From Pilasporangium apinafurcum (Eukaryota; Oomycota; Peronosporomycetes; Pythiales; Pythiaceae), in NCBI GenBank assembly GCA_001600495.1, contig BCKE01000067.1, forward strand, positions 108,896-172,895: a stretch of 64,000 bases of DNA, written 5' to 3'. The notes beneath the pieces are model-generated. The model was not told where the DNA came from. It did not search any database and saw only the letters and a list, made by a program, of their open reading frames with translations. Position numbers and translations under genes: made by a program. Position 1 is the stretch's first letter, and each line of letters begins with the position of its first letter. Below are positions 1-64,000 of the stretch, piece by piece.

Positions 1-963
1 ATGGCGTCGGAAGAACCACAACTCGCTCCAGTGGAACGCTCGTTCTGGTATAAGGAGTCACTGCATGAGGACCTGTACCTGTCGACGTCGCTCAAGAGCG
101 TGCTCTTTGAATCCAAATCCCAATTCCAGACCATGCAGATCATTGATACGTACTCGTTCGGTAAAACGCTTGTGCTCGATGGCAAGACGCAATCAGCGAA
201 ATCCGATGAGGCTGTTTACCATGAGACTCTGGTGCATCCTGCGATGATGGCGCATGCGAACCCGAAGACCGTTTACATTGGCGGTGGTGGTGAATTTGCC
301 ACAGCGCGTGAAGTGCTCAAGTACCCGTCGGTCGAGAAGGTCGTGATGGTTGACATTGATGAGATGGTGTGCAATTTGTGCCGCAAGGAGATGCCAGAAT
401 GGGCTAATGGAGCATTTGAAGACCCACGTCTGGAAGTGCATTACACGGACGCGCATGCGTTCCTCAAGCAATACGACGGCACGTTTGATGTCATCATCAT
501 GGATATTGCCGATCCGATTGAAGCTGGTCCAGGATACGTGCTCTACACGGAAGAATTCTACAAGTACGCCGTGACGAAGCTGAACAAAGGTGGCTACTTT
601 GTGACCCAGTCCGGTCCAGGCGCGCTGTACAACTGGAACGAATGTTTCTCGGCCATTTACAGCACACTCAAGACTTCATTCAATGCCGTGCTGCCATATA
701 CGGTCGATATCCCGTCATTTGGCTGCGTCTGGGCTTTTAACATGGCCACGAACGCGGACGATGGCAAGGAAAAGGTGAAGGCCATTCGCGAACGCCCTAT
801 TGCCGTCACGGATGCGCTCGTTGCTGAACGTATCCCGACACCACTCAAGTTCTACGATGGGATCAGCCACATTGGTCTCTTTGGGCTGCCCAAGCCGATC
901 CGCGTGGCTCTGGAAGAGGAGACGCGTGTCATCACTGTCGACAACCCAGTGTTCATGTATTAA
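1..963 (+). CDS. Thermospermine/spermidine synthase-like aminopropyltransferase
   Basis: A 320-residue Rossmann-fold aminopropyltransferase that would transfer an aminopropyl group from decarboxylated S-adenosylmethionine to a polyamine in the cytosol. Visible marks are the N-terminal beta domain with FWYKES, the nucleotide-binding segment YIGGGGEFATARE (about residues 92-104), the acidic strand end VDID (117-120) and DIADPIEAGP (168-177). The last motif, with LYTEEFY after it, resembles ACL5-type thermospermine synthases more than animal spermidine synthases (established family knowledge). An oddity is Phe99 where the family normally has Gly in GGGEG. The ATG is the first base of the window, so an upstream exon cannot be excluded, but the N terminus looks natural. 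The gene converges on EF-Ts. Confidence 0.85.
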   Translation: MASEEPQLAPVERSFWYKESLHEDLYLSTSLKSVLFESKSQFQTMQIIDTYSFGKTLVLDGKTQSAKSDEAVYHETLVHPAMMAHANPKTVYIGGGGEFATAREVLKYPSVEKVVMVDIDEMVCNLCRKEMPEWANGAFEDPRLEVHYTDAHAFLKQYDGTFDVIIMDIADPIEAGPGYVLYTEEFYKYAVTKLNKGGYFVTQSGPGALYNWNECFSAIYSTLKTSFNAVLPYTVDIPSFGCVWAFNMATNADDGKEKVKAIRERPIAVTDALVAERIPTPLKFYDGISHIGLFGLPKPIRVALEEETRVITVDNPVFMY

Positions 964-1241
964 GTTAGATCTCGATCACCACCATACCGTTGCAATAACA
1001 ATAACATCTCTGCCATCAAATTTACAGAAACCAACCGCGGATTCATGATTCACTGGCTTGAATTTGTGTACGAAAAACGTTTTGGCGCATGTAAATGGCG
1101 TCATCGCCCATATGGACTAGAGTTTTGTAGTATGTTTTGTTGTTCTTTGTCAATTATCTATAAGCTTGTTTTCGTGCTTGTGTTGAAGCCATTGTCTGCG
1201 ATTGCGTATGCACTACGCTAATGACTCAAATCATGATTTTT
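964..1241. other. Convergent 3' intergenic region
   Basis: 278 bp between the stops of the aminopropyltransferase and EF-Ts. It should hold both 3' UTRs. No ORF or repeat is evident. Confidence 0.6.
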
Positions 1242-2249
1242 TTACGCTGACGTTTCTTTCTCTTCACCAATCTCGTACCGTTCGTACGCGACCACCTTCA
1301 CATCAATGCCAGTCTTCTTGGCCACGCTATCAATGAATGCACCGACCTTGGGGTTCCCCTCTTCGATAAAATGGTCTTGCTCCAACAACGTGAACTCGGC
1401 GAAAAACTTGTTCAATCGCCCCTCAGTCATCTTCTCCACGATATGCGCTGGCTTTCCCGAGTCTTTGACTTGCTCAGCCAAGAATGCGCGCTCCTTGGCG
1501 ATCATTTCTTCCGGTACCACCGCCCGCGAGAGATACTTGGGCTTGGCTGCGACGATGTGCATCGCCAAGCGATGGCCCAAGTGCTCAATCTCCTTCACTT
1601 GGTCCGGAGAAGCGCTTGCTGCGGAGTATTGTAACGCCACAAGGGCTCCCGCACGTCCCAATCCAGAACCAGCAACGTTATGTAGGTAGCTGCAGATCGT
1701 GCCTTCCTCCAATTCGAACTTGACGGCTCGGCGAGCAACGACATTCTCACCGACCTTGCCGACCAGTTCTGGCACCTTCTGCGCCACTGTCTCACCAGCA
1801 ATGACAACGTCACCAAGTGCTTCGCCCTGTAATTCAGTCTGTAGTTCGCCAGCACCAACAGCATTGGACTCGGTAAGCGCCTTTGTAATATCAGTCACCA
1901 GGGCCTGGAAATGTTCGTTCATGGCCACAAAGTCCGTCTCGCTGTTGATCTCAACCATTGCGCCAGTGTTACCGCGCACGTAGACACCGATGAGTCCCTC
2001 CGCAGTAGTGCGACCTGCCTTGGCACTAGCAGTTGCAATGCCTTTCTTACGCAACCATTCAAACGCGGCCGGAAAATCGCCGTTTGTGGCCGCCAACGCG
2101 TTCTTGACATCCTTCACTGGTGCTTGCGAGGCCGCGCGCAGCTTCTTGATGGCATCGATGTCTGGTTTGTACGTGCTCATGCAACGCATAGGCGTGCGCA
2201 TAGCCTGACGGCTAGAGGAGGAGAGAAGTAGAGACAGCGCACGCACCAT
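1242..2249 (-). CDS. TSFM: Mitochondrial elongation factor Ts
   Basis: Guanine-nucleotide exchange factor for EF-Tu in mitochondrial translation. The 335-residue product has a basic, serine-rich leader starting MVRALSLLL, a UBA-type domain (IKKLRAASQAPVKDVKNAL), the family signature INSETDFVAMNE, and the long C-terminal coiled and core domains, close to the usual mitochondrial EF-Ts length. The ATG at 2249 was chosen because the presequence follows directly. An in-frame ATG at 2357 would add 36 residues that look like translated leader and would lie inside a palindromic promoter element. No intron is needed. The TAA stop is at 1242-1244. Confidence 0.92.
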   Translation of the reverse strand: MVRALSLLLSSSSRQAMRTPMRCMSTYKPDIDAIKKLRAASQAPVKDVKNALAATNGDFPAAFEWLRKKGIATASAKAGRTTAEGLIGVYVRGNTGAMVEINSETDFVAMNEHFQALVTDITKALTESNAVGAGELQTELQGEALGDVVIAGETVAQKVPELVGKVGENVVARRAVKFELEEGTICSYLHNVAGSGLGRAGALVALQYSAASASPDQVKEIEHLGHRLAMHIVAAKPKYLSRAVVPEEMIAKERAFLAEQVKDSGKPAHIVEKMTEGRLNKFFAEFTLLEQDHFIEEGNPKVGAFIDSVAKKTGIDVKVVAYERYEIGEEKETSA

Positions 2250-2338
2250 TTTGCGTTTTGTTGGGCGGATGATGATCAATGTGTGTGCGTGGATATGCAG
2301 CTGACAAGTGAGCAGGCATGAATGGCTCGACGTCGTGA

Positions 2339-2355
2339 GGGTTACAATGTAACCC
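2339..2355. promoter_or_regulatory. 17-bp palindrome upstream of EF-Ts
   Basis: GGGTTACAATGTAACCC is a perfect palindrome around one central base, 90-106 bp upstream of the chosen EF-Ts start. A second half-site GGTTACA follows at 2359. The core GGTTACATTGTA recurs upstream of the FKBP8-like gene (22758-22769). It is inferred to be a transcription-factor site; nothing shows which factor binds. Confidence 0.4.
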
Positions 2356-2560
2356 ATTGGTTACATTTTCACATTAATAACATGTCCTTATTTGAAAAGG
2401 CGTTGCTGAAGCATTGTTTGACCATGTGGAAGGAGAAATAGCAAACATGAAGGCATGCAACTTCTTTTTTTTCTTTTAATATTAATGCAACGAGAACAAA
2501 TACGTTTTGCTAAATTGTTACTAACAGCTATAAATCTGAACTTGGAGGGTCTTAGAGTTA

Positions 2561-3130
2561 TCACCCCTGTGCCACGGCAGTCTCGGTCTCCAGACCAAAC
2601 TTGTCAATCCAAAATTGGATCTGATGGTCGTTATTGGAGTTATCCGTCGCACCACTAAAGATCGGACGCATGTAGACTGTGTCCGTCTTGACAGTCTTCT
2701 CGTCTACAATGGTTGTACGCACACATGTACCTTGCTGCCACAACGACAGACTCATCTTCCCCCACTGGTGGGACTGACCAGGTGGAATAGTGACATACCC
2801 GTTCGAGATCAAGTGTTCATTCACACCTTCAGCGACGGCCATGCCAAAGCCAGAGACAGTGCCTACAATCTCAGCAATCCCAGCAATGGCTTCAGCTCCA
2901 GTAGTTACTGCTGCTAGCGCACTGGTAGATACGCCCAGCACCGATACCACACCGTTGGCTCCTAATGCTGTGGCGATTGGAGCAGCAGCTCCGGCGGTGC
3001 CGATCACAGCCACAGCTGCTCCGACAACAGAGACGATAATACCGGCGATTTCCAGTGCAGCTTCATCCGGTCCGATTGTGCAGGTCCAAGTGTCTTGTGT
3101 GTTATTGACGATGGAGAGATAAGAGCCCAT
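2561..3130 (-). CDS. MGSYLS-family protein, copy 1
   Basis: 189 residues, first member of the local family. It starts MGSYLS, which fits the N-myristoylation pattern (Gly2, Ser6). Cys17 follows, then GPDEAALEIAG, and two Gly/Ala-rich hydrophobic stretches (about 28-50 and 57-75). A highly conserved C-terminal part holds IPPGQSHQWGKMSLSLWQQ, CVRTTI and the terminal block DHQIQFWIDKFG. There is no secretion signal and no known domain is recognised, so the function is unknown. A membrane-attached role through myristate and the hydrophobic hairpin is inference. Its Inr-FPR promoter lies at 3213-3228, giving a leader of roughly 100 nt. The middle third differs most from the other copies. Confidence 0.85.
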   Translation of the reverse strand: MGSYLSIVNNTQDTWTCTIGPDEAALEIAGIIVSVVGAAVAVIGTAGAAAPIATALGANGVVSVLGVSTSALAAVTTGAEAIAGIAEIVGTVSGFGMAVAEGVNEHLISNGYVTIPPGQSHQWGKMSLSLWQQGTCVRTTIVDEKTVKTDTVYMRPIFSGATDNSNNDHQIQFWIDKFGLETETAVAQG

Positions 3131-3212
3131 GGTTGTGTTGCTGGTTGGTAGAGAGCTGGGTCAGTACTTGGCTTGGATATGAGCTTGACGGCTTGGCTTT
3201 GCGCTGCTGATG

Positions 3213-3228
3213 GGAAGTTGTGGAATGA
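3213..3228 (-). promoter_or_regulatory. Oomycete Inr-FPR core promoter, copy 1
   Basis: On the minus strand TCATTCCACAACTTCC matches the oomycete initiator TCATTYNN followed by the flanking promoter region. Transcription should start at the A of TCA. The element aligns with those of the other family copies. Confidence 0.6.
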
Positions 3229-4187
3229 CACTGTTTCCAAAAGGATCGGCAATGCAAAGCAAGCAAATGTTTGCATTTGGGAGCTGTTCGGATACATTCT
3301 AAAAAATTGATGCCTTGAGACTTGTGCATATAGCCGGTCTCATTCCGGCTAGCTTGGTGGGCTGATGTGAAGTAGGACGGACCAAGTGTTTAAAAATCCA
3401 TGTATTATGCCGAACACTGTTATAATGTGGAGCTCTATCGAAAAAGATCTTGAAGTGGATGCATGAGCCACAAATGTGCTGGTGGTGCGTGAACAGTTGC
3501 ACCAATCGCAATCAAACAACGGCACTGCCAGCCACGTATTCTTCAAGTCTGTTTGTTATGACCCAGAAAAAAGCAAATCATTTATTAGTAAACCCTAACC
3601 CTTCTTTCATCAGATGGATTTTCTCCCTAAATAACTCGACTAATGAAAATTATTGCATTTGACAATCTCCAAATCGAAATGATCAATCCCATCAACAGGG
3701 ATTCCTGACTGGAACAGATCCGCCCGCAGAAATCTCGAGCGATTCTACACGCATTGGCTGAATAAAGAACGTCTATTTGTCTTTCTTGTTTTGAATATAG
3801 ATTGACATTTTCTATATGCTTTTAGTTTTTGGCTCATGAGGGGCATCTTGATCAGCTGCTGATATTGTTGAAGAGGAGATTCAATGGCATGGCTTAGATC
3901 AAAGACATCGAAATATATAACATGAAAGTGATCTGTATAGCATAGACCCACGGCAATGTTTGATATAAAGCGCGTCGTACATGCTCAAGCGGAATGTTGA
4001 TAAGGTTTTCGGTGTACAAAAGCGCTACAACTATAAGCTTCCAACCGAATAAAACACTACCCACTGTATAGATATCATGTCAATATAGATAATATTGCGA
4101 CGTTCACCAGTATGTCACACCGATTGAGCAATTTCAACGCTAATATTAGTATTAATAAGCATACAACATACATCATGCTTAGAAAAG
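3229..4187. other. AT-rich intergenic region
   Basis: About 960 bp with no supported gene. It holds a telo-box-like motif AAACCCTAACCCTT at 3590-3603. Confidence 0.5.
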
Positions 4188-4212
4188 CTGCAGGAAACGA
4201 CAAAGCTAATGT

Positions 4213-4767
4213 CTAAGATGCAACCGCAGTCTCAGTCTCGAAACCGAACTTGTCAATCCAAAATTGGATCTGATGGTCATTGTTCGACCCATCCGTCGCA
4301 CCACTAAAGATCGGACGCATGTAGACTGTGTCCGTCCGGACAGTCTTCTCGTCCATGATAGTTGTGCGCACACATGTACCTTGCTGCCACAACGACAAAC
4401 TCATCTTCCCCCACTGATGGGATTGACCAGGTGGAATAGTGACGAAACCTTCGGAGATCAAATGTTCTGTCACACCCTCAGCAATGGCATAACCAAAGTC
4501 CGAGACGGTACCAGCGATATCGACAATGTCTTTGATGGCTTCCACACTACTCTTTACAGTGGTTATGGCAGTTGCAGATACACCAACTACTGATACAACA
4601 CCATTGGCAGCCACTGGTGCAGCAGCACCACCTGTGCCAATGACAGCAGCAGCAGCTCCGACGACAGAGATGATGATACCAGCGATCTTGAGAGCAGCCT
4701 CATCTGGTCCGATCTTGCAGACGTAGGTGTCTTCGGTGTTGTTGACGATGGAGAGATAGGAGCCCAT
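4213..4767 (-). CDS. MGSYLS-family protein, copy 2 (identical to copies 3 and 4)
   Basis: 184 residues, identical in protein and apparently in DNA to the copies at 5615 and 7129. The order is a Gly2/Ser6 myristoylation-type start, Cys17, an Ala/Gly-rich hydrophobic segment (about 30-51), a second hydrophobic segment (55-70), a variable central part, and the conserved block from IPPGQSHQWG (111-120) through Cys132 to WIDKFGFETE. The gene lacks about five residues in the AAPVAANG region compared with copies 1, 5 and 6. The frame stays open upstream for 74 codons from a TTG, but that part is the 5' leader with a CAA repeat, so the ATG at 4767 is the start. Function unknown. Confidence 0.88.
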   Translation of the reverse strand: MGSYLSIVNNTEDTYVCKIGPDEAALKIAGIIISVVGAAAAVIGTGGAAAPVAANGVVSVVGVSATAITTVKSSVEAIKDIVDIAGTVSDFGYAIAEGVTEHLISEGFVTIPPGQSHQWGKMSLSLWQQGTCVRTTIMDEKTVRTDTVYMRPIFSGATDGSNNDHQIQFWIDKFGFETETAVAS

Positions 4768-4792
4768 AGTTGTTGTTGTTGTTGTTGTTGGT
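4768..4792 (-). promoter_or_regulatory. CAA-repeat 5' leader, copy 2
   Basis: On the minus strand the leader ends in about seven CAA units directly before the ATG. The same leader precedes copies 3 and 4. Unstructured CAA leaders favour efficient translation in other systems; that role here is inference. Confidence 0.4.
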
Positions 4793-4829
4793 GAAGTACT
4801 TGTTGGTAATTCGAATGTGTTTGGTTGAT

Positions 4830-4846
4830 GGCAAATAGCAGAATGA
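4830..4846 (-). promoter_or_regulatory. Oomycete Inr-FPR core promoter, copy 2
   Basis: Minus strand TCATTCTGCTATTTGCC: initiator TCATTCTG plus a CTATTTG flanking element. It lies about 65-80 bp before the ATG. Confidence 0.65.
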
Positions 4847-4849
4847 GTC

Positions 4850-5532
4850 AGTTGTTTAATAATGCATTTATTAATCGTTCTACTTGACTTTATCAGGGCT
4901 ATACCATGAGGATTACTTGATGTATTCATGTATACGAAGGCATAATACAAGAAAGCAACATCATTTCGCCACCATCTCTCTGTATCCAAAGATGGGAGAA
5001 ATTAACGTGGCTGTCATCACTTCTGTGATACTGGACTGGTATGCTCTGTTATTAATTGCAACGTTACTTTGTGATGTTGAGATGAAGTTGATGGAGGCTC
5101 AAACGCAAAGGTGGAGAGAGGGCCATCGGTCATTTTTTCACAATTAAACGACTATTAGTCATTAACTCTTTAATATTATACATTTTCAGCCAATCAAAAA
5201 CTATTATAAAGGATTTAGGGTTAGGTTTTATAATGTTAAGCTGTCCAAGCATTAAAGTAAAGAGGTTAGAAGCCATTGATGGTGGCGGTAGTGGCTTCGA
5301 CTTTTTGTTGACCTTTACGAAGAAGATTTGTTACATTGGAGACGTCAATTCATCAAATCTTCTTCGCAAAGGTTCACGGCGAGCAGGTGTCCTCTGAAAA
5401 TACGAGAAAGACAATGCCATTGTCTTCGGTGTTCAGCTGCGTTTGCTGTTACGAGAAAAAGATTGCGTTTTTAAATAGTTTGGGTTCACTCTTGCAGAGG
5501 GCAATCTTCAATAAAAAGCTTCTCTTTTGAAA
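4850..5532. other. Spacer between inverted copies 2 and 3
   Basis: No gene is supported. It contains a telomere-like string TTTAGGGTTAGGTTTT (5214-5229) and a 20-bp inverted repeat (5311-5373). Confidence 0.5.
5311..5373. repeat. 20-bp inverted repeat with 23-nt loop
   Basis: The left arm ACCTTTACGAAGAAGATTTG (5311-5330) pairs with 5354-5373 at 19 of 20 positions. No ORF explains it. Confidence 0.7.
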
Positions 5533-5535
5533 GAC

Positions 5536-5552
5536 TCATTCTGCTATTTGCC
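5536..5552 (+). promoter_or_regulatory. Oomycete Inr-FPR core promoter, copy 3
   Basis: TCATTCTGCTATTTGCC, identical to the copy 2 element, about 63-79 bp before the ATG at 5615. Confidence 0.65.
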
Positions 5553-5614
5553 ATCAACCAAACACATTCGAATTACCAACAAGTACTTCACCAACAACAA
5601 CAACAACAACAACT

Positions 5615-6169
5615 ATGGGCTCCTATCTCTCCATCGTCAACAACACCGAAGACACCTACGTCTGCAAGATCGGACCAGATGAGGCTGCTCTCAAGATCGC
5701 TGGTATCATCATCTCTGTCGTCGGAGCTGCTGCTGCTGTCATTGGCACAGGTGGTGCTGCTGCACCAGTGGCTGCCAATGGTGTTGTATCAGTAGTTGGT
5801 GTATCTGCAACTGCCATAACCACTGTAAAGAGTAGTGTGGAAGCCATCAAAGACATTGTCGATATCGCTGGTACCGTCTCGGACTTTGGTTATGCCATTG
5901 CTGAGGGTGTGACAGAACATTTGATCTCCGAAGGTTTCGTCACTATTCCACCTGGTCAATCCCATCAGTGGGGGAAGATGAGTTTGTCGTTGTGGCAGCA
6001 AGGTACATGTGTGCGCACAACTATCATGGACGAGAAGACTGTCCGGACGGACACAGTCTACATGCGTCCGATCTTTAGTGGTGCGACGGATGGGTCGAAC
6101 AATGACCATCAGATCCAATTTTGGATTGACAAGTTCGGTTTCGAGACTGAGACTGCGGTTGCATCTTAG
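5615..6169 (+). CDS. MGSYLS-family protein, copy 3 (identical to copies 2 and 4)
   Basis: 184 residues with the same sequence as copy 2. The ATG follows a run of CAA repeats (5590-5614). The family pattern is complete: MGSYLS start, Cys17 and Cys132, a glycine-zipper-like segment GIIISVVGAAAAVIG (30-44), and the WGKMSLSLWQQGTCVRTTI block. It diverges from copy 2 across a 683-bp spacer. Identity at synonymous sites implies very recent duplication or gene conversion, or an assembly duplication. Function unknown. Confidence 0.88.
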   Translation: MGSYLSIVNNTEDTYVCKIGPDEAALKIAGIIISVVGAAAAVIGTGGAAAPVAANGVVSVVGVSATAITTVKSSVEAIKDIVDIAGTVSDFGYAIAEGVTEHLISEGFVTIPPGQSHQWGKMSLSLWQQGTCVRTTIMDEKTVRTDTVYMRPIFSGATDGSNNDHQIQFWIDKFGFETETAVAS

Positions 6170-6194
6170 ACATTAGCTTTGTCGTTTCNTGCAG

Positions 6195-7048
6195 TTATGC
6201 TAGACTTAAAATTGGTCTATTTGCGTCTAAATAAAGTAATATACAAGTGTGAAACTCATAAAGCGGACGATATTGTCGCTCATGTTTGTTGGCGAGAACG
6301 ATCATCTTTTGCGTAATGACTTAATAATTGGAGTGAGATGACTAGATGATATAGAGGTCAGGTAGAATTCAATCCTAGCAGTGTATTGATTGATTTATTT
6401 TTCACATTACATGACACACACGAACTCTCAAGCACAATCTCTTTCGACAATGCTAACATTCCAGCTAACACTTTTGATTTTTCGAGTCAACCATCAATCT
6501 GAGCTTATTAATGCTTGCTTAGACCACAATTCTTCTCTCTACAACTTCAATATATTCTCTTTATCCGCCTTTCAAAGTCTTTCTCCATATACATAATTGA
6601 CTATTAAGACGCGATATATCCACATGTGCTACATGAATCACTGGTGGACATTGGGACCCAGTTCATCGACAGTTGAAGTTCATACCAATAAACTTAATAT
6701 ATTTCACCAGTCGATGCAACAGTCACCAATCTTGATAAAGAAGGGTTAGGTTCATAACAGTGACTTCGGAACACATGGATGGTAGCGTATCTTTTTATGG
6801 CGCTTTGCTGCAACCGAAGAAAGTTTGATGCACAATTGTTACCTTCTTCCATAAATATAGGCAGTCCAGCGGAGTGGACTGAGAAAGTGATGGACATTTA
6901 CCTTGTGTCTAGCTTTCCTCATCAATGGATGCACTTTTGACAACGTAACGATTTGTTTGTGGGTAAAACATATCATATCAATGGGATGTTGCTACAGCTA
7001 TCACATACAAGCTTCAAGCCCACTACTTTCAAGAAGCAGTCATTCTCT
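6195..7048. other. Intergenic region between copies 3 and 4
   Basis: No gene is supported. Around 6903-6971 a reading frame containing CLAFLINGCTFDNVT resembles the frame at 8408-8480 (CLAYHKDGYDFDDAT), so both may be relics of one ancestral sequence. Confidence 0.4.
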
Positions 7049-7049
7049 C

Positions 7050-7066
7050 TCATTCCGCTATTTGCT
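7050..7066 (+). promoter_or_regulatory. Oomycete Inr-FPR core promoter, copy 4
   Basis: TCATTCCGCTATTTGCT, differing from copy 3 at two positions. A second TCATTC lies just upstream at 7040-7045. Confidence 0.6.
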
Positions 7067-7128
7067 ATCAACCAAACACATTCGAATTACCAACAAGTAC
7101 TTCACCAACAACAACAACAACAACAACT

Positions 7129-7683
7129 ATGGGCTCCTATCTCTCCATCGTCAACAACACCGAAGACACCTACGTCTGCAAGATCGGACCAGATGAGGCT
7201 GCTCTCAAGATCGCTGGTATCATCATCTCTGTCGTCGGAGCTGCTGCTGCTGTCATTGGCACAGGTGGTGCTGCTGCACCAGTGGCTGCCAATGGTGTTG
7301 TATCAGTAGTTGGTGTATCTGCAACTGCCATAACCACTGTAAAGAGTAGTGTGGAAGCCATCAAAGACATTGTCGATATCGCTGGTACCGTCTCGGACTT
7401 TGGTTATGCCATTGCTGAGGGTGTGACAGAACATTTGATCTCCGAAGGTTTCGTCACTATTCCACCTGGTCAATCCCATCAGTGGGGGAAGATGAGTTTG
7501 TCGTTGTGGCAGCAAGGTACATGTGTGCGCACAACTATCATGGACGAGAAGACTGTCCGGACGGACACAGTCTACATGCGTCCGATCTTTAGTGGTGCGA
7601 CGGATGGGTCGAACAATGACCATCAGATCCAATTTTGGATTGACAAGTTCGGTTTCGAGACTGAGACTGCGGTTGCATCTTAG
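7129..7683 (+). CDS. MGSYLS-family protein, copy 4 (identical to copies 2 and 3)
   Basis: 184 residues identical to copies 2 and 3. The CAA-rich leader (7104-7128) and promoter are conserved. Copy 4 is in direct orientation to copy 3 at 1514 bp spacing. Upstream DNA has two changes while the gene has none, which fits gene conversion acting on the transcribed region (inference). Function unknown. Confidence 0.88.
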   Translation: MGSYLSIVNNTEDTYVCKIGPDEAALKIAGIIISVVGAAAAVIGTGGAAAPVAANGVVSVVGVSATAITTVKSSVEAIKDIVDIAGTVSDFGYAIAEGVTEHLISEGFVTIPPGQSHQWGKMSLSLWQQGTCVRTTIMDEKTVRTDTVYMRPIFSGATDGSNNDHQIQFWIDKFGFETETAVAS

Positions 7684-7708
7684 ACATTAGCTTTGTCGTT
7701 TCCTGCAG

Positions 7709-8401
7709 AGTTACTAGTATTTACTCTACATGGCACGCAATTTTATGATTCGTATTGGTAACGTAATTAATAAATGAAAGATTATTCTTTGAACAGACTT
7801 GATTGGTGTAATAATATCGCTTCTGGTGCTACTCGGTGGATACCATCATGTGATTATGAAGAGGGATAATCGAAGTAGTCTTAGTCCGAATAGTATAGAC
7901 CGCACGTATAGCTTTCCAATGTGTCGTTCGGTAGAATATGCTCGCAATTTGCTATAAGCCGCAAATGTCAGAAATCAAAACACCATTATGCTACCAAGAT
8001 TATCTGCTTGTGATTGTTCCCCCTCTCAGCTATTCTGCTCAAGTGGCTTTTACAAGACCTTCAGCCCGAATTCACTCTCGTCCGCTGCGTACCTCAAGTT
8101 CTATGCGTGATGGACCAGTAAAAGCTCCAAATTCACATCCAAGTTGCTTCACTTTCTAGTCGTCGATCATATTTGACTTGGATATCGATGATTGTTAAAT
8201 TTCACCAGTCGTGAATATTGTTCTCTGTTGACAACGAAATGTTAGGATTATCAGTTACTTAGAAAACGAATAAATCATTATATGAAGTGGTGGTGCTGTA
8301 ATCGAGGCTGATTTGATGCACTACCTCACCACTGCTTTGATATTTCGCTGTGCAAATAGTTAGTCTCGCTATCAATACACAAGTGCAAGCTAGTAATGGC
8401 T
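7709..8401. other. Intergenic region
   Basis: AT-rich, without a supported gene. It leads into the relic copy at 8402. Confidence 0.4.
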
Positions 8402-8800
8402 ATTCTTCCGCTATTTGCCTTGCTTATCATAAAGATGGATACGATTTTGACGATGCAACGATGGGTGTGTGGACCAAACAGAATGGACCCTTTGAACTTC
8501 GGTTGACCAGTGGTCTGGCATACACTCTAGATATTTAATTCCAGATTTCATCTCCAAAGGTTTCGGTATCATTCCGTCTGGCCAGTCCCATCAGTGGGGA
8601 AAGATGAGTCTATCGTTGTGGCGACAAGGCACTTATGTGAAAACGACCATCGTGGATGAAACGATAGTGAAGACGGAGATAATGTTACGTACATCTAACC
8701 TTTAGTAATACCACAGCTAATCCCAGCAATGGTCACGAGGTTCAGTTCTGGATTGACGAGTGGCTATGAGACTGCGACCATGGTGGCAGAAATGACATAA
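8402..8800 (+). pseudogene. Relic of an MGSYLS-family gene
   Basis: From about 8547 the frame reads ISKGFGIIPSGQSHQWGKMS, then SLWRQGTYVKTTIVDE, the conserved C-terminal block of the family, and is then broken by TAG and a frameshift. The end still shows HEVQFWID and a TAA. Upstream, ATTCTTCCGCTATTTGCC (8402-8419) is a decayed copy of the family promoter. The N-terminal half with MGSYLS and the hydrophobic segments is missing and replaced by unrelated coding-like sequence (CLAYHKDGYDFDDAT). The family Cys132 position reads Tyr here. Confidence 0.75.
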
Positions 8801-9065
8801 GGTAACAACTCCATATTTTGAATGCTTAATTCTCTGTGTTGAGAATTGATTATGCCTTGCACGCTTTTACACCAGAAAAAATATTTTCTGAATGCACAAA
8901 ATTCATATTTGCTCATGGAGGATAAACAGTGAGATCATGTATTATTTTTGTTTAAAAAAAGTATGCAAAATCAAGAGAGGAAAAAAGTGTACGCGCATAG
9001 CAAATTGTAATCTGCACAGTAAAGGGTCAGCAGGACACTCTCGAATTCAAATTGGTCCTATTTCC

Positions 9066-9638
9066 TTATGCTGTCTCTGCCGTCATGGTATCAGTCTCAA
9101 AGCCGAACTTGTCAATCCAAAACTGGATCTCATGGTCATTATTCGACCCATCCGTCGCACCACTAAAGATCGGACGCATGTAGACTGTGTCCGTCTTGAC
9201 AGTCTTCTCATCCACAATGGTTGTGCGCACACATGTTCCCTGTTGCCATAACGACAAACTCATCTTCCCCCACCGGTAAGACTGACCGGCCGGAATTTCG
9301 ATAAAGTCTTGTTTTTTCATTTCATGTAAGAGACCTTGAGCAAGCGCTACGGTGAAACCGGAGGCTGTACCGGCCGCTGTCACAGCACCAGTAACACTAG
9401 CCGCAGTCTCAGTGACGGTAACCAGCGCGGTGGTCGATACGCCTACTATCGATATCACGCCATTTGCGGCGAGATAGCTCGTGAGTGGCGCCAGCGCACC
9501 AGCGCTAGCAATCAGAAGGGCAGACGCGGTGAGGACAGTTCCAAGAATACCAGCGATCCTGATAGCGGCTTCGTCCGGTCCGAGCTTGCACATGTACGGA
9601 TCTGGGGTGTTATTGACGATTGAGAGGTAGGAGCCCAT
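9066..9638 (-). CDS. MGSYLS-family protein, copy 5
   Basis: 190 residues and the most diverged intact copy in its middle part (TVLTASALLIASAGALAPLT, then an Ala/Thr-rich stretch). The start MGSYLSIVNN, Cys17, the GPDEAA motif and the C-terminal SYRWGKMSLSLWQQGTCVRT block are kept. IEIPAGQSYRW replaces the usual VTIPPGQSHQW. The C-terminal third is nearly the same as in copy 1 while the middle differs, a pattern expected from partial gene conversion or from selection on the middle. Function unknown. Confidence 0.85.
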   Translation of the reverse strand: MGSYLSIVNNTPDPYMCKLGPDEAAIRIAGILGTVLTASALLIASAGALAPLTSYLAANGVISIVGVSTTALVTVTETAASVTGAVTAAGTASGFTVALAQGLLHEMKKQDFIEIPAGQSYRWGKMSLSLWQQGTCVRTTIVDEKTVKTDTVYMRPIFSGATDGSNNDHEIQFWIDKFGFETDTMTAETA

Positions 9639-9688
9639 GATTATTGTCGCGGTTGTCGGTTAATCTCGATGTTGGTTGCGCAGTTGGA

Positions 9689-9705
9689 GGCAAATATTGG
9701 AATGA
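9689..9705 (-). promoter_or_regulatory. Oomycete Inr-FPR core promoter, copy 5
   Basis: Minus strand TCATTCCAATATTTGCC, aligned with the other copies, about 51-67 bp before the ATG. Confidence 0.65.
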
Positions 9706-11692
9706 ACAAATATCTAAATAGTTGGAATTATTTACGCTGCATTAAACCTCCAATGAGGTGGTACTGATGACTACTACTTATCTAATCGATCATTCAGCAT
9801 GGATGTGCAAAGAAGGAGAGGCATTTGGTGTTGACCACCAAGAGAGAATCTGGTGTAGTAATCATTACACTCTACTCCAGACATCCTGATTTTCCTCTTC
9901 CGTCGTTTGTCATGAAAGATAACCGATGAAATAACTACCGTTTGGTTGGGCATGGTCAAAGCTTCGAGAGTCGAAATGGGTTCAAGACAGAGAGTATGAG
10001 ATGCGACGGCTCATATGCCTGGGTACCGCAAAAAAAGAAAGATATCGCAATTGGGCTATTCTGTGCTACATTTTGGTGAACTGATTCTCCAATTTTCTAT
10101 ATTTTCCCAGTTTATGCCAAGCAAAAGCAAGTCCATTTTGGTATTTGTTCTATATTAAATTTAGCTAATAACCATCTTCTCATAGCAAATGATTAGTTTA
10201 CTAAATGATTGGTATTTATATAATAATATAATACTATACTATTTCTATTCTAAAAAATAGTCTACTAAAATTAAACTAAATATAGAAAATTTTATTTTAT
10301 TAATATTTATTTTGGTGATTTAAGAACGTATCCTGACTAGAAACTAAAAATCAGGACGTATGGAGGAGAATGAAATGACTAAAATATCAGAACCCATGGA
10401 GAATGGATGATCACTCGCATACTCCTGTCTCATAAGATCACTGAAAGACGCGTCCTTCATGGACACACTCGCACACATGTACCTATTGAAGTTCGAGTAA
10501 ATAGTCTAAGGAAGAAACCAATCACAAAGCTCCGTATGTAGCCCACTTGCGACGGAGTTTGGCAAAAACTCATCATTCCAACATTTGCATCCAGCTGCAA
10601 CATTCACTCATAGCATAGCTTTGATCAGCGCCAATAGCAAGTAAAACGTCGTAAGCAATTTTTCATCTTTCCATCGTCAAGAATTTGGGAGATTTGCGCC
10701 CACACAAGCGCGGATTCATTACACCTAATCGGTCAGCTGATGGTGTCACTCAGGTCAATGCAGCAGCCGTCAAAAACCATCTGACAACCAAGAAAAAATC
10801 GCACAAGTGAAATGAAGTCGTGCGTAATACGTGGCCCAAAGCCTTGATTTGCGAGTCGGTGATGTGTGCGCTATTTAAATTGGTAGCAAAATCCTGATGT
10901 ACCTTCGTTGGTTCCTGTCGCCTGTGTCCTCGGGCTTGCCTTCACCTCAAGCACAAGGAGAAAATCAGAATTGCGTGACGTATCGGTGCGAAGGAATTGA
11001 GTCTTACGATGACGCTTTTCCCTATCAACAAATTAGTGTCCAGTCAAATTTCCGTTGATGATAAAGATATCTCCACAATGTCATCTCATTTGCTAGGCTC
11101 GCAGCTGTGGACCATCTTGCAACTTCCAGTCTTGTTCAAAAGCACGCTTAGCCCATGCATGAATCCATATTGTGAGTTCATCGATACGGAAATGTGGACG
11201 GCTTTGAAAAAATGGATATGAAGTAGAACGTTAATAAATTGATCAACCAGCTTTTGCACGAACTGAGTTGATCAAGATGCAGATAATAGTGATGAATGAG
11301 GTGATAGTATTGATCGGCCATGCAACCGAGATGAAGTTGTAAACGATAATCAGTCGCGACTTCCAGGATGCGACCCTGGTGACAATCGCACATTACTTGA
11401 CGATAGTGTTGAATTCCGATCGTATCATGGGATTGGACGGTGAAAAATTTATAAAATGATATGTTCCAAGCGTTGATGAAGAACGGAAAGACTTGTTCTA
11501 CGAGTTGATAAAGAAATATCCATATTTCGAGCGACTGTAAGAAGTCTATACGCAGCAGCTTTTCGAAAGTTCGATATGCAGAATTGGCATAACTTTCATA
11601 TTTTGCAAGCAAATTCGTTTTCAAGCAATATTGATGGGTTATCTTAAAGTCAAAAAATATGCACTGTTCAACGCCACAAAAGTCTAGACAAA
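9706..11692. other. 2-kb AT-rich intergenic region
   Basis: No gene is supported. 10150-10320 is very AT-rich. Open frames near 10997-11221 and 11178-11624 look like chance or decayed sequence without any recognisable motif. Confidence 0.4.
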
Positions 11693-12265
11693 CTAGGAAG
11701 TTTCCGCCACAGCGGATTCGGTCTCGAAGCCGAACTTATCAATCCAGTATTGGATCTGATGGTCGTTATTGGAGTTATCCGTCGCGCCACTGAAGATCGG
11801 ACGCATGTATACTGTGTCCGTCTGGACAGTACGTTCATCTACGATGGTTGTGCGCACACATGTGCCTTGTTGCCAGAGTGAAAGACTCATCTTCCCCCAT
11901 TGATGAGACTGACCAGGTCCAATTTCCACGAAGCCATCCTCCTTCAATTTATCACTGACACCCTTGGCGACTGCCATACTAAAGCCGGAAACTCCACCAA
12001 CGATACTAGCGGCCGTGCCAATGGAAGCGGCAGCGCCAGTGACGGTCGCTAAGGCACTAGTTGAAACACCTAGTACCGATACAATGCCATTCGCTGCTAG
12101 CGTAGAAGCAACTGGCGCCGCTGCACCGGCCGTACCAATCACAGAGGCAGCCGCTCCGATGACAGTGACGACGATACCGGCGATCTTGAGTGCGGCTTCG
12201 TCTGGTCCGATTTTGCACTGGTATGTGTCTGAGGTGTTGTTAACGATGGAGAGATAGGAGCCCAT
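11693..12265 (-). CDS. MGSYLS-family protein, copy 6
   Basis: 190 residues. MGSYLSIVNNTSDTYQC, GPDEAALKIAG, a Gly/Ala-rich hydrophobic segment (VVTVIGAAASVIGTAGAAAP), a second one (IVSVLGVSTSALATV), then EIGPGQSHQWGKMSLSLWQQ and the conserved tail with YWIDKFGFETE. It is closest in layout to copy 1. It is the last family member before the transposon, and its promoter is at 12309-12324. Function unknown; N-myristoylation is predicted from Gly2 and Ser6 only. Confidence 0.86.
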   Translation of the reverse strand: MGSYLSIVNNTSDTYQCKIGPDEAALKIAGIVVTVIGAAASVIGTAGAAAPVASTLAANGIVSVLGVSTSALATVTGAAASIGTAASIVGGVSGFSMAVAKGVSDKLKEDGFVEIGPGQSHQWGKMSLSLWQQGTCVRTTIVDERTVQTDTVYMRPIFSGATDNSNNDHQIQYWIDKFGFETESAVAETS

Positions 12266-12308
12266 GATGAATGTTGGTGTTTGTTTTTGCTGGGATGCAC
12301 TGCAGAAA

Positions 12309-12324
12309 GCAAATTGTGGAATGA
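12309..12324 (-). promoter_or_regulatory. Oomycete Inr-FPR core promoter, copy 6
   Basis: Minus strand TCATTCCACAATTTGC, the best match here to TCATTYNN plus CAWTTT. It lies about 44-59 bp before the ATG. Confidence 0.7.
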
Positions 12325-12751
12325 ATTAATTTGTCAAACGCTTTGCTGCACAGTGTCGGTGTTATCACAAGAGCGGACCGTCACGAAAGAAAACGCGTGG
12401 GTGCATGTTCAATGGCGCCTTTCGAAAGTGTTATTCATTGACTTTGAGGTGTTGTAAAGTTGTGGGCAGTCAATTGCATTCTCAACCATAAGCGCACCAT
12501 TAGCATCGTCTAGAGCAACACGTTGTTCAACCAAAGCGGCTGTTTAAGACTATTTCTCATTAGTGGCCAAGCTAATCAAGCCAAACAGCAAAATGGGTTC
12601 ACAATCGTCTTTCTTTCTTGTCCACAAGTTTCGAAGTGAAGTCAGTGTGGGAACTGTACTATCACCATCCTAAGTGCGAATGTTATGATACGACACTAAT
12701 TAAGTTCAAATATTTAAAAAATAATACATAAAATAGTATGCATTAGTTAGC
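12325..12751. other. Intergenic region
   Basis: No gene is supported between copy 6 and the transposon end. Confidence 0.4.
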
Positions 12752-12784
12752 ATTATTATATTAGGCAACGAGAATGTCACCTTC
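12752..12784 (+). repeat. Left terminal inverted repeat
   Basis: ATTATTA, five unmatched bases, then GGCAACGAGAATGTCACCTT. It pairs with 16697-16729 at 26 of 33 positions, 19 of 21 in the inner part. A small hairpin (CCTTC with GAAGG, 12781-12797) follows inward. Confidence 0.65.
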
Positions 12785-12849
12785 CGTACCCGAAGGACAA
12801 TAATGTTCGAGACCCTCAGCCATGAAGTAAGGATCGAACTATCTACCTG

Positions 12850-14975
12850 CTACCCAAAGGCGCTAAGTAAACACTTTCTCTTTTTTTTGTACTCATAAGT
12901 TCTAGCTCTACAAAACTCTGGAGGTCGAGGTTCACCTTGGAGTTGTAGTTGAGTCAGACGTAAGATATTCTTGGACGCGTTATCATCTCGGTTCACAGTC
13001 ATACCATAACACACATTGCTTCTACAATGGAGTACACTATGAACCTTGAGATTACGTTTGATGCCGTCTCTGCACTTGCACTTGGAGTACTGGTTGACTA
13101 GCATTTCTTCACGACAGACTGCATGAATTTTACTAGTCTTGTACTCATCTGTCATAGTTCATCTCTCTTCGAAGTAACACTTACTCCAAGTGACTAAGAC
13201 GGTAGGCAGCTACCGAGAAGATCCGGGTGCAAACCCCACCGTTTATATTTTTACATACCCAGTTACATATCTGATAATGTTAGGACTACTCATTTTTACG
13301 AAAAGCGTAATTACGTCATCGCATGTTTATGCGCAAGGAAGAATGGTTGGTTCTTAGGCCATTAGGAAATGAATGGCTAGTAAGAAAGAGAGTAGTGCAG
13401 GCTAACACAATAATATCACTTTGCATTTTTCCAACTCCACAACAAACATCTTGATTACTCCAATCGCCAAAACCCACAATCGTTCGACGGCCAGCTTCCT
13501 CGGTCAACTTCAAACATAATTCACGCAACTTCTTTTGCATAAAAACGTATCGCTTGAACTTAAGATCACGAAAACGTTTGACCATGCTGAAATCAAGCAA
13601 CGTATCTACTCGAGGGATCAAATACTTGATATATATTTGAAAATATTGTAGAGTCACTGTCTTCTTGGTCGGCATGTTCCGAATAGCTTCGAGTACTTTT
13701 GGATTGTTGTCTTGCCAATAGCGAATCATTTTCCCGCTATGTTTGAATCGAGGATCTTCGTAGTATTCCTTGGCAGAACATGAAATCTTTTGCCCTTTCT
13801 GGTTCGTGCCACAAAAGATCTCTTCGACCTGGATTCAGACCCCATATCACCTTGTAATCCTTCAGCTTTAGCTCTTGAGAAATTACTTCCACTTTTGGTT
13901 TTCGAAGCGCGATGCTTACAGCTTTACCATCTGTTATAATTTCACTTGCAAACTTTCGGGTTTTGGTCTCAAACTTGTCAATATGAAAAAGCTTACACCA
14001 CTATTCTTCGGAAACATCTCTCCACCCATTACGTTTGGGAGGAATATCCAGACCAGCGCACTTTAGTAGTGCCCAAAGACCATCCGTACACATCTTGAAA
14101 TGGCTGCATTCAAACCCGCGCTTGTAAGAAAGAAGACTGAACAGACGAAGGTGTTTGTTGTCTTGGGTGTACTCCTGGACTGGATGCTTGGATTCAAAGT
14201 AGCGAAGAAATTTATACTACAATGGCATGAGTAAATGGGAAGCTTGAGTTACTTGTCCTTTCTTGTTTCGGGGCAACCGCAAACGATATATCCACACTAT
14301 TTCATCATCATCATTGTACTCTTGATCGAAAATATTCTTCAACATGTCGTACGCTTGTCTTCCATCCAATTGATAACGATGTTTCAAATATCGCTTGAAC
14401 CGTCAATAGAAGTTTGTCTTGATTGAATTTGAAGCATTCGTTGCCATTTGTTTACTGACGTTCTGATACCATCCTAATGTAATGGAAGAGGAATCTGCGT
14501 GTTTACAGTCGAACCACGCCAGGAATTGTAGAGATCTACGGATTCTCGGAACACATTATTCTTGATTGTTTTTTAGCTCTTTCTCCGACAGTCACAGCAG
14601 ACAAGCACTGATAGAAGAACGGCTGATTGAGTTCAGAAGCAAGACGGCTTTCTGCGCATAGTCGAGCAATGTGAAGATTGGCGAGCACGTACGCTTCAAG
14701 AACAGCTTTGTTCATATCACGTAAAACGTCCGCCCAAGGTAACGCCTTTGCTTTCTTTTTGCAAAACGACTTGAGTGTTGTCTTCACCACAGTAATATCC
14801 GTGTCGGCGTTCGTAGCTTTATGCTCGATCACGTTTGGACGTTGGTGCTTGGGGGCTTGGTTTCTTTAGTTTTCTTGGTTTGCAACTGATCGAGATCCAA
14901 CACGACCCCTTCGACGTCACTGTCTTCACTATCGCCCGGCTGGTGCTTCTTCTTCCGTGTCCCTTTCGTCGGCAT
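12850..14975 (-). pseudogene. Fanzor (eukaryotic TnpB-like RNA-guided nuclease), broken
   Basis: Fragments in order: a basic, acidic-spotted N terminus from ATG 14975 (MPTKGTRKKKHQ); the helical part 14832-14536 (LRDMNKAVLEAYVLANLHIA, then LNQPFFYQCLS); 14475-13810 in patches (FKRYLKHRYQLDGRQAYDML, GWRDVSEE, then RuvC-I as IWGLNPGRRDL); after a frameshift FCGTNQKGQKISCSAKEYYE and on to 13316 with IVGFGDWSNQD; and 13155-12850 with DEYKTSKIHAVC, a zinc-ribbon-like Cys pattern and the RuvC-III motif NRDDNASKNI. At least six stops or frameshifts were seen. The first catalytic Asp (GLDPG in the family) is Asn, with its codon at 13833-13835. Family assignment rests on motif order. Confidence 0.78.
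13180..13250 (+). repeat. tRNA-like (SINE-type) sequence inside the Fanzor relic
   Basis: TGACTAAGACGGTAGGC resembles a pol III A box, and GGGTGCAAACCCC about 30 nt later resembles a B box. It falls where the Fanzor frame is interrupted between the GFGDWSNQD and DEYKTSK parts, so an inserted tRNA-derived SINE fragment is possible. Confidence 0.3.
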
Positions 14976-15195
14976 GGCTAGTTGAAAAATGAGTTCGAAA
15001 GGAAGATACAAAATTGGTGTGCGTCGACCACTCTTACATGATTGACTAAAAAAAGTTACAGTTATGCATTCATTTGTTCATATATATGAACAGTCAGATA
15101 ATTCGATGTATTGTCTTATCACATTCCAAATGTTTCACTTTTGCGCAATCCATCTTCGTAACGTACAGTTCTTTGTTTACTTTCACTTTGACGAC

Positions 15196-15253
15196 CGATA
15201 CCGATCACCGACTACCGATTGATTTTATGATCGGTATTCGGTGATCGGTATCG
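15196..15253. repeat. 24-bp inverted repeat (long hairpin)
   Basis: Arms 15196-15219 and 15230-15253 pair at 22 of 24 positions around a 10-nt AT-rich loop. The arms are built from CCGAT/ATCGG units. It lies in the non-coding part of the transposon between the two gene remnants. Confidence 0.7.
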
Positions 15254-15967
15254 ATAACATGTTGGATTGCATGATTGGTCATTATTGCCAATCATCCATT
15301 CGTCAAAATCGACAATTGGTGTAACACATGCCTGACCTTGCGTTCGAGGTCAGACGACATTACATACCTCAAAGTTATTTCAATACATTAAGAGGGAAAA
15401 CAGTCAGAAATACATAGTTATATATAAATATATGTGTAAAGGAAGAAAGTGGAAAAATGATCGTAATCAGATTAGGAAAAAATGCATTGAAAGGGAGCTT
15501 AGATGTAGTGGTAGCGAACTAAGTCTTCCATCTAATTCACTTTTCATTTTGCCTTCAAGTTACCATCTCCGCCCACCAACGTTTTTGAAGTTCTTTGTGT
15601 TTCGACCAATCATATCTCTTATAATAGATTTTCGGCCAATTATAGTCGTCTAAACCAAGTAATCGTCACAAAAGATACACTTGAGTGTGATTGGTGTTCA
15701 CTTGAAGCCGAAAGTAAACTTAAGTTATACAATCAAAAACGATACTGCTCTGGGAATCCAAACAAGAATAAGCTGCTGAAACGAGAAAAAGAACTAAAAA
15801 ATCTGTTGTGAAGAATGTGGTGATTCATTCAATAACAAGAATTCTTTGTCCCAGCACAAACGTAGCCATCATTACAAAAGCTAACAGTCTGCGATTTGGA
15901 CTCGAAGAACTGGACTATGTGTTCTAAAATATATCAATTTTGAGTATTTGTCGACAGTGCAAGTTAA

Positions 15968-16667
15968 TCAACTTGCGCTAGAGATTGCAGTTAGATCATA
16001 ATTACTACCAGCAGCATTGTCTGGCTTTTCTTCTTTCTTCTGTGGCCACGTCTGTACGGGTAGCAGTTTCTTGCTTACCGAGTTCACACTTCCTGAAAAC
16101 AAGCACCAATCAACAACGCCATTGGGTGATGCTGCTAAGATCAATGAATGTAAATTTCCTCGTTTTCCTGGTTTTCTCACAATAGCTCTCTGACCTTTCA
16201 CACCCCATGCGTACTTTCGACAATGATTGGCAAAGAACGCTGCTTCATCTAACGCTATCCATTTTCTCTTTGTATGTTTGGATAATGATGCCAAAAAATG
16301 GCGTTGTTGTGCTCTACAGGCTTCTTGATAAGCGATGGAAGCCTTTTTGTACGTGATTTTATGTTCTGGCAAAATGCGTTGGCTTGTTCGTAAAGAGATG
16401 TTAACGTCATATATATTTTTTTACAAAAGTAACTCCGTCAGCAAGTGTGCTTGTATTGTGATTGAGAAAAAAATTGACGAGTTGGTTGTACTGGTTGTCA
16501 TTCAATTTTCGCAGATGAGATCGATTGAGAGGTTGTGCAAACTTAACACCACTAAACCAACGCTGAATGGTTCGTTTGCATACATCAAGAATATCAGCTA
16601 TCTTGTTGAGGGTGAACTTTTTGGTCCGAAGACGAAAACAAATTTGTTGTTCAGCAATCGATTTCAT
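15968..16667 (-). pseudogene. Tc1/mariner (IS630-type) DDE transposase, frameshifted and truncated
   Basis: 16667-16407 encodes a helix-turn-helix DNA-binding part (FTLNKIADILDVCKRTIQRW). A one-base frameshift in a poly-A/TA tract near 16402-16412 joins it to DVNISLRTSQRILPEHKITY and the start of the catalytic domain. WIALDEAAFF carries the first catalytic Asp, followed by KYAWGVKGQRAIV and SLILAASPNGVVDWCLF. The rest, including the second Asp and the Glu/Asp, is missing before the stop at 15968. Confidence 0.8.
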
Positions 16668-16696
16668 GACTATATATTTTTTATAAATAAAAAAAT

Positions 16697-16729
16697 GAAG
16701 GGGACATTCTCGGTGCCACGAGTAATAAT
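16697..16729 (-). repeat. Right terminal inverted repeat
   Basis: Reverse complement of the left repeat with 26 of 33 matches. The core GGACATTCTCGGTGCC is at 16702-16717. A clean TA target duplication is not visible. Confidence 0.65.
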
Positions 16730-18859
16730 TCGCACTTCAAAATCTATTGTGCCGCTGCTGGATCGAGTAAGCTACATATAGGCAAGCGGAGTCAGTGCGC
16801 GACATTTTTCGGCGCGTGAGTCACCGCGTACCTATCGATGCTCAATACCAACGGTGAAATTTTGATGTAAGTCGGTTCAGTTATGGGGTTCAAAGTCCCA
16901 CTTCCTAATACATGGCAGAGGGAATCATAGAAATGTTTTGAGCGTTTCTGGTTCCAAAGATATCTTTATTTCGATTAAACCCGCAGCTGTTGATGCAGGT
17001 TGTGCTGTTATCGATTTATAATTCCTATCACAGTGGAGCCACGTCTAAAACTGATCTAGCATCGAATATTCATGAGAACATCGGTTTAAGGAGAAAATCA
17101 TACTCTACGAAGTACCGAAAACACGAACGAATCGCCTGATTCTTTCCACACACATGAGCTCCAGCAACTCAACCCACGTGTGGTGATGTGCACGTACGTA
17201 CCCAGCAGACAGCTGGACTCGCTGCTCTTGTCGACTAAGATGCTCGGAATAATCGAGAAAGGGAGGCATAACATAGGTAGGCAGCTTGCTCATGCCGATC
17301 TCAGTTAGCGCATCTAAGCAGATCACTTACGTACTAAAGTTTAACAAAGTCTGCTCAAAGCGCTATGTGTTCAAGATTTCCATCCAGTTACACAGTGTTA
17401 CTCATACCACTCGTCGTACTACTTTATTAAAGCCTTGGGCAGATGATCCCTTAGTCATATATGCATCTTATGCTTGATACTGCTTGTGGTATATGCAGGC
17501 GGACTCCCGTGTACAATTGTATTTTACCAATGACAATACGAACCGGCTGACATCTGGCAACAACCAATCACGTCGAAATGCATCCTCCTCCCTACATACA
17601 CAAAAGTATTCAGTCACTTTCTCTGACGTGCCAAAGAAGATGAAAGTAATATAGGATATGTAAATCCATTTGTCCAGTTTCAAGGTGGTCCGTAGAAATT
17701 ACGTAAGTGGGATGTCTGCTTTTTTGTTGTTTCGTTCTGACCCATTCTCTGATGTTGTTGGATGCGTCACATGTTCCACTTCAACATCACCGAGTGGCTC
17801 TTTTACGCCCAGATTTCTCTAGAACGGCTACAGACTTTTCCGCTATGTCGCTTTTTTTTTTGAGGGATAGATGAACAAAGCGACTGGAAGTTTTTGAAAT
17901 TTCTCAAGCACTGTATCTGTGTCAAAGAAAATGTAGTCATTAGTTTGTTGTACAGCATACCTTTGTAGTGCTCTTTACACACCGCCAAACATTGCATGGA
18001 TAACAGTTGTGGCACTGTATTTACCTCTGCTCGGACTAAAAAAAGCAGAAAATTCATCATACAACTTTGTGGAATTCTTAGCCCTTATGGATACTCCTTT
18101 TTCGCAACGCAGCAAACGACCAGCGAAATTGACTGAATGGCGTATGTGGATCCGTACTTGCACATGGGTGTTATAATATCTACAGTAGATAGGATCTCGC
18201 AAGCAGCCTTCACCAGGCTGCGTCTAGTAAACAAACGTGACGAATAATGTACCTGCTACCGCTAAAATCGAAGAAATCAGCGCCTTATAAGTTCAGTTTC
18301 TTGAAGTTTCGTGCGAATTGCGTATGGCGTGTGGGGGCTTCGGTGGCGATAGGATTTTTCCAACAGTCTCCCACTCTTCTTGCTACAAATGGCGAATGTA
18401 TAAAGTTCTTCGACGTTCTTCATAGTGGCTTCTTACCCCAGTCACATAGTTGCGTGATCCTCTTGTGCTACATCTGCTCCACGTGTTATGGAAATAGTTC
18501 GTCATGGTCACGGTAAAGAAAACTCCAGATGATCCACATGCATTGAAATGATCAAGAATGCACAATTTTCTTCATTTAGGCTCACTTATTTCCCACAAAT
18601 TCAATTTATTGTGTTTTTGTAATTAATATTTTCTTTGGAATTATTATTTTTTTTGGGTTTTTTGCTTTGTTCCATAGCTGACATCGGAGCACAGCGACTA
18701 CAAAGTCCTGCACTTGACATGGAAGGAAGACGGCAAGGCAGACATTATTAAGCTGTGCATCTTTGTTTGCTATTTCCATTGATAGTATTATTATTGCAAT
18801 TCTCGGTTCAAAAATATCACTGTATACATGATGTGCGCAATTTGGGCAAATAGACAGAC
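16730..18859. other. 2.1-kb region without recognisable genes
   Basis: Short frames only. The minus strand around 18202-17803 has a patch of coding-like sequence in two frames (SRGKYSATTVIHAMFGGV, then a stop), perhaps a dead gene, but no family can be named. Confidence 0.4.
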
Positions 18860-19441
18860 CTACATAGAGAAGCGCTCGATGAAAAAATCGAGTGCTTCTT
18901 CCAGACTGGGAAGCTCACGAGCCGTAGTCGCCGTTGTGGTAGCAGTAGACGTAGTAGCTTCAATGTTAATGTCGACTGTTTGGGGTGATGATGGCTGTTC
19001 TTTCACCATTGGTTCATTGCTATGAGGAGAGCAAATCTCCATCTTCTCTGGCGATTTGGACGGTGTCTTTAGCTTTGATAATGGTCGACATATCACAGGT
19101 CGCGACACCAACGCCTTCCGATCAATCGTGAAATCACGACGCAGACACAATATCTTCTCTTTAGCGCCCTGCAGCCGAGAAGACACTTGTTCTTGATATT
19201 TATGGGCGTGGGTCTGCACCTGTCGGATCGATCGCGTGCCAATATGCGCAGTAATTGCCCGCCATGGGCCATGTGGATACTTCCGAAGTGCTTCTAAAAA
19301 GCGATCATGCTCATGGACGGTCCACATTCCTCGGTTCTTTGTATCTCTTTTCCGAGCGCGGCCTGTTTTCGTACCTGCGATGCAGATCGGCGATGGGAAG
19401 CTCGCACGCAGCGCAAGGCACTGCATTGAAGAAGGTGACAT
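18860..19441 (-). CDS. MYB-related (SHAQKYF-type) transcription factor
   Basis: 193 residues with a single MYB repeat at about residues 38-88: GMWTVHEHDRFLEALRKYPH, then WRAITAHIGTRSIRQVQTHA and HKYQEQV. The THAHKYQ segment corresponds to the SHAQKYF signature of one-repeat MYB proteins. A basic stretch (GRARKRDTKNR) precedes the repeat. The C-terminal half is Ser/Thr/Pro-rich and ends in a short acidic helix (LEEALDFFIERF). It is likely nuclear and DNA-binding. The ATG at 19441 lies about 8-25 bp after an Inr-like TCATTAAAAATTTT on the minus strand (19449-19466). No partner is evident nearby. Confidence 0.82.
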   Translation of the reverse strand: MSPSSMQCLALRASFPSPICIAGTKTGRARKRDTKNRGMWTVHEHDRFLEALRKYPHGPWRAITAHIGTRSIRQVQTHAHKYQEQVSSRLQGAKEKILCLRRDFTIDRKALVSRPVICRPLSKLKTPSKSPEKMEICSPHSNEPMVKEQPSSPQTVDINIEATTSTATTTATTARELPSLEEALDFFIERFSM

Positions 19442-19466
19442 TCTTTATGTAAAATTTTTAATGATC

Positions 19467-20302
19467 GAAGACAGGCAGTGAAGTTTGAGCGGTAAAAGCG
19501 AAAATGGAAGGCATTGAATTGAAGGAAGTTTCTTATGTATCATTCAATGATAATATTTTTATTGCTTGGAACAGCTAGAATATTAAGAAAAAGAAAAAAT
19601 GGAATCCCTGTGCATCCAATCAAACGGGCAACCCTCTGCATGTGTATGTATGTGTGTAGACTGTGGAAAGCTATGTGTTCCCGCCGACAACAAGGACGAG
19701 AAGTGGATGATACGACAGCAGAAGAGAGACGGACTTCCCCTCACTGCCGGTCGTAAGTGCGCAAGGGTTTGTTTGTTGTGGATGTAGAAAATCGCTTTCG
19801 ATGGTGGCGTAGGTGAGAAGTCCCATCTGCTCCAAAATGGCGAGTGTATCTTTCTCTTTCTTAAACCCGCATCTGATAATATCATTTTTCACAGCTCAAA
19901 TAAGCACATTTAACATATTTTCAACAAAAGCACCACCGATATGTTTTTCGTCTGGGTTGTCATGCCCCATTCCGCTTGCGTCAGTATTTATATGGTAGAC
20001 GAGTGGGATTCCTGTGCTTTTGTTCTGTACTGTTGTGCTTTCTCACCCAAATCTCCATCGATCCAAAGCTTCATTCAACATCTACCGTCCCTTAGGCTGC
20101 TGCAAGAGAGTGCAAAAGATGAGGAACAATTTTCAAAATTCGGTGGATATATTCTTACGCATGGCAAGAAGTGCAATTCTTGCTATTTCATCAAATGCTC
20201 TCTTCACTGGTAATTTGCCCTCTAGTCATACAAAACCATAGTAGAATGATGCAGGCATCTTCTTACCTCTACATAACTCCAATATCAGACACTTGATTCA
20301 GC
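19467..20302. other. Intergenic region
   Basis: About 840 bp. No gene or repeat is supported. Confidence 0.4.
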
Positions 20303-21049
20303 CTAAGCAAGCATCCCCAGAATCATAGGTAAAGCCAACAGCGAGACTGAGACAACTGTCATGCTAGCCGATGAAGCAGAGCCTGCTTCAGGGTCCACTG
20401 AGCCGGAAGCTGAGCCCGTCGATGATGTCGTGGGCGATTGATTTCCAAATGTCGAGTCCGCATTTGATCCGGCGGTGCTATCACCAGTGGTACTACTAGC
20501 CCCACCTTTGCCTGTGCCGACGTAGTACTTGACCATATCGTAATAGCAGGTTTCGCCACCAATGATCTCTCTTGGTACGGTCGATGTATCGATGGGCTCG
20601 CCGCTACAAGTCGTGCCATTGTACGTCTTGGTGGTCACAGATCCGTCAGAGTTGATCTCGACTTTATTGCTATTGACGAGTGTGTCGCTCTCTTCCTTGA
20701 GTAAGCAAGTCCCATCTGCTAGGGTTGCAGTACCATACGACAGCGTGCCGCAATTCGCACCACTGTAGACTTCTAGCAGCAGATACGGTGAACTACCAAA
20801 CTTGGCATCGGTGAAAGTGACAAGATCCGTCGTGCAATCGTTCTTCATATAGACGGTATTGTCGCCCATGGGTTCTTTCGTGCATTGTAACACGGTATCG
20901 GAACACGCGTTCGTAGCCATGAACGCGATTTGCTGGGGTGCGTCGCTGCATGTATCGTCCTCGTGCATGGCATAAGTCGTGAAGCTCTGGGCTGACACAT
21001 GAGAGACTACGGCGCACGAAAAGAGAACGAAAAGACTGGGGAGCTGCAT
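20303..21049 (-). CDS. Eight-cysteine GPI-type surface protein, member 1
   Basis: 248 residues: signal peptide (1-20, ending VSA-Q), a globular part with eight cysteines starting at Cys34, a Ser/Thr/Gly-rich stalk (about 178-225) and a hydrophobic C-terminal tail typical of GPI attachment. Family landmarks are YAMHEDDTC, NDCTTD, FGSSPYLLLEVYSGANC, LADGTC, a GSVTTKTYNGTTC segment and CYYDMVKYYVG. The same eight-cysteine plan occurs in the proteins at 31417, 33693, 54544 and 56310. It is likely a cell-wall or plasma-membrane surface protein. Biochemical function unknown. Confidence 0.85.
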   Translation of the reverse strand: MQLPSLFVLFSCAVVSHVSAQSFTTYAMHEDDTCSDAPQQIAFMATNACSDTVLQCTKEPMGDNTVYMKNDCTTDLVTFTDAKFGSSPYLLLEVYSGANCGTLSYGTATLADGTCLLKEESDTLVNSNKVEINSDGSVTTKTYNGTTCSGEPIDTSTVPREIIGGETCYYDMVKYYVGTGKGGASSTTGDSTAGSNADSTFGNQSPTTSSTGSASGSVDPEAGSASSASMTVVSVSLLALPMILGMLA

Positions 21050-21474
21050 GGTTGGGATTGATAAACCTCTCAGGCGTGTGAATTCTTATGGGAGCGGAAC
21101 TCCTTGAGCTAGCGAGCGTGTTTTCACGAATGATGTTTTACTTGACTTGGTTTTATGGAGGGGGAAGCCAAAAGCAGAAAATATAACGGCTGGACACTTT
21201 CCATCGCATTCGGAAGAGTCACGGTGTATGAGTCCCATGACTAGGGACGTAACGGAAAGAAAAATGGTGGTACTGGTTGAAGAACAATTTGCCACAACAA
21301 GTTCTCAGCTATTAATTGCAGAGCTGATTCATGGCCTATACTATCGCAGGAGGGCAAAATCAGGATAGAGAGAACACTAAATACACAACAAAAGCACACC
21401 ATAGTATGTTTTTTTCTTAATGCTTTTTATGTGTGTGTGCACATCCGAAAGTGTGCTCACGAACTATGACAAAT
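21050..21474. other. Intergenic region
   Basis: 425 bp containing the member 1 promoter side and the FKBP8-like 3' side. Nothing else is seen. Confidence 0.4.
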
Positions 21475-22700
21475 CTATGTCATGCCATGGAACGGCTTCC
21501 CAATGAATTGGTACATGGCCCATGCAATCAACGCGGAAACAATTGTTGCAACCACCGCTGGGTTACTGCGCAAGTAACGAACCGCCGTGCTCAATTTCGT
21601 CTCCGCTATGGCTCTTCCATTGCCATTTACTGTTGCAGCGCTACCCTTGCCTCCGAGCTTCGAGTACAATGTCCGCTCCGTCTCGCGCTGTTTCTGCTTC
21701 TTCTTCTTAACTTGCACGAGTAATTCACGGAATTTTGTGTTATTCGGCTCGATCTGCAGCGCTTTCTTCGCGAATTCGGTCGCTTCACTAAACTCGCTCT
21801 GCTCCAACGCAATCTGAGCGACACGATACATCGCCTTGATGTTCCGGCCGTCCAATTGCAGCACTTCGAGACTTGATTGCCGGGCTTCCTTATGTTGCTC
21901 CAGTTTGTGTTGTACGTTTGCAACGTTGTTACCTAGCGCGATGAGCAGCTCCTTGCATTGTGCTGCCTCTTCTTCCGAGTGTTCCCACATTTCCAGGATC
22001 TTCAGCGCACGTTTGTACATTTTTGCGGCCTGTTCATAATTTTTCTGCTGATAATAGCGATTACCACTCTCCTTCTTCTTAGTCGCTTCTTCGATCAGTT
22101 CACTGGATGACATTTCCGCTGTGACTTTTTTGCCGACGCGACACAGTTCGACGATGAACGACATCGCTGCGCCTGGTGGAACGTTTGGCTCCAATCCGAC
22201 GTCGCCATATGCAAAACGAGCGTCACAACGCACTTCACACACTTCGCCCGTGCGCATCATCTTGGACACTAGCTCCAATGCTAACAAGATCACGATCAAG
22301 CACAGCAAATTAGTGGTGTGGTACATCAAAGTTGATAATGTCTGTCATCGTACCTGGTATGATTTCGCCATCGCCGACACGAAATTTCCGCAGCTGATCC
22401 TGGGAGATGATCTGACCTGTCGGATACAGCCGCTCCGAATACTTGATCGACAACTCTTCGCCAAATTCTATCAAGAAAACAAAAAAAGAATATGCAAAAG
22501 ACATTTAGATATCAATTCCCATGCATCTCACCACAAAAAATGGATCCAGGAAACAAATACCATACAATAGCGTATGTTTATGGGGATCGTTTACCTGCCT
22601 GAACGCCTTCGGGATTCTTAAGTAAGAACTTGCGGAAGATGCCGCCGCTGCCGAGCAGGTCGTCAAATTCGTCGCGTTCCTCCGCTTTGATCTCCACCAT
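21475..22700 (-). CDS. FKBP8-like membrane-anchored TPR cochaperone (3 exons)
   Basis: Exons are 22700-22595, 22467-22354 and 22280-21475, with introns of 127 and 73 nt, GT-AG ends and matching phases. The product is about 341 residues. An N-terminal acidic part leads into an FKBP-type fold: FGEELSIKYSERLYPTGQII, FRVGDGEIIPALELVSKMMR, then FAYGDVG and VPPGAAMSFIVELCRVGK. Three TPR-like helical pairs follow (ESGNRYYQQKNYEQAAKMYK and on). A C-terminal anchor AVVATIVSALIAWAMYQFIG suggests the outer mitochondrial or ER membrane. Aromatic residues of a working prolyl isomerase pocket are largely missing, as in FKBP38. The gene is divergent from the dynamin-like gene across 413 bp. Confidence 0.82.
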
Positions 22701-22741
22701 CTTGTTGTCTTCCAAGTGCGTAATCAGCAGATTTCCAAGCT

Positions 22742-22773
22742 AGGGGTACACCTGCTGGTTACATTGTACCCCT
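22742..22773. promoter_or_regulatory. Inverted repeat and GGTTACATTGTA motif in a divergent promoter
   Basis: AGGGGTAC (22742-22749) pairs with GTACCCCT (22766-22773). Inside lies GGTTACATTGTA (22758-22769), shared with the EF-Ts upstream palindrome. The motif is 58-69 bp upstream of the FKBP8-like ATG. Confidence 0.4.
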
Positions 22774-23113
22774 CGAGTAACCTTGTGGCACACTAAATAA
22801 CCAAAAATCGTCAAGATTTGCATAATTATAGAAAAAGTCCTAAATGAATAGTTAAATTACTATAATGAGCAAAATATGAGTTTTTATGGAGATGGACCTG
22901 AGAAAATATCAGGAAAAATGAGACGAGTGAACAAGCGGATGTTAATCCATTTTCTTTCAATATTGATTGATCAAGACGGTTGAAGGCTACGTCGGATTCT
23001 TTCTCACTCCTTTCTACTCTTTTGCTTCCCCAGGTTCCGTCCTCATTTCTCGTCAATAGTTCGTCAAGGCCAAGCACTCCTTTCCGTGTTTGTTCGATTC
23101 ACAACAACGAACC

Positions 23114-25324
23114 ATGAGCAAGAACTCCAAGTCTTTCATTCCTGCCACTTCGGAATTGTTCAGTAAAGTCAACAGCGCGCATGAAGAACGGCAACTGATC
23201 GATCGATTGCGTGCGATTGGACTCGATGAGTACGTCGAACTGCCGCAGATCGCGGTCATGGGCGACACATCGAGCGGTAAGTCGTCGATCTTATCGGCGC
23301 TCTCAGGCGTGAGTTTTCCGTCATCCGACCAGCTTACTACGCGCTGTCCAACGCAATTGATCCTCAGTCGCGCCGATACGTTTCGTGGGAGTGTGCGATT
23401 GCTACGCTACCATCAATCGAACCCAAATACGCCATCAAGTAAAGATATCGCGAGTGAAGAACTCTTGGGTATGGATAGTGTACCTCGTGCCATCGAGAAG
23501 CTCACGATACGGTTGATTAACGAGGGGCAATACATCAGTGACGACCAAATTGTCATCGACATTGCTGGCCCAGAGCTCCCGAATCTCACACTGACCGACC
23601 TCCCAGGGTTGGTCCGAACAGTTGGAGACCATGAAGACCAGGATATCATTCCGCGTGTGCGGCAGTTGGTGGATCGTTATATGCGTCAGGAACGTACAAT
23701 CATTATCGCCGTTGTGCCGGCGAACGTGGACATGCACAATACAGAAATTCTCCAGGCCGCGCAGGAAGCCGATCCGAACGGCACACGCACGATAGCTGTC
23801 GTCACAAAACTTGATCTTGTGGATGCTGGTGCAGAAGGGAGTGTGCATGAGTTGCTGTTGAACAAGAAGAAATTTATGCACCTGGGCTATCACGCCGTCA
23901 GGTGCCGGAGCCAGAAAGATTTGTCAACAGGTGTGAGTATCTCCAGTGGGCTAGCGCAAGAAAAGGCATTTTTCCAAGATCACGAGTATTGGAGACGGCT
24001 GCCGAAACAGTTGTGGGGGATTCACAATCTCAGTAAGCGGCTGGTCACGATTTTGCAAGAGAATATCCGTCGGTCGCTGCCAAAAGTCATGGATGAAATC
24101 CATGAACGCAAAGAAAAGGCGCAGAGCGCATTGGCAGCGATGGGGACACCGATGGACACACTCAGTGCACGTCGACAGCAATTCTGTCTGTGGGTGAATA
24201 CATATTTGAAGCAAATGGAGGCTGCGATTACGGGCGAATACGAATTGCTGCCGTTCCTTGTCCGTGCTCCATCATCAGCGGTAGTGGAATCAGATCCTTC
24301 CTCACCAAGTACTCCTCCTACTAGGCAGGTAGTCGATGCGAGGTTGCGAGCCGTTCTACGTAAACGAGAGGCACTTTTTCAGCAGCGTATTGAAGTAACG
24401 AAAGATAACGACTCGTTTACGAAGCCGAAACCACAGAAGGACGTGGCGATAGGCGACCTTGTAGAGGTACAGACGAACAATGTGTGGGTCACTGGACGAG
24501 TCGTGCAATGCAATGGTAGAGGCGATATCAAGTGTGCCGAGTTTCCAGACGAATGGCTCGGTGCCTCACGCTGGCGATTTCCGGAACGTGCAGCATTGAA
24601 GACGTTTATTCAAGCGAATCGCGGCGATGAACTGGCGATTTTCCCATCGTATCGCGTGTTTTGTAACTTGTTTCGTCAATGGATCGACAAGTGGGAGCAA
24701 CCCACGATTCAGTTGTTGGATGACTATCGTGTGCACACGAAAGTAGTCTCGGATCATGTCATTACAGAGCTTCATGCTACTATGCGAGTGGAACAATTTC
24801 TGAAAAACATAGCTGCAGATGTGCTAACACGGCTGACAAAATCTGCGGAGCAGGAGATGCATACGCTGCTACGTGAGGAATATCGGCCTTATACGCAAAA
24901 TAACCGATTATTTCTGGAGCTAGATCAGCTTCGTCAACGAGCGCTAGAAAAGCAACTTGAGTCACTGCTGCCAAATGAAGACAAGGGCCAGGTGAACGTG
25001 TCGTTGTCCAATATGCTGAATTTCTTTCGCAAGTTAATGCTCTCGAACGAAGATCGTGAGGCGTTTGAGATGGAAGTGGCCCTTCAAGCATATCTAAATG
25101 TGGCGATTCGTCGGTTCGTAGATACAATTCCGATGCGATTGAATGATTTGGTGCTCAACAAATTTCTCCAAGAGATGAAAAAGGAGTTGACAGGGACAAC
25201 GGATGACAAATTGACCCGATTGTTACAGGATTCCGAGCGTAATATGGCGATTCGTGAGCAATTGAGCGATGAAATTCGTTGTTTGAAGAAAGCGAAGGAA
25301 GAAATTGAGCTTCTTTGTTACTGA
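23114..25324 (+). CDS. Dynamin-like large GTPase with an SH3/Tudor-like insert
   Basis: 736 residues of the dynamin/Mx superfamily, membrane-remodelling GTPases. Motifs: P-loop VMGDTSSGKSS (about 48-58), switch-1 LTTRCPTQL, switch-2 DLPGL (about 162), TKLD (about 231), then RSQKD and KAFFQDHEYW. A helical stalk follows, and a C-terminal GED-like segment (FVDTIPMRLNDLVLNKFLQE). There is no PH domain, as in Mx proteins. Unusually, residues about 442-492 (IGDLVEVQTNNVWVTGRVVQ, then WLGASRWRF) look like a small beta-barrel inserted in the stalk. The ATG at 23114 was chosen; the frame opens eight codons earlier only with TTG. It converges on the next gene with 98 bp between stops. Confidence 0.88.
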   Translation: MSKNSKSFIPATSELFSKVNSAHEERQLIDRLRAIGLDEYVELPQIAVMGDTSSGKSSILSALSGVSFPSSDQLTTRCPTQLILSRADTFRGSVRLLRYHQSNPNTPSSKDIASEELLGMDSVPRAIEKLTIRLINEGQYISDDQIVIDIAGPELPNLTLTDLPGLVRTVGDHEDQDIIPRVRQLVDRYMRQERTIIIAVVPANVDMHNTEILQAAQEADPNGTRTIAVVTKLDLVDAGAEGSVHELLLNKKKFMHLGYHAVRCRSQKDLSTGVSISSGLAQEKAFFQDHEYWRRLPKQLWGIHNLSKRLVTILQENIRRSLPKVMDEIHERKEKAQSALAAMGTPMDTLSARRQQFCLWVNTYLKQMEAAITGEYELLPFLVRAPSSAVVESDPSSPSTPPTRQVVDARLRAVLRKREALFQQRIEVTKDNDSFTKPKPQKDVAIGDLVEVQTNNVWVTGRVVQCNGRGDIKCAEFPDEWLGASRWRFPERAALKTFIQANRGDELAIFPSYRVFCNLFRQWIDKWEQPTIQLLDDYRVHTKVVSDHVITELHATMRVEQFLKNIAADVLTRLTKSAEQEMHTLLREEYRPYTQNNRLFLELDQLRQRALEKQLESLLPNEDKGQVNVSLSNMLNFFRKLMLSNEDREAFEMEVALQAYLNVAIRRFVDTIPMRLNDLVLNKFLQEMKKELTGTTDDKLTRLLQDSERNMAIREQLSDEIRCLKKAKEEIELLCY

Positions 25325-25422
25325 GAGTGGAATGGAGATCAAAGTGCATTATGGTCAGTGATAAGATATCTTTGTATTTGTGTGCTAGATATTTGTGCCG
25401 TTTTGTAAATACACGACGTGAG

Positions 25423-28400
25423 CTACACTGCTCCAAGGAACTGGTCTATGTTCTTGACCACGTTGTGCTCTTTTAATTCGCCGGCGAACCATGCCATGAG
25501 CTCTTTTTCGATGTGGTCGCTGTCAGTTGGCTGGGTCTGTTCGAGAAGATGGAATGACTTTGCTGTTGCATTGGACGAAAGTCGCCTAGTCGCAGTCTTG
25601 GAACGGGTGAGTAATCCGAGCCATTTGGAGAGCAGAGAACGCCACTTCTGTTTGTCTCTCTTTTTGCTTTTCTTGTGGCTGTCGCTGTCATATCGAAAGC
25701 GAAATGTTACAAACAGTAAAAAGCCATGCCGACTGTCGTACTCGACTTCGATATCGACAGGGATACCTGCGTCCAGCACAGGCATATTGACGTTGACTGT
25801 CGAACCATCATTAGGTCCAGGCGCGACAGAATTCCCAGCAGTGGTGATCCACTTGACTACGGCAGCGCTCCACTTCTTCCACGATGTCAATATATACTGC
25901 TTGAATCGATATTTCCATGAGACGGGCTCTATCCGAGTGCTACGAGCGGCACGGTTGCTAGTGTGATTCTCTTCGTCTTTGCATCGTTCGCCACTGACAT
26001 CTCGCCACATGACGCGCCGCAGTTCGGAAGCAAGTTGTGAAACGCTTTCCTGGTTGACCAGCAGTCGTTTGCTGAGGAAAATCTCAAAATTTTCGACGTT
26101 GATGGCTTTGTTAACCTTGATCCGCAACGTTCGTTTTCCAAATGTGGTAGTTTTGTGTTGTTTCTGCTTGAATTTCATCAGTACGAAAATGCAGACGGCC
26201 ATCCAGAGCATGTTGAGCACGAAGAAGAGGAATGGCACATCGATGATCGTCTTGAAAAAGCTTGTTTCGACCCATTTCGGTACACCGACATTTAAACTGC
26301 CACCGGGGATACGATCAAGCAGCGTAAATGCAAAGCTTCCCGCCAGTAAAAGCTGTACGAGATCGAACGAGGCGTTGGATTTTTTTGTGACAACCGACGC
26401 ATCCGCCAGCACTTTGGTGTTGGACTCGACCGTCTTGAAAATATCTTCGAGCTGGGAGGTGTTGAGTACCTCGGCCATTTGCCGAAGATTGACGACCTCG
26501 TACTTCGCCCCGTGCACGAGTTTTTCCAAGTCCCTCGCACGTAAGAGAATGTCGTGGTGCTGTTTTTTCAGGTTCAGGTAGCTGAAAATGGCTTCCTCTT
26601 CTTCGCCTGCATGCGCAGATTTATGTGGAATTTTGACGAATTCGAGCGATTCCAACAAATACCCCAACGTATCGGTAAACTAGACATGGACAATTGTGTG
26701 ATAATAAAATTAACATCAGTGAGTTTTTTTCCTCCATCTATGTGATTGTATGACAAGTATTTACCAGAATCAAGTCGTTTGTGGCCTGGTTGAGTTTGCC
26801 GCGGATTGTGACAAGATGGTTGGGGTCTTCTTTGGCGCGAAAGATGAGCTGTCGAATGTGTTTGAGCAGCTCTTCCAGCACGAAGATCCGCTTGAAGAAG
26901 CTGCGCAGAAACATTTCGCGGCATAACAGCGAGAAGTACGCAATGAAGACTTTTTCAAAGCGTTTTGATGCCGATCCCGCAATCAGCATGCCATCGCGTC
27001 CAACGATCAGCACACTGTCATCGCCAATGTCGTACGCACAATGGATGTCGCCCAACACTTGCTTGAGTTCGTTTTCGTAGTCACCCCGGTCCATATACTC
27101 GAGCCCAGGCATAAACGGATCGATTTGATCGGCCATGATCATGTTAAACTTGCCGCGATTCGCGATATCGCCCAAGAAAACCATATCAAGCAAGTTGCTT
27201 TGATAGGAAGAGAGCAAATCATCCATGATCTCAGAGGAATCTTGATGAATATCGACCAGCAATCGCGACAATAAGTCGACAGATATGCGGTCCGAGCGTT
27301 TGTCCAAGATGGTGTCAACTTTGATTCCATAGAAAATAGTACCGTCGACGTTAAGGTGAATACCAAAATGTTCGACTTGGACGATCCCGTCGTCTTCGGG
27401 AAAATTGATTTCCGCTTCAAAGTTGATGTACCGCACAGGGTCGTAATCTAAGATGCGCACCTCAGTTAGTCCCGGTGGCACTTCGAATTGTGTGTCTGTT
27501 GGGCGATCATCAATCAATGATGTGAAGAGACCGCCTTGACATCGATCCATTGACCCAAAGCGTTCATTTAAAGCAACGATCTGGTTGGAACCAAATGGGA
27601 TCCACTCACCGATGAGACATACGGGGTTGGCAAGTACAATGGCTTCAGAGAGTGTGTCCCGTATGTTGGATTGACCACTTGCTGCTTCATGAGCTCGATG
27701 CGCATTCGAAGATAGCTGTTGATAGGCGTCAACTCCACGAACACACTGAGGCACAAATGGACTGGACACGTACGAGACGTCTTCGGTTTCGGTTACTTCC
27801 GAGTACCGGAAGTACCCAATGGATTCAAGGATGAATCGGCCTTCTTCGTTGAATTCTGAAGTGTCCTCGGCTTGTTTATCGGCATCGTTCGTAGGTTTGC
27901 CCATGAGATTTTTATCGCTGCGATTGAATGTCCAGGATGGTCCCGAAGGTGGATCGTTGGTGAAGATTTGTTCCGGATCGACTTCGTCCTTGATAGGAAT
28001 ATACCGAATCTTGAGTAGTTCGTGGCGATATGGTTTAGGAGCAAAGATAAACGCATCGACCTTGGCACGGATGTCTTTGCCGACTTGGGCCAGTAGCTGC
28101 AGGCCACGAAGTGAGACTTGAAACGCTGTGACTGAGTGGTAATCTTTCGTGGAAAGCTTGAGACCATTGATAAGGCTAGATTCCCTTAAATCGTCGATGG
28201 CAGATTTCCCGTCTTGTGTTGTATTCATCCAGATACGCTTTGGTCGTCCCTCTTGTGCGATCAATATCGAGGCTGGAGCGTAATCGAAGTTGAGCGCACC
28301 AGCGGCAATGCCCTCGTACATGAGCACAAGCAATGGGATCTGGCGGATCCACGTTTCCTTGTCTTGTGCGGTTCTCGCACAGACAGCATAGCGAGACAGC

Positions 28401-29140
28401 ATGTATAGCAGCATAACGTGGACTGTTGGCCACGTCTCGCGAACAGTGCGACCAGTTTCCTCACCCTCTTTGGTGAGTTCAGGCAGCGTGAATGTCAAAT
28501 CTTCGGTATTTTCTGAATGTGTGTCGCTATTGAAACTTGCTGTGTCGTTTTCAGCTATCGCAGCACTTACGCTGGTATTTTCCTCACGTGAGAGTTTTGC
28601 CACGATTCGACCACCTGGACGCGACTGACTTCCTATTCGCATCATGCTTTGGCGGCGATAAGGAGTGGTTGTCGCTTGAGGAGACAAGTCTGCAATATTC
28701 TCTTCTTTCTCTTCTTCAAAAACGGTTTCGGTCAGTGCTGTGTCCTCTGCTACCTGAGCAAGCACCGATGGCGTTGAGGTTGTTATACTTGAGTCTGGGC
28801 GAGGGGATGGTGTCGACTCTTCCTCAGAAATGCGACCAGAGAGATCGCCAGCCACCACGAGGTGTTCCATCTTGGGCAAACGCGGCTTTCCTTTAGGTGA
28901 TGGAGCTTCTGTTATTGTTTCTGCTGGTAGTGGTGGAGGTGATGAATGTGGTAGGTGCTTGACTTGATGTACTTCGAGCGGTTTGAGCTCTGGGATCAAA
29001 CGAAACGCGGTGCGAGGGGACGTCAGTTTGCTGGCGGACGTTGCAGCTGCAGTTTGGGCCAGATCGCTGCCGCCGCTGCTGCTGTTGTGCTCACTCTCGT
29101 CGTGAATCTGTCCTGGCAGGTGAACTGCTCTAGTTGCCAT
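25423..29140 (-). CDS. Large membrane protein of unknown function (2 exons)
   Basis: Exon 1 29140-26765 and exon 2 26679-25423 are joined in phase 0 over an 85-nt GT-AG intron, giving 1210 residues. The first 190 or so residues are disordered and Ser/Pro/Glu-rich. A long folded part follows (WPTVHVMLLYMLSRYAVCAR, SVTAFQVSLRGLQLLAQVGK, LLKIRYIPIKDE). Exon 2 adds a helical region and two hydrophobic segments (LVQLLLAGSFAFTLL and VPFLFFVLNMLWMAVCIFVL, roughly residues 899-965), then a soluble C-terminal tail with a basic patch. I do not recognise the family. Topology suggests a membrane protein with both large ends on one side. It is well conserved in frame over 3.6 kb, so it is real. Confidence 0.75.
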
Positions 29141-30154
29141 CCATCAGTGCGGATGGCTGCCAAAAGTTGTGGAAAGAGACGATGAAAACGAGAGACTGAT
29201 CGTATGAAGCGTCGTTTCGAGAAATAGGGTGAAGGAGGTGGTCATATTTTGAAAAGTCTCATAACAGCGATTACAAGTCATGATGCATTTTCCTACGTGA
29301 CATTCTCGGATTCAAATCTCGAGAATTCGTTAGACAACTGCTTGGACAGCAGCAACATAGACTGCGTGATCGAAATCAGTAATGTACGCGGTTATGACTC
29401 ACAGCAATTGACAATTGCTACCCTTTTCTGTAACAACACAGAAACCGAGTGAAAAAATCAATTACGATGTCAATTTTGGATGCTTGGCGCTGAAAGAAGC
29501 ATCCAGCGATGAGAGTAATGCCATTGACACATCAACTAGTAGGATACCTGAACACTTGAATGTAGAAGCAGACACTGCTGTCGCCAATGTATTGTGCGTT
29601 GTCTTGCTAGTGACTGCTCTCTACCTTGACTCGTAGATGCATATGATCATTCAAATAATGTAAATACTTTTGTTACACTAGCGAATTGTGGCTAAACCAG
29701 CATTGAATAGACATCACCGAAAAGAGTATTGAACGCCAAGTATAAGCTCACTTGATGAGACAAATGCGACCCACATATGTTTTTTTACTGTTGCTTCTTT
29801 CTATATCGACTGGGAACAAGCCATATTACGCCAGAAGTGAGGTGTTTTCATCATGGCTGACGCCTAAATAAGTAATTCGAGGCCATAAGTATGTTGCTCT
29901 ATGCAAAAGACAAATGTATTCCGCATGTATAAATTGCTGGTATTGTGGAGGAATGCAGGCACGATCGCTAGTGCATAGTCATCCTCAACAACGGATCTAT
30001 GGTCATCATAACCCGACAGTCACTCTTAATTTGGGCGATGCTGATGTTGGATTGGCCTCAGATGGTTCAGTTGTATTGATGGATCCAGAAGTGGACTCAG
30101 GTGATTGCGTTGTACTGCTGAACAACGCTGGATAAACTCCAAATCTAACATTCC
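29141..30154. other. Intergenic region
   Basis: About 1 kb without a supported gene. The frame at 29914-30135 has no recognisable features. Confidence 0.4.
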
Positions 30155-30730
30155 CTAAGAAAACCTCGTCCACCCGATGTGCGTTTCGTACGTCAATATA
30201 TCACTTGTGAGATCAGTCATCTTCTCCGTCTTGGCCTTGTATGTTATTCTTGTATACTCAATGCTAGAGAAAGAACCATCTGTAGTGTCGGCCATCATGC
30301 GATAGCTCTTTCGGTAGCAAGTGGGGATGCAATTCCCATCCACGTGACCGATGGCACTGTCAACGAAAGACTCACAATGAGCGTCGTAGAAGCTGGTGGG
30401 CACCAGGCAATGAGGGCTTTTTTCAAAAGCTGTGTCACATGTCACAAAATAATCGTCAGGCAACCAATGCACGAATAAAGTATGGTCCTATTGGGTAAAT
30501 TATATTCTTCTATAATGACAGACATGAGGATTTTATAGCAGATGCTGCCTTTCATGCAGTACTGTGCAAGGAAAAATTATATATGCTCAGGAAGTGGACA
30601 TTCGCGCAGTTTTGATCTTTGGTGGAGGTGAAGGTTTTGTAATCATATCCAGAGATACCAATGGTGGTCATGCAACTAGCTAATGTCGTAACAAATCCAC
30701 TGTAGACAGTGGCAAACATACACTTCACGA
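30155..30730 (-). pseudogene. Relic of the eight-cysteine surface protein family
   Basis: On the minus strand, about 30720-30600 reads like a signal peptide and family start (MFATVYSGFV..., then YDYKTFTSTKDQNC). After frame breaks, 30472-30155 reads AFEKSPHCLVPTSFYDAHC, then a GNC and a GSFSSIEY segment. These line up with AFGNVPFVVASMYDTETC, GSC and GSLTVKSF of the intact protein at 31417. The gene is frameshifted and lacks the stalk and GPI tail. Confidence 0.5.
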
Positions 30731-30794
30731 TACTTTGGTCACTATATAACTGAATAACGTAATGAAAAGCAAATGCCACGCATCTTGCAGTCAT

Positions 30795-31416
30795 TTTCCG
30801 CCCTTATTTTTGTGCGAACCTGGAACGTTGAGGTGCATCCAAATGCGACCATGATAGGGGTGAGCGTTGGTACATTCTTGATCTACTAAAAATAGGGAGA
30901 TGTAGCCATTTCCGTCTACGTTCCGGATATTTTACTGAATCTGTAATTGTCCGGTTAATTAATTGAAAGTGTATACGAGGCGTTTGTCATGGCAACTTTG
31001 ATGCGGTAACGATGCATCTACGCAGTCTATTCATCACTGCAAGTATAGAACACGTGAGCTGTTATATTTCCAGACTACAAGATCGGGCACATGGCCGCAG
31101 ATGCTGATGTAAGAATAGCAAGCTAAAATCATCAAGCAACTGAGTCTATTTTGTTGTGTATCTTATCCTTTTCTGCGCTCGGAAAACAAAGATCAGGCAA
31201 AAATAGCGTTTGCATTCATAGAATCGATCCATATTTGATGGCGAAACAGTACACGAAAACTAAAAAACATTATTTATCGAACTACTTTGATTATCCACAA
31301 ATAGGTTATTGCCGTTTGTCTCCTGACATCAAGTTGGTGTGATCTATCGATCATTTAATCTTTGTCACTCAAACCCCCGCCACTGTCGAATCATCAGGTT
31401 TTGAAAAACAATACGA
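30795..31416. other. Intergenic region
   Basis: 620 bp leading to the next surface-protein gene. No element can be named. Confidence 0.4.
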
Positions 31417-32238
31417 ATGCAGCTTCTTCAGAGTATTGGTGCTATTACTGTATCAATGGCTTTATTGATCCAGGACCCTGGCGCATTAGCAGCGAGCTAT
31501 CCCAGTTACCAAATCCACACTGATGCCCGCTGCACCACCATCCCGTCTATTATCACCTTTGCGATTTCGGACACCTGCACCGATAGCGCTACGTGCACAG
31601 CCATGTCCTCCACTTCGTCATCACGCGGCACGGACAGCAGTGACGGCGCAGCGGCAAGTGCAGACAAAGAAGTGATACGCTATATCGAACAAGGGTGCAC
31701 AAGCGATTACATTGCTGCAAGCCAAGCTGCATTTGGCAATGTGCCGTTTGTAGTGGCATCAATGTACGACACAGAAACATGCACAACGCTCAGCTCTGTT
31801 ATTACTGTCGTTGCTAATGGAAGTTGTGTTGCGCTGGATGAAGAAAATGCGCTACAAATCGCGGTCAGCTCGAATGGATCGCTCACCGTCAAGTCATTTA
31901 ATGGACCTCAGTGCAATAATGCTAACCAAATAGGCAGACTCGCGATTCAGGCTGCCATGGTCAACGGCAATGCGTGTATCGGCGGTTCAAAGTATTACTT
32001 GGGTAATATTGTTCCTTTAACCGCTGGATCAAGAACCAAGCAGTACTTGGATACGGAAGGTACAACAACTGTTCGAACTGGCCCTGTGGCATCGAAACCA
32101 AAAGCTCAGTCAGACCATGGGTCCGGTTCATCACATTCATTATCGCAAACTTCATCAGCGTCATCCTCTAAAGTGGCTATGCCCCTGCTTATTTCTGCGA
32201 TGGCGTTGGCATTTGGAGTAGTTGCACACTTTGTGTAA
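31417..32238 (+). CDS. Eight-cysteine GPI-type surface protein, member 2
   Basis: 273 residues: signal peptide (about 1-25, ending ALAAS), eight cysteines from YQIHTDARC to a NACIGGSKYYLG segment, a Ser/His-rich stalk and a hydrophobic tail (VAMPLLISAMALAFGVVAHF) suited to GPI anchoring. Relative to members 1 and 5 there is an extra Ser/Asp/Ala loop between the third and fourth cysteine. It sits in tandem with member 3 and opposite the relic at 30155. It is likely extracellular. Function unknown. Confidence 0.84.
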   Translation: MQLLQSIGAITVSMALLIQDPGALAASYPSYQIHTDARCTTIPSIITFAISDTCTDSATCTAMSSTSSSRGTDSSDGAAASADKEVIRYIEQGCTSDYIAASQAAFGNVPFVVASMYDTETCTTLSSVITVVANGSCVALDEENALQIAVSSNGSLTVKSFNGPQCNNANQIGRLAIQAAMVNGNACIGGSKYYLGNIVPLTAGSRTKQYLDTEGTTTVRTGPVASKPKAQSDHGSGSSHSLSQTSSASSSKVAMPLLISAMALAFGVVAHFV

Positions 32239-33054
32239 TCTAAAATATGTATAATAATATCCCACACTCATTCCCAAAAGCAAGTACTATCATCTTTTTC
32301 ATGTATTATGTTGTTCATCATTGGAATTTATGTGGCGTTCGAAGCAGGCTCCAATGGCTCACTTTGCGGAGCATCTGATACACGATCATCAGTTAGTAGC
32401 ATCCATCGTTCCCTCTTCCTTTTTTACTTTTCGAGTGTGTATCGTCTTGACCTTTCTCGTCCCACCTCCATGTGTTGTAGTTTCACTGTCATTTCTATTC
32501 GTTCCAAGTGGGGCGAATATACAGTTTTTTTTAGTATTAATGCGTTCACTGACCTCTTCAAAGGTGTTTCAAGAACTAACACACAAACACTGAAAAGCTC
32601 TATGTGCCTTAATCAATGCGTTTCGCACAAAAACGGTCCGAACTGGAAGTCGAAGGCGAACACATCGCAGTTTGCACTGTTGATGATAAACGCGCTCTTT
32701 ATGTCGTTAGTAAATGCAATACCCTAGAACATAGTGGCTCGTGGCTCGAATGTCTCGTCGAGATGTTCAAGACGGCAGTCCATATCACGATTAAGAATTC
32801 CAGATAGCCTCCAGTTTTTATACTGCTTTCCACAACATTGATGAAAGCAGAATTACAATGAATTGATTAAAGCCTTGTTGAAGAATATCGTGAAGAGGAA
32901 AGGTTCTTTTTGCGATGCTTCGTTCAAGAGTCACATTCTCTTCTTTGCGTATATTTTTAGTGCAAAACCCATTGCCGTTCATATGTCACACAAAAGTGAG
33001 TGAGTCTTGTTTTGCCAGTGAGTGTAGATCTGAACAACAGCCATGTTATTTAAT
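32239..33054. other. Intergenic region
   Basis: No gene is supported. The open frame 32308-32727 has no coding signature. Confidence 0.4.
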
Positions 33055-33258
33055 CATTCAGATAACATATGACTCACTTGTCACCACACTAATTAGCGTA
33101 TATAGGCTCTAAGATCTTTTTGTGTATCTTTTCGCAGAGTCCGAGTCAAAAGGCATACTCTAACTAGTCACTCAGATAGCATGTGAGTCACTTATCACCA
33201 CGCTAATTAGCTCGGAGATCCATCTTTTTGTGCATTGTTTTGCAGTCCGAGTCAAAGC
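33055..33258. repeat. Tandem pair of about 95-bp diverged repeats
   Basis: 33057-33153 and 33170-33258 share ordered blocks: CTCAGATAGC-like, a GACTCACTTGTCACCACACT-like block, ATCTTTTTGTG, and GCAGTCCGAGTCAAA. It lies about 440 bp upstream of member 3. Confidence 0.65.
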
Positions 33259-33615
33259 GAGCAGACAAAATCCTTTAGGACGTTGTATTACCTCTTTTCT
33301 CTTGGATTTGGATGAGTTTCGCTTGCTGAATGAGAGCGGAAATGTGGTAAAGAAAATGCACTGAAAGTCAACGGATCTATACCATTTTTTTTATAGGATT
33401 GCTGGGTTGTTGCATTCTCCTTTAGTCAGATGAGGAGAAAACAGCTTAGAACTATGAATACACAAGCATGACATTGGATACAATTTTGCTGCTTCTCCGT
33501 TCCAGATATTGCGGGTATTGAAACTCCCACCATTAGCCATAGAAAAAACACCGCGACTACAGGTAGTTATGGTTTCCTAACACCCCTGCATTCTCAACAG
33601 GACGTAGCTTAGATT
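33259..33615. other. Upstream region of member 3
   Basis: 357 bp without a gene. Confidence 0.4.
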
Positions 33616-33631
33616 GCTCATTCTCCAAAAA
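33616..33631 (+). promoter_or_regulatory. Inr-like core promoter of member 3
   Basis: GCTCATTCTCCAAAAA fits the oomycete initiator GCTCATTYYNCA. It predicts a leader of about 74 nt to the ATG at 33693. Confidence 0.5.
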
Positions 33632-33692
33632 GCCTTCACCAGCTCACCAGTCTACTAGCAACTACCCAAGCACTCACTCGTCCAAGGCAGCC

Positions 33693-34463
33693 ATGCAGCT
33701 CCGCTTGATGCTCTCCACCACCACATTGATAGTTGCTTTCATTTCAGCCGCTCTGCAAGGTGCTTCTGCCGCCATCCAAAATACCATCTATTACGAAGAA
33801 GATAGCTGTGGGACTGCCAGGGGCGCCGCTATGGAGGAAATAGATTCATGCAATCCAGAAGATTGTGAAGATGGAGCGGCAGTTACGTGCTCCCAAAGGT
33901 ATGGTCCAGGTGCCACTAATGCCTTCGGTGAAGAGGCGTTTATTTTGGCGAAAACGTACCAGAATGAGGACTGCAGTGGGGATGTAACGAGTGCTATCGC
34001 CTACATTGCCGACGGAAACTGTTCTAAGACGGGCGCTTCCACCAGCGCCGAGGCAACCATCAATGATAACGGTTGGGTCATACTGTCGATGTACGGTAGT
34101 ACCGATTGCTCGGGAGGTTTACAAAGTGGTATGTCTACTTCAGTTGCCAATCTTGGATGCAATTACTACACCAAGTACTCTTTGGGTGATTCTGGGACTG
34201 ATACCGATAATGATGCAGCTGAGTCTGCGTCGGGTTCGGAGTCTGCATCTGAGTCGAGTGCAGATACCGAAACTCCGTCCGGTTCAGATACTGAATCTGA
34301 TTCGGGTTCAAACATCAAAACTCCATCCCCTTCCAAGTCGGGTTCTAAATCGGGTACTAAGTCGGGAACCAAGTCGGGAGCTAGTGTATCCACTATTGCC
34401 AGTGCGGCTGTTTCAGTTGTGTTGGCGATGGGAGCAGTCATGATCGTTGGCATGCAAGCATAA
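33693..34463 (+). CDS. Eight-cysteine GPI-type surface protein, member 3
   Basis: 256 residues: signal peptide (about 1-26), eight cysteines (YYEEDSC ... DSC, EDC, VTC, EDC, a GNC segment, TDC, LGC), then a stalk rich in Ser/Glu/Asp turning into SGSKSGTKSGTKSGA repeats, and a hydrophobic C-terminal GPI-type tail. The mature domain is more acidic than in other members, and the internal SGTKSG repeats are a likely site of length variation. Second gene of a tandem pair with member 2. Confidence 0.85.
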   Translation: MQLRLMLSTTTLIVAFISAALQGASAAIQNTIYYEEDSCGTARGAAMEEIDSCNPEDCEDGAAVTCSQRYGPGATNAFGEEAFILAKTYQNEDCSGDVTSAIAYIADGNCSKTGASTSAEATINDNGWVILSMYGSTDCSGGLQSGMSTSVANLGCNYYTKYSLGDSGTDTDNDAAESASGSESASESSADTETPSGSDTESDSGSNIKTPSPSKSGSKSGTKSGTKSGASVSTIASAAVSVVLAMGAVMIVGMQA

Positions 34464-34733
34464 TGATCCTAATCAGCGCTCTGTATATGAGTCGCACATG
34501 ACCACTCCCATCCCCATTTTCATATGAACCTTTAAAGCCATAATACATTTAGGCTGTAGAGCCTTCTTTATGCTAATGTTCTTTTGTATCTTCCTTCTTT
34601 CGCTCAACAATAGCGACAATTCACTGTACTTCTCATCGTTGTTCCCTGTACTCTGAACCTCTTCAGTAGTGAAAGATTAATCTGCAGAACACAGCTCATT
34701 GAAGGTTAGAAGACAGCCACATGAAGGTTTATA

Positions 34734-36167
34734 TTATGCCGACGTCGTATTAGTATTGCTACTGGACTTGCTACTCCCACTACTTGCTTGGCGATGCAGA
34801 GGCATCCGGAAGCTATCAGCGCGATAGCTTTTCCGTCGAACAGGAGCAGGTTTGGAGTTGAAGCTACCATGTTTCACCAATGGGTTCCGACTGGCAGTGA
34901 ATTGCTGAACACGCTGCTGATGTTTCTCTTTTTCTTCATAGACGCGTCGCTCAGCGCGTTGTCTGGCACGAATCAGCGCTTCTTTTTCGTTGTAATGCAC
35001 GATATGTGCCTGATTTCGACTGGCGTTGATGCGCATACTGGCTCGAACCATGGCTTTCATACTGGAATCAAATCGAAATCCAGAAAACAGTGTCTCTATT
35101 GGTAGGATGCCAACATTCTCGAACAGAACGCAGCTCAAAATGGTTTCGATGCTCACACGCGCCATGATTTTGCCATTTTTCCTGCTACTGACCGTACTAT
35201 CTGAAGTTGTAGACATTGTATCATCATCGATAGTTGACGCTTCATCGTGAACATCACCGTCCAAGGTAGCCTCAGAAGGAGACAACCGACTCGGGTAAAA
35301 GATCATCTCCAATATCTCGGCGATCTCAGGCGCAAGAACTTCTAAGTCAGCATCATCCGGAGCTGGAGTGGTCAATTCCATTCCAGTTGCCATTTCGTAC
35401 AAGACGTGACCGAATAATAGAAGATCAATGTCGACTTTTGCTTCCAATGACACCGTCAGCTCTCGACTCTTCTTATGCCGATCGAAAGCTAACAATGGTG
35501 AGTAGATGTCTGCAATCCGCGCGTTGCCCTGGTCATCCACTATCACATTCCCTGTGCTCAGATGTTCACAACTAATTCCCTTCGAGCGGAGCGCCACGAG
35601 TGCTTCCAGGATCTGGCGCCCAAAGCGCGCAATCTCTATAAAAGGGAGCGGTGAAGCCCCCGTCACTTTATATTTCTCGGAATATGATTGCGTTGGATTG
35701 GCACGATGGATACGGTCTTTTATACTGCCATTCGCTATGAATGGTTGCACAACTATGACACCTTTTTTCTCCTTAGAGTATGAAATGTCGACCACAGGAA
35801 GCAGATATGGATGCTACGAATTCACAAGAGTGTATACAACAAGAACATTCCGTTTGGTAGACTGCCACAATCCAGGGAGAAACGGCACACATACACATAA
35901 TCGTACCTTAAGTGTGACAAGTATAGCCTTGAGTGTATACAGAGTGTCTTCTTTCTGTAAATCAAGTAGACTCAGCTGTTCGGGAAACAATGAAAGCATC
36001 ATTTCTCCGCATCGATCTTGCAATAAGTTGATCATATCGACGCGAAAACAGTATTTCTCCTCGCGTTTACCGATATTTGGGAGCGCTTCCTCTCGCCATT
36101 GGAAAAGTGGATATTTCTTGCAGTACTTTGCCGCCAGTAGCACCGCTAGCGTCCCATCAAACGCCAT
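34734..36167 (-). CDS. PXK/SLOB-like pseudokinase (2 exons)
   Basis: Exon 1 36167-35907 and exon 2 35813-34734 are joined in phase 0 over a 93-nt intron; 446 residues. The kinase-like domain has KHPYLLPVVDISYS across the junction, then GVIVVQPFIANGSIKDRIHR and FGRQILEALVALRSKGISC. Catalytic-loop HRD is replaced by CEHLSTGN and DFG by ADI, as in PXK and SLOB family pseudokinases. No PX domain precedes it. After the domain come a Ser/Asp-rich loop, a coiled and basic segment (ALIRARQRAERRVYEEKEKH) and a Ser-rich tail. It is probably a scaffold rather than an enzyme. Divergent from SUCLA2 across 370 bp. Confidence 0.82.
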
Positions 36168-36537
36168 TGCTTCTACCGCTTCTGCCTCGCCTCCTTAGCT
36201 TTCTTGACGTTGCTTCTCAAGATTTGTGAAGAAAAAGAAAGTCATTGAATCAGAAATGATTCGATTGTATCAGAATTTGTATCAGATGTTAATGTCAAGA
36301 AAAAAACTATTTTCTTCCAATCCAAAGAGTTTACATACAATTTTAACCAATAAAAGAACGTTAAACAAAAATCACACCGGAAGAAATCCGCAAAACAGGC
36401 ATTTCCCATACAAATTTCTTGTAGCGAAGTTTATAAGTGATTATTTCTAGTTTGATAATGTGCGGTGGTTCCTCCTCTTCTTGCGCTCCTCATCTCATTA
36501 GACCAAACGTAGGCAATCAAGGAAAGAAGGACAGAGG
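36168..36537. other. Divergent promoter region
   Basis: 370 bp shared by the pseudokinase and SUCLA2. TCATTAGACCAAAC near 36495 may be the SUCLA2 initiator. Confidence 0.35.
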
Positions 36538-38047
36538 ATGTTTAGCCGGGTGGTGCGTAATTCCCAGCTGCTATCGCTCCCGAAGCGCCAGGCGCAGCAA
36601 GTGCGTCGCCTAAATCTCCATGAGTACCAGTCGCTGGAGATCATGAAGGGCTTTGGCGTCGCCACACCCCAGGGTATTGCCGCCAACACCGCGGAAGAAG
36701 CCAAGGAAGCGTTCGAAAAGATCCGTGGTGGACGACGTATGTTTTCCTTATAGCTTGCCAATGATGATGAAAGAGAGACAATGGACTGGATGTCTAATTT
36801 TGTGGTTAATGGTGGTGTGTGTGTGAATTTATACAGCGGATGTGGATGTAGTCATCAAGGCGCAAGCGCTGACCGGTGGTCGTGGGTTGGGCAAGTTCAA
36901 GAACGGCTTTAAGGGCGGTGTCCACATGTGCACCAAGTAAGCCACATACCTTGTGCAAACTTCAAAATTTGTATGTATTCTTATAAGAACAACACTCACA
37001 ATCTTCTTTCTTTGTAATTTGCAAAGGGCTGAACAAGCTAAGAAGTACGCGGAAAAGATGATCGGCCAAACCCTCGTGACCAAGCAAACCGGTGCAAAGG
37101 GCATTGAAGTCGCCAAGGTTTTCCTCATGGAACGCGTTTACATGCGTCGTGAGATGTACTTCTCGATCCTGATGGACCGCGCATCGCAGGGCCCAGTGAT
37201 TGTCGCCTCCCCAGCCGGTGGTACTTCCATCGAAGACGTTGCTGCCGCCACACCGGAGCTCATTTTCAAGGAAAACATTGACATCACGACTGGCCCGACT
37301 GATGAACAAATCAAGCGACTCGCTGTCAACTTGGGTGGTGATCCAGAGGACACGCAGCAGCTTGAGACCATGATTCGCAATCTCTACAATATGTTTATCG
37401 GTGTGGACGCTACATTGGTCGAGATCAACCCGCTTGCGGAGACCCGTGACGGCCACATCTATGCCTGCGATGCCAAGCTCAACTTTGACGACAATGCTGC
37501 ATTCCGCCACAAGGACATCTTCGCGAAGCGCGACAAGACCCAGGAAGACCCACGTGAGGTGGAAGCCAGTGCCTATGACCTCAACTATATCGGCCTTGAT
37601 GGTAACATTGGCTGCCTCGTCAACGGTGCTGGGTTGGCCATGGCAACAATGGACATCATCTCGCTCTTTGGTGGATCACCAGCCAACTTTTTGGATGTTG
37701 GTGGTGGTGCCACGGAAAGCCAAGTGAAGAAGGCGTTTGAGATCTTGAACGCTGACAACCAGGTCAAGTCGATTTTGGTCAACATTTTTGGTGGTATCAT
37801 GCGCTGTGATATCATTGCTGCTGGTATCGTGGCAGCTGCCAAGGACTTGGAACTGAAGAAGCCGATCATTATCCGTCTTCAGGGCACGAACGTCGAGAAA
37901 GCTCGTGAATTGATTGCGAATTCGGGATACAAGATGATTGTCGCTGACGACTTGGAGGACGCTGCGGAAAAGGCTGTCAAGATCGCTGACATTGTTGCTC
38001 AAGCGGAAAAGGTGAATGTGAACGTATCGTTTGAACTTCCTCTTTAA
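36538..38047 (+). CDS. SUCLA2: Succinyl-CoA ligase beta subunit, mitochondrial (3 exons)
   Basis: Exons 36538-36736, 36837-36936 and 37027-38047, with introns of 100 and 90 nt; 439 residues. It forms succinate and ATP or GTP from succinyl-CoA with the alpha subunit in the TCA cycle. A basic transit peptide ends before LNLHEYQSLEIMKGFGV. The ATP-grasp domain follows: KAQALTGGRGLGKFKNGFKG, then EINPLAET and NFDDNAAFR. The CoA-ligase domain has GNIGCLVNGAGLAMATMDII, NFLDVGGGATE and ILVNIFGGIMRCDIIAAGI. Nucleotide specificity cannot be read safely. Exon phases (1, then 2) give an unbroken frame. Converges on ARL3. Confidence 0.93.
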
Positions 38048-38331
38048 AGAAAAGATCCCATTGTAGTAGTGAGCAATGAATGATACCACAACCATTTGAT
38101 CACATGATTTATTTATTTTTTTGCGTTTTTCTGCTTACAATCGTGCTCTTTAAGTGACAACGGTGAGTAACATGCCGCTGTCGGCGTCAGAAATAACCTG
38201 TTTGGGGCTTATATTCATAAAGAGAATGAGACCAGCATCGTTCACTTCATTTTCTGGCTGTGCATGTGTAAGTCTACATTCTACCATTCTTCTTCAAGCA
38301 TGCGCGTCGTCTTTAGTCTGTTTAACACCGC

Positions 38332-38965
38332 TTACTTGGCTTCTCGCGCCTTGGCCGCGCTAGAACTCATTGTGTTGACTATCCACTCCATTCCTTCTTG
38401 AAGTCCCTCTCCGTTCTTGGCAGAACACGCTTGAATATGCCACGTGCGGTCTCGAATGGTCGCCAAATTCAATGCTGTCGAGATCTCCGACGCAGGCAAT
38501 GCATTGAGTAAGTCTTGCTTGTTGGCGAATACGAGAATCGGCACATTCGCGAGTTTCTCTTCTTCCAAGAGCGTCACCAGTTCCATCCCAGTTTCCTCTA
38601 AGCGGCGGCGGTCGGCACTATCAATGACATAGATCTATTCCATCATACATACAACGTCAATTATTTGATGTTGTCCCATTGGCATCATATGATATGCATC
38701 CTACCAGCGCATCGGTCTGCTCGTAGTAGTTTCGCCAGTAAGGACGAATAGTCTTTTGACCACCAATGTCCCACATGTTAAGCTTAAACCCATCGACCTG
38801 CAAACTTTTGACATTGAAACCCTGCGTGGGCATAATGTGACTGATGTCTTCCTCCGAGAGTTTCTTCAGGATCGTGGTCTTGCCACCATTATCGAGACCG
38901 AGCACAAGGATGCGCGCTTCACTGTCATCCTTCTTCAACTTGCGCAGCAGATTCAAGAGGCCCAT
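38332..38965 (-). CDS. ARL3: ARL3-type small GTPase (2 exons)
   Basis: Exon 1 38965-38705 and exon 2 38634-38332 with a 70-nt intron in phase 0; 187 residues. Motifs: GLDNGGKTT (P-loop, Gly for the usual Ala), TQGFNVKS (switch 1), WDIGGQ (switch 2), [16 protein letters not shown] and [32 protein letters not shown] and [13 protein letters not shown] match ARL3 better than ARL2 or ARF. ARL3 releases lipidated cargo from carriers into cilia, which fits a flagellate zoospore stage. Confidence 0.88.
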
Positions 38966-39692
38966 GGTGTTTTTGTAAGGAGTGCGTTGACGCGTCGAGC
39001 GATCAGTTCTGTTGGGGGAATAAAAGGGTGAAAGATTTTAAAGCAGAGAGAAGCATCGCAGAGGGTCGCTAGGGGGAGGATGAGAAACGAACGCCCATTC
39101 AATTGAGATCGGAACACCACCGATTAGCCTCTAGCCCTTCAACATCCAAGCCCGTTGCGAAACGACACTAAAGATCACATATAGAATTTATTATAGAAAG
39201 GTTTCTATATGAATTGCACTAACAGCGAACTTAGTACAGAAGCTGCTATATAGAAATCATTTCTAAGAAGGTACAATATAGAGTGGGCCACAATACTGAT
39301 GTGAGAGAATAGCGTGATTACACAATACTAGGGATCCGTGCCCAAATGACTGGTTGGCGATTGTTTGCAGTGAATGCTGAGAAAATTGGATGCGGAACGA
39401 AGTTCATACATTGCACAATTTTTTCTGAACTAACGAAGTGTGAAACGTTTAGCATTTGAGTAGCCTATCATTTACTGTTTGTCGTAGCTAATTATCTTGT
39501 GCTCAGATGATGTTTGCAAAAAATACCAAGATCTGCTCTGAATTGCAGGTGAAGAGATCTCCTCAGTAACATGAGGAAGAATGCACTGATGAGTACAAAG
39601 AGCACATGCATTTATTGACAAATTAGCCTTGTGGTAAACGTACAACGTGATAACAAAACGAAAAATAAATGTTAGTATAGATATCCGGCATT
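38966..39692. other. Intergenic region with two short palindromes
   Basis: ATAGAAAGGTTTCTAT (39193-39208) and TAGAAATCATTTCTA (39251-39265) are similar palindromes 57 bp apart, 230-300 bp upstream of ARL3. No gene is seen. Confidence 0.45.
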
Positions 39693-40772
39693 CTACATGA
39701 CGTATTGCATGTTGCTCTGTCCAAAATTCATTTCCCAGGCATGGTATTCCACGATTGCGAGCGTTGCGGCTGCTTTTGCTGCCATCTCGTCTTCGATGTG
39801 CGTTTCTTGATGAGCAGAATTTGGGCCATGGGGCTGTGGTATATCCTCTATTTCATCTTCAGTGCTGCTTTCTTCGTTGTCAGCATCACTACCATCGCTC
39901 ACGATTGTTGGCTTTGTCGAAGCACAGGCAACATACACTTCATCTGATTCATCACTTTCTGGGACTTCGACTGTCGTTTGAAGCCCTTCTTCCCATCCAA
40001 CCACCTCTGTCGTAAATGGTAAAGAAAACGACACAGATAGTGACCGTCTGCCTCGTGCTTCTTCTCTTGGAATGTAATCGATGTCATCTGAAGACCATCG
40101 TCGTGTTGGAGTGGTATGCTTAAGGCGCTCTTCTCGAGGACTCGGAATATCAGGGTACTCCTTAATATTCTTTAGCTGTTCCTCAGTGCTGTCGCCAACG
40201 TCACTGGAATCGCAATCACTTTGGCTGGCACTGCTACCTTGTGTGTCGGACTGAGCGTCTGCCTTCTTAGTATACGTCGTCAACAAGGTCTGAATCAGGT
40301 TTTGTTTGCGGCTGAAAAGGCGCATTTCTTCTTCAAGTAAATACTTTTCATGGATGAACTGTGCCTTGATGTGTTTTCGTCGGCGAATGGATCTCTTGAG
40401 TGATTGGCAGAGCGCTTCCTCGCGTCGGCCCTCCTCTTGCAACACCTTCAGTTCGTCCAGTAGCTCCTCAACCATTTGTGAATGACCAAGAATTTGCGCG
40501 CGCTCAACATCTTCGGCGATTTCATTCAATTGCTGTCGGCGTTCACGCTGGTGAACGGCGTTCTCGTGTACGTCGGTACGAAGGAACTGAATTTCTTCAC
40601 TAATGGCTTGAATGCGTTTTTCTACTCGTTGATATTTGCGGTGCATCATGTCGCCGACTTGCATGTTGGTGAATGCGACACACTTGAGCGCCTTTGTAAC
40701 TTGCTTTGAGGTCTCCATGGAGTTGCCATCGTCGAATGCTTCAGGAATGTGCATTATTGAAGTCATCGCCAT
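39693..40772 (-). CDS. Coiled-coil protein of unknown function
   Basis: 359 residues in one exon. Residues about 40-170 form charged helices (VEKRIQAISEEIQFLRTDVH, then LLDELKVLQEEGRREEALCQ). The rest is low-complexity and acidic, with Ser/Asp/Glu-rich runs (ESDESDEVYVACAS, DGSDADNEESSTEDEIEDIP), and a short helix AAKAAATLAIVEYHAWEM is near the end. There is no signal peptide or membrane segment. I do not recognise a family. It lies between two flagellar-type genes, which hints at but does not show a cytoskeletal role. Confidence 0.72.
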   Translation of the reverse strand: MAMTSIMHIPEAFDDGNSMETSKQVTKALKCVAFTNMQVGDMMHRKYQRVEKRIQAISEEIQFLRTDVHENAVHQRERRQQLNEIAEDVERAQILGHSQMVEELLDELKVLQEEGRREEALCQSLKRSIRRRKHIKAQFIHEKYLLEEEMRLFSRKQNLIQTLLTTYTKKADAQSDTQGSSASQSDCDSSDVGDSTEEQLKNIKEYPDIPSPREERLKHTTPTRRWSSDDIDYIPREEARGRRSLSVSFSLPFTTEVVGWEEGLQTTVEVPESDESDEVYVACASTKPTIVSDGSDADNEESSTEDEIEDIPQPHGPNSAHQETHIEDEMAAKAAATLAIVEYHAWEMNFGQSNMQYVM

Positions 40773-41931
40773 GGTGATGTATGGGTGAGTGTCAGTCAGG
40801 CGAGCTGTCTTTGGGTTCGATGTGAGAATCTCGCGTCAAATTTGGAAATGAAACTCAAGCCATTCGACGCGATAGCTTTTTTTTTCAAGTTTCGCATCGG
40901 TTGCGAAGTTGGCATTTGATAAACACGCGCCGCGCATATGTTGCGCCTCTATAGGCAGCTCCTCTGGATTGACGTGCTCTTCTTTGTTGCAAGCCAACAT
41001 GTCAATAACACATCTTCCTCAAAATTAGGAACACTAGGGATTCAAGGAATTGTATTGACAGCTTGAAATTTGTATTGTCCCTTATTTAGCTGGTGCAAGA
41101 ATCCCTTATTGCAGTTTTTGATCTTCTTTTGGCTTAGACAACCGACAGATAAAAACGAGAAACTGACTGGGCAATGGACCTCTTAATCGCTTGAACGACA
41201 GCTCTCCTGTGCTGTTTTACGTCCCCAACACTTGCTGTTATTCATAATGTGCATTGATGTAGGCTACGAACATTATCATTAGTGCCGTCTGTTTCTAAAA
41301 CCAGATACGTTGCAATTTTGAATTAATTCCAGCGCATTGGCTTGTTAAACGTAGCTCATTCATGCCTTTTCTCTATTTGTAGCAACTATACGTGAAATGA
41401 ATGGTTTGACTTGTTGGGACAGAGACGCCCCAAATGTAATGATCGTATGAGCGTGTGTCTAGACGAAAGGACGGGCGCTCGGTTGTGAAACAGTGGGAGA
41501 CACAGTTGCTTTCGAAACAGTCCTATCAAATTGAAAAAATCAGGCAAAGGCGCATTTCGGAATCCCAAGATATGAAGTAGGTGGATGGCTTGCGTCTCCA
41601 GGTTCAGGAGCATAGACCACGCAGTTGAGACACTTGCACATGTACAAGGTTCCTGTTGAACGTCTCATAGACGCAACAACTTGCATATATTACGTCATTC
41701 GCTTCTATTGGCCCCACTAAATGAACCTTTAAAATCAAAGTGCATCAGTGCGTAGCATCATGTACGTGCAGAACAAACAGGCTTTTGCAACAGCAACATC
41801 CATTTCTCTTGGCAAAATAGTAAATACCTGGATTTGGCAATTGATCTGCTGTATATATAATCGAACCAATCACACATACTGTATACTTAATCGATAGATT
41901 GTTGTTTCATCCTACAGTTAGAGACAAGAAA
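40773..41931. other. Intergenic region
   Basis: About 1.2 kb without a supported gene. Confidence 0.4.
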
Positions 41932-42577
41932 ATGAAGAAGAGCGATTCTCCAACGAATTCGACTGCCTCTGCAGCCGCCGATGTGATTCCCATCAAGATT
42001 CCCAAGCCGCATGTGAAGTGGGACGAAGAAACGATTGCAGCACATGACCGCGAGCGCGGCACGCGCATGAAGATCGATGAACCCAACACGCCGTACCACT
42101 ACTACAATGACGAAGATGATCTGGATGATCAGATCCATCGTGGTGCCGTGTCACCTGCACGCAGTCTATCAGGCAAAGAAAGCGACCCACCGATCGAAGT
42201 AAGCGGCAATACCTTTTGCTTTAGCTATATGCGAGAAAATGTATACTTTACCTAAATATTTTGTGTGGAATGAACATGATATATAGTGGAATGAATTGAA
42301 TGCCAAGTTGCAGCGTGTGCACGACGCCAACCAGCGTAGCAATGAATGGGACAACAGTGACGGCGAAGACACGATAGACAATCCTTCCAGCCCTTATAGT
42401 GCACGTGATGCTGAGGGCAAGAAAATTGTAAAGGATCCGAAATTCACTGAGAAGCGCAAGGCGCACTATAACGAATTTGAAGCGATGCGCAAGTGGAAGC
42501 AACAGCATGCCAGTGATGAAGACAAGGATGAAGAAGATGATGATGATGATGAAGATGAAGGAACAAAAAATGAATAA
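41932..42577 (+). CDS. Protein phosphatase inhibitor 2-like (2 exons)
   Basis: Exons 41932-42198 and 42287-42577, 88-nt intron, phase 0; 185 residues. Inhibitor-2 proteins bind protein phosphatase 1. Family blocks: HVKWDEETIAAHD, then RGTRMKIDEPNTPYHYY, then WNELNAKL, and the C-terminal KRKAHYNEFEAMRKWKQQ block that occupies the PP1 active site in homologues. The tail is very acidic (GAT repeats encoding Asp). The protein is otherwise disordered, as in the family. The ATG at 41932 follows a possible splice acceptor TACAG, so a non-coding 5' exon is possible. Converges on the SHIPPO gene with 88 bp between. Confidence 0.87.
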
Positions 42578-42665
42578 TTGATAAGAGAAATAAGTAAAGT
42601 GGGTGGTGAGTTGTGTATTCAGCTGGTTATATAGATATTGGGTGTCTCCCTTTCTGGATCCCCTC

Positions 42666-43478
42666 TTAGAAATGACTGCCAAATTTTGTTCGACCTGACA
42701 TGGAGCACTTGGGCGCCGTGCGGTAGTTTGACTCGACTTGGAGACCAACAGAACTCCTCGCACTATAGTAATGTGAGGCATCACCACCTCCGCGTCCGCT
42801 CTTTGATCGCTGTTCAGTACCGAAGGAATAAGAAGCTGCGCTGGAGATCGTGGAAACTGATTGTTTGCCAACAGCAGCCACCACTACCGAGTACTGGCCC
42901 GGACCAACATCTACAGTACTGTTGTTGCCCAGTGGTTTACGCTCAACTTTGGTGAACGCCGGCATGGGGTTGCTCTTCTGCGTTGATAGCACGGTCCGAC
43001 CGATTGTGGACGACGATTCATAAGCCCCCGGGCCAGGTGACTTCTTCATTTCAGAGGTTGGTGCCCATTTCTTCCCCAGCGAGTAACTCGGCGCGGCGCG
43101 TTCGCGGGGATTTATGATCGATGTGCTGTAATCACCAGGTCCGGGCGAATTGGCACTTACTTTGGGGTCGGACGTAGAGCCGAATTTCTCGCGTCCGCTG
43201 ATGGAACACGCCGGCGCTTGAGCCATCGTTGACAATATGGGTTTACCGATGGATGATGGAATCTGATAAGCACCTGGACCAGGCGATTTTGCGCCATTCA
43301 TCGTGCGTGGCCGGGTGCTGCTACCAAAAACTGTCGTGGGAGCCGTGACCTTGCGGGAATCCACTTGTTCACCACATGAAGACTTGATATCTGCGAATCC
43401 AGTGTGAACAATTTGTGTTGGGCTGCCTGGTGCCTTGGGCTTAGAGGGGGATGAAGAAGCTCGCGGTGGGGAGTTCAT
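42666..43478 (-). CDS. SHIPPO/STPGR-repeat flagellar protein
   Basis: 270 residues with four proline-glycine repeats: SPGPGAYQIPSSIGK, SPGPGDYSTSI, SPGPGAYESSSTIG and VGPGQYSVVV, the hallmark of SHIPPO (ODF3/CIMAP) proteins that sit inside or along axonemal microtubules. Between them are recurring FG-type segments (REKFGSTSDP, YSFGTEQ, RTKFGSHF at the end). The protein is basic and probably extended. On the minus strand GCTCATTAATCAGCACC (43488-43504) may be its initiator, with a leader of only about 25 nt. Confidence 0.85.
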   Translation of the reverse strand: MNSPPRASSSPSKPKAPGSPTQIVHTGFADIKSSCGEQVDSRKVTAPTTVFGSSTRPRTMNGAKSPGPGAYQIPSSIGKPILSTMAQAPACSISGREKFGSTSDPKVSANSPGPGDYSTSIINPRERAAPSYSLGKKWAPTSEMKKSPGPGAYESSSTIGRTVLSTQKSNPMPAFTKVERKPLGNNSTVDVGPGQYSVVVAAVGKQSVSTISSAASYSFGTEQRSKSGRGGGDASHYYSARSSVGLQVESNYRTAPKCSMSGRTKFGSHF

Positions 43479-45317
43479 GGTCGGCCAGGTGCTGATTAAT
43501 GAGCAAAGTTATGTGTGTCTACGCGTTGCTTTTTCCGGATCCTGTTGATCTATCTGTACCAGACCTTAATAGAACCTGAAGATGTAGACTTCGAGGAAGA
43601 AACAACTTGAGAAACTAGTGATCAGAGCAGCAGGAAAAGCTCTTCTGAGCTTGTCACCCTTTTATCCAAGCGGCATTTCTATCAACTTCCAATAATAGAA
43701 AATGTGAAAGACGTGGGGCGATAAGATACGATTTAGTGGGAGTGCATATATTGATAGCTCCAACTGGCACCAGAAATAGATATCATGATAAGCGCTTTGT
43801 GACAACTGGTGCGACCCATCAAACAAGCGACAGATTGCCGAAAGATTACTATCCCTTCATGCATCCAGAAAACACGAGTACATCCAAAAAGTAAGCATAT
43901 ACTGTATTGAAGTATCATTTTGCGTACACAGTATATATAGGAATAGTCATCCATGTAGACGTTCTTTTGTGCAATGTCGGACCAAACGAGCAGGCGTCAG
44001 TATCATAGTACCACGTCCGTCTCCAGCGATGACACGTGGCTCTATCCAATCATATCACCCGACTCGTGATCCCCACACGCCAAATGAATGCCAGCAGCAT
44101 CTGTGACGAGCACAAGGGTAGGAATGAACATGAAATACTGAAAGACAAATCGTGTAGTCGATTGTGTAATATGTGCAATACTGCTGGCCATCTGAAAGAA
44201 AACTCAACGAACTTGAATAGGAAGAGATGGGTACATACACTCTCTCCTCTCACCTACTATCCAAAGCATTCAATATAAAGCATCATCAGTCCCTTTTTCA
44301 CCAACGCTCTTCCCATAAAGTCGCTGTGTGGCAGAGAAGAAGAAAAAAAATCAGGAAAATAATGCAGGATTTGTTGGCACTGACAATATCTTGGCGATGC
44401 ACAATAGTGAAAAGAACATCAGCCAGTCGTTTCTTGGTCCTGTGCTCATTCTCTCAGCTGATCTGCCCCACGTAAGACCCATCATTGTTGTCCAACACAT
44501 CTGACTCGCTAATTTTATTTAGAGGTGATGCTTTTATTAAATTGAAAGGCCTGCTTTTTAGCAGACCAAGCTGATTTCTCTTTTCCTCGCCCTGGATTGA
44601 AGATAAAAGACGACTGGTGGATTCTACGAGTGTATCGTCATTCCGCTCCATATTATCCATTGTCCATGATACTCTCGTATCCACAAATCATGGGAAATGC
44701 TACCGCAAAGCATGTGGGCTTTGGAAGATAAGGTACCCAGCAACAACGCAACAAAATACCTGTATTGAACGATTATAGAGAGGCTATAGCAGCGGTGAGT
44801 GTCACTTTGCTCGCAATCAATGTTTGTTCCTGGCTCGTTTTCTATATTTGCTGATCGTCGTCCCGCTCTTTCTCGCTTACAAATTGTGGCCACACGCGTA
44901 GACCACCAGAAAAATATTGAAGGGTCATCATTGAGAGCCACACGCTGGCCCGACGCCCCGTTTGACACGGTTCAGATCAAGACAAGCGCACACCATCTTC
45001 ACGCATATGCCACCCATACATCAGCTTCACACACATACACGCATACACCACACATCACATGCATCACACATCACATCCGCACTCCAGGTGCAACAGGAAA
45101 GCTCTGTTTGCAGTTTAGCTCATAATTTTATAAAATTAAAAAGTCTGGGTCTGACATTTCTTTATCTAACATTTCTGATATTTTTAACATTTCTAATTGG
45201 AACAATCTTTTTTCTTGGGAGGTACGACAACCGCAGTTGCGGAACGAACGCCAAGTGCACAAACGAAGCAAAGAAGAAAGAAGCAAAGAAATCAGTGCTT
45301 CCCCACCACACAGCACC
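43479..45317. other. Intergenic region
   Basis: 1.8 kb with no supported gene. CA-rich low-complexity sequence lies at 45028-45085, upstream of the transporter gene. Confidence 0.4.
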
Positions 45318-46268
45318 ATGGGCAAGAAACAAACAGAACTTCCGACAAATGGTAAGCAGCCACTGCTGCCGTCGAGCCCCGTGAAGACCGGCTCGGTGTT
45401 CACTAACTACGGAACAAACAACATCAACACCAATAGCCGCAGCAAGATCGACCAAGACGTGCGATCGGCGCACGAGAATGGGGATGCAGCAGCTTCACGC
45501 CACCTACATCAGTTGAAGATGGAAATGGGACAGCACAGCCACGCGCAAGAAAACCACATGAACGGCGGTGGATACATCAAAAGCGGTGTCTACGGCGGAT
45601 TGGATGGTATCATTACCACGTTCGCCACGGTGACATCGGTTGCGGGGTCTGGTTTGCCGCATTCAGTCATCTTGATCATCGGTTTGGCGCACTTGGTGGC
45701 TGATGGGCTGTCCATGGGTCTAGGCGATATGCTAAGTAGCCAAGCAGAGGCCGATTTGGTCAATCACGAACGCAAGCGCGAGGTGTGGGAGTTTGAAAAC
45801 TACCCCGAGGGCGAGATGGAAGAGATGATTGAGTTGTATGAAAAGAAGGGGATTTCAAGTGAAGACGCGAAACTGGTTGTGCACACACTGGCCAAATACA
45901 AGGAAGCATTTATCGATATCATGATGGTCGAGGAGCTCAATTTGATGCCCGTGGATGATGACGACAGTCCGTTGATGGGTGGCGTCGTCACCTTTATGTC
46001 GTTTATGTTGTTTGGGGTGATTCCATTGCTGTCGTACTTGATCAACTTGATTCCAGGAATCAACATGAGCGCAGATGTAGCACTGTACTTGTCATGTGTG
46101 CTCACAGTCATCACATTGTTCGTTCTAGGTGCCGTGAAAGGTAGTTTTGTCGGTCAACAGTGGTGGATGTCAGGTGCATCGATGGCGGTGAACGGCTCCA
46201 TTGCAGCATCGTGTGGCTGGCTCATTGGGTACTTGCTCCAGCTCACAGGCATTAATAATGTGGCATAA
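45318..46268 (+). CDS. VIT/CCC1-family vacuolar iron or manganese transporter
   Basis: 316 residues. After a disordered N terminus, YIKSGVYGGLDGIITTFATV begins the membrane part, followed by ILIIGLAHLVADGLSMGLGD and the cytosolic metal-binding helical insert (AEADLVNHERKREVWEFENY ... EAFIDIMMVEELNL), then three further membrane segments (FMSFMLFGVIPLLSYLI, LYLSCVLTVITLFVLGAV, GSIAASCGWLIGYLLQL). VIT1 and CCC1 import Fe2+ or Mn2+ into the vacuole. The ATG at 45318 sits in a strong context CACCATGG; the frame upstream is open but without features. Converges on the WDR19-like gene. Confidence 0.87.
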   Translation: MGKKQTELPTNGKQPLLPSSPVKTGSVFTNYGTNNINTNSRSKIDQDVRSAHENGDAAASRHLHQLKMEMGQHSHAQENHMNGGGYIKSGVYGGLDGIITTFATVTSVAGSGLPHSVILIIGLAHLVADGLSMGLGDMLSSQAEADLVNHERKREVWEFENYPEGEMEEMIELYEKKGISSEDAKLVVHTLAKYKEAFIDIMMVEELNLMPVDDDDSPLMGGVVTFMSFMLFGVIPLLSYLINLIPGINMSADVALYLSCVLTVITLFVLGAVKGSFVGQQWWMSGASMAVNGSIAASCGWLIGYLLQLTGINNVA

Positions 46269-46470
46269 AGCAACCACTCAACCGATGAGACATGCCCTGC
46301 TCTATCTCGGTGCGCTATGGTTGGCTAGTGTCCTTTTTTTTGATTTACAACGTGTTGTAGCTACGAGTTGTTGCAATCAAAGACAAAAAACATGCATATT
46401 ACTCTTCTTCTTTTTTGAGTTGCTATATATATTTGCTTTTAAAGATGTTTGGTATGTGAATGCGTTACAG

Positions 46471-48110
46471 TTAAAAGCCTTCAACAAAGCCAGTCATGGC
46501 GCGTAGCAAATCCACGCATGACACCTCAAACGCAATGCTAGCAACGAGTAACACACCGATCACCATAAACACCATCGTGAACAGCAACGTCCACGGCGCA
46601 ATAGGTTTAAAAAATGCCATCAACATCGATTCCGAATCGAAGAGTGAACGCCGCAGCGCAGAACTGAGGATCATGAAGTTGTGTAGACATCCAGAATGAG
46701 AACTCACACTAAGGATACGGCCATCGGCCGTCCATTGCAGATCTTCAAAAGTCAAGGACGGAGCTATGATGGGATTGTTGTTGCTACTAGAAGTGCCATT
46801 GCCATTGTTGCCACTTGTGCTACTTGTATGAAGAGGTGCATCTGATGATGTGGTAGACGAAAACGATGAGAATGGAGCTTGCGGATCATTCTCCAAGTAC
46901 TCGACGGCGATCTCTTTCCAGTCACTCATGCGCACGACCTTGATGCAATTATCGCCACAGGTTGCAACGGTGCCGTTCACATTATTGTACGCAATCTCCC
47001 GCAGGGAATGCTCGTGGAATTTGGCGCAGTACTGCTCTTGACCAATTTCGTTTAAATGAGTAGAGATGATCACAACGTATCCAGACGAGAATCCAGCGAT
47101 GATATACCCATTGCCAAACCACTGGTAGGTCACGATGTTACCATATCGCGGCTGGAACGCAAGCTCCAGTGCGTTTTCGCGCTCGTTGAGGTCGTAGAGT
47201 AAGATTGTCTTGCCACCCATATTCACCGATAGGATCGAATCTTTGTCATCCGTTTTCCCTCCAAACTATGTACACAACAAACAAATGCAGCAGCCAGAGA
47301 CAGAGCATAAGTCCATACCGCGCACATATACACAGTTATCGCAAAAAGAAATAGAGACTAAGAATCTTACCGTTATACTTTGTGGAGATGCTTTGATCTT
47401 GACTTGATCGATGGACCGTCCGTTGGGTAAACAGATTGTGATTTGTCGGTCTTCCGAGCCAAATGCGAATTTGTTCTCGAGATTCCAATCGCCACACAAA
47501 ATTCGTCGCTTGTGCTTACTCGCGACCTGAAATTTGTCACCCGTGGAATGGTCATAGATGTAGACTTGGCCGCGATTTGTGCCCAGTGCTAACTACCACA
47601 ATATCCAAGTTTCATCAACAATGAACACAATGTCATACCATTCATATGAAGAAACGATACCCACCAAAAGCGAATGCGGTGTCTTAGACCATTTCATGAA
47701 ACTGATATCTTTGCACGGCAGGTCTACCAGCTGATGCTCTTGTGGTTTCTTGGGTTCCCAGAGCACCAATGCTGCGGAATTGGCTTGCACGATCGCCAGT
47801 AAATCACCGTTTTCAGTCCATTCCAGCAACGTACATGGGCTAACGAAATATCAATCGATACATAGGGCAGACACAACCAAAGCACATTGAATAACAAGCG
47901 TTGTTAATACTCATGTAGTATCCTAATCTGAATAGCAGCGCGGTACTACCTAGGTGAAGGTGGCACAATTTGATCAACGAGTTTGCCGCGACGGTTGAAG
48001 ATATGGGCCACACGTGAGCTACCTGTAGAAGCGACATAGTTCCCATGTGGATCCCACGCGTATTTGACCGCACCAGTGCCGTGGTGCCGCGCATCCACTG
48101 AGAAAACCAT
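46471..48110 (-). CDS. Short WDR19/IFT144-like beta-propeller with C-terminal membrane segment (4 exons)
   Basis: Exons 48110-47950, 47839-47665, 47592-47371 and 47265-46471 (introns 110, 72 and 105 nt; phases 2, 0, 0); 450 residues. The start matches the N-terminal propeller of WDR19: YAWDPHGNYVAST, LLEWTENGDLLAIV, FMKWSKTPHSLLLALGTNRG, CGDWNLENKFAFGSEDRQIT, YDLNERENALELAF, VATCGDNCIK and LQWTADGRILSVSS. Instead of continuing to the second propeller and TPR region (family length over 1300), it ends with a hydrophobic segment APWTLLFTMVFMVIGVLLVA and a stop, and the transporter gene on the other strand leaves no room for more exons. It is a truncated paralogue or an altered locus. Confidence 0.78.
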
Positions 48111-48349
48111 TAACATCGTTGATCAATTTCCTGCTTTTGATACGGTTTGCATGTGACACCAATTGATCTTGCTGAATGGTAAGGACACTTAATCAAATAC
48201 CTCTGTATAGTGCCATCTGAAGATCTGGGTTGCAGATTTGGAACAAGTCGTACACTCGGTTTTGTGACACAGCAGTACAGTGATCTTGTGTTTTATTGCC
48301 AATTCCAACTTTTTCATTTATCGTTGACGGATATCCAAGTCGAATATCC

Positions 48350-50059
48350 TCATTGACATGCGAGTTGCAGTGCACGAACAGTCTCATTCGTTGCCTCCCA
48401 CTTGGCTGGTTGCAGACACGGAAACTGGTACTGTGGTGTCTCCATGGAATGCGGGAACTTGGCTCGTACAGTCACCGGTAACTGTTTAATCGCCTGGCCT
48501 GTTGTCGTGGCCTTCTTCTGGGCGGACGACAATTTGCGGAAATCCTTGAGTTTCTGGCGAATCTGCTGGTGCGCCAACTCGTGACATCTTTCGTGTTTGG
48601 CTAGGATGCGTTCAATTGCTCGCGGCGTGAATGAAAAATATGGCGAGAAGCAATCGACGCGGTTGAGTGCCACTAACTCTACGGTTGGCGAATCGGCAAT
48701 TACCGTGTACAACCGTGTCTGCTGGTTCTCAACGAACATCTCAAAGCCAAAGAACCCGGCGCTGGTTTCGATGTGGAACGGTACGCGTGCTTTGGCTGCG
48801 TGAACTTGCTCCTTCCATTCATGTACACCACACGGCCATCGATGTTTGTGCTCGTATTGGATGTCGACTTCTAAACGGATCTGTCCTGATTTCACGATGT
48901 AGAGTGCACCCACTATCTCGCCCTGGCGGTAGAGAACGTCGCCTTTCTTTAGCGATACGTCAATGGAAACCAATTCGAAGAAATGTAACTTGCTTTCCAC
49001 ACAGTCACGGAAGATGGACACTTCAGTGTGCAACCAATTGATTAAATGCTTGCGCCGTCGATTTTGGCTGCGCGCAAGCGTCTTGTGGTAGTCTTCAGCC
49101 AAGATCTTCAAAACTTCCACACCAATCAGTGGACCATTAGTATTCATCCCACCGTTTGCCAAAACTGCTGGGAACGCTGCCTGCACATCGGCGCCTCGGG
49201 TGGCATTTTCGATCTGCAGCGCAATGTCGCCAAACGTGGCATTTTTCGTGACACTTGCGACTTTTTGGCCGTCAATGAGCACGTGCACCTCACCACTGAA
49301 GATCAAGTAGCAAGCATCCCCTTTATCACCTTTCCGGAACACAAACTCGCGCGGCTGGAACATCTCGTAACGTGCAAGTTTCGCAATCTCTGTAGCTTGA
49401 TTTAGGTCGAGAAACGTCGCCATGGATGGAATTTTCATGATCCACCGTGCCAAGCATTGCAGCTCGACAATATTTCGCTCGCTCGGTTCCTTTGGAACAC
49501 CTAGCCGGAGAATCTCTTCGTCTGTGATGACTCGATCAGCGTAGCGTGGAAAAAAGACCTGGAAATCCTTTCGTTCACGGATCCAGGAAGGGAATACGTC
49601 CCCTACCGGTGTCGAAGCAGCAGGTTTCGGTGACAATAGCTCAACTGTATTACTGGATGTCTTTGATCCTTTATCGAGGTTGCGTGCTGTGCTTCGTGCA
49701 CTATCTGCTGTTGTACAGGTAGGCATTCGTCCTGATGCAGGCAGTGCAGCATGTCCAACTGTATGTGGCCGCTCCTGTGTTTGTTGTTCCTGTTGTCGCT
49801 GACTATTTCTATCGCGAGGTGTTGCCTTTCGTCCTGACCGTGGTGACGCAAGAGTCGTAGACACCGCATGTAGCGTATGAAGCTCTGTGACTTTGTTGCT
49901 AGATTTTGCCATAATAGCTGCAGCGGCAGCCGTGGTGGCACGCACAGCTGCGACGACTGATCGCGTGTGCATAAACGTAGGATTTGTGGAGCAAATGACG
50001 GTCGGATCAGCATTGTTCCCACGTGGAGAATTCAATGACGGCAGGGCAGTTGTGGTCAT
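48350..50059 (-). CDS. Protein with two cyclic-nucleotide-binding domains
   Basis: 569 residues. The first 180 are low complexity (Ala/Thr/Gln-rich). CNB domain 1 (about 225-300) has the jelly-roll pattern REFVFRKGDKGDACYLIFSG, EVHVLIDGQ and FGDIALQIENATRG. The usual phosphate-binding Arg (RAAT) is not visible. CNB domain 2 (about 365-480) reads VSLKKGDVLYRQGEIVGALY, IVKSGQIRLEV and ending FGFEMFVENQQTR. No kinase or channel part is present, so it resembles CNBD2-type or other orphan CNB proteins more than PKA regulatory subunits. Ligand binding is uncertain. It lies 239 bp upstream of, and on the same strand as, the WDR19-like gene. Confidence 0.82.
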   Translation of the reverse strand: MTTTALPSLNSPRGNNADPTVICSTNPTFMHTRSVVAAVRATTAAAAAIMAKSSNKVTELHTLHAVSTTLASPRSGRKATPRDRNSQRQQEQQTQERPHTVGHAALPASGRMPTCTTADSARSTARNLDKGSKTSSNTVELLSPKPAASTPVGDVFPSWIRERKDFQVFFPRYADRVITDEEILRLGVPKEPSERNIVELQCLARWIMKIPSMATFLDLNQATEIAKLARYEMFQPREFVFRKGDKGDACYLIFSGEVHVLIDGQKVASVTKNATFGDIALQIENATRGADVQAAFPAVLANGGMNTNGPLIGVEVLKILAEDYHKTLARSQNRRRKHLINWLHTEVSIFRDCVESKLHFFELVSIDVSLKKGDVLYRQGEIVGALYIVKSGQIRLEVDIQYEHKHRWPCGVHEWKEQVHAAKARVPFHIETSAGFFGFEMFVENQQTRLYTVIADSPTVELVALNRVDCFSPYFSFTPRAIERILAKHERCHELAHQQIRQKLKDFRKLSSAQKKATTTGQAIKQLPVTVRAKFPHSMETPQYQFPCLQPAKWEATNETVRALQLACQ

Positions 50060-51903
50060 GATGGACTGCAGTTAGAGAAACAAATTAAATACGCAGCACC
50101 CGTGCGATATCGTGGTACGTCCAAACCGTTAATCCAGCACCTGGATTTGAATGAACGGGTTTGTGATGGAGTCACCCAACGATGGCATGCAAGATATCAA
50201 CAAAGTTCCTGTGCAGAGTGCCATTTTGGAATAAAGCGGACCAGATCAGATTCGTGAAATCCGTTGGATCGTCCTCATAGATGTAGAAAATTTAAATCAA
50301 TATTATTGGACGAAAATTATTATTAGTAATAATTTAAACCAATCAAAAGATTGTAAAAGATCTTCAAAGGTCGTTGACATGGATGGTAATCGTTGGTATT
50401 CTTTGCTAATGAGGTCAACATTTTTAGTTGATTGGACCAATAACGTAATGATTATTTGTAGTCATGGAAGCAGTACCAGTAGTTGCGGCTAATATCACTA
50501 TTGATATATTCACTTGCTTGCTGCTGCAGCTTCAGTGCATCGTGATAATTGCAGAAAAGTATCTTGTTATTTATAAAAGCTTGAGAATGCTTGGCAGTCA
50601 AGCACGGATAATGACAGCAGTTCATGTAAGTATGGTGCATTTTGTTTCTTTTTTTGAATGGATGTAAAGATTATTGCTGAGATAATTCTTCAACTATAAT
50701 ACGACATTCTGCAACCGTTAGATCACGTCAAAAATACGATTTGATAAAGTAGGAAATGTGAAAAATCTAAGGAGAATGCTGCGCTATGAAGAAAGTAATC
50801 AAAACATGCACAATGTGTTGGAAAAGCAAAACTTTAGATTCCAACAAGCAAATCTACCGTAAACCTTTATCCCCATTTCTCCTATCGGTCGGATACACTT
50901 TGACATACTTTTGGGAACGAACCAATCTCTATCGATAGAAGCAGAAACTTGTTTCGAACTCTCCGTAATGACCTTTTTCAGCACCATTATTCTTTTCAAG
51001 AAAGGATGCAAAGTGATGACGTCTAAGCAAAAAAAAAGATTTCAACCAAGGCGTTAAGAGCAATGTTGACGTGGTATTATTACAAGTTCAAGATGCTACT
51101 GAAGTACGATGGAAAGGAGTGGAGGAAGGATGATTGAGTGTGAGGAGCACTATACAATAAAGACTTACTCTCAGATTCCAGGTTTCGGAGATGGCTACTC
51201 TGCGGTTGTCTAGTCTTAGCTAGTTTTTGCTGGTCAAGTCGGCCCCAAACAAACAAACAGGAGCTCCTGCTCTGAATTACCCATACTTTGGTATCTCTTG
51301 AGGTGTCTGGATGGTCACCTCTAATCTGACTGATTAGATATCACGCGAATATTGTCCAATGAACATTCAAAGAGACGCAATATTAGTCTTTCGCGGCTAG
51401 GTTTGGATACATACCTACCGTACTTCAACTGAAGAGTTTTAAACAAATTGTAGTGTATTTTATTGATATACCGCAACATAAACAAACTGATCGCTCCACA
51501 ATCAAATGGAAGGAAGCCAATTGCCATACACGTTTCGATAAAGCCATTGTATGCGATCAGTGATTATCAGGTCAATACTTCAGTATGCAGTGCTATCATT
51601 TAAAGTGATTACACGTTTGTTAAACTGCATACGATGCATCTCACCAAAGTATGACGATAAAAAAATCGTTTATGCTGCTTGATGCAGTGCCGGTGTTGTC
51701 TTCCAGTACATGAGTGAATAAAACATGACTCAAATACAAGCCTGATTCTCGTAGGCTTTTTGTGTATTTTTCGGTTCTGTTGGTGTCCTCAATTTCAACT
51801 TGGCGGTGCAGAGCGCGCATCCAAAAGGAAGAGAGACGAAGCCAGCAAGAGACTTCACTTGTGCTGTGTTCAATCGCTACTTCTCGCATTCTCTCTGCCA
51901 AAC
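50060..51903. other. Intergenic region
   Basis: 1.8 kb. It holds an AT palindrome TTATTATTAGTAATAA near 50320, and no supported gene. Confidence 0.4.
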
Positions 51904-54201
51904 ATGTTCACTGCCCGTACATGGAGAAAACATTTCAACCCACGCGCTATGCCAGTGGTGGCTGCGCGCCGCTTTCTGACCAATGAGCCACCACGAGAGA
52001 AACTCTTTGACAAGATTCTGATCGCGAACCGCGGTGAAATCGCCGTGCGGGTCATGAAAACCTGTAAACGGTTGGGTATTAAGACCGTCGCGGTCTATTC
52101 CGAACCAGATGTGAACTCAGTAGCCGTGCGGATGGCTGATGAAGCGATCTGCGTCGGTCCGGCGCCATCGAACCAGAGTTACTTAAGTATCCCCAATATC
52201 TTGGAAGCAGTGAAATCCACGGGCGCACAGGCGGTTCATCCCGGGTATGGGTTCCTTTCAGAGAATAAAGACTTTTGCGAAGCGCTGGAAGAAGCTGGTG
52301 TTGCGTTTATTGGACCGGGCCATGCCGCAATCCAAGCCATGGGTGACAAGATTGAGTCCAAGCTCATCGCGCAGGAAGCTGGTGTGAACACGATCCCGGG
52401 GTTTTTGGGTGTAATTGACACCCCAGATGATGCTGTACGCGTGGCTCAGGAGATTGGGTACCCAGTGATGATCAAGGCTAGTGCCGGTGGTGGTGGGAAA
52501 GGCATGCGCGTGGCGTACGATGATGAAGAAGTTCGCATGGGCTTTCGTCTCTCGAAGGAAGAAGCCGCTAGTAGTTTCGGTGACGATCGCATGTTTATCG
52601 AAAAGTTCATTGAAGACCCCCGACATATTGAGATTCAATTGATTGCTGACTCCTATGGAAACGTCGTACCGTTGCCTGAACGTGAGTGCTCCATCCAACG
52701 CCGCAACCAAAAAGTGATCGAGGAAGCGCCAAGTGTGTTGCTTGATGATGCCACTCGACAGGCAATGGGCAAACAAGCCTCCATGTTGGCCAAGAAGGTT
52801 GGCTACGTGTCGGCTGGAACAGTGGAGTTTTTGTGTGACAAGCACAAAAATTTCTATTTTTTGGAGATGAACACGCGGTTGCAGGTGGAACACCCCATCA
52901 CGGAGCTCATTTCGCAAGTGGACCTCGTGGAACAAATGATCCGTGTCGCTGCGGGCCACAAACTTCCCGAGCATTTGCTGCAAGGACCTGTCAAGATCCA
53001 TGGTTGGGCCATGGAATCTCGTGTTTACGCTGAAGATCCATTGCGTGGGTTTTTGCCGTCGATCGGACGCCTGCTGCAGTACCAAGAGCCATTGCACCTT
53101 CCAGGTGTTCGCGTCGACTCTGGTGTGAGTGAAGGAAGTGATATTTCCATGTTTTACGATCCAATGATCTCGAAATTGATTACGCATGGCAAAGATCGAC
53201 AGGAGGCCTTGGAACGCATGAAGGTCGCACTTGATCATTACGTCATTCGTGGTCCTGGGAACAACGTGTCGTTCTTGCAAGATGTGTTCCGTCACCCACG
53301 CTTTGTAAGCGGGAAAATCACGACAAAGTTCATTGCTGAAGAGTATCCAGATGGTTTTAGTGGTGTGCAGCTGGCAAAGGATGAATTGAAGGAGTTGGCG
53401 ATTGTTGGTGCAATTATGCATTTGCAAAAGGCGCATGCTAATGGCGAGATTTCAGGGCGTATTCAATCTACTGCTGAAGGTCTGACGGGTGAGCTCACCT
53501 CCATTCATGCCGACGAGCTGGAATTGATGAGAGGGCATCTTGCCTGCGTACCTCGCTTCCGTGTGCTGTCTGATGACTTATCGCGGGATGCTCTCATTGC
53601 TCTTGCTGAACGTAATGGTTTGGATAAGCTCGGTGAAACCCTGCATGTGAGTGTTAATGGTGCGTTTGGTAATACCATCCCGGTAGTGGTTGTGGAATTG
53701 GAAGTGGAAACGAAAAAGAACCGCACGGAAATTTTGACGCTCGCATATGTGGACGACAAGTGGCACGTAGTTGGAAACATTGAATGGCCGCTGAATGGAC
53801 CATTGTTCAGCGCTAGCTTCATGGAACAAGGAACATCAAACGACACCGCGTTGACGTCTCAACTTTTGCAATCTTTGCCGGAGGGTTTCCGCCTTCAACA
53901 TTCCGGTGCTGTCCATGATGTGATCATCCGTAACAATTTGGAAGCAAAGTATGCGAAGTACATGCAACCCAAACCTGAGATCGACACGTCAAATCTATTG
54001 CTCTGTCCCATGCCAGGTTTGCTAGTTTCAGTTGCTGTGGAGCCAGGTCAGCATGTTGAAATTGGTCAGGAACTTGCGGTTGTAGAGGCAATGAAGATGC
54101 AGAACGTGTTGCGATCCGAGAAAAAAGGAGTCGTGAAGGCGATTCTCCACCAGACTGGCAATTCACTGAAGGTGGACGATGTCATTCTAGAGTACGAGTA
54201 A
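51904..54201 (+). CDS. PCCA: Propionyl-CoA carboxylase alpha subunit, mitochondrial
   Basis: 765 residues in one exon; the biotin-carboxylase plus biotin-carrier chain that carboxylates propionyl-CoA to methylmalonyl-CoA with the beta subunit in mitochondria. A basic leader (MFTARTWRKHFNPRAM ... ARRFLT) precedes FDKILIANRGEIAVRVMKTC. The ATP-grasp part has MIKASAGGGGKGMRVAYDDE and RRNQKVIEEAPS; EMNTRLQVEHPITE is the carboxylase signature. The C terminus has the biotinyl domain with VVEAMKMQNVL (Lys731 as biotin site). ECSIQRRNQKV, NTIPGF and SIGRLLQYQEPLHLPGVRVD favour PCCA over MCCC1 or pyruvate carboxylase. The ATG at 51904 was chosen for its presequence. Confidence 0.93.
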   Translation: MFTARTWRKHFNPRAMPVVAARRFLTNEPPREKLFDKILIANRGEIAVRVMKTCKRLGIKTVAVYSEPDVNSVAVRMADEAICVGPAPSNQSYLSIPNILEAVKSTGAQAVHPGYGFLSENKDFCEALEEAGVAFIGPGHAAIQAMGDKIESKLIAQEAGVNTIPGFLGVIDTPDDAVRVAQEIGYPVMIKASAGGGGKGMRVAYDDEEVRMGFRLSKEEAASSFGDDRMFIEKFIEDPRHIEIQLIADSYGNVVPLPERECSIQRRNQKVIEEAPSVLLDDATRQAMGKQASMLAKKVGYVSAGTVEFLCDKHKNFYFLEMNTRLQVEHPITELISQVDLVEQMIRVAAGHKLPEHLLQGPVKIHGWAMESRVYAEDPLRGFLPSIGRLLQYQEPLHLPGVRVDSGVSEGSDISMFYDPMISKLITHGKDRQEALERMKVALDHYVIRGPGNNVSFLQDVFRHPRFVSGKITTKFIAEEYPDGFSGVQLAKDELKELAIVGAIMHLQKAHANGEISGRIQSTAEGLTGELTSIHADELELMRGHLACVPRFRVLSDDLSRDALIALAERNGLDKLGETLHVSVNGAFGNTIPVVVVELEVETKKNRTEILTLAYVDDKWHVVGNIEWPLNGPLFSASFMEQGTSNDTALTSQLLQSLPEGFRLQHSGAVHDVIIRNNLEAKYAKYMQPKPEIDTSNLLLCPMPGLLVSVAVEPGQHVEIGQELAVVEAMKMQNVLRSEKKGVVKAILHQTGNSLKVDDVILEYE

Positions 54202-54543
54202 GCGCATGCAGTTGGATGTTGGTACCCTTCTAATCACATGTCGTAATAAGCGCATTGCAGAGTGAAGGAGTAGTAATGCAAGGACCATTCTTCCCGCTAT
54301 GTGGTTCTGTTTCTCTAACCATGCAATTTAATCAAAATGTTTTGTTGTTTCGGTAGTGTTTCTATATGTAAATGACAGTGGTCTTTCATGGCCGATGAAC
54401 ATAAGTAAAATCCACTTTGCAAAATTCGAAATGGAAAGGCATATCAACAAAGGATACATCACTAGCTCTTGGTTATCGTTTTTGTTTTCTTTGTTCTGCT
54501 TTGATTCCCAGCTTGTTCTTCCTCGTGAGAAGGCGAAGTTATT
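54202..54543. other. Convergent 3' region
   Basis: 342 bp between PCCA and the next surface protein. Nothing notable. Confidence 0.4.
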
Positions 54544-55323
54544 TTACCAAATCGACACCGTAAGCGTCACGGCCGCGACAGCGATTGACAGAACAGCGAA
54601 TGCGTTGGACTCAACTACCAGTGCTTCAGATTTGGTAGTACTCGTTGTAGTTGCCGACGACGAAGATGCAGTAGATGCTGACTCAGAAGCGGCCGTTGGT
54701 GTGGAGCTGGACGCGGTGGATTCATCGTCATCGGCAGAGGTCACCGCAGGACTTGTGGTTGCCTCACTCACATAGAACTTGAAGTAATTGCTCACACAAG
54801 AATGCGACGAAAGCGCCGAACTGGAGACCGTCTGATTCTTGGTGGAGCTACCACTGCACGATGTCCCATCGTATGTCTTTAATGTGGCGGTGCCATTGGA
54901 ATGCACGTAGGCTTTGACGCTGGACGCGCCATAATCTGTCGCCACACAGGTTCCATCAGCTAGGAACGCTACTGCCGACGTTAGCGATGAGCAACCACTA
55001 GATCCGTAGATCTGCATCAACAGATACGCCGAGTCATCGAACGCCGATTCTGCGAAGCTTTGTGCGTCGCTCGTGCAGCTCGTACCCAAATAAAATGAAG
55101 TGTCATTGCCTGAGATGCTGGTACAGCTCGTCGATGTCGACGAGCAACTTGAGGACGTGACACTGAAGGCGATGAGATTCGGTGTCGAGGTGCATTTGGC
55201 ATCAGAGTACATAGAATAGGTGACAATCTTGCTACTAGCGGCGTTGGCATGAAGAACCACACGTGAACCTGCAAAGAGCACAAGCACCCAGAGAGTCAGC
55301 GGCTGGAGACCGGGCAATATCAT
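54544..55323 (-). CDS. Eight-cysteine GPI-type surface protein, member 4
   Basis: 259 residues: signal peptide (about 1-28), a domain with eight cysteines (YSMYSDAKC ... SSC, TSC, TSC, GC, FLADGTC, TLKTYDGTSC, HSC), FDDSAYLLMQIYGSSGC as the central landmark, then an Ala/Ser/Thr-rich stalk (ADDDESTASSSTPTAASES and on) and a hydrophobic tail ending VTLTVSIW. Tandem partner of member 5 with about 990 bp between. Extracellular, wall or membrane attached; function unknown. Confidence 0.85.
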   Translation of the reverse strand: MILPGLQPLTLWVLVLFAGSRVVLHANAASSKIVTYSMYSDAKCTSTPNLIAFSVTSSSCSSTSTSCTSISGNDTSFYLGTSCTSDAQSFAESAFDDSAYLLMQIYGSSGCSSLTSAVAFLADGTCVATDYGASSVKAYVHSNGTATLKTYDGTSCSGSSTKNQTVSSSALSSHSCVSNYFKFYVSEATTSPAVTSADDDESTASSSTPTAASESASTASSSSATTTSTTKSEALVVESNAFAVLSIAVAAVTLTVSIW

Positions 55324-56309
55324 ATTGAGATGTTGTTGCTTTCGTTGATTATGCTGCGTTGCTTTGGTAGGAGAAGATCTTTCTATGTGTGGTGTGATGT
55401 ATAACCTTCACGGCAATTCAAGAGACGTCGCTCGTTCGTGCGTCTCTTGGGCTTGAGGTGCATGTGTCTGTTGACGGGCTGCTGCGCATCTCATCTCCAT
55501 AACGATTAAACAAATATCCGAATGGTTACTACAGGGTGCCTCTCCACTAGTCCCTTGGATTGGTCAAACTATCATATGCACATGCATTGAAGGAACGCAG
55601 CATTAGATATGTCGAAAAAATGAATGCTCAGTTGGCAAGTTTGTGCTCTCAGGAAGCCGCTTTGTTCAACAATAAAAAAGGAGGAATAGGTAAAAGAGGA
55701 AGAGAAGAAGTCCTTGAATTAGGAGTTGCTAGAATCAATGCAGCGATGCTTGAACAGCCCATCGTTTGCGGTCGTCGTCGTGTTTCATGCGCGCTTGTGA
55801 CCCTCATGTGGGAACAAGTTGCATACCCAGGACGGAGTCATCGATACCCACAGTAACTATGTGACTTCCCATCTCATTAAGAGTTGAGCAGCCAACCTTA
55901 CTGTAGCAACCTGAAGTTATGCAATAGTTTTACTTTTAGTCATATTTACAGGGGAGCGCGTTGGCAACTTGCTAAACGCTTTACGGGTAGCGTCACATAT
56001 ATTTGAAAATAACAACTACACTGCTTTGGAATCCAGTAACACTAAAGCAGTTGACATCGCATTCATATGGTTGAATTGATCTGCAGCATCACAACAGAGA
56101 AATGGGAAAAATTGTGCAGTGGGCCCAACGTGACAACCGCAAATGCACAAAGATACGGTAGACCGTGCAGATTGAAGTGGCACTTTTGTGCATTGTGAAG
56201 AAGGAGACTATATAATCTATAGTAACAGGAGAACAGGGTCAAGTATCACGAAGAAGCAAGAAAATAATTCGCTCTTATCAATATTCGTTGAGTTGCTTAT
56301 CTTTTTGTA
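55324..56309. other. Intergenic region
   Basis: 986 bp. The open frame 55560-55856 starts only at TTG and matches nothing recognised. Confidence 0.4.
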
Positions 56310-56957
56310 CTAACTCAAGTAGCCAGCGATCATCACGACCCCGGCGGTCAATAGAGCAGAGCCAGTCGTAGTAAAGATGGAAACACCCGAGCCCGTAGCT
56401 AGATAGAACACAAGCGAGTCTGAGCAGGTTTTCCCGTCCAGTTTATCACTCGTGATTACCCCTGAAGAGTCTTTAGTCTCGCATTTTGAGTCTGAATAAG
56501 AGCTCTGCGTGACCGAGCCATTAGCATTGATTTCGAACTTCATGCTACTGTCTGAACTTCCCATGCTTAGGCAAGTACCGTCGGCGAGGAATGCTGACGC
56601 GTCGCTTTCAGTCGTACAGCTTTCATCGCTGTACGACATCGCGAGAAGGTATGCCGCACCACCAAAGATATCGCTCGCTGCCGTTTTCAGGTCTGTAGTA
56701 CAGTCCATTTCATAGTAAATTGACGAGGATGATGAGCTGCTCTCGTCATTGCTAAACTCATTGGTGCACTCCTTTGAATAGGTGCAGTTATCGAGGGCCG
56801 AGAAACTTGCGTACTGAGGGGTGCTCGTACATTTTTTGTCCGTGTGCATGGTGGCGCTGGCGTAAGTAGTCGTTGCAGCAGATGCGCTATTATCATGAGC
56901 GATGGCGAAGACAGCCAAAGCCGCGACTGCTTGCATTAGTGTCGAGCGAAGTTGCAT
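56310..56957 (-). CDS. Eight-cysteine GPI-type surface protein, member 5
   Basis: 215 residues and the shortest member: signal peptide (1-28), the eight-cysteine domain (ATMHTDKKC, DNC, KEC, MDC, ESC, FLADGTC, DSKC, GKTC) with FGGAAYLLAMSYSDESC as central motif and a SVTQSSYSDSKC segment, then directly a hydrophobic tail (FTTTGSALLTAGVVMIAGYL). The Ser/Thr stalk found in the other members is missing, so the domain would sit close to the membrane if GPI-anchored. Function unknown. Confidence 0.85.
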   Translation of the reverse strand: MQLRSTLMQAVAALAVFAIAHDNSASAATTTYASATMHTDKKCTSTPQYASFSALDNCTYSKECTNEFSNDESSSSSSSIYYEMDCTTDLKTAASDIFGGAAYLLAMSYSDESCTTESDASAFLADGTCLSMGSSDSSMKFEINANGSVTQSSYSDSKCETKDSSGVITSDKLDGKTCSDSLVFYLATGSGVSIFTTTGSALLTAGVVMIAGYLS

Positions 56958-57210
56958 GGTTAGCTTGTTGAACAGTTTCGAAGGAGTAGGCTGACGCTTG
57001 AATTTTGGATAATGAGAACCACAAAAGCTAGCAACTGTTCACTCGGTACATCGTGAAAAAAACTCTCGCAAACAGCCTTTTGGTGCTAAATAACCAATTC
57101 ATAACGCCCAACGGCCATGTCAGCCAAGAAAGCAATCGGCACCCATCTAAGCTTCGTCTTTATCCATTTCTCTGAAATGAGCTTGCTCAGTAACTTCTCA
57201 CTACTCTGGA
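56958..57210. other. Upstream region of member 5
   Basis: 253 bp before the direct repeat. No feature is named. Confidence 0.35.
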
Positions 57211-57663
57211 TCTAGCATACAGACTAAAACTGTGTGAATGCGTTTGAAAAGTCGGTAGATTCTCTCGCTGTCCACAGATACTCTTCCTATACTCTACTCT
57301 CTTCCGACATTATATCTTCTTCGTCGTAACTCGAATGGTCTTGGAAATCTACGTAGGAGACACATAGCGATTGTGAGAATGTTTTTCGATGCATTGACGT
57401 CTCGTTCCCACGTCATTCTGCACTCGCTGTTGTTGCAGCGGAGAACCTGGTGAGAGTCCTAGTTCATCGACCCGGTATGCGTGCTCGATGTGCAACGTAT
57501 TGTGAAATGACTTTTGGGTCATGATGGGATGGTCAAATATATTTACACTGCACGTCACCATCCATGTCTTTTGGCTCTTATTTTTTTCAGAAAACCAATT
57601 CGAAGCGATAGAATGACATTAGCAACGAAAAAAATCGTGGTCTACTGTGCTGTGGTAGCCCGA
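57211..57663. repeat. Diverged direct repeat, copy A
   Basis: Matches 60975-61410 in the same orientation with blocks such as GTCGTAACTCGAATGGTCTT, CTACGTAGGAGACACAT, TTGCAGCGGAGAA and CCATGTCTTTTGGCTCTTAT. On the minus strand both copies keep a similar reading frame (FDHPI, then SPLQQQR, RRQ, IEK, VSPT), suggesting an old coding mobile element. Confidence 0.75.
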
Positions 57664-57972
57664 AATACTAGGAATGAGCATATCTCGGGCTTAACTTGCT
57701 CAATTCAACAGCTAAATACGTCATTGGAAAGCTAACAAAAAATGCTTTCGAACACAATTATCTTTATCACGTATACTAAAAAATTGAGAAAGTTATAGCC
57801 CTTTATGGTATCCACGACTATAATATGAAAACATACAATTATACTTTTCTAAAGGATTTAATAAATGATCGTTACCAGATCTGATTTGTGCGATCAGAAG
57901 TACATAAGCTACGTGTCCAAATTGACTCACAAAATCATTGCAACACACATATTTACCTCTTTGTCCCCGACT
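57664..57972. other. Intergenic region
   Basis: About 310 bp, AT-rich, downstream of the receptor kinase stop. Nothing else. Confidence 0.4.
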
Positions 57973-60636
57973 TTATATGTAATATGTCTGTTCTTGCCGC
58001 CGCCCTTCAAGGATCTCCACCAGTTCCTGCGCCGTGGGGCGTAGCTGTGGATCTGATTGCAAACATGCCTCGGCAGCATGGTGAATCCGATCGGGACAAT
58101 CAAATCGCAAATTCGGACGCAATTTACCGTCAATGACTCCGTTCAGGATTTGCACAGGTTGGAGTAATTCTCCCGAACGACCAAAGGCGTCATGGTAGGG
58201 TATCTTGCCTGTGTCTAATTCTGATAATAGCACACCGAATGAATATATGTCGGACTGTTGTGTGTACTGTGTACCACTGAGGACTTCCGGTGCAGTCCAA
58301 TAGAGTGTCCCCACACCAGCAGTCAAGTTTTCATCTTTCTCCCACCCTCGACTAACTCCAAAATCGATCAACTTTGCGTCCAATCGCTCCGTTAAAAGCA
58401 CATTCTTTGATTTCAGGTCTCGATGAATGACTGGCGGTGTCTGGCTGTGTAAATATGCCAAAGCTCGAGCTATCCCAATGGCAATGTGGATTTTATCTCT
58501 CGCCCACGAGAGCAAATCTGCGTTCTTCACCAGATAATTCTGAAGATCACCTGTAGGGAGATATTCCATCACCATCACCAAGTTGTTCAAAGTATTCCAA
58601 GCCACACCCATAAATTGAATGATGTTCACATGCTGTAGATTCGCACTTAGCTGAATCTCATACGCAAACTTTTCGATAGCATGAGATGTCTGGGGCTTCG
58701 ATTGCAACAGCCGTTTCCCTGCGACTTGTTGTTCGTCGTATTGGCAGATCCAAATTTCTCCATACGCACCTTTCGAGATAAGCTGCTGGAATTGCAATGA
58801 ACTCCACGGAATTCGCTTGCCTCCAATCTGTGGATCGTCGATGAGAATCTTCAAGATGCGACTCGTTCCAGAGTTGTCGTCGTTACTACTGGCCGTATGT
58901 TGCGATTCTCCCGAGATTTTGTTGTGACTCCACCCGTCTGCATCGGGAGACAACGATTTATCTACTCTGTTATGGTGGTAATTCCAGCTCGATTCTGCCG
59001 CCAATTGTTCTTGTTGACGACGTTTGCGTCGAATAAATACAAACACGAGGACAGCCAACAACAAAGCTACGCCACCGATGATCGAAACGAGTAGCATTAG
59101 ATTAAACTTGGACGGTTTGCTTGTCTGGAACTCTTTCAGCCAGCTCATCACCAACTCGCTTGGCTCTGGTTCTGTTCTTTTAGCCAAAATTTTGGCGGAT
59201 GCCTCCTTGTATCCGTGGCAAGGAACGACTAAGGATCCATAGCCATCGTTCGAGCATGTATCGTAGCTTGGGTCTTGGCTTCGCGTATGGATCGCATACA
59301 CAATGAACGATTTTTCTTCCGAAGTCCAGGTATGTTGCTTGAGGTCGATACCGGGCACCGCCTCAGGATTACCACCTGTGGACCACATGGCCTCGTGGAT
59401 AGTGTCACTTGTCACTGCCTCGACAATACATTTCGCGGCCAAGAGCATCTGCGTTCCGTTGCACTGGAGGTTGGAGTATGAATCTACAGCGCCGGTTTGT
59501 GGGCATACTTTGGTCGTACAACCTACATCTTTAAATTCTTCTACTGACACTGCGAGTTCGTTCATGGAGAGCCCGTCCAGCGTCCATACCTTAATGAGAT
59601 TGGAGGCAGTGTCGAGCACATACCCAGAATCCCAGGCCACGGCTCGCTGAACAATCCCAGGTAAGTCGTCAAACACTACCCCCATATCGTCTAGACGCCT
59701 TGTGATTGCATCCGGAACGGTGCCATTGATTTTCATTCGGTCCACTGCGTCGTTTTTCTTGTAGCGAATATAGAGTTGCTGTGCGATATCAGAATTGTTC
59801 CCATCAAACTGAAATGAGTCACCATCGCTGCTGCTTGGCATCGTTGATGACCCGCTTGCCGATGTTGATGCCTGAAAATCCTCAAGCCATGTCGTTACCC
59901 ATTCGCGAGGTTCTGTCTCCGTCATCTTGGATTTAACATCCTCAGTGATGTTGTGAATTCCATAGCAAGGAACGACCAACGAACGGTAGCCATCATCCGT
60001 TGGGCATTCTCCGTACTTGGGCTCATTACTTTGGGTGTGGATAGAAAACAGCAAATAGTCTCCACCCTCATCGCTCCAGTTGTGTTGTTTTAAGTTTATC
60101 TCGGGAATCATCGTGTCAGGGTCACCTCCAGTGGACCACATTGACAAACCGGAATTGGAATATTTGTTCTCTGTCTCCACGACGCACTTAACTGCGGTCA
60201 ACATCTGCGTCCCTGTGCATTGGTAATTGCTATAGGCATCCGAGTGATTAGTAGGCTGCGGACAGGGGAGTGTCTTGCAACTCGTGGCTTCGTATTCTTC
60301 TTTTGATACAGCGATTTCGTCCATGTGAAACCCATCCAATGTCCACACCTTGATGAGATTGGATGTCGAGTCAAGCACGTACCCAGAGTCCCACACAACA
60401 GCACGTTGCACGAGACCAGGCAAATCATCAAATGAAAGTCCAAGCTCATCCAATCGCTCGGTAATAGTGTCTGGAACGTCGGTCACGCTCATTTTGTCCA
60501 CGGAATCGCCGTCTTGGAAGCGAAGATAGAGCTGCTTTGCGATATCCGACGAGTTGCCATCGAATTGGAACGAAGTAGCAAGTATTCCAGAGGAAGGTAA
60601 TGCAAGCATGACGAGTGCGCACACTCGTCGCATCAT
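57973..60636 (-). CDS. Receptor-like TKL kinase with duplicated ectodomain
   Basis: 887 residues in one exon. Signal peptide (about 1-21), then two ectodomain repeats of about 235 residues each (both start SFQFDGN.SDIA.QLY and share DDLPG.VQRAV.WDSGYVLD, MWSTGG and SLVVPC). One transmembrane helix follows (FNLMLLVSIIGGVALLLAVL) with a basic stop-transfer RRKRR. The cytosolic TKL-type kinase has SKGAYGEIW (P-loop), VAGKRL (catalytic Lys), VIHRDLKSKNVLL, LIDFGVSRG, WTAPEVL and DIYSFGVLLSELD, so all catalytic motifs are intact. It is likely a plasma-membrane receptor; the ligand is unknown. Two adjacent ATGs start it. The gene is bracketed by direct repeats at 57211-57663 and 60975-61410. Confidence 0.9.
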   Translation of the reverse strand: MMRRVCALVMLALPSSGILATSFQFDGNSSDIAKQLYLRFQDGDSVDKMSVTDVPDTITERLDELGLSFDDLPGLVQRAVVWDSGYVLDSTSNLIKVWTLDGFHMDEIAVSKEEYEATSCKTLPCPQPTNHSDAYSNYQCTGTQMLTAVKCVVETENKYSNSGLSMWSTGGDPDTMIPEINLKQHNWSDEGGDYLLFSIHTQSNEPKYGECPTDDGYRSLVVPCYGIHNITEDVKSKMTETEPREWVTTWLEDFQASTSASGSSTMPSSSDGDSFQFDGNNSDIAQQLYIRYKKNDAVDRMKINGTVPDAITRRLDDMGVVFDDLPGIVQRAVAWDSGYVLDTASNLIKVWTLDGLSMNELAVSVEEFKDVGCTTKVCPQTGAVDSYSNLQCNGTQMLLAAKCIVEAVTSDTIHEAMWSTGGNPEAVPGIDLKQHTWTSEEKSFIVYAIHTRSQDPSYDTCSNDGYGSLVVPCHGYKEASAKILAKRTEPEPSELVMSWLKEFQTSKPSKFNLMLLVSIIGGVALLLAVLVFVFIRRKRRQQEQLAAESSWNYHHNRVDKSLSPDADGWSHNKISGESQHTASSNDDNSGTSRILKILIDDPQIGGKRIPWSSLQFQQLISKGAYGEIWICQYDEQQVAGKRLLQSKPQTSHAIEKFAYEIQLSANLQHVNIIQFMGVAWNTLNNLVMVMEYLPTGDLQNYLVKNADLLSWARDKIHIAIGIARALAYLHSQTPPVIHRDLKSKNVLLTERLDAKLIDFGVSRGWEKDENLTAGVGTLYWTAPEVLSGTQYTQQSDIYSFGVLLSELDTGKIPYHDAFGRSGELLQPVQILNGVIDGKLRPNLRFDCPDRIHHAAEACLQSDPQLRPTAQELVEILEGRRQEQTYYI

Positions 60637-60974
60637 TGTAGAAATGATAACTGTATCGCTTCTTCACCTGTTGATAGAATATGGAATGCGCGCTCTTGAT
60701 CCTCAGATGTGGTAATGGGTGAGAAATGCAGTACCAAGAGACTCAGCATAGATGGACAACATGATATGTCGGGTACAAATGTGGCCATTGGAGTTACTAG
60801 AAGGTCCAGGAGACCTCGCAAAATACAAAAATCCAGTACACTCTTTCTGCTGTCGTGTTGAAATGTCTGAATGGCTACAAAGTGGTCATCAGCGACTATC
60901 TTTGAGAGTTTTCTGGTATGGAACCGAATCGTGGTGATACCGTAAAAGTGGTTTGTACTACATCACCTACTATA
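60637..60974. other. Upstream region of the receptor kinase
   Basis: 338 bp. GCATTCCATATTC on the minus strand near 60680 is a weak Inr-like candidate. Confidence 0.3.
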
Positions 60975-61410
60975 GATCTAGCATACGGACTAAAACGTGT
61001 GAACGCGTTTGAAAAGTCAGTTGGCTCTCCCACTGTCCATGGATACTCTCCCTGCATTCTATATTCCTCGTCGTAACTCGAATGGTCTTGGAAGTCTACG
61101 TAGGAGACACATGGAAAGCGTAAGGATTTTTTTCGATGTGTTGACGTCTCGCTCCTATGTCATTCTATGCCCGCTGTTATTGCAGCGGAGAATCTGGCGG
61201 GAGTCCTGGCTCATTGAGTTGGTGCGCATGCTCGACACACAACTTATTCTTGTGAAGCGACCGGTGTGCTATGATGGGATGGTCGAACGTATTTACATTG
61301 CACGACACCACCCATGTCTTTTGGCTCTTATTTTTTTTCAGAAACGAATTCGAAGCAATAAAATGACATTAGCAACGGGAAAAATTGTGGGCTATCGTGC
61401 TGTGATACAA
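60975..61410. repeat. Diverged direct repeat, copy B
   Basis: Partner of 57211-57663, same orientation, about 3.76 kb apart. It has small indels and many substitutions, so the duplication is old. Confidence 0.75.
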
Positions 61411-61904
61411 ATTCAACTGAAGTGGATTTAGTACACTAATTGACGATAATCCGCTAGTCCCAGGTGTTCTGTACCACGGGTGGTACAAATGGAAACTAAA
61501 GATTCATGTAATGAGGGTAACCCTCTTTACTAACTTGTACTGTCTGCACGTACGAGGTAGCATACAAAAAAGAAAGAAAAGGGCTAAAAGAGATTTACTC
61601 TTTTGGAAGAAGCTTAGGAGCTGAATTATCGGATATACTAGCGGTATCTAGAGAGATGAATGGCTAATATTCAAGTGTCTAGTTCGAACACAGCTGGTCG
61701 TACAAATTCCTACGTCTAAGGAATGTATGGCATTCAAATAGTGACCATCACTATTTCTTCCATATCTGAGTTGTTTACGGACTAACCGTAAGCAATAAAC
61801 ATTCGTACCTAGCAGGTTTGCTTTTTCACATATAGCTGGAACCGTACTTTATAGAATCCGTCCGGGCTCAACCCGCCTGCGGTCCCGGATGGGTCTGCAA
61901 TGCA
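61411..61904. other. Intergenic region with short palindromes
   Basis: GTACCACGGGTGGTAC (61471-61486) and GAGGGTAACCCTC (61513-61525) are perfect palindromes in the upstream region of the thioredoxin-like gene. Confidence 0.45.
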
Positions 61905-62552
61905 ATGGAGACCCATTGCAGTGATGATAAAATGATATTTGGATTGAAACAATCACGAAGAGACGTCCGCCCATCATTGGTTGAACTAACTGCGAGTACA
62001 AACATCAACGAAATGTCCTGCGCTTTGAACCAGCCTGCACCAGACATAACATTGTACGATCTGGAAACAGGAGAGCTTCATCAATTATCGACACTCATTA
62101 AGAAAACCAAGTTGCCGACCATTGTCCTCTTCTACGCCACATGGAGCAAAGCATGCGTAGAGGAAGTCGAGTTGTTTGAGGCATGGTCCAAAATGGGACA
62201 TCATACAATTATCAACTTCGTACTCGTGAATATCGACCAAAACATTGGAGAAACACTGGAATTCCTTGATCAGATCAACCCAAAAACCGGAAAAGCTCGT
62301 GTGTGCCGTGATTATCGTTACGACGAGACTCCGACAGTGATGCACTTTGGATGCGCCGAGTTGCCAGAACCGTATGCAGTCCAGCATGTGCCACATAAAG
62401 TGGTGATCGATGAAGATGGTATTGTGAGACGCAATGGAGAAGATTTCCACTGGGACGATATCGCGGGTCTACTTCGCCATCGCCATGAGGAAAAAATCGC
62501 CATGGAAATGAACAATACGACGACTTTCCTCTTTCCATCGCTTGTAATGTAG
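61905..62552 (+). CDS. Thioredoxin-fold protein with SxxC active site
   Basis: 215 residues. A TlpA/redoxin-type fold: LNQPAPDITLYDLETGELHQ (40-60) is the usual start of the domain, TIVLFYATWSKACVEEVELF (72-91) holds the active site, followed by FVLVNIDQNIGETLEFL and VPHKVVIDEDGIVRRNG. The canonical WCxxC is WSKAC here (Trp80, Ser81, Cys84), so the attacking Cys is gone and only the resolving Cys remains. It cannot be an ordinary dithiol oxidoreductase. The start may be the ATG at 61905 or a later one (Met37). The region just around 61905 can form hairpins (GGGTCT with AGACCC). Converges on the Josephin gene. Confidence 0.75.
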   Translation: METHCSDDKMIFGLKQSRRDVRPSLVELTASTNINEMSCALNQPAPDITLYDLETGELHQLSTLIKKTKLPTIVLFYATWSKACVEEVELFEAWSKMGHHTIINFVLVNIDQNIGETLEFLDQINPKTGKARVCRDYRYDETPTVMHFGCAELPEPYAVQHVPHKVVIDEDGIVRRNGEDFHWDDIAGLLRHRHEEKIAMEMNNTTTFLFPSLVM

Positions 62553-62794
62553 ACAGCTAAGAAATCTACAAGGTGTGGCTGCAGATCATGATTAACGTGC
62601 TTCAGATGTCCGATGGAACCATCTATCAATATGTTAGCCCAACATTCATGGCATGCAAAGTATACAGGTAAAAAGTAAAGATACGCAACAGCTAACTCGC
62701 TAGCGGGCTTAACCTTGAATTTCATTTCGATACAATGCACGATTTGGTATATCCGTCACCTGCTCATTTATATTCTTACTCCATAGCCATACAA

Positions 62795-63687
62795 TCATTC
62801 ACGTTCAGCTTCAATCGATTTTGTCACAGAAAATAGTTCGCACTCGCCCGTATCAACAAGCTCTTGAAGAAACTGGTAACAATCACCCTCGCTATCAAAT
62901 GCCTATAAGAAAAAAGATCCCATATTTGTCACGAATCAAGATGTTTCGGTTCTCAGCGATCAGGACTTACTACTGGTCCAGGCAACTTTGAGTCCAGATT
63001 GTAGCACACTCCGTTAATCTTCATGAAAACAACAACATAAGCGTAGGCATCCGCAATTAGTCAAAAGTGTCAAAGACATTCATCTATTTCATTACCTAAA
63101 GGGGTGAAACGATCCATGTCAATTACACACCTTTCGAATTGCAAACCAATGGCGTTGTTCCCATACGCTGCGAAAGAAATTTGCCATGATGACATTGCAG
63201 AGTATACCTTCCATGGCATCCAAGTCGAGCGTTTCTTTGGATATTCGCCGTCGTTTATCCATCCACTGCATCTTGTATCCTACGTTTATTCACAATCGTT
63301 GTTCTATGCTAAATCCAAGTTCCATTAACGCGGATGGTTTGCACCGTGATAAAATCCATACCTTTCTCCTCCAGTACATACATCAATACATTCACATCAT
63401 AGTTTCCCAATCCAAGCGGTGATTTGTGGGGGTTCCATGCCCAGTTCCACAGTGCTTTCGTCCTAGACGGCGGGATCGGATCCCCTAGCACCGCCAACTG
63501 TGCGCATGCATGCTCCATTGTTGCGTTATCAAATACCCGCGCTGATCAACACTGTCAGAGATGGCAATACAAGCAATACTTTAAATATCTCGATAGATAT
63601 AATCTTACCTTGTAGAACGCCGTTAAGCGCATGGATCCCGCATCGATAGAGTTCCTGCTTCTCATGATAGACATCTTCTGCTTCCAT
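62795..63687 (-). CDS. Josephin-domain deubiquitinase (5 exons)
   Basis: Exons 63687-63609, 63541-63362, 63279-63131, 63018-62971 and 62902-62795 (introns 67, 82, 112 and 68 nt, all GT-AG, consistent phases); 187 residues, the size of JOSD2. It is a ubiquitin cysteine protease. Sequence order: VYHEKQELYRCGIHALNGVL (catalytic Cys16), GLGNYDVNVLMYVLEEKGYK, QWMDKRR, WEQRHWFAIRKINGVCYNLD (catalytic His130 and Asp145), SKLPGP, and a C-terminal CELFSV strand. It resembles JOSD1/2 rather than ataxin-3, as no UIM or polyQ follows. The exons are too short to stand out as ORFs. TCATTCATACTACAAC on the minus strand (63705-63720) may be the initiator. Confidence 0.88.
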
Positions 63688-64000
63688 GTTTCCTTCTTGT
63701 TCGTGTTGTAGTATGAATGATGGTCACAAACTTAGGCTACGTATCCCTTATTTAATCATAATACTAGGTATTGAGGGATTCAAGCTCAAAACAGGGGACA
63801 ATAATTTGTGAGTCATCTTCCTTATGCCTCACAAATATCGAGCATATGGTAAATATTGTAAAAAGGTCATATGAGGTACCATTTGGTAACAAGGACGATC
63901 TTTGTTTCGAAGAAACAACCAAGGGACAATAAAATAGGAGCCTGATCGGCTGACACCCCAAAATTGATCCGTCGACACTCCCCCTGCATCACACACCCAA
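63688..64000. other. Right end of window
   Basis: 313 bp upstream of the Josephin gene. No gene is seen. Confidence 0.4.

Follow-up and report, generated by a model that had tools for sequence, protein, structure and literature searches.

A probable fossil mariner-type transposon bearing transposase and Fanzor1 remnants in the oomycete Pilasporangium apinafurcum

A 64,000-nucleotide stretch of Pilasporangium apinafurcum DNA (the window; contig BCKE01000067.1) contains, between inverted repeats, the remnants of two genes that are both read from the minus strand: a DDE transposase of the IS630/Tc1-mariner group, which comes first, and a Fanzor nuclease by the left end. A sequence-only reading of this DNA had proposed such an arrangement, i.e. 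a mariner-like transposon carrying both genes, and the repeats, the gene identities, their order and their strand were borne out by the analysis. The left terminal inverted repeat lies at 12752-12784 (plus strand) and the right one at 16697-16729 (minus strand), with the proposed identity of 26 of 33 positions between the arms. A repeat finder lengthens the arms to 40 nt at 75% identity, and their inner 21 nt (12764-12784 and 16697-16717) form a core that is identical at 19 of 21 positions. The transposase ATG is found 29 bases inside the right repeat; the Fanzor stop, confirmed at 12850 as the end of the last minus-strand open reading frame, is 65 bases inside the left repeat. The composite is seen as one copy in the window.

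The transposase is preserved in two minus-strand pieces between which the reading is interrupted (break from 16410 to 16399). The first piece, 16410-16667, is the N-terminal helix-turn-helix part (Pfam HTH_23, E 1.8e-4, below cut-off), and the second, 15971-16399, is the start of the DDE domain, matched by NCBIfam IS630 and Pfam DDE_3, with the family match stopping at ~16076. A joined query of the two pieces linked by X and cut at ~16079 matches IS630 with E 2.5e-17 and 63.3 bits over model positions 3-206 of 299, truncation of the transposase keeping the score under the 100-bit curated cut-off. The second piece alone matches the IS630 model at positions 97-207 of 299 (E 2.5e-10) and DDE_3 at positions 4-62 of 146 (E 2.2e-4 to 2.5e-4). 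Search with the whole second piece served as a control against the query cut itself causing the truncation; the IS630 match of the uncut piece ends at model position 207 of 299 despite 35 further residues supplied. The three minus frames from the transposase onward to 14976 gave no NCBIfam or Pfam match. Thus the last third of the protein, which would include the catalytic second D and third D/E, has been lost or can no longer be recognised, and the remnant is a broken family member whose match ends at model position 206-207 of 299, short of a complete DD(E/D) domain. The best PDB match of the transposase was at chance level only (E 0.26).

The Fanzor remnant extends over five minus-strand pieces in three frames, from 14975 to 12853. 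The presumed N-terminal piece (14832-14975) and the second piece (14539-14841) are assigned by position only and gave no Pfam match at E<=1. The third piece (13809-14567), which carries the RuvC-I motif, aligns from 14402 on to SpuFz1 of Spizellomyces punctatus, as does the fourth (13445-13813), which carries the GDWS motif. An interruption of ~285 bases in the coding sequence follows (13160-13445, minus strand), in which no Fanzor reading is seen by eye, and beyond it the C-terminal piece (12850-13170) again aligns to SpuFz1 and contains the DEYKTS motif, the zinc ribbon, the NRD motif and the stop. In-frame stops occur in the third piece at 14558, 14405, 14219 and 14003 and in the last piece at 13161, although the stop at 14558 may be located ahead of the true join between the pieces.

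For comparison with known proteins the third piece (from 14402), the fourth and the fifth were joined into one query that is not a letter-for-letter translation. Its sole match in the PDB at E<=10 is SpuFz1 (8gkh), with E 0.0072 and an alignment that spans the RuvC-I, GDWS, DEYKTS, zinc-ribbon and NRD motifs. The catalytic residues given for SpuFz1, D383, E541 and D606 (PMC10432273, PMC11423790), all map to 8gkh chain positions with one constant offset, 394. At these positions the residues of the remnant are N, E and D, the first acidic one being altered; N is reported to be tolerated at the third catalytic position (PMC11423790). The Fanzor1 signature, described as D ... [TS][TS]xx-C4 zinc ribbon ... 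RD (PMC3627910), is partly kept in the remnant, with TS, RD and, by eye, three of the four zinc cysteines (the first being H), but with N in place of the first D. Among PDB sequences, the joined query is closest to Fanzor1 and not to TnpB or Fanzor2. The joined query matches NCBIfam guided_TnpB with E 0.0064, far below cut-off, and the C-terminal piece alone matches Pfam Cas12f1-like_TNB (E 0.011, below cut-off) and, in the PDB, the TnpB-like L79 (E 0.52); the middle piece alone gave no PDB match. All family matches of the composite fall under curated cut-offs. Two further sub-cut-off Pfam matches of the joined query, "Elicitor peptide" (E 0.0072) and RPT (E 0.029), were judged to be due to chance.

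A second and more decayed Fanzor scrap, interrupted by a stop, lies elsewhere in the window at 57315-57452 on the minus strand. It shares 49% identity over 47 residues with the Fanzor C-terminal piece described above (E 1.6e-6) and matches Pfam TNB with E 0.0013, below cut-off; no core repeat with <=3 mismatches was found near it.

The terminal inverted repeats are beyond what shuffled sequence yields. When one zone to the left of the Fanzor stop is compared with another to the right of the transposase start, the best ungapped inverted match scores 20, a value reached by none of 300 dinucleotide shuffles with 150-base zones (top score 17) and by none of 300 with 300-base zones (top score 14). 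Real sequence is less clean, since 8 of 245 random zone pairs from the window score at least 20 (these eight uninspected), and the locus might on that account be put down to chance, two unrelated gene remnants merely happening to lie between inverted repeats. However, in a second control sample taken away from the element, all six of the 486 zone pairs that score at least 20 have at least one arm inside a tandem gene family at ~2.5-10 kb, i.e. the inspected pairs are duplicates within one gene family. Together with the shuffles at both zone sizes and the position of the arms at the expected ends of a mariner, this makes such a coincidence scarcely credible. A search of the 64-kb window with the 21-nt core pattern at <=3 mismatches found the two arms only and no third site; as the arms themselves supplied the pattern, the search is informative solely on the absence of further copies.

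The close packing of the repeats round both genes fits one mariner-type element. We consider it probable, at roughly 0.8, that the locus is a single old and inactive IS630/Tc1-mariner transposon in a eukaryote, with tandem minus-strand genes, the transposase at the right end and Fanzor1 at the left end, all of which would have moved as a single unit. Its target would have been TA. As a tentative duplication, TA occurs at 12757-12758 and, in register with it, at 16723-16724, five bases outward from the core at either end, but none of the five positions separating this TA from the core match between the arms, and TA directly beside the core occurs on the left side only. Searches of the window for an empty site, with the flanks and with the flanks joined, found none.

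The same remains might derive from two elements, a Fanzor-only transposon lying within or beside a mariner, with its own ends either decayed or of the same mariner repeat kind. Fanzor-only Mariner elements such as PUl-4 have been published (PMC3627910), ~1 kb of non-coding DNA separates the transposase from Fanzor, and one of the ten inverted pairs detected in 12400-17100, a weak pair at 12418-12437 / 14983-15002 (15 of 20 matching), encloses Fanzor alone. That pair, however, is no better than the others among the ten, and its left arm falls outside the strong repeat on that side by ~310 bases, whereas the strong repeats closely surround both same-strand genes; a two-element origin is accordingly rather unlikely.

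A single transposon with both genes would have clear precedents. Mariner elements encoding a transposase together with Fanzor1, including PUl-1 and PGv-1, were reported by Bao and Jurka (2013, PMC3627910), whose Table 1 gives Fanzor1 families for the oomycetes Pythium ultimum (PUl, 6), Phytophthora sojae (4), P. capsici (2), P. ramorum (1) and Albugo laibachii (2), and the Fanzor-Mariner link is restated in the review literature (PMC10711439). The architecture and its occurrence in an oomycete were thus already published in 2013 (PMC3627910), and the present copy is a further example, itself broken. PUl-1 of Pythium ultimum, compared by its published description, shares a Mariner-like transposase and Fanzor1 within one terminal-inverted-repeat element, and PGv-1 of Phaeocystis globosa virus likewise is described with both genes in one element (PMC3627910); the present element, in contrast, has two broken genes with a zinc-finger scrap in the space separating them, and its TA duplication is at most tentative. 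PGv-1 is described as having in addition a GIY-YIG nuclease gene (PMC3627910), whereas a Pfam search of the minus frames found none here. PUl-4 also has Fanzor1 between Mariner repeats but according to the same source is without a transposase gene, of which a remnant is present here. SPu-1/SpuFz1 (Spizellomyces punctatus; 8gkh) is similar in having Fanzor1 between inverted repeats of ~30 nt and in RuvC positions that align with those of the remnant; it differs in its intact copies, its active enzyme and, as described, in having no transposase inside the repeats (PMC3627910, PMC10432273).

An omega-RNA had also been expected between the Fanzor stop and the left repeat, and for this part of the proposal the analysis gave no positive evidence, folding there being about shuffle-like (z -1.3 to -1.6). 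The small hairpin noted in that stretch does form when 12785-12850 is folded, but it is not distinctive, as 19 of 200 shuffles equal it (z -1.30). The minus strand from 12900 to 12752 folds with z -1.33, with 18 of 200 shuffles as good, and that from 13052 to 12752 (301 nt) with z -1.55, with 5 of 100 shuffles as good. Across the whole window no Rfam family attained its gathering score, and ARAGORN found 0 tRNA genes in 12785-12900 and 13160-13445. For these two stretches a known-RNA explanation yielded one sub-threshold snoRNA match (E 0.78), and a repeated-copy explanation yielded no extra copies at E <0.8. The coding interruption at 13160-13445 has no further copy in the window. Stretches resembling a tRNA B-box are seen by eye at 13190-13245 and 12800-12860, perhaps as scraps of a tRNA-derived SINE, with ARAGORN and Rfam unsupportive.

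These results bear on whether the locus could still function, either as a transcribed, part-kept Fanzor or as the source of an omega-RNA serving a Fanzor made elsewhere, a "ghost" as in Spizellomyces. Ghost elements with omega-RNA and without protein have been reported (PMC10432273), and a functional locus would be consistent with the persisting active-site E and D, with the second Fanzor scrap in the window, and with the 301-nt stretch out-folding 95 of 100 shuffles. It is nevertheless very improbable in view of the frame shifts between all five Fanzor pieces, the in-frame stops and the ~285-base interruption, the N at the first catalytic position, and fold z values of only -1.33, -1.30 and -1.55.

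In the active phase of a single mariner-type element, binding of the terminal repeats by the transposase would have led to cut-and-paste movement of the element into TA sites, and the Fanzor would have cleaved DNA with an RNA from the element as its guide. Such cutting possibly aided the keeping or copying of the element; the role of Fanzors is given as unknown in PMC10432273. Neither gene is intact today, and this copy would be a fossil, one more such instance of a mariner-borne Fanzor1. Why cut-and-paste transposons should carry a nuclease guided by RNA is a question that the broken copy itself cannot answer; intact copies, should any exist in the host or in sister species, would be candidates for addressing it.

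The DNA between the two genes has features of its own. A C2H2 zinc-finger scrap lies there on the opposite (plus) strand at 15810-15884, within the stretch 15680-15885 (Pfam zf-C2H2_4, E 1.3e-5; 25.9 bits, just under the cut-off, 27), and a second finger-like stretch can be seen by eye in another frame ahead of it. That the element was once a three-gene mariner like PGv-1, with an opposite-strand zinc-finger protein as a middle gene and previously undescribed cargo, is quite improbable. Upstream of the Fanzor start, at 15196-15253, is a hairpin of two 24-nt arms that are 96% complementary, with a 10-nt loop, and it is by eye composed of ACCGAT-like units.

Relatives of the element were also looked for in viral and prokaryotic sequence. 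Patterns from four of the seven protein pieces fit 4, 15, 7 and 11 stretches in viral contigs, and a pattern from one transposase piece fit 84 stretches in prokaryote genome contigs; none of these was confirmed. The Fanzor tail motif and the core repeat each gave 0 matches in viral contigs. Five viral loci recovered with back-translated DPGRRDLF were set aside, since their motif-bearing frames resemble, by eye, unrelated proteins. That these viral and prokaryotic scans brought up no relative says little, as none would be expected for an element of eukaryotes. The window's gene content, which includes dynamin and a WDR19-like propeller, is eukaryotic. To the left of the element, at 2561-12265, is a tandem family of short genes on both strands whose products start MGSYLSIVNN, with six copies of at least 150 aa; the single member tested had no Pfam match. 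The element sits just upstream of the copy of this family at 11693-12265.
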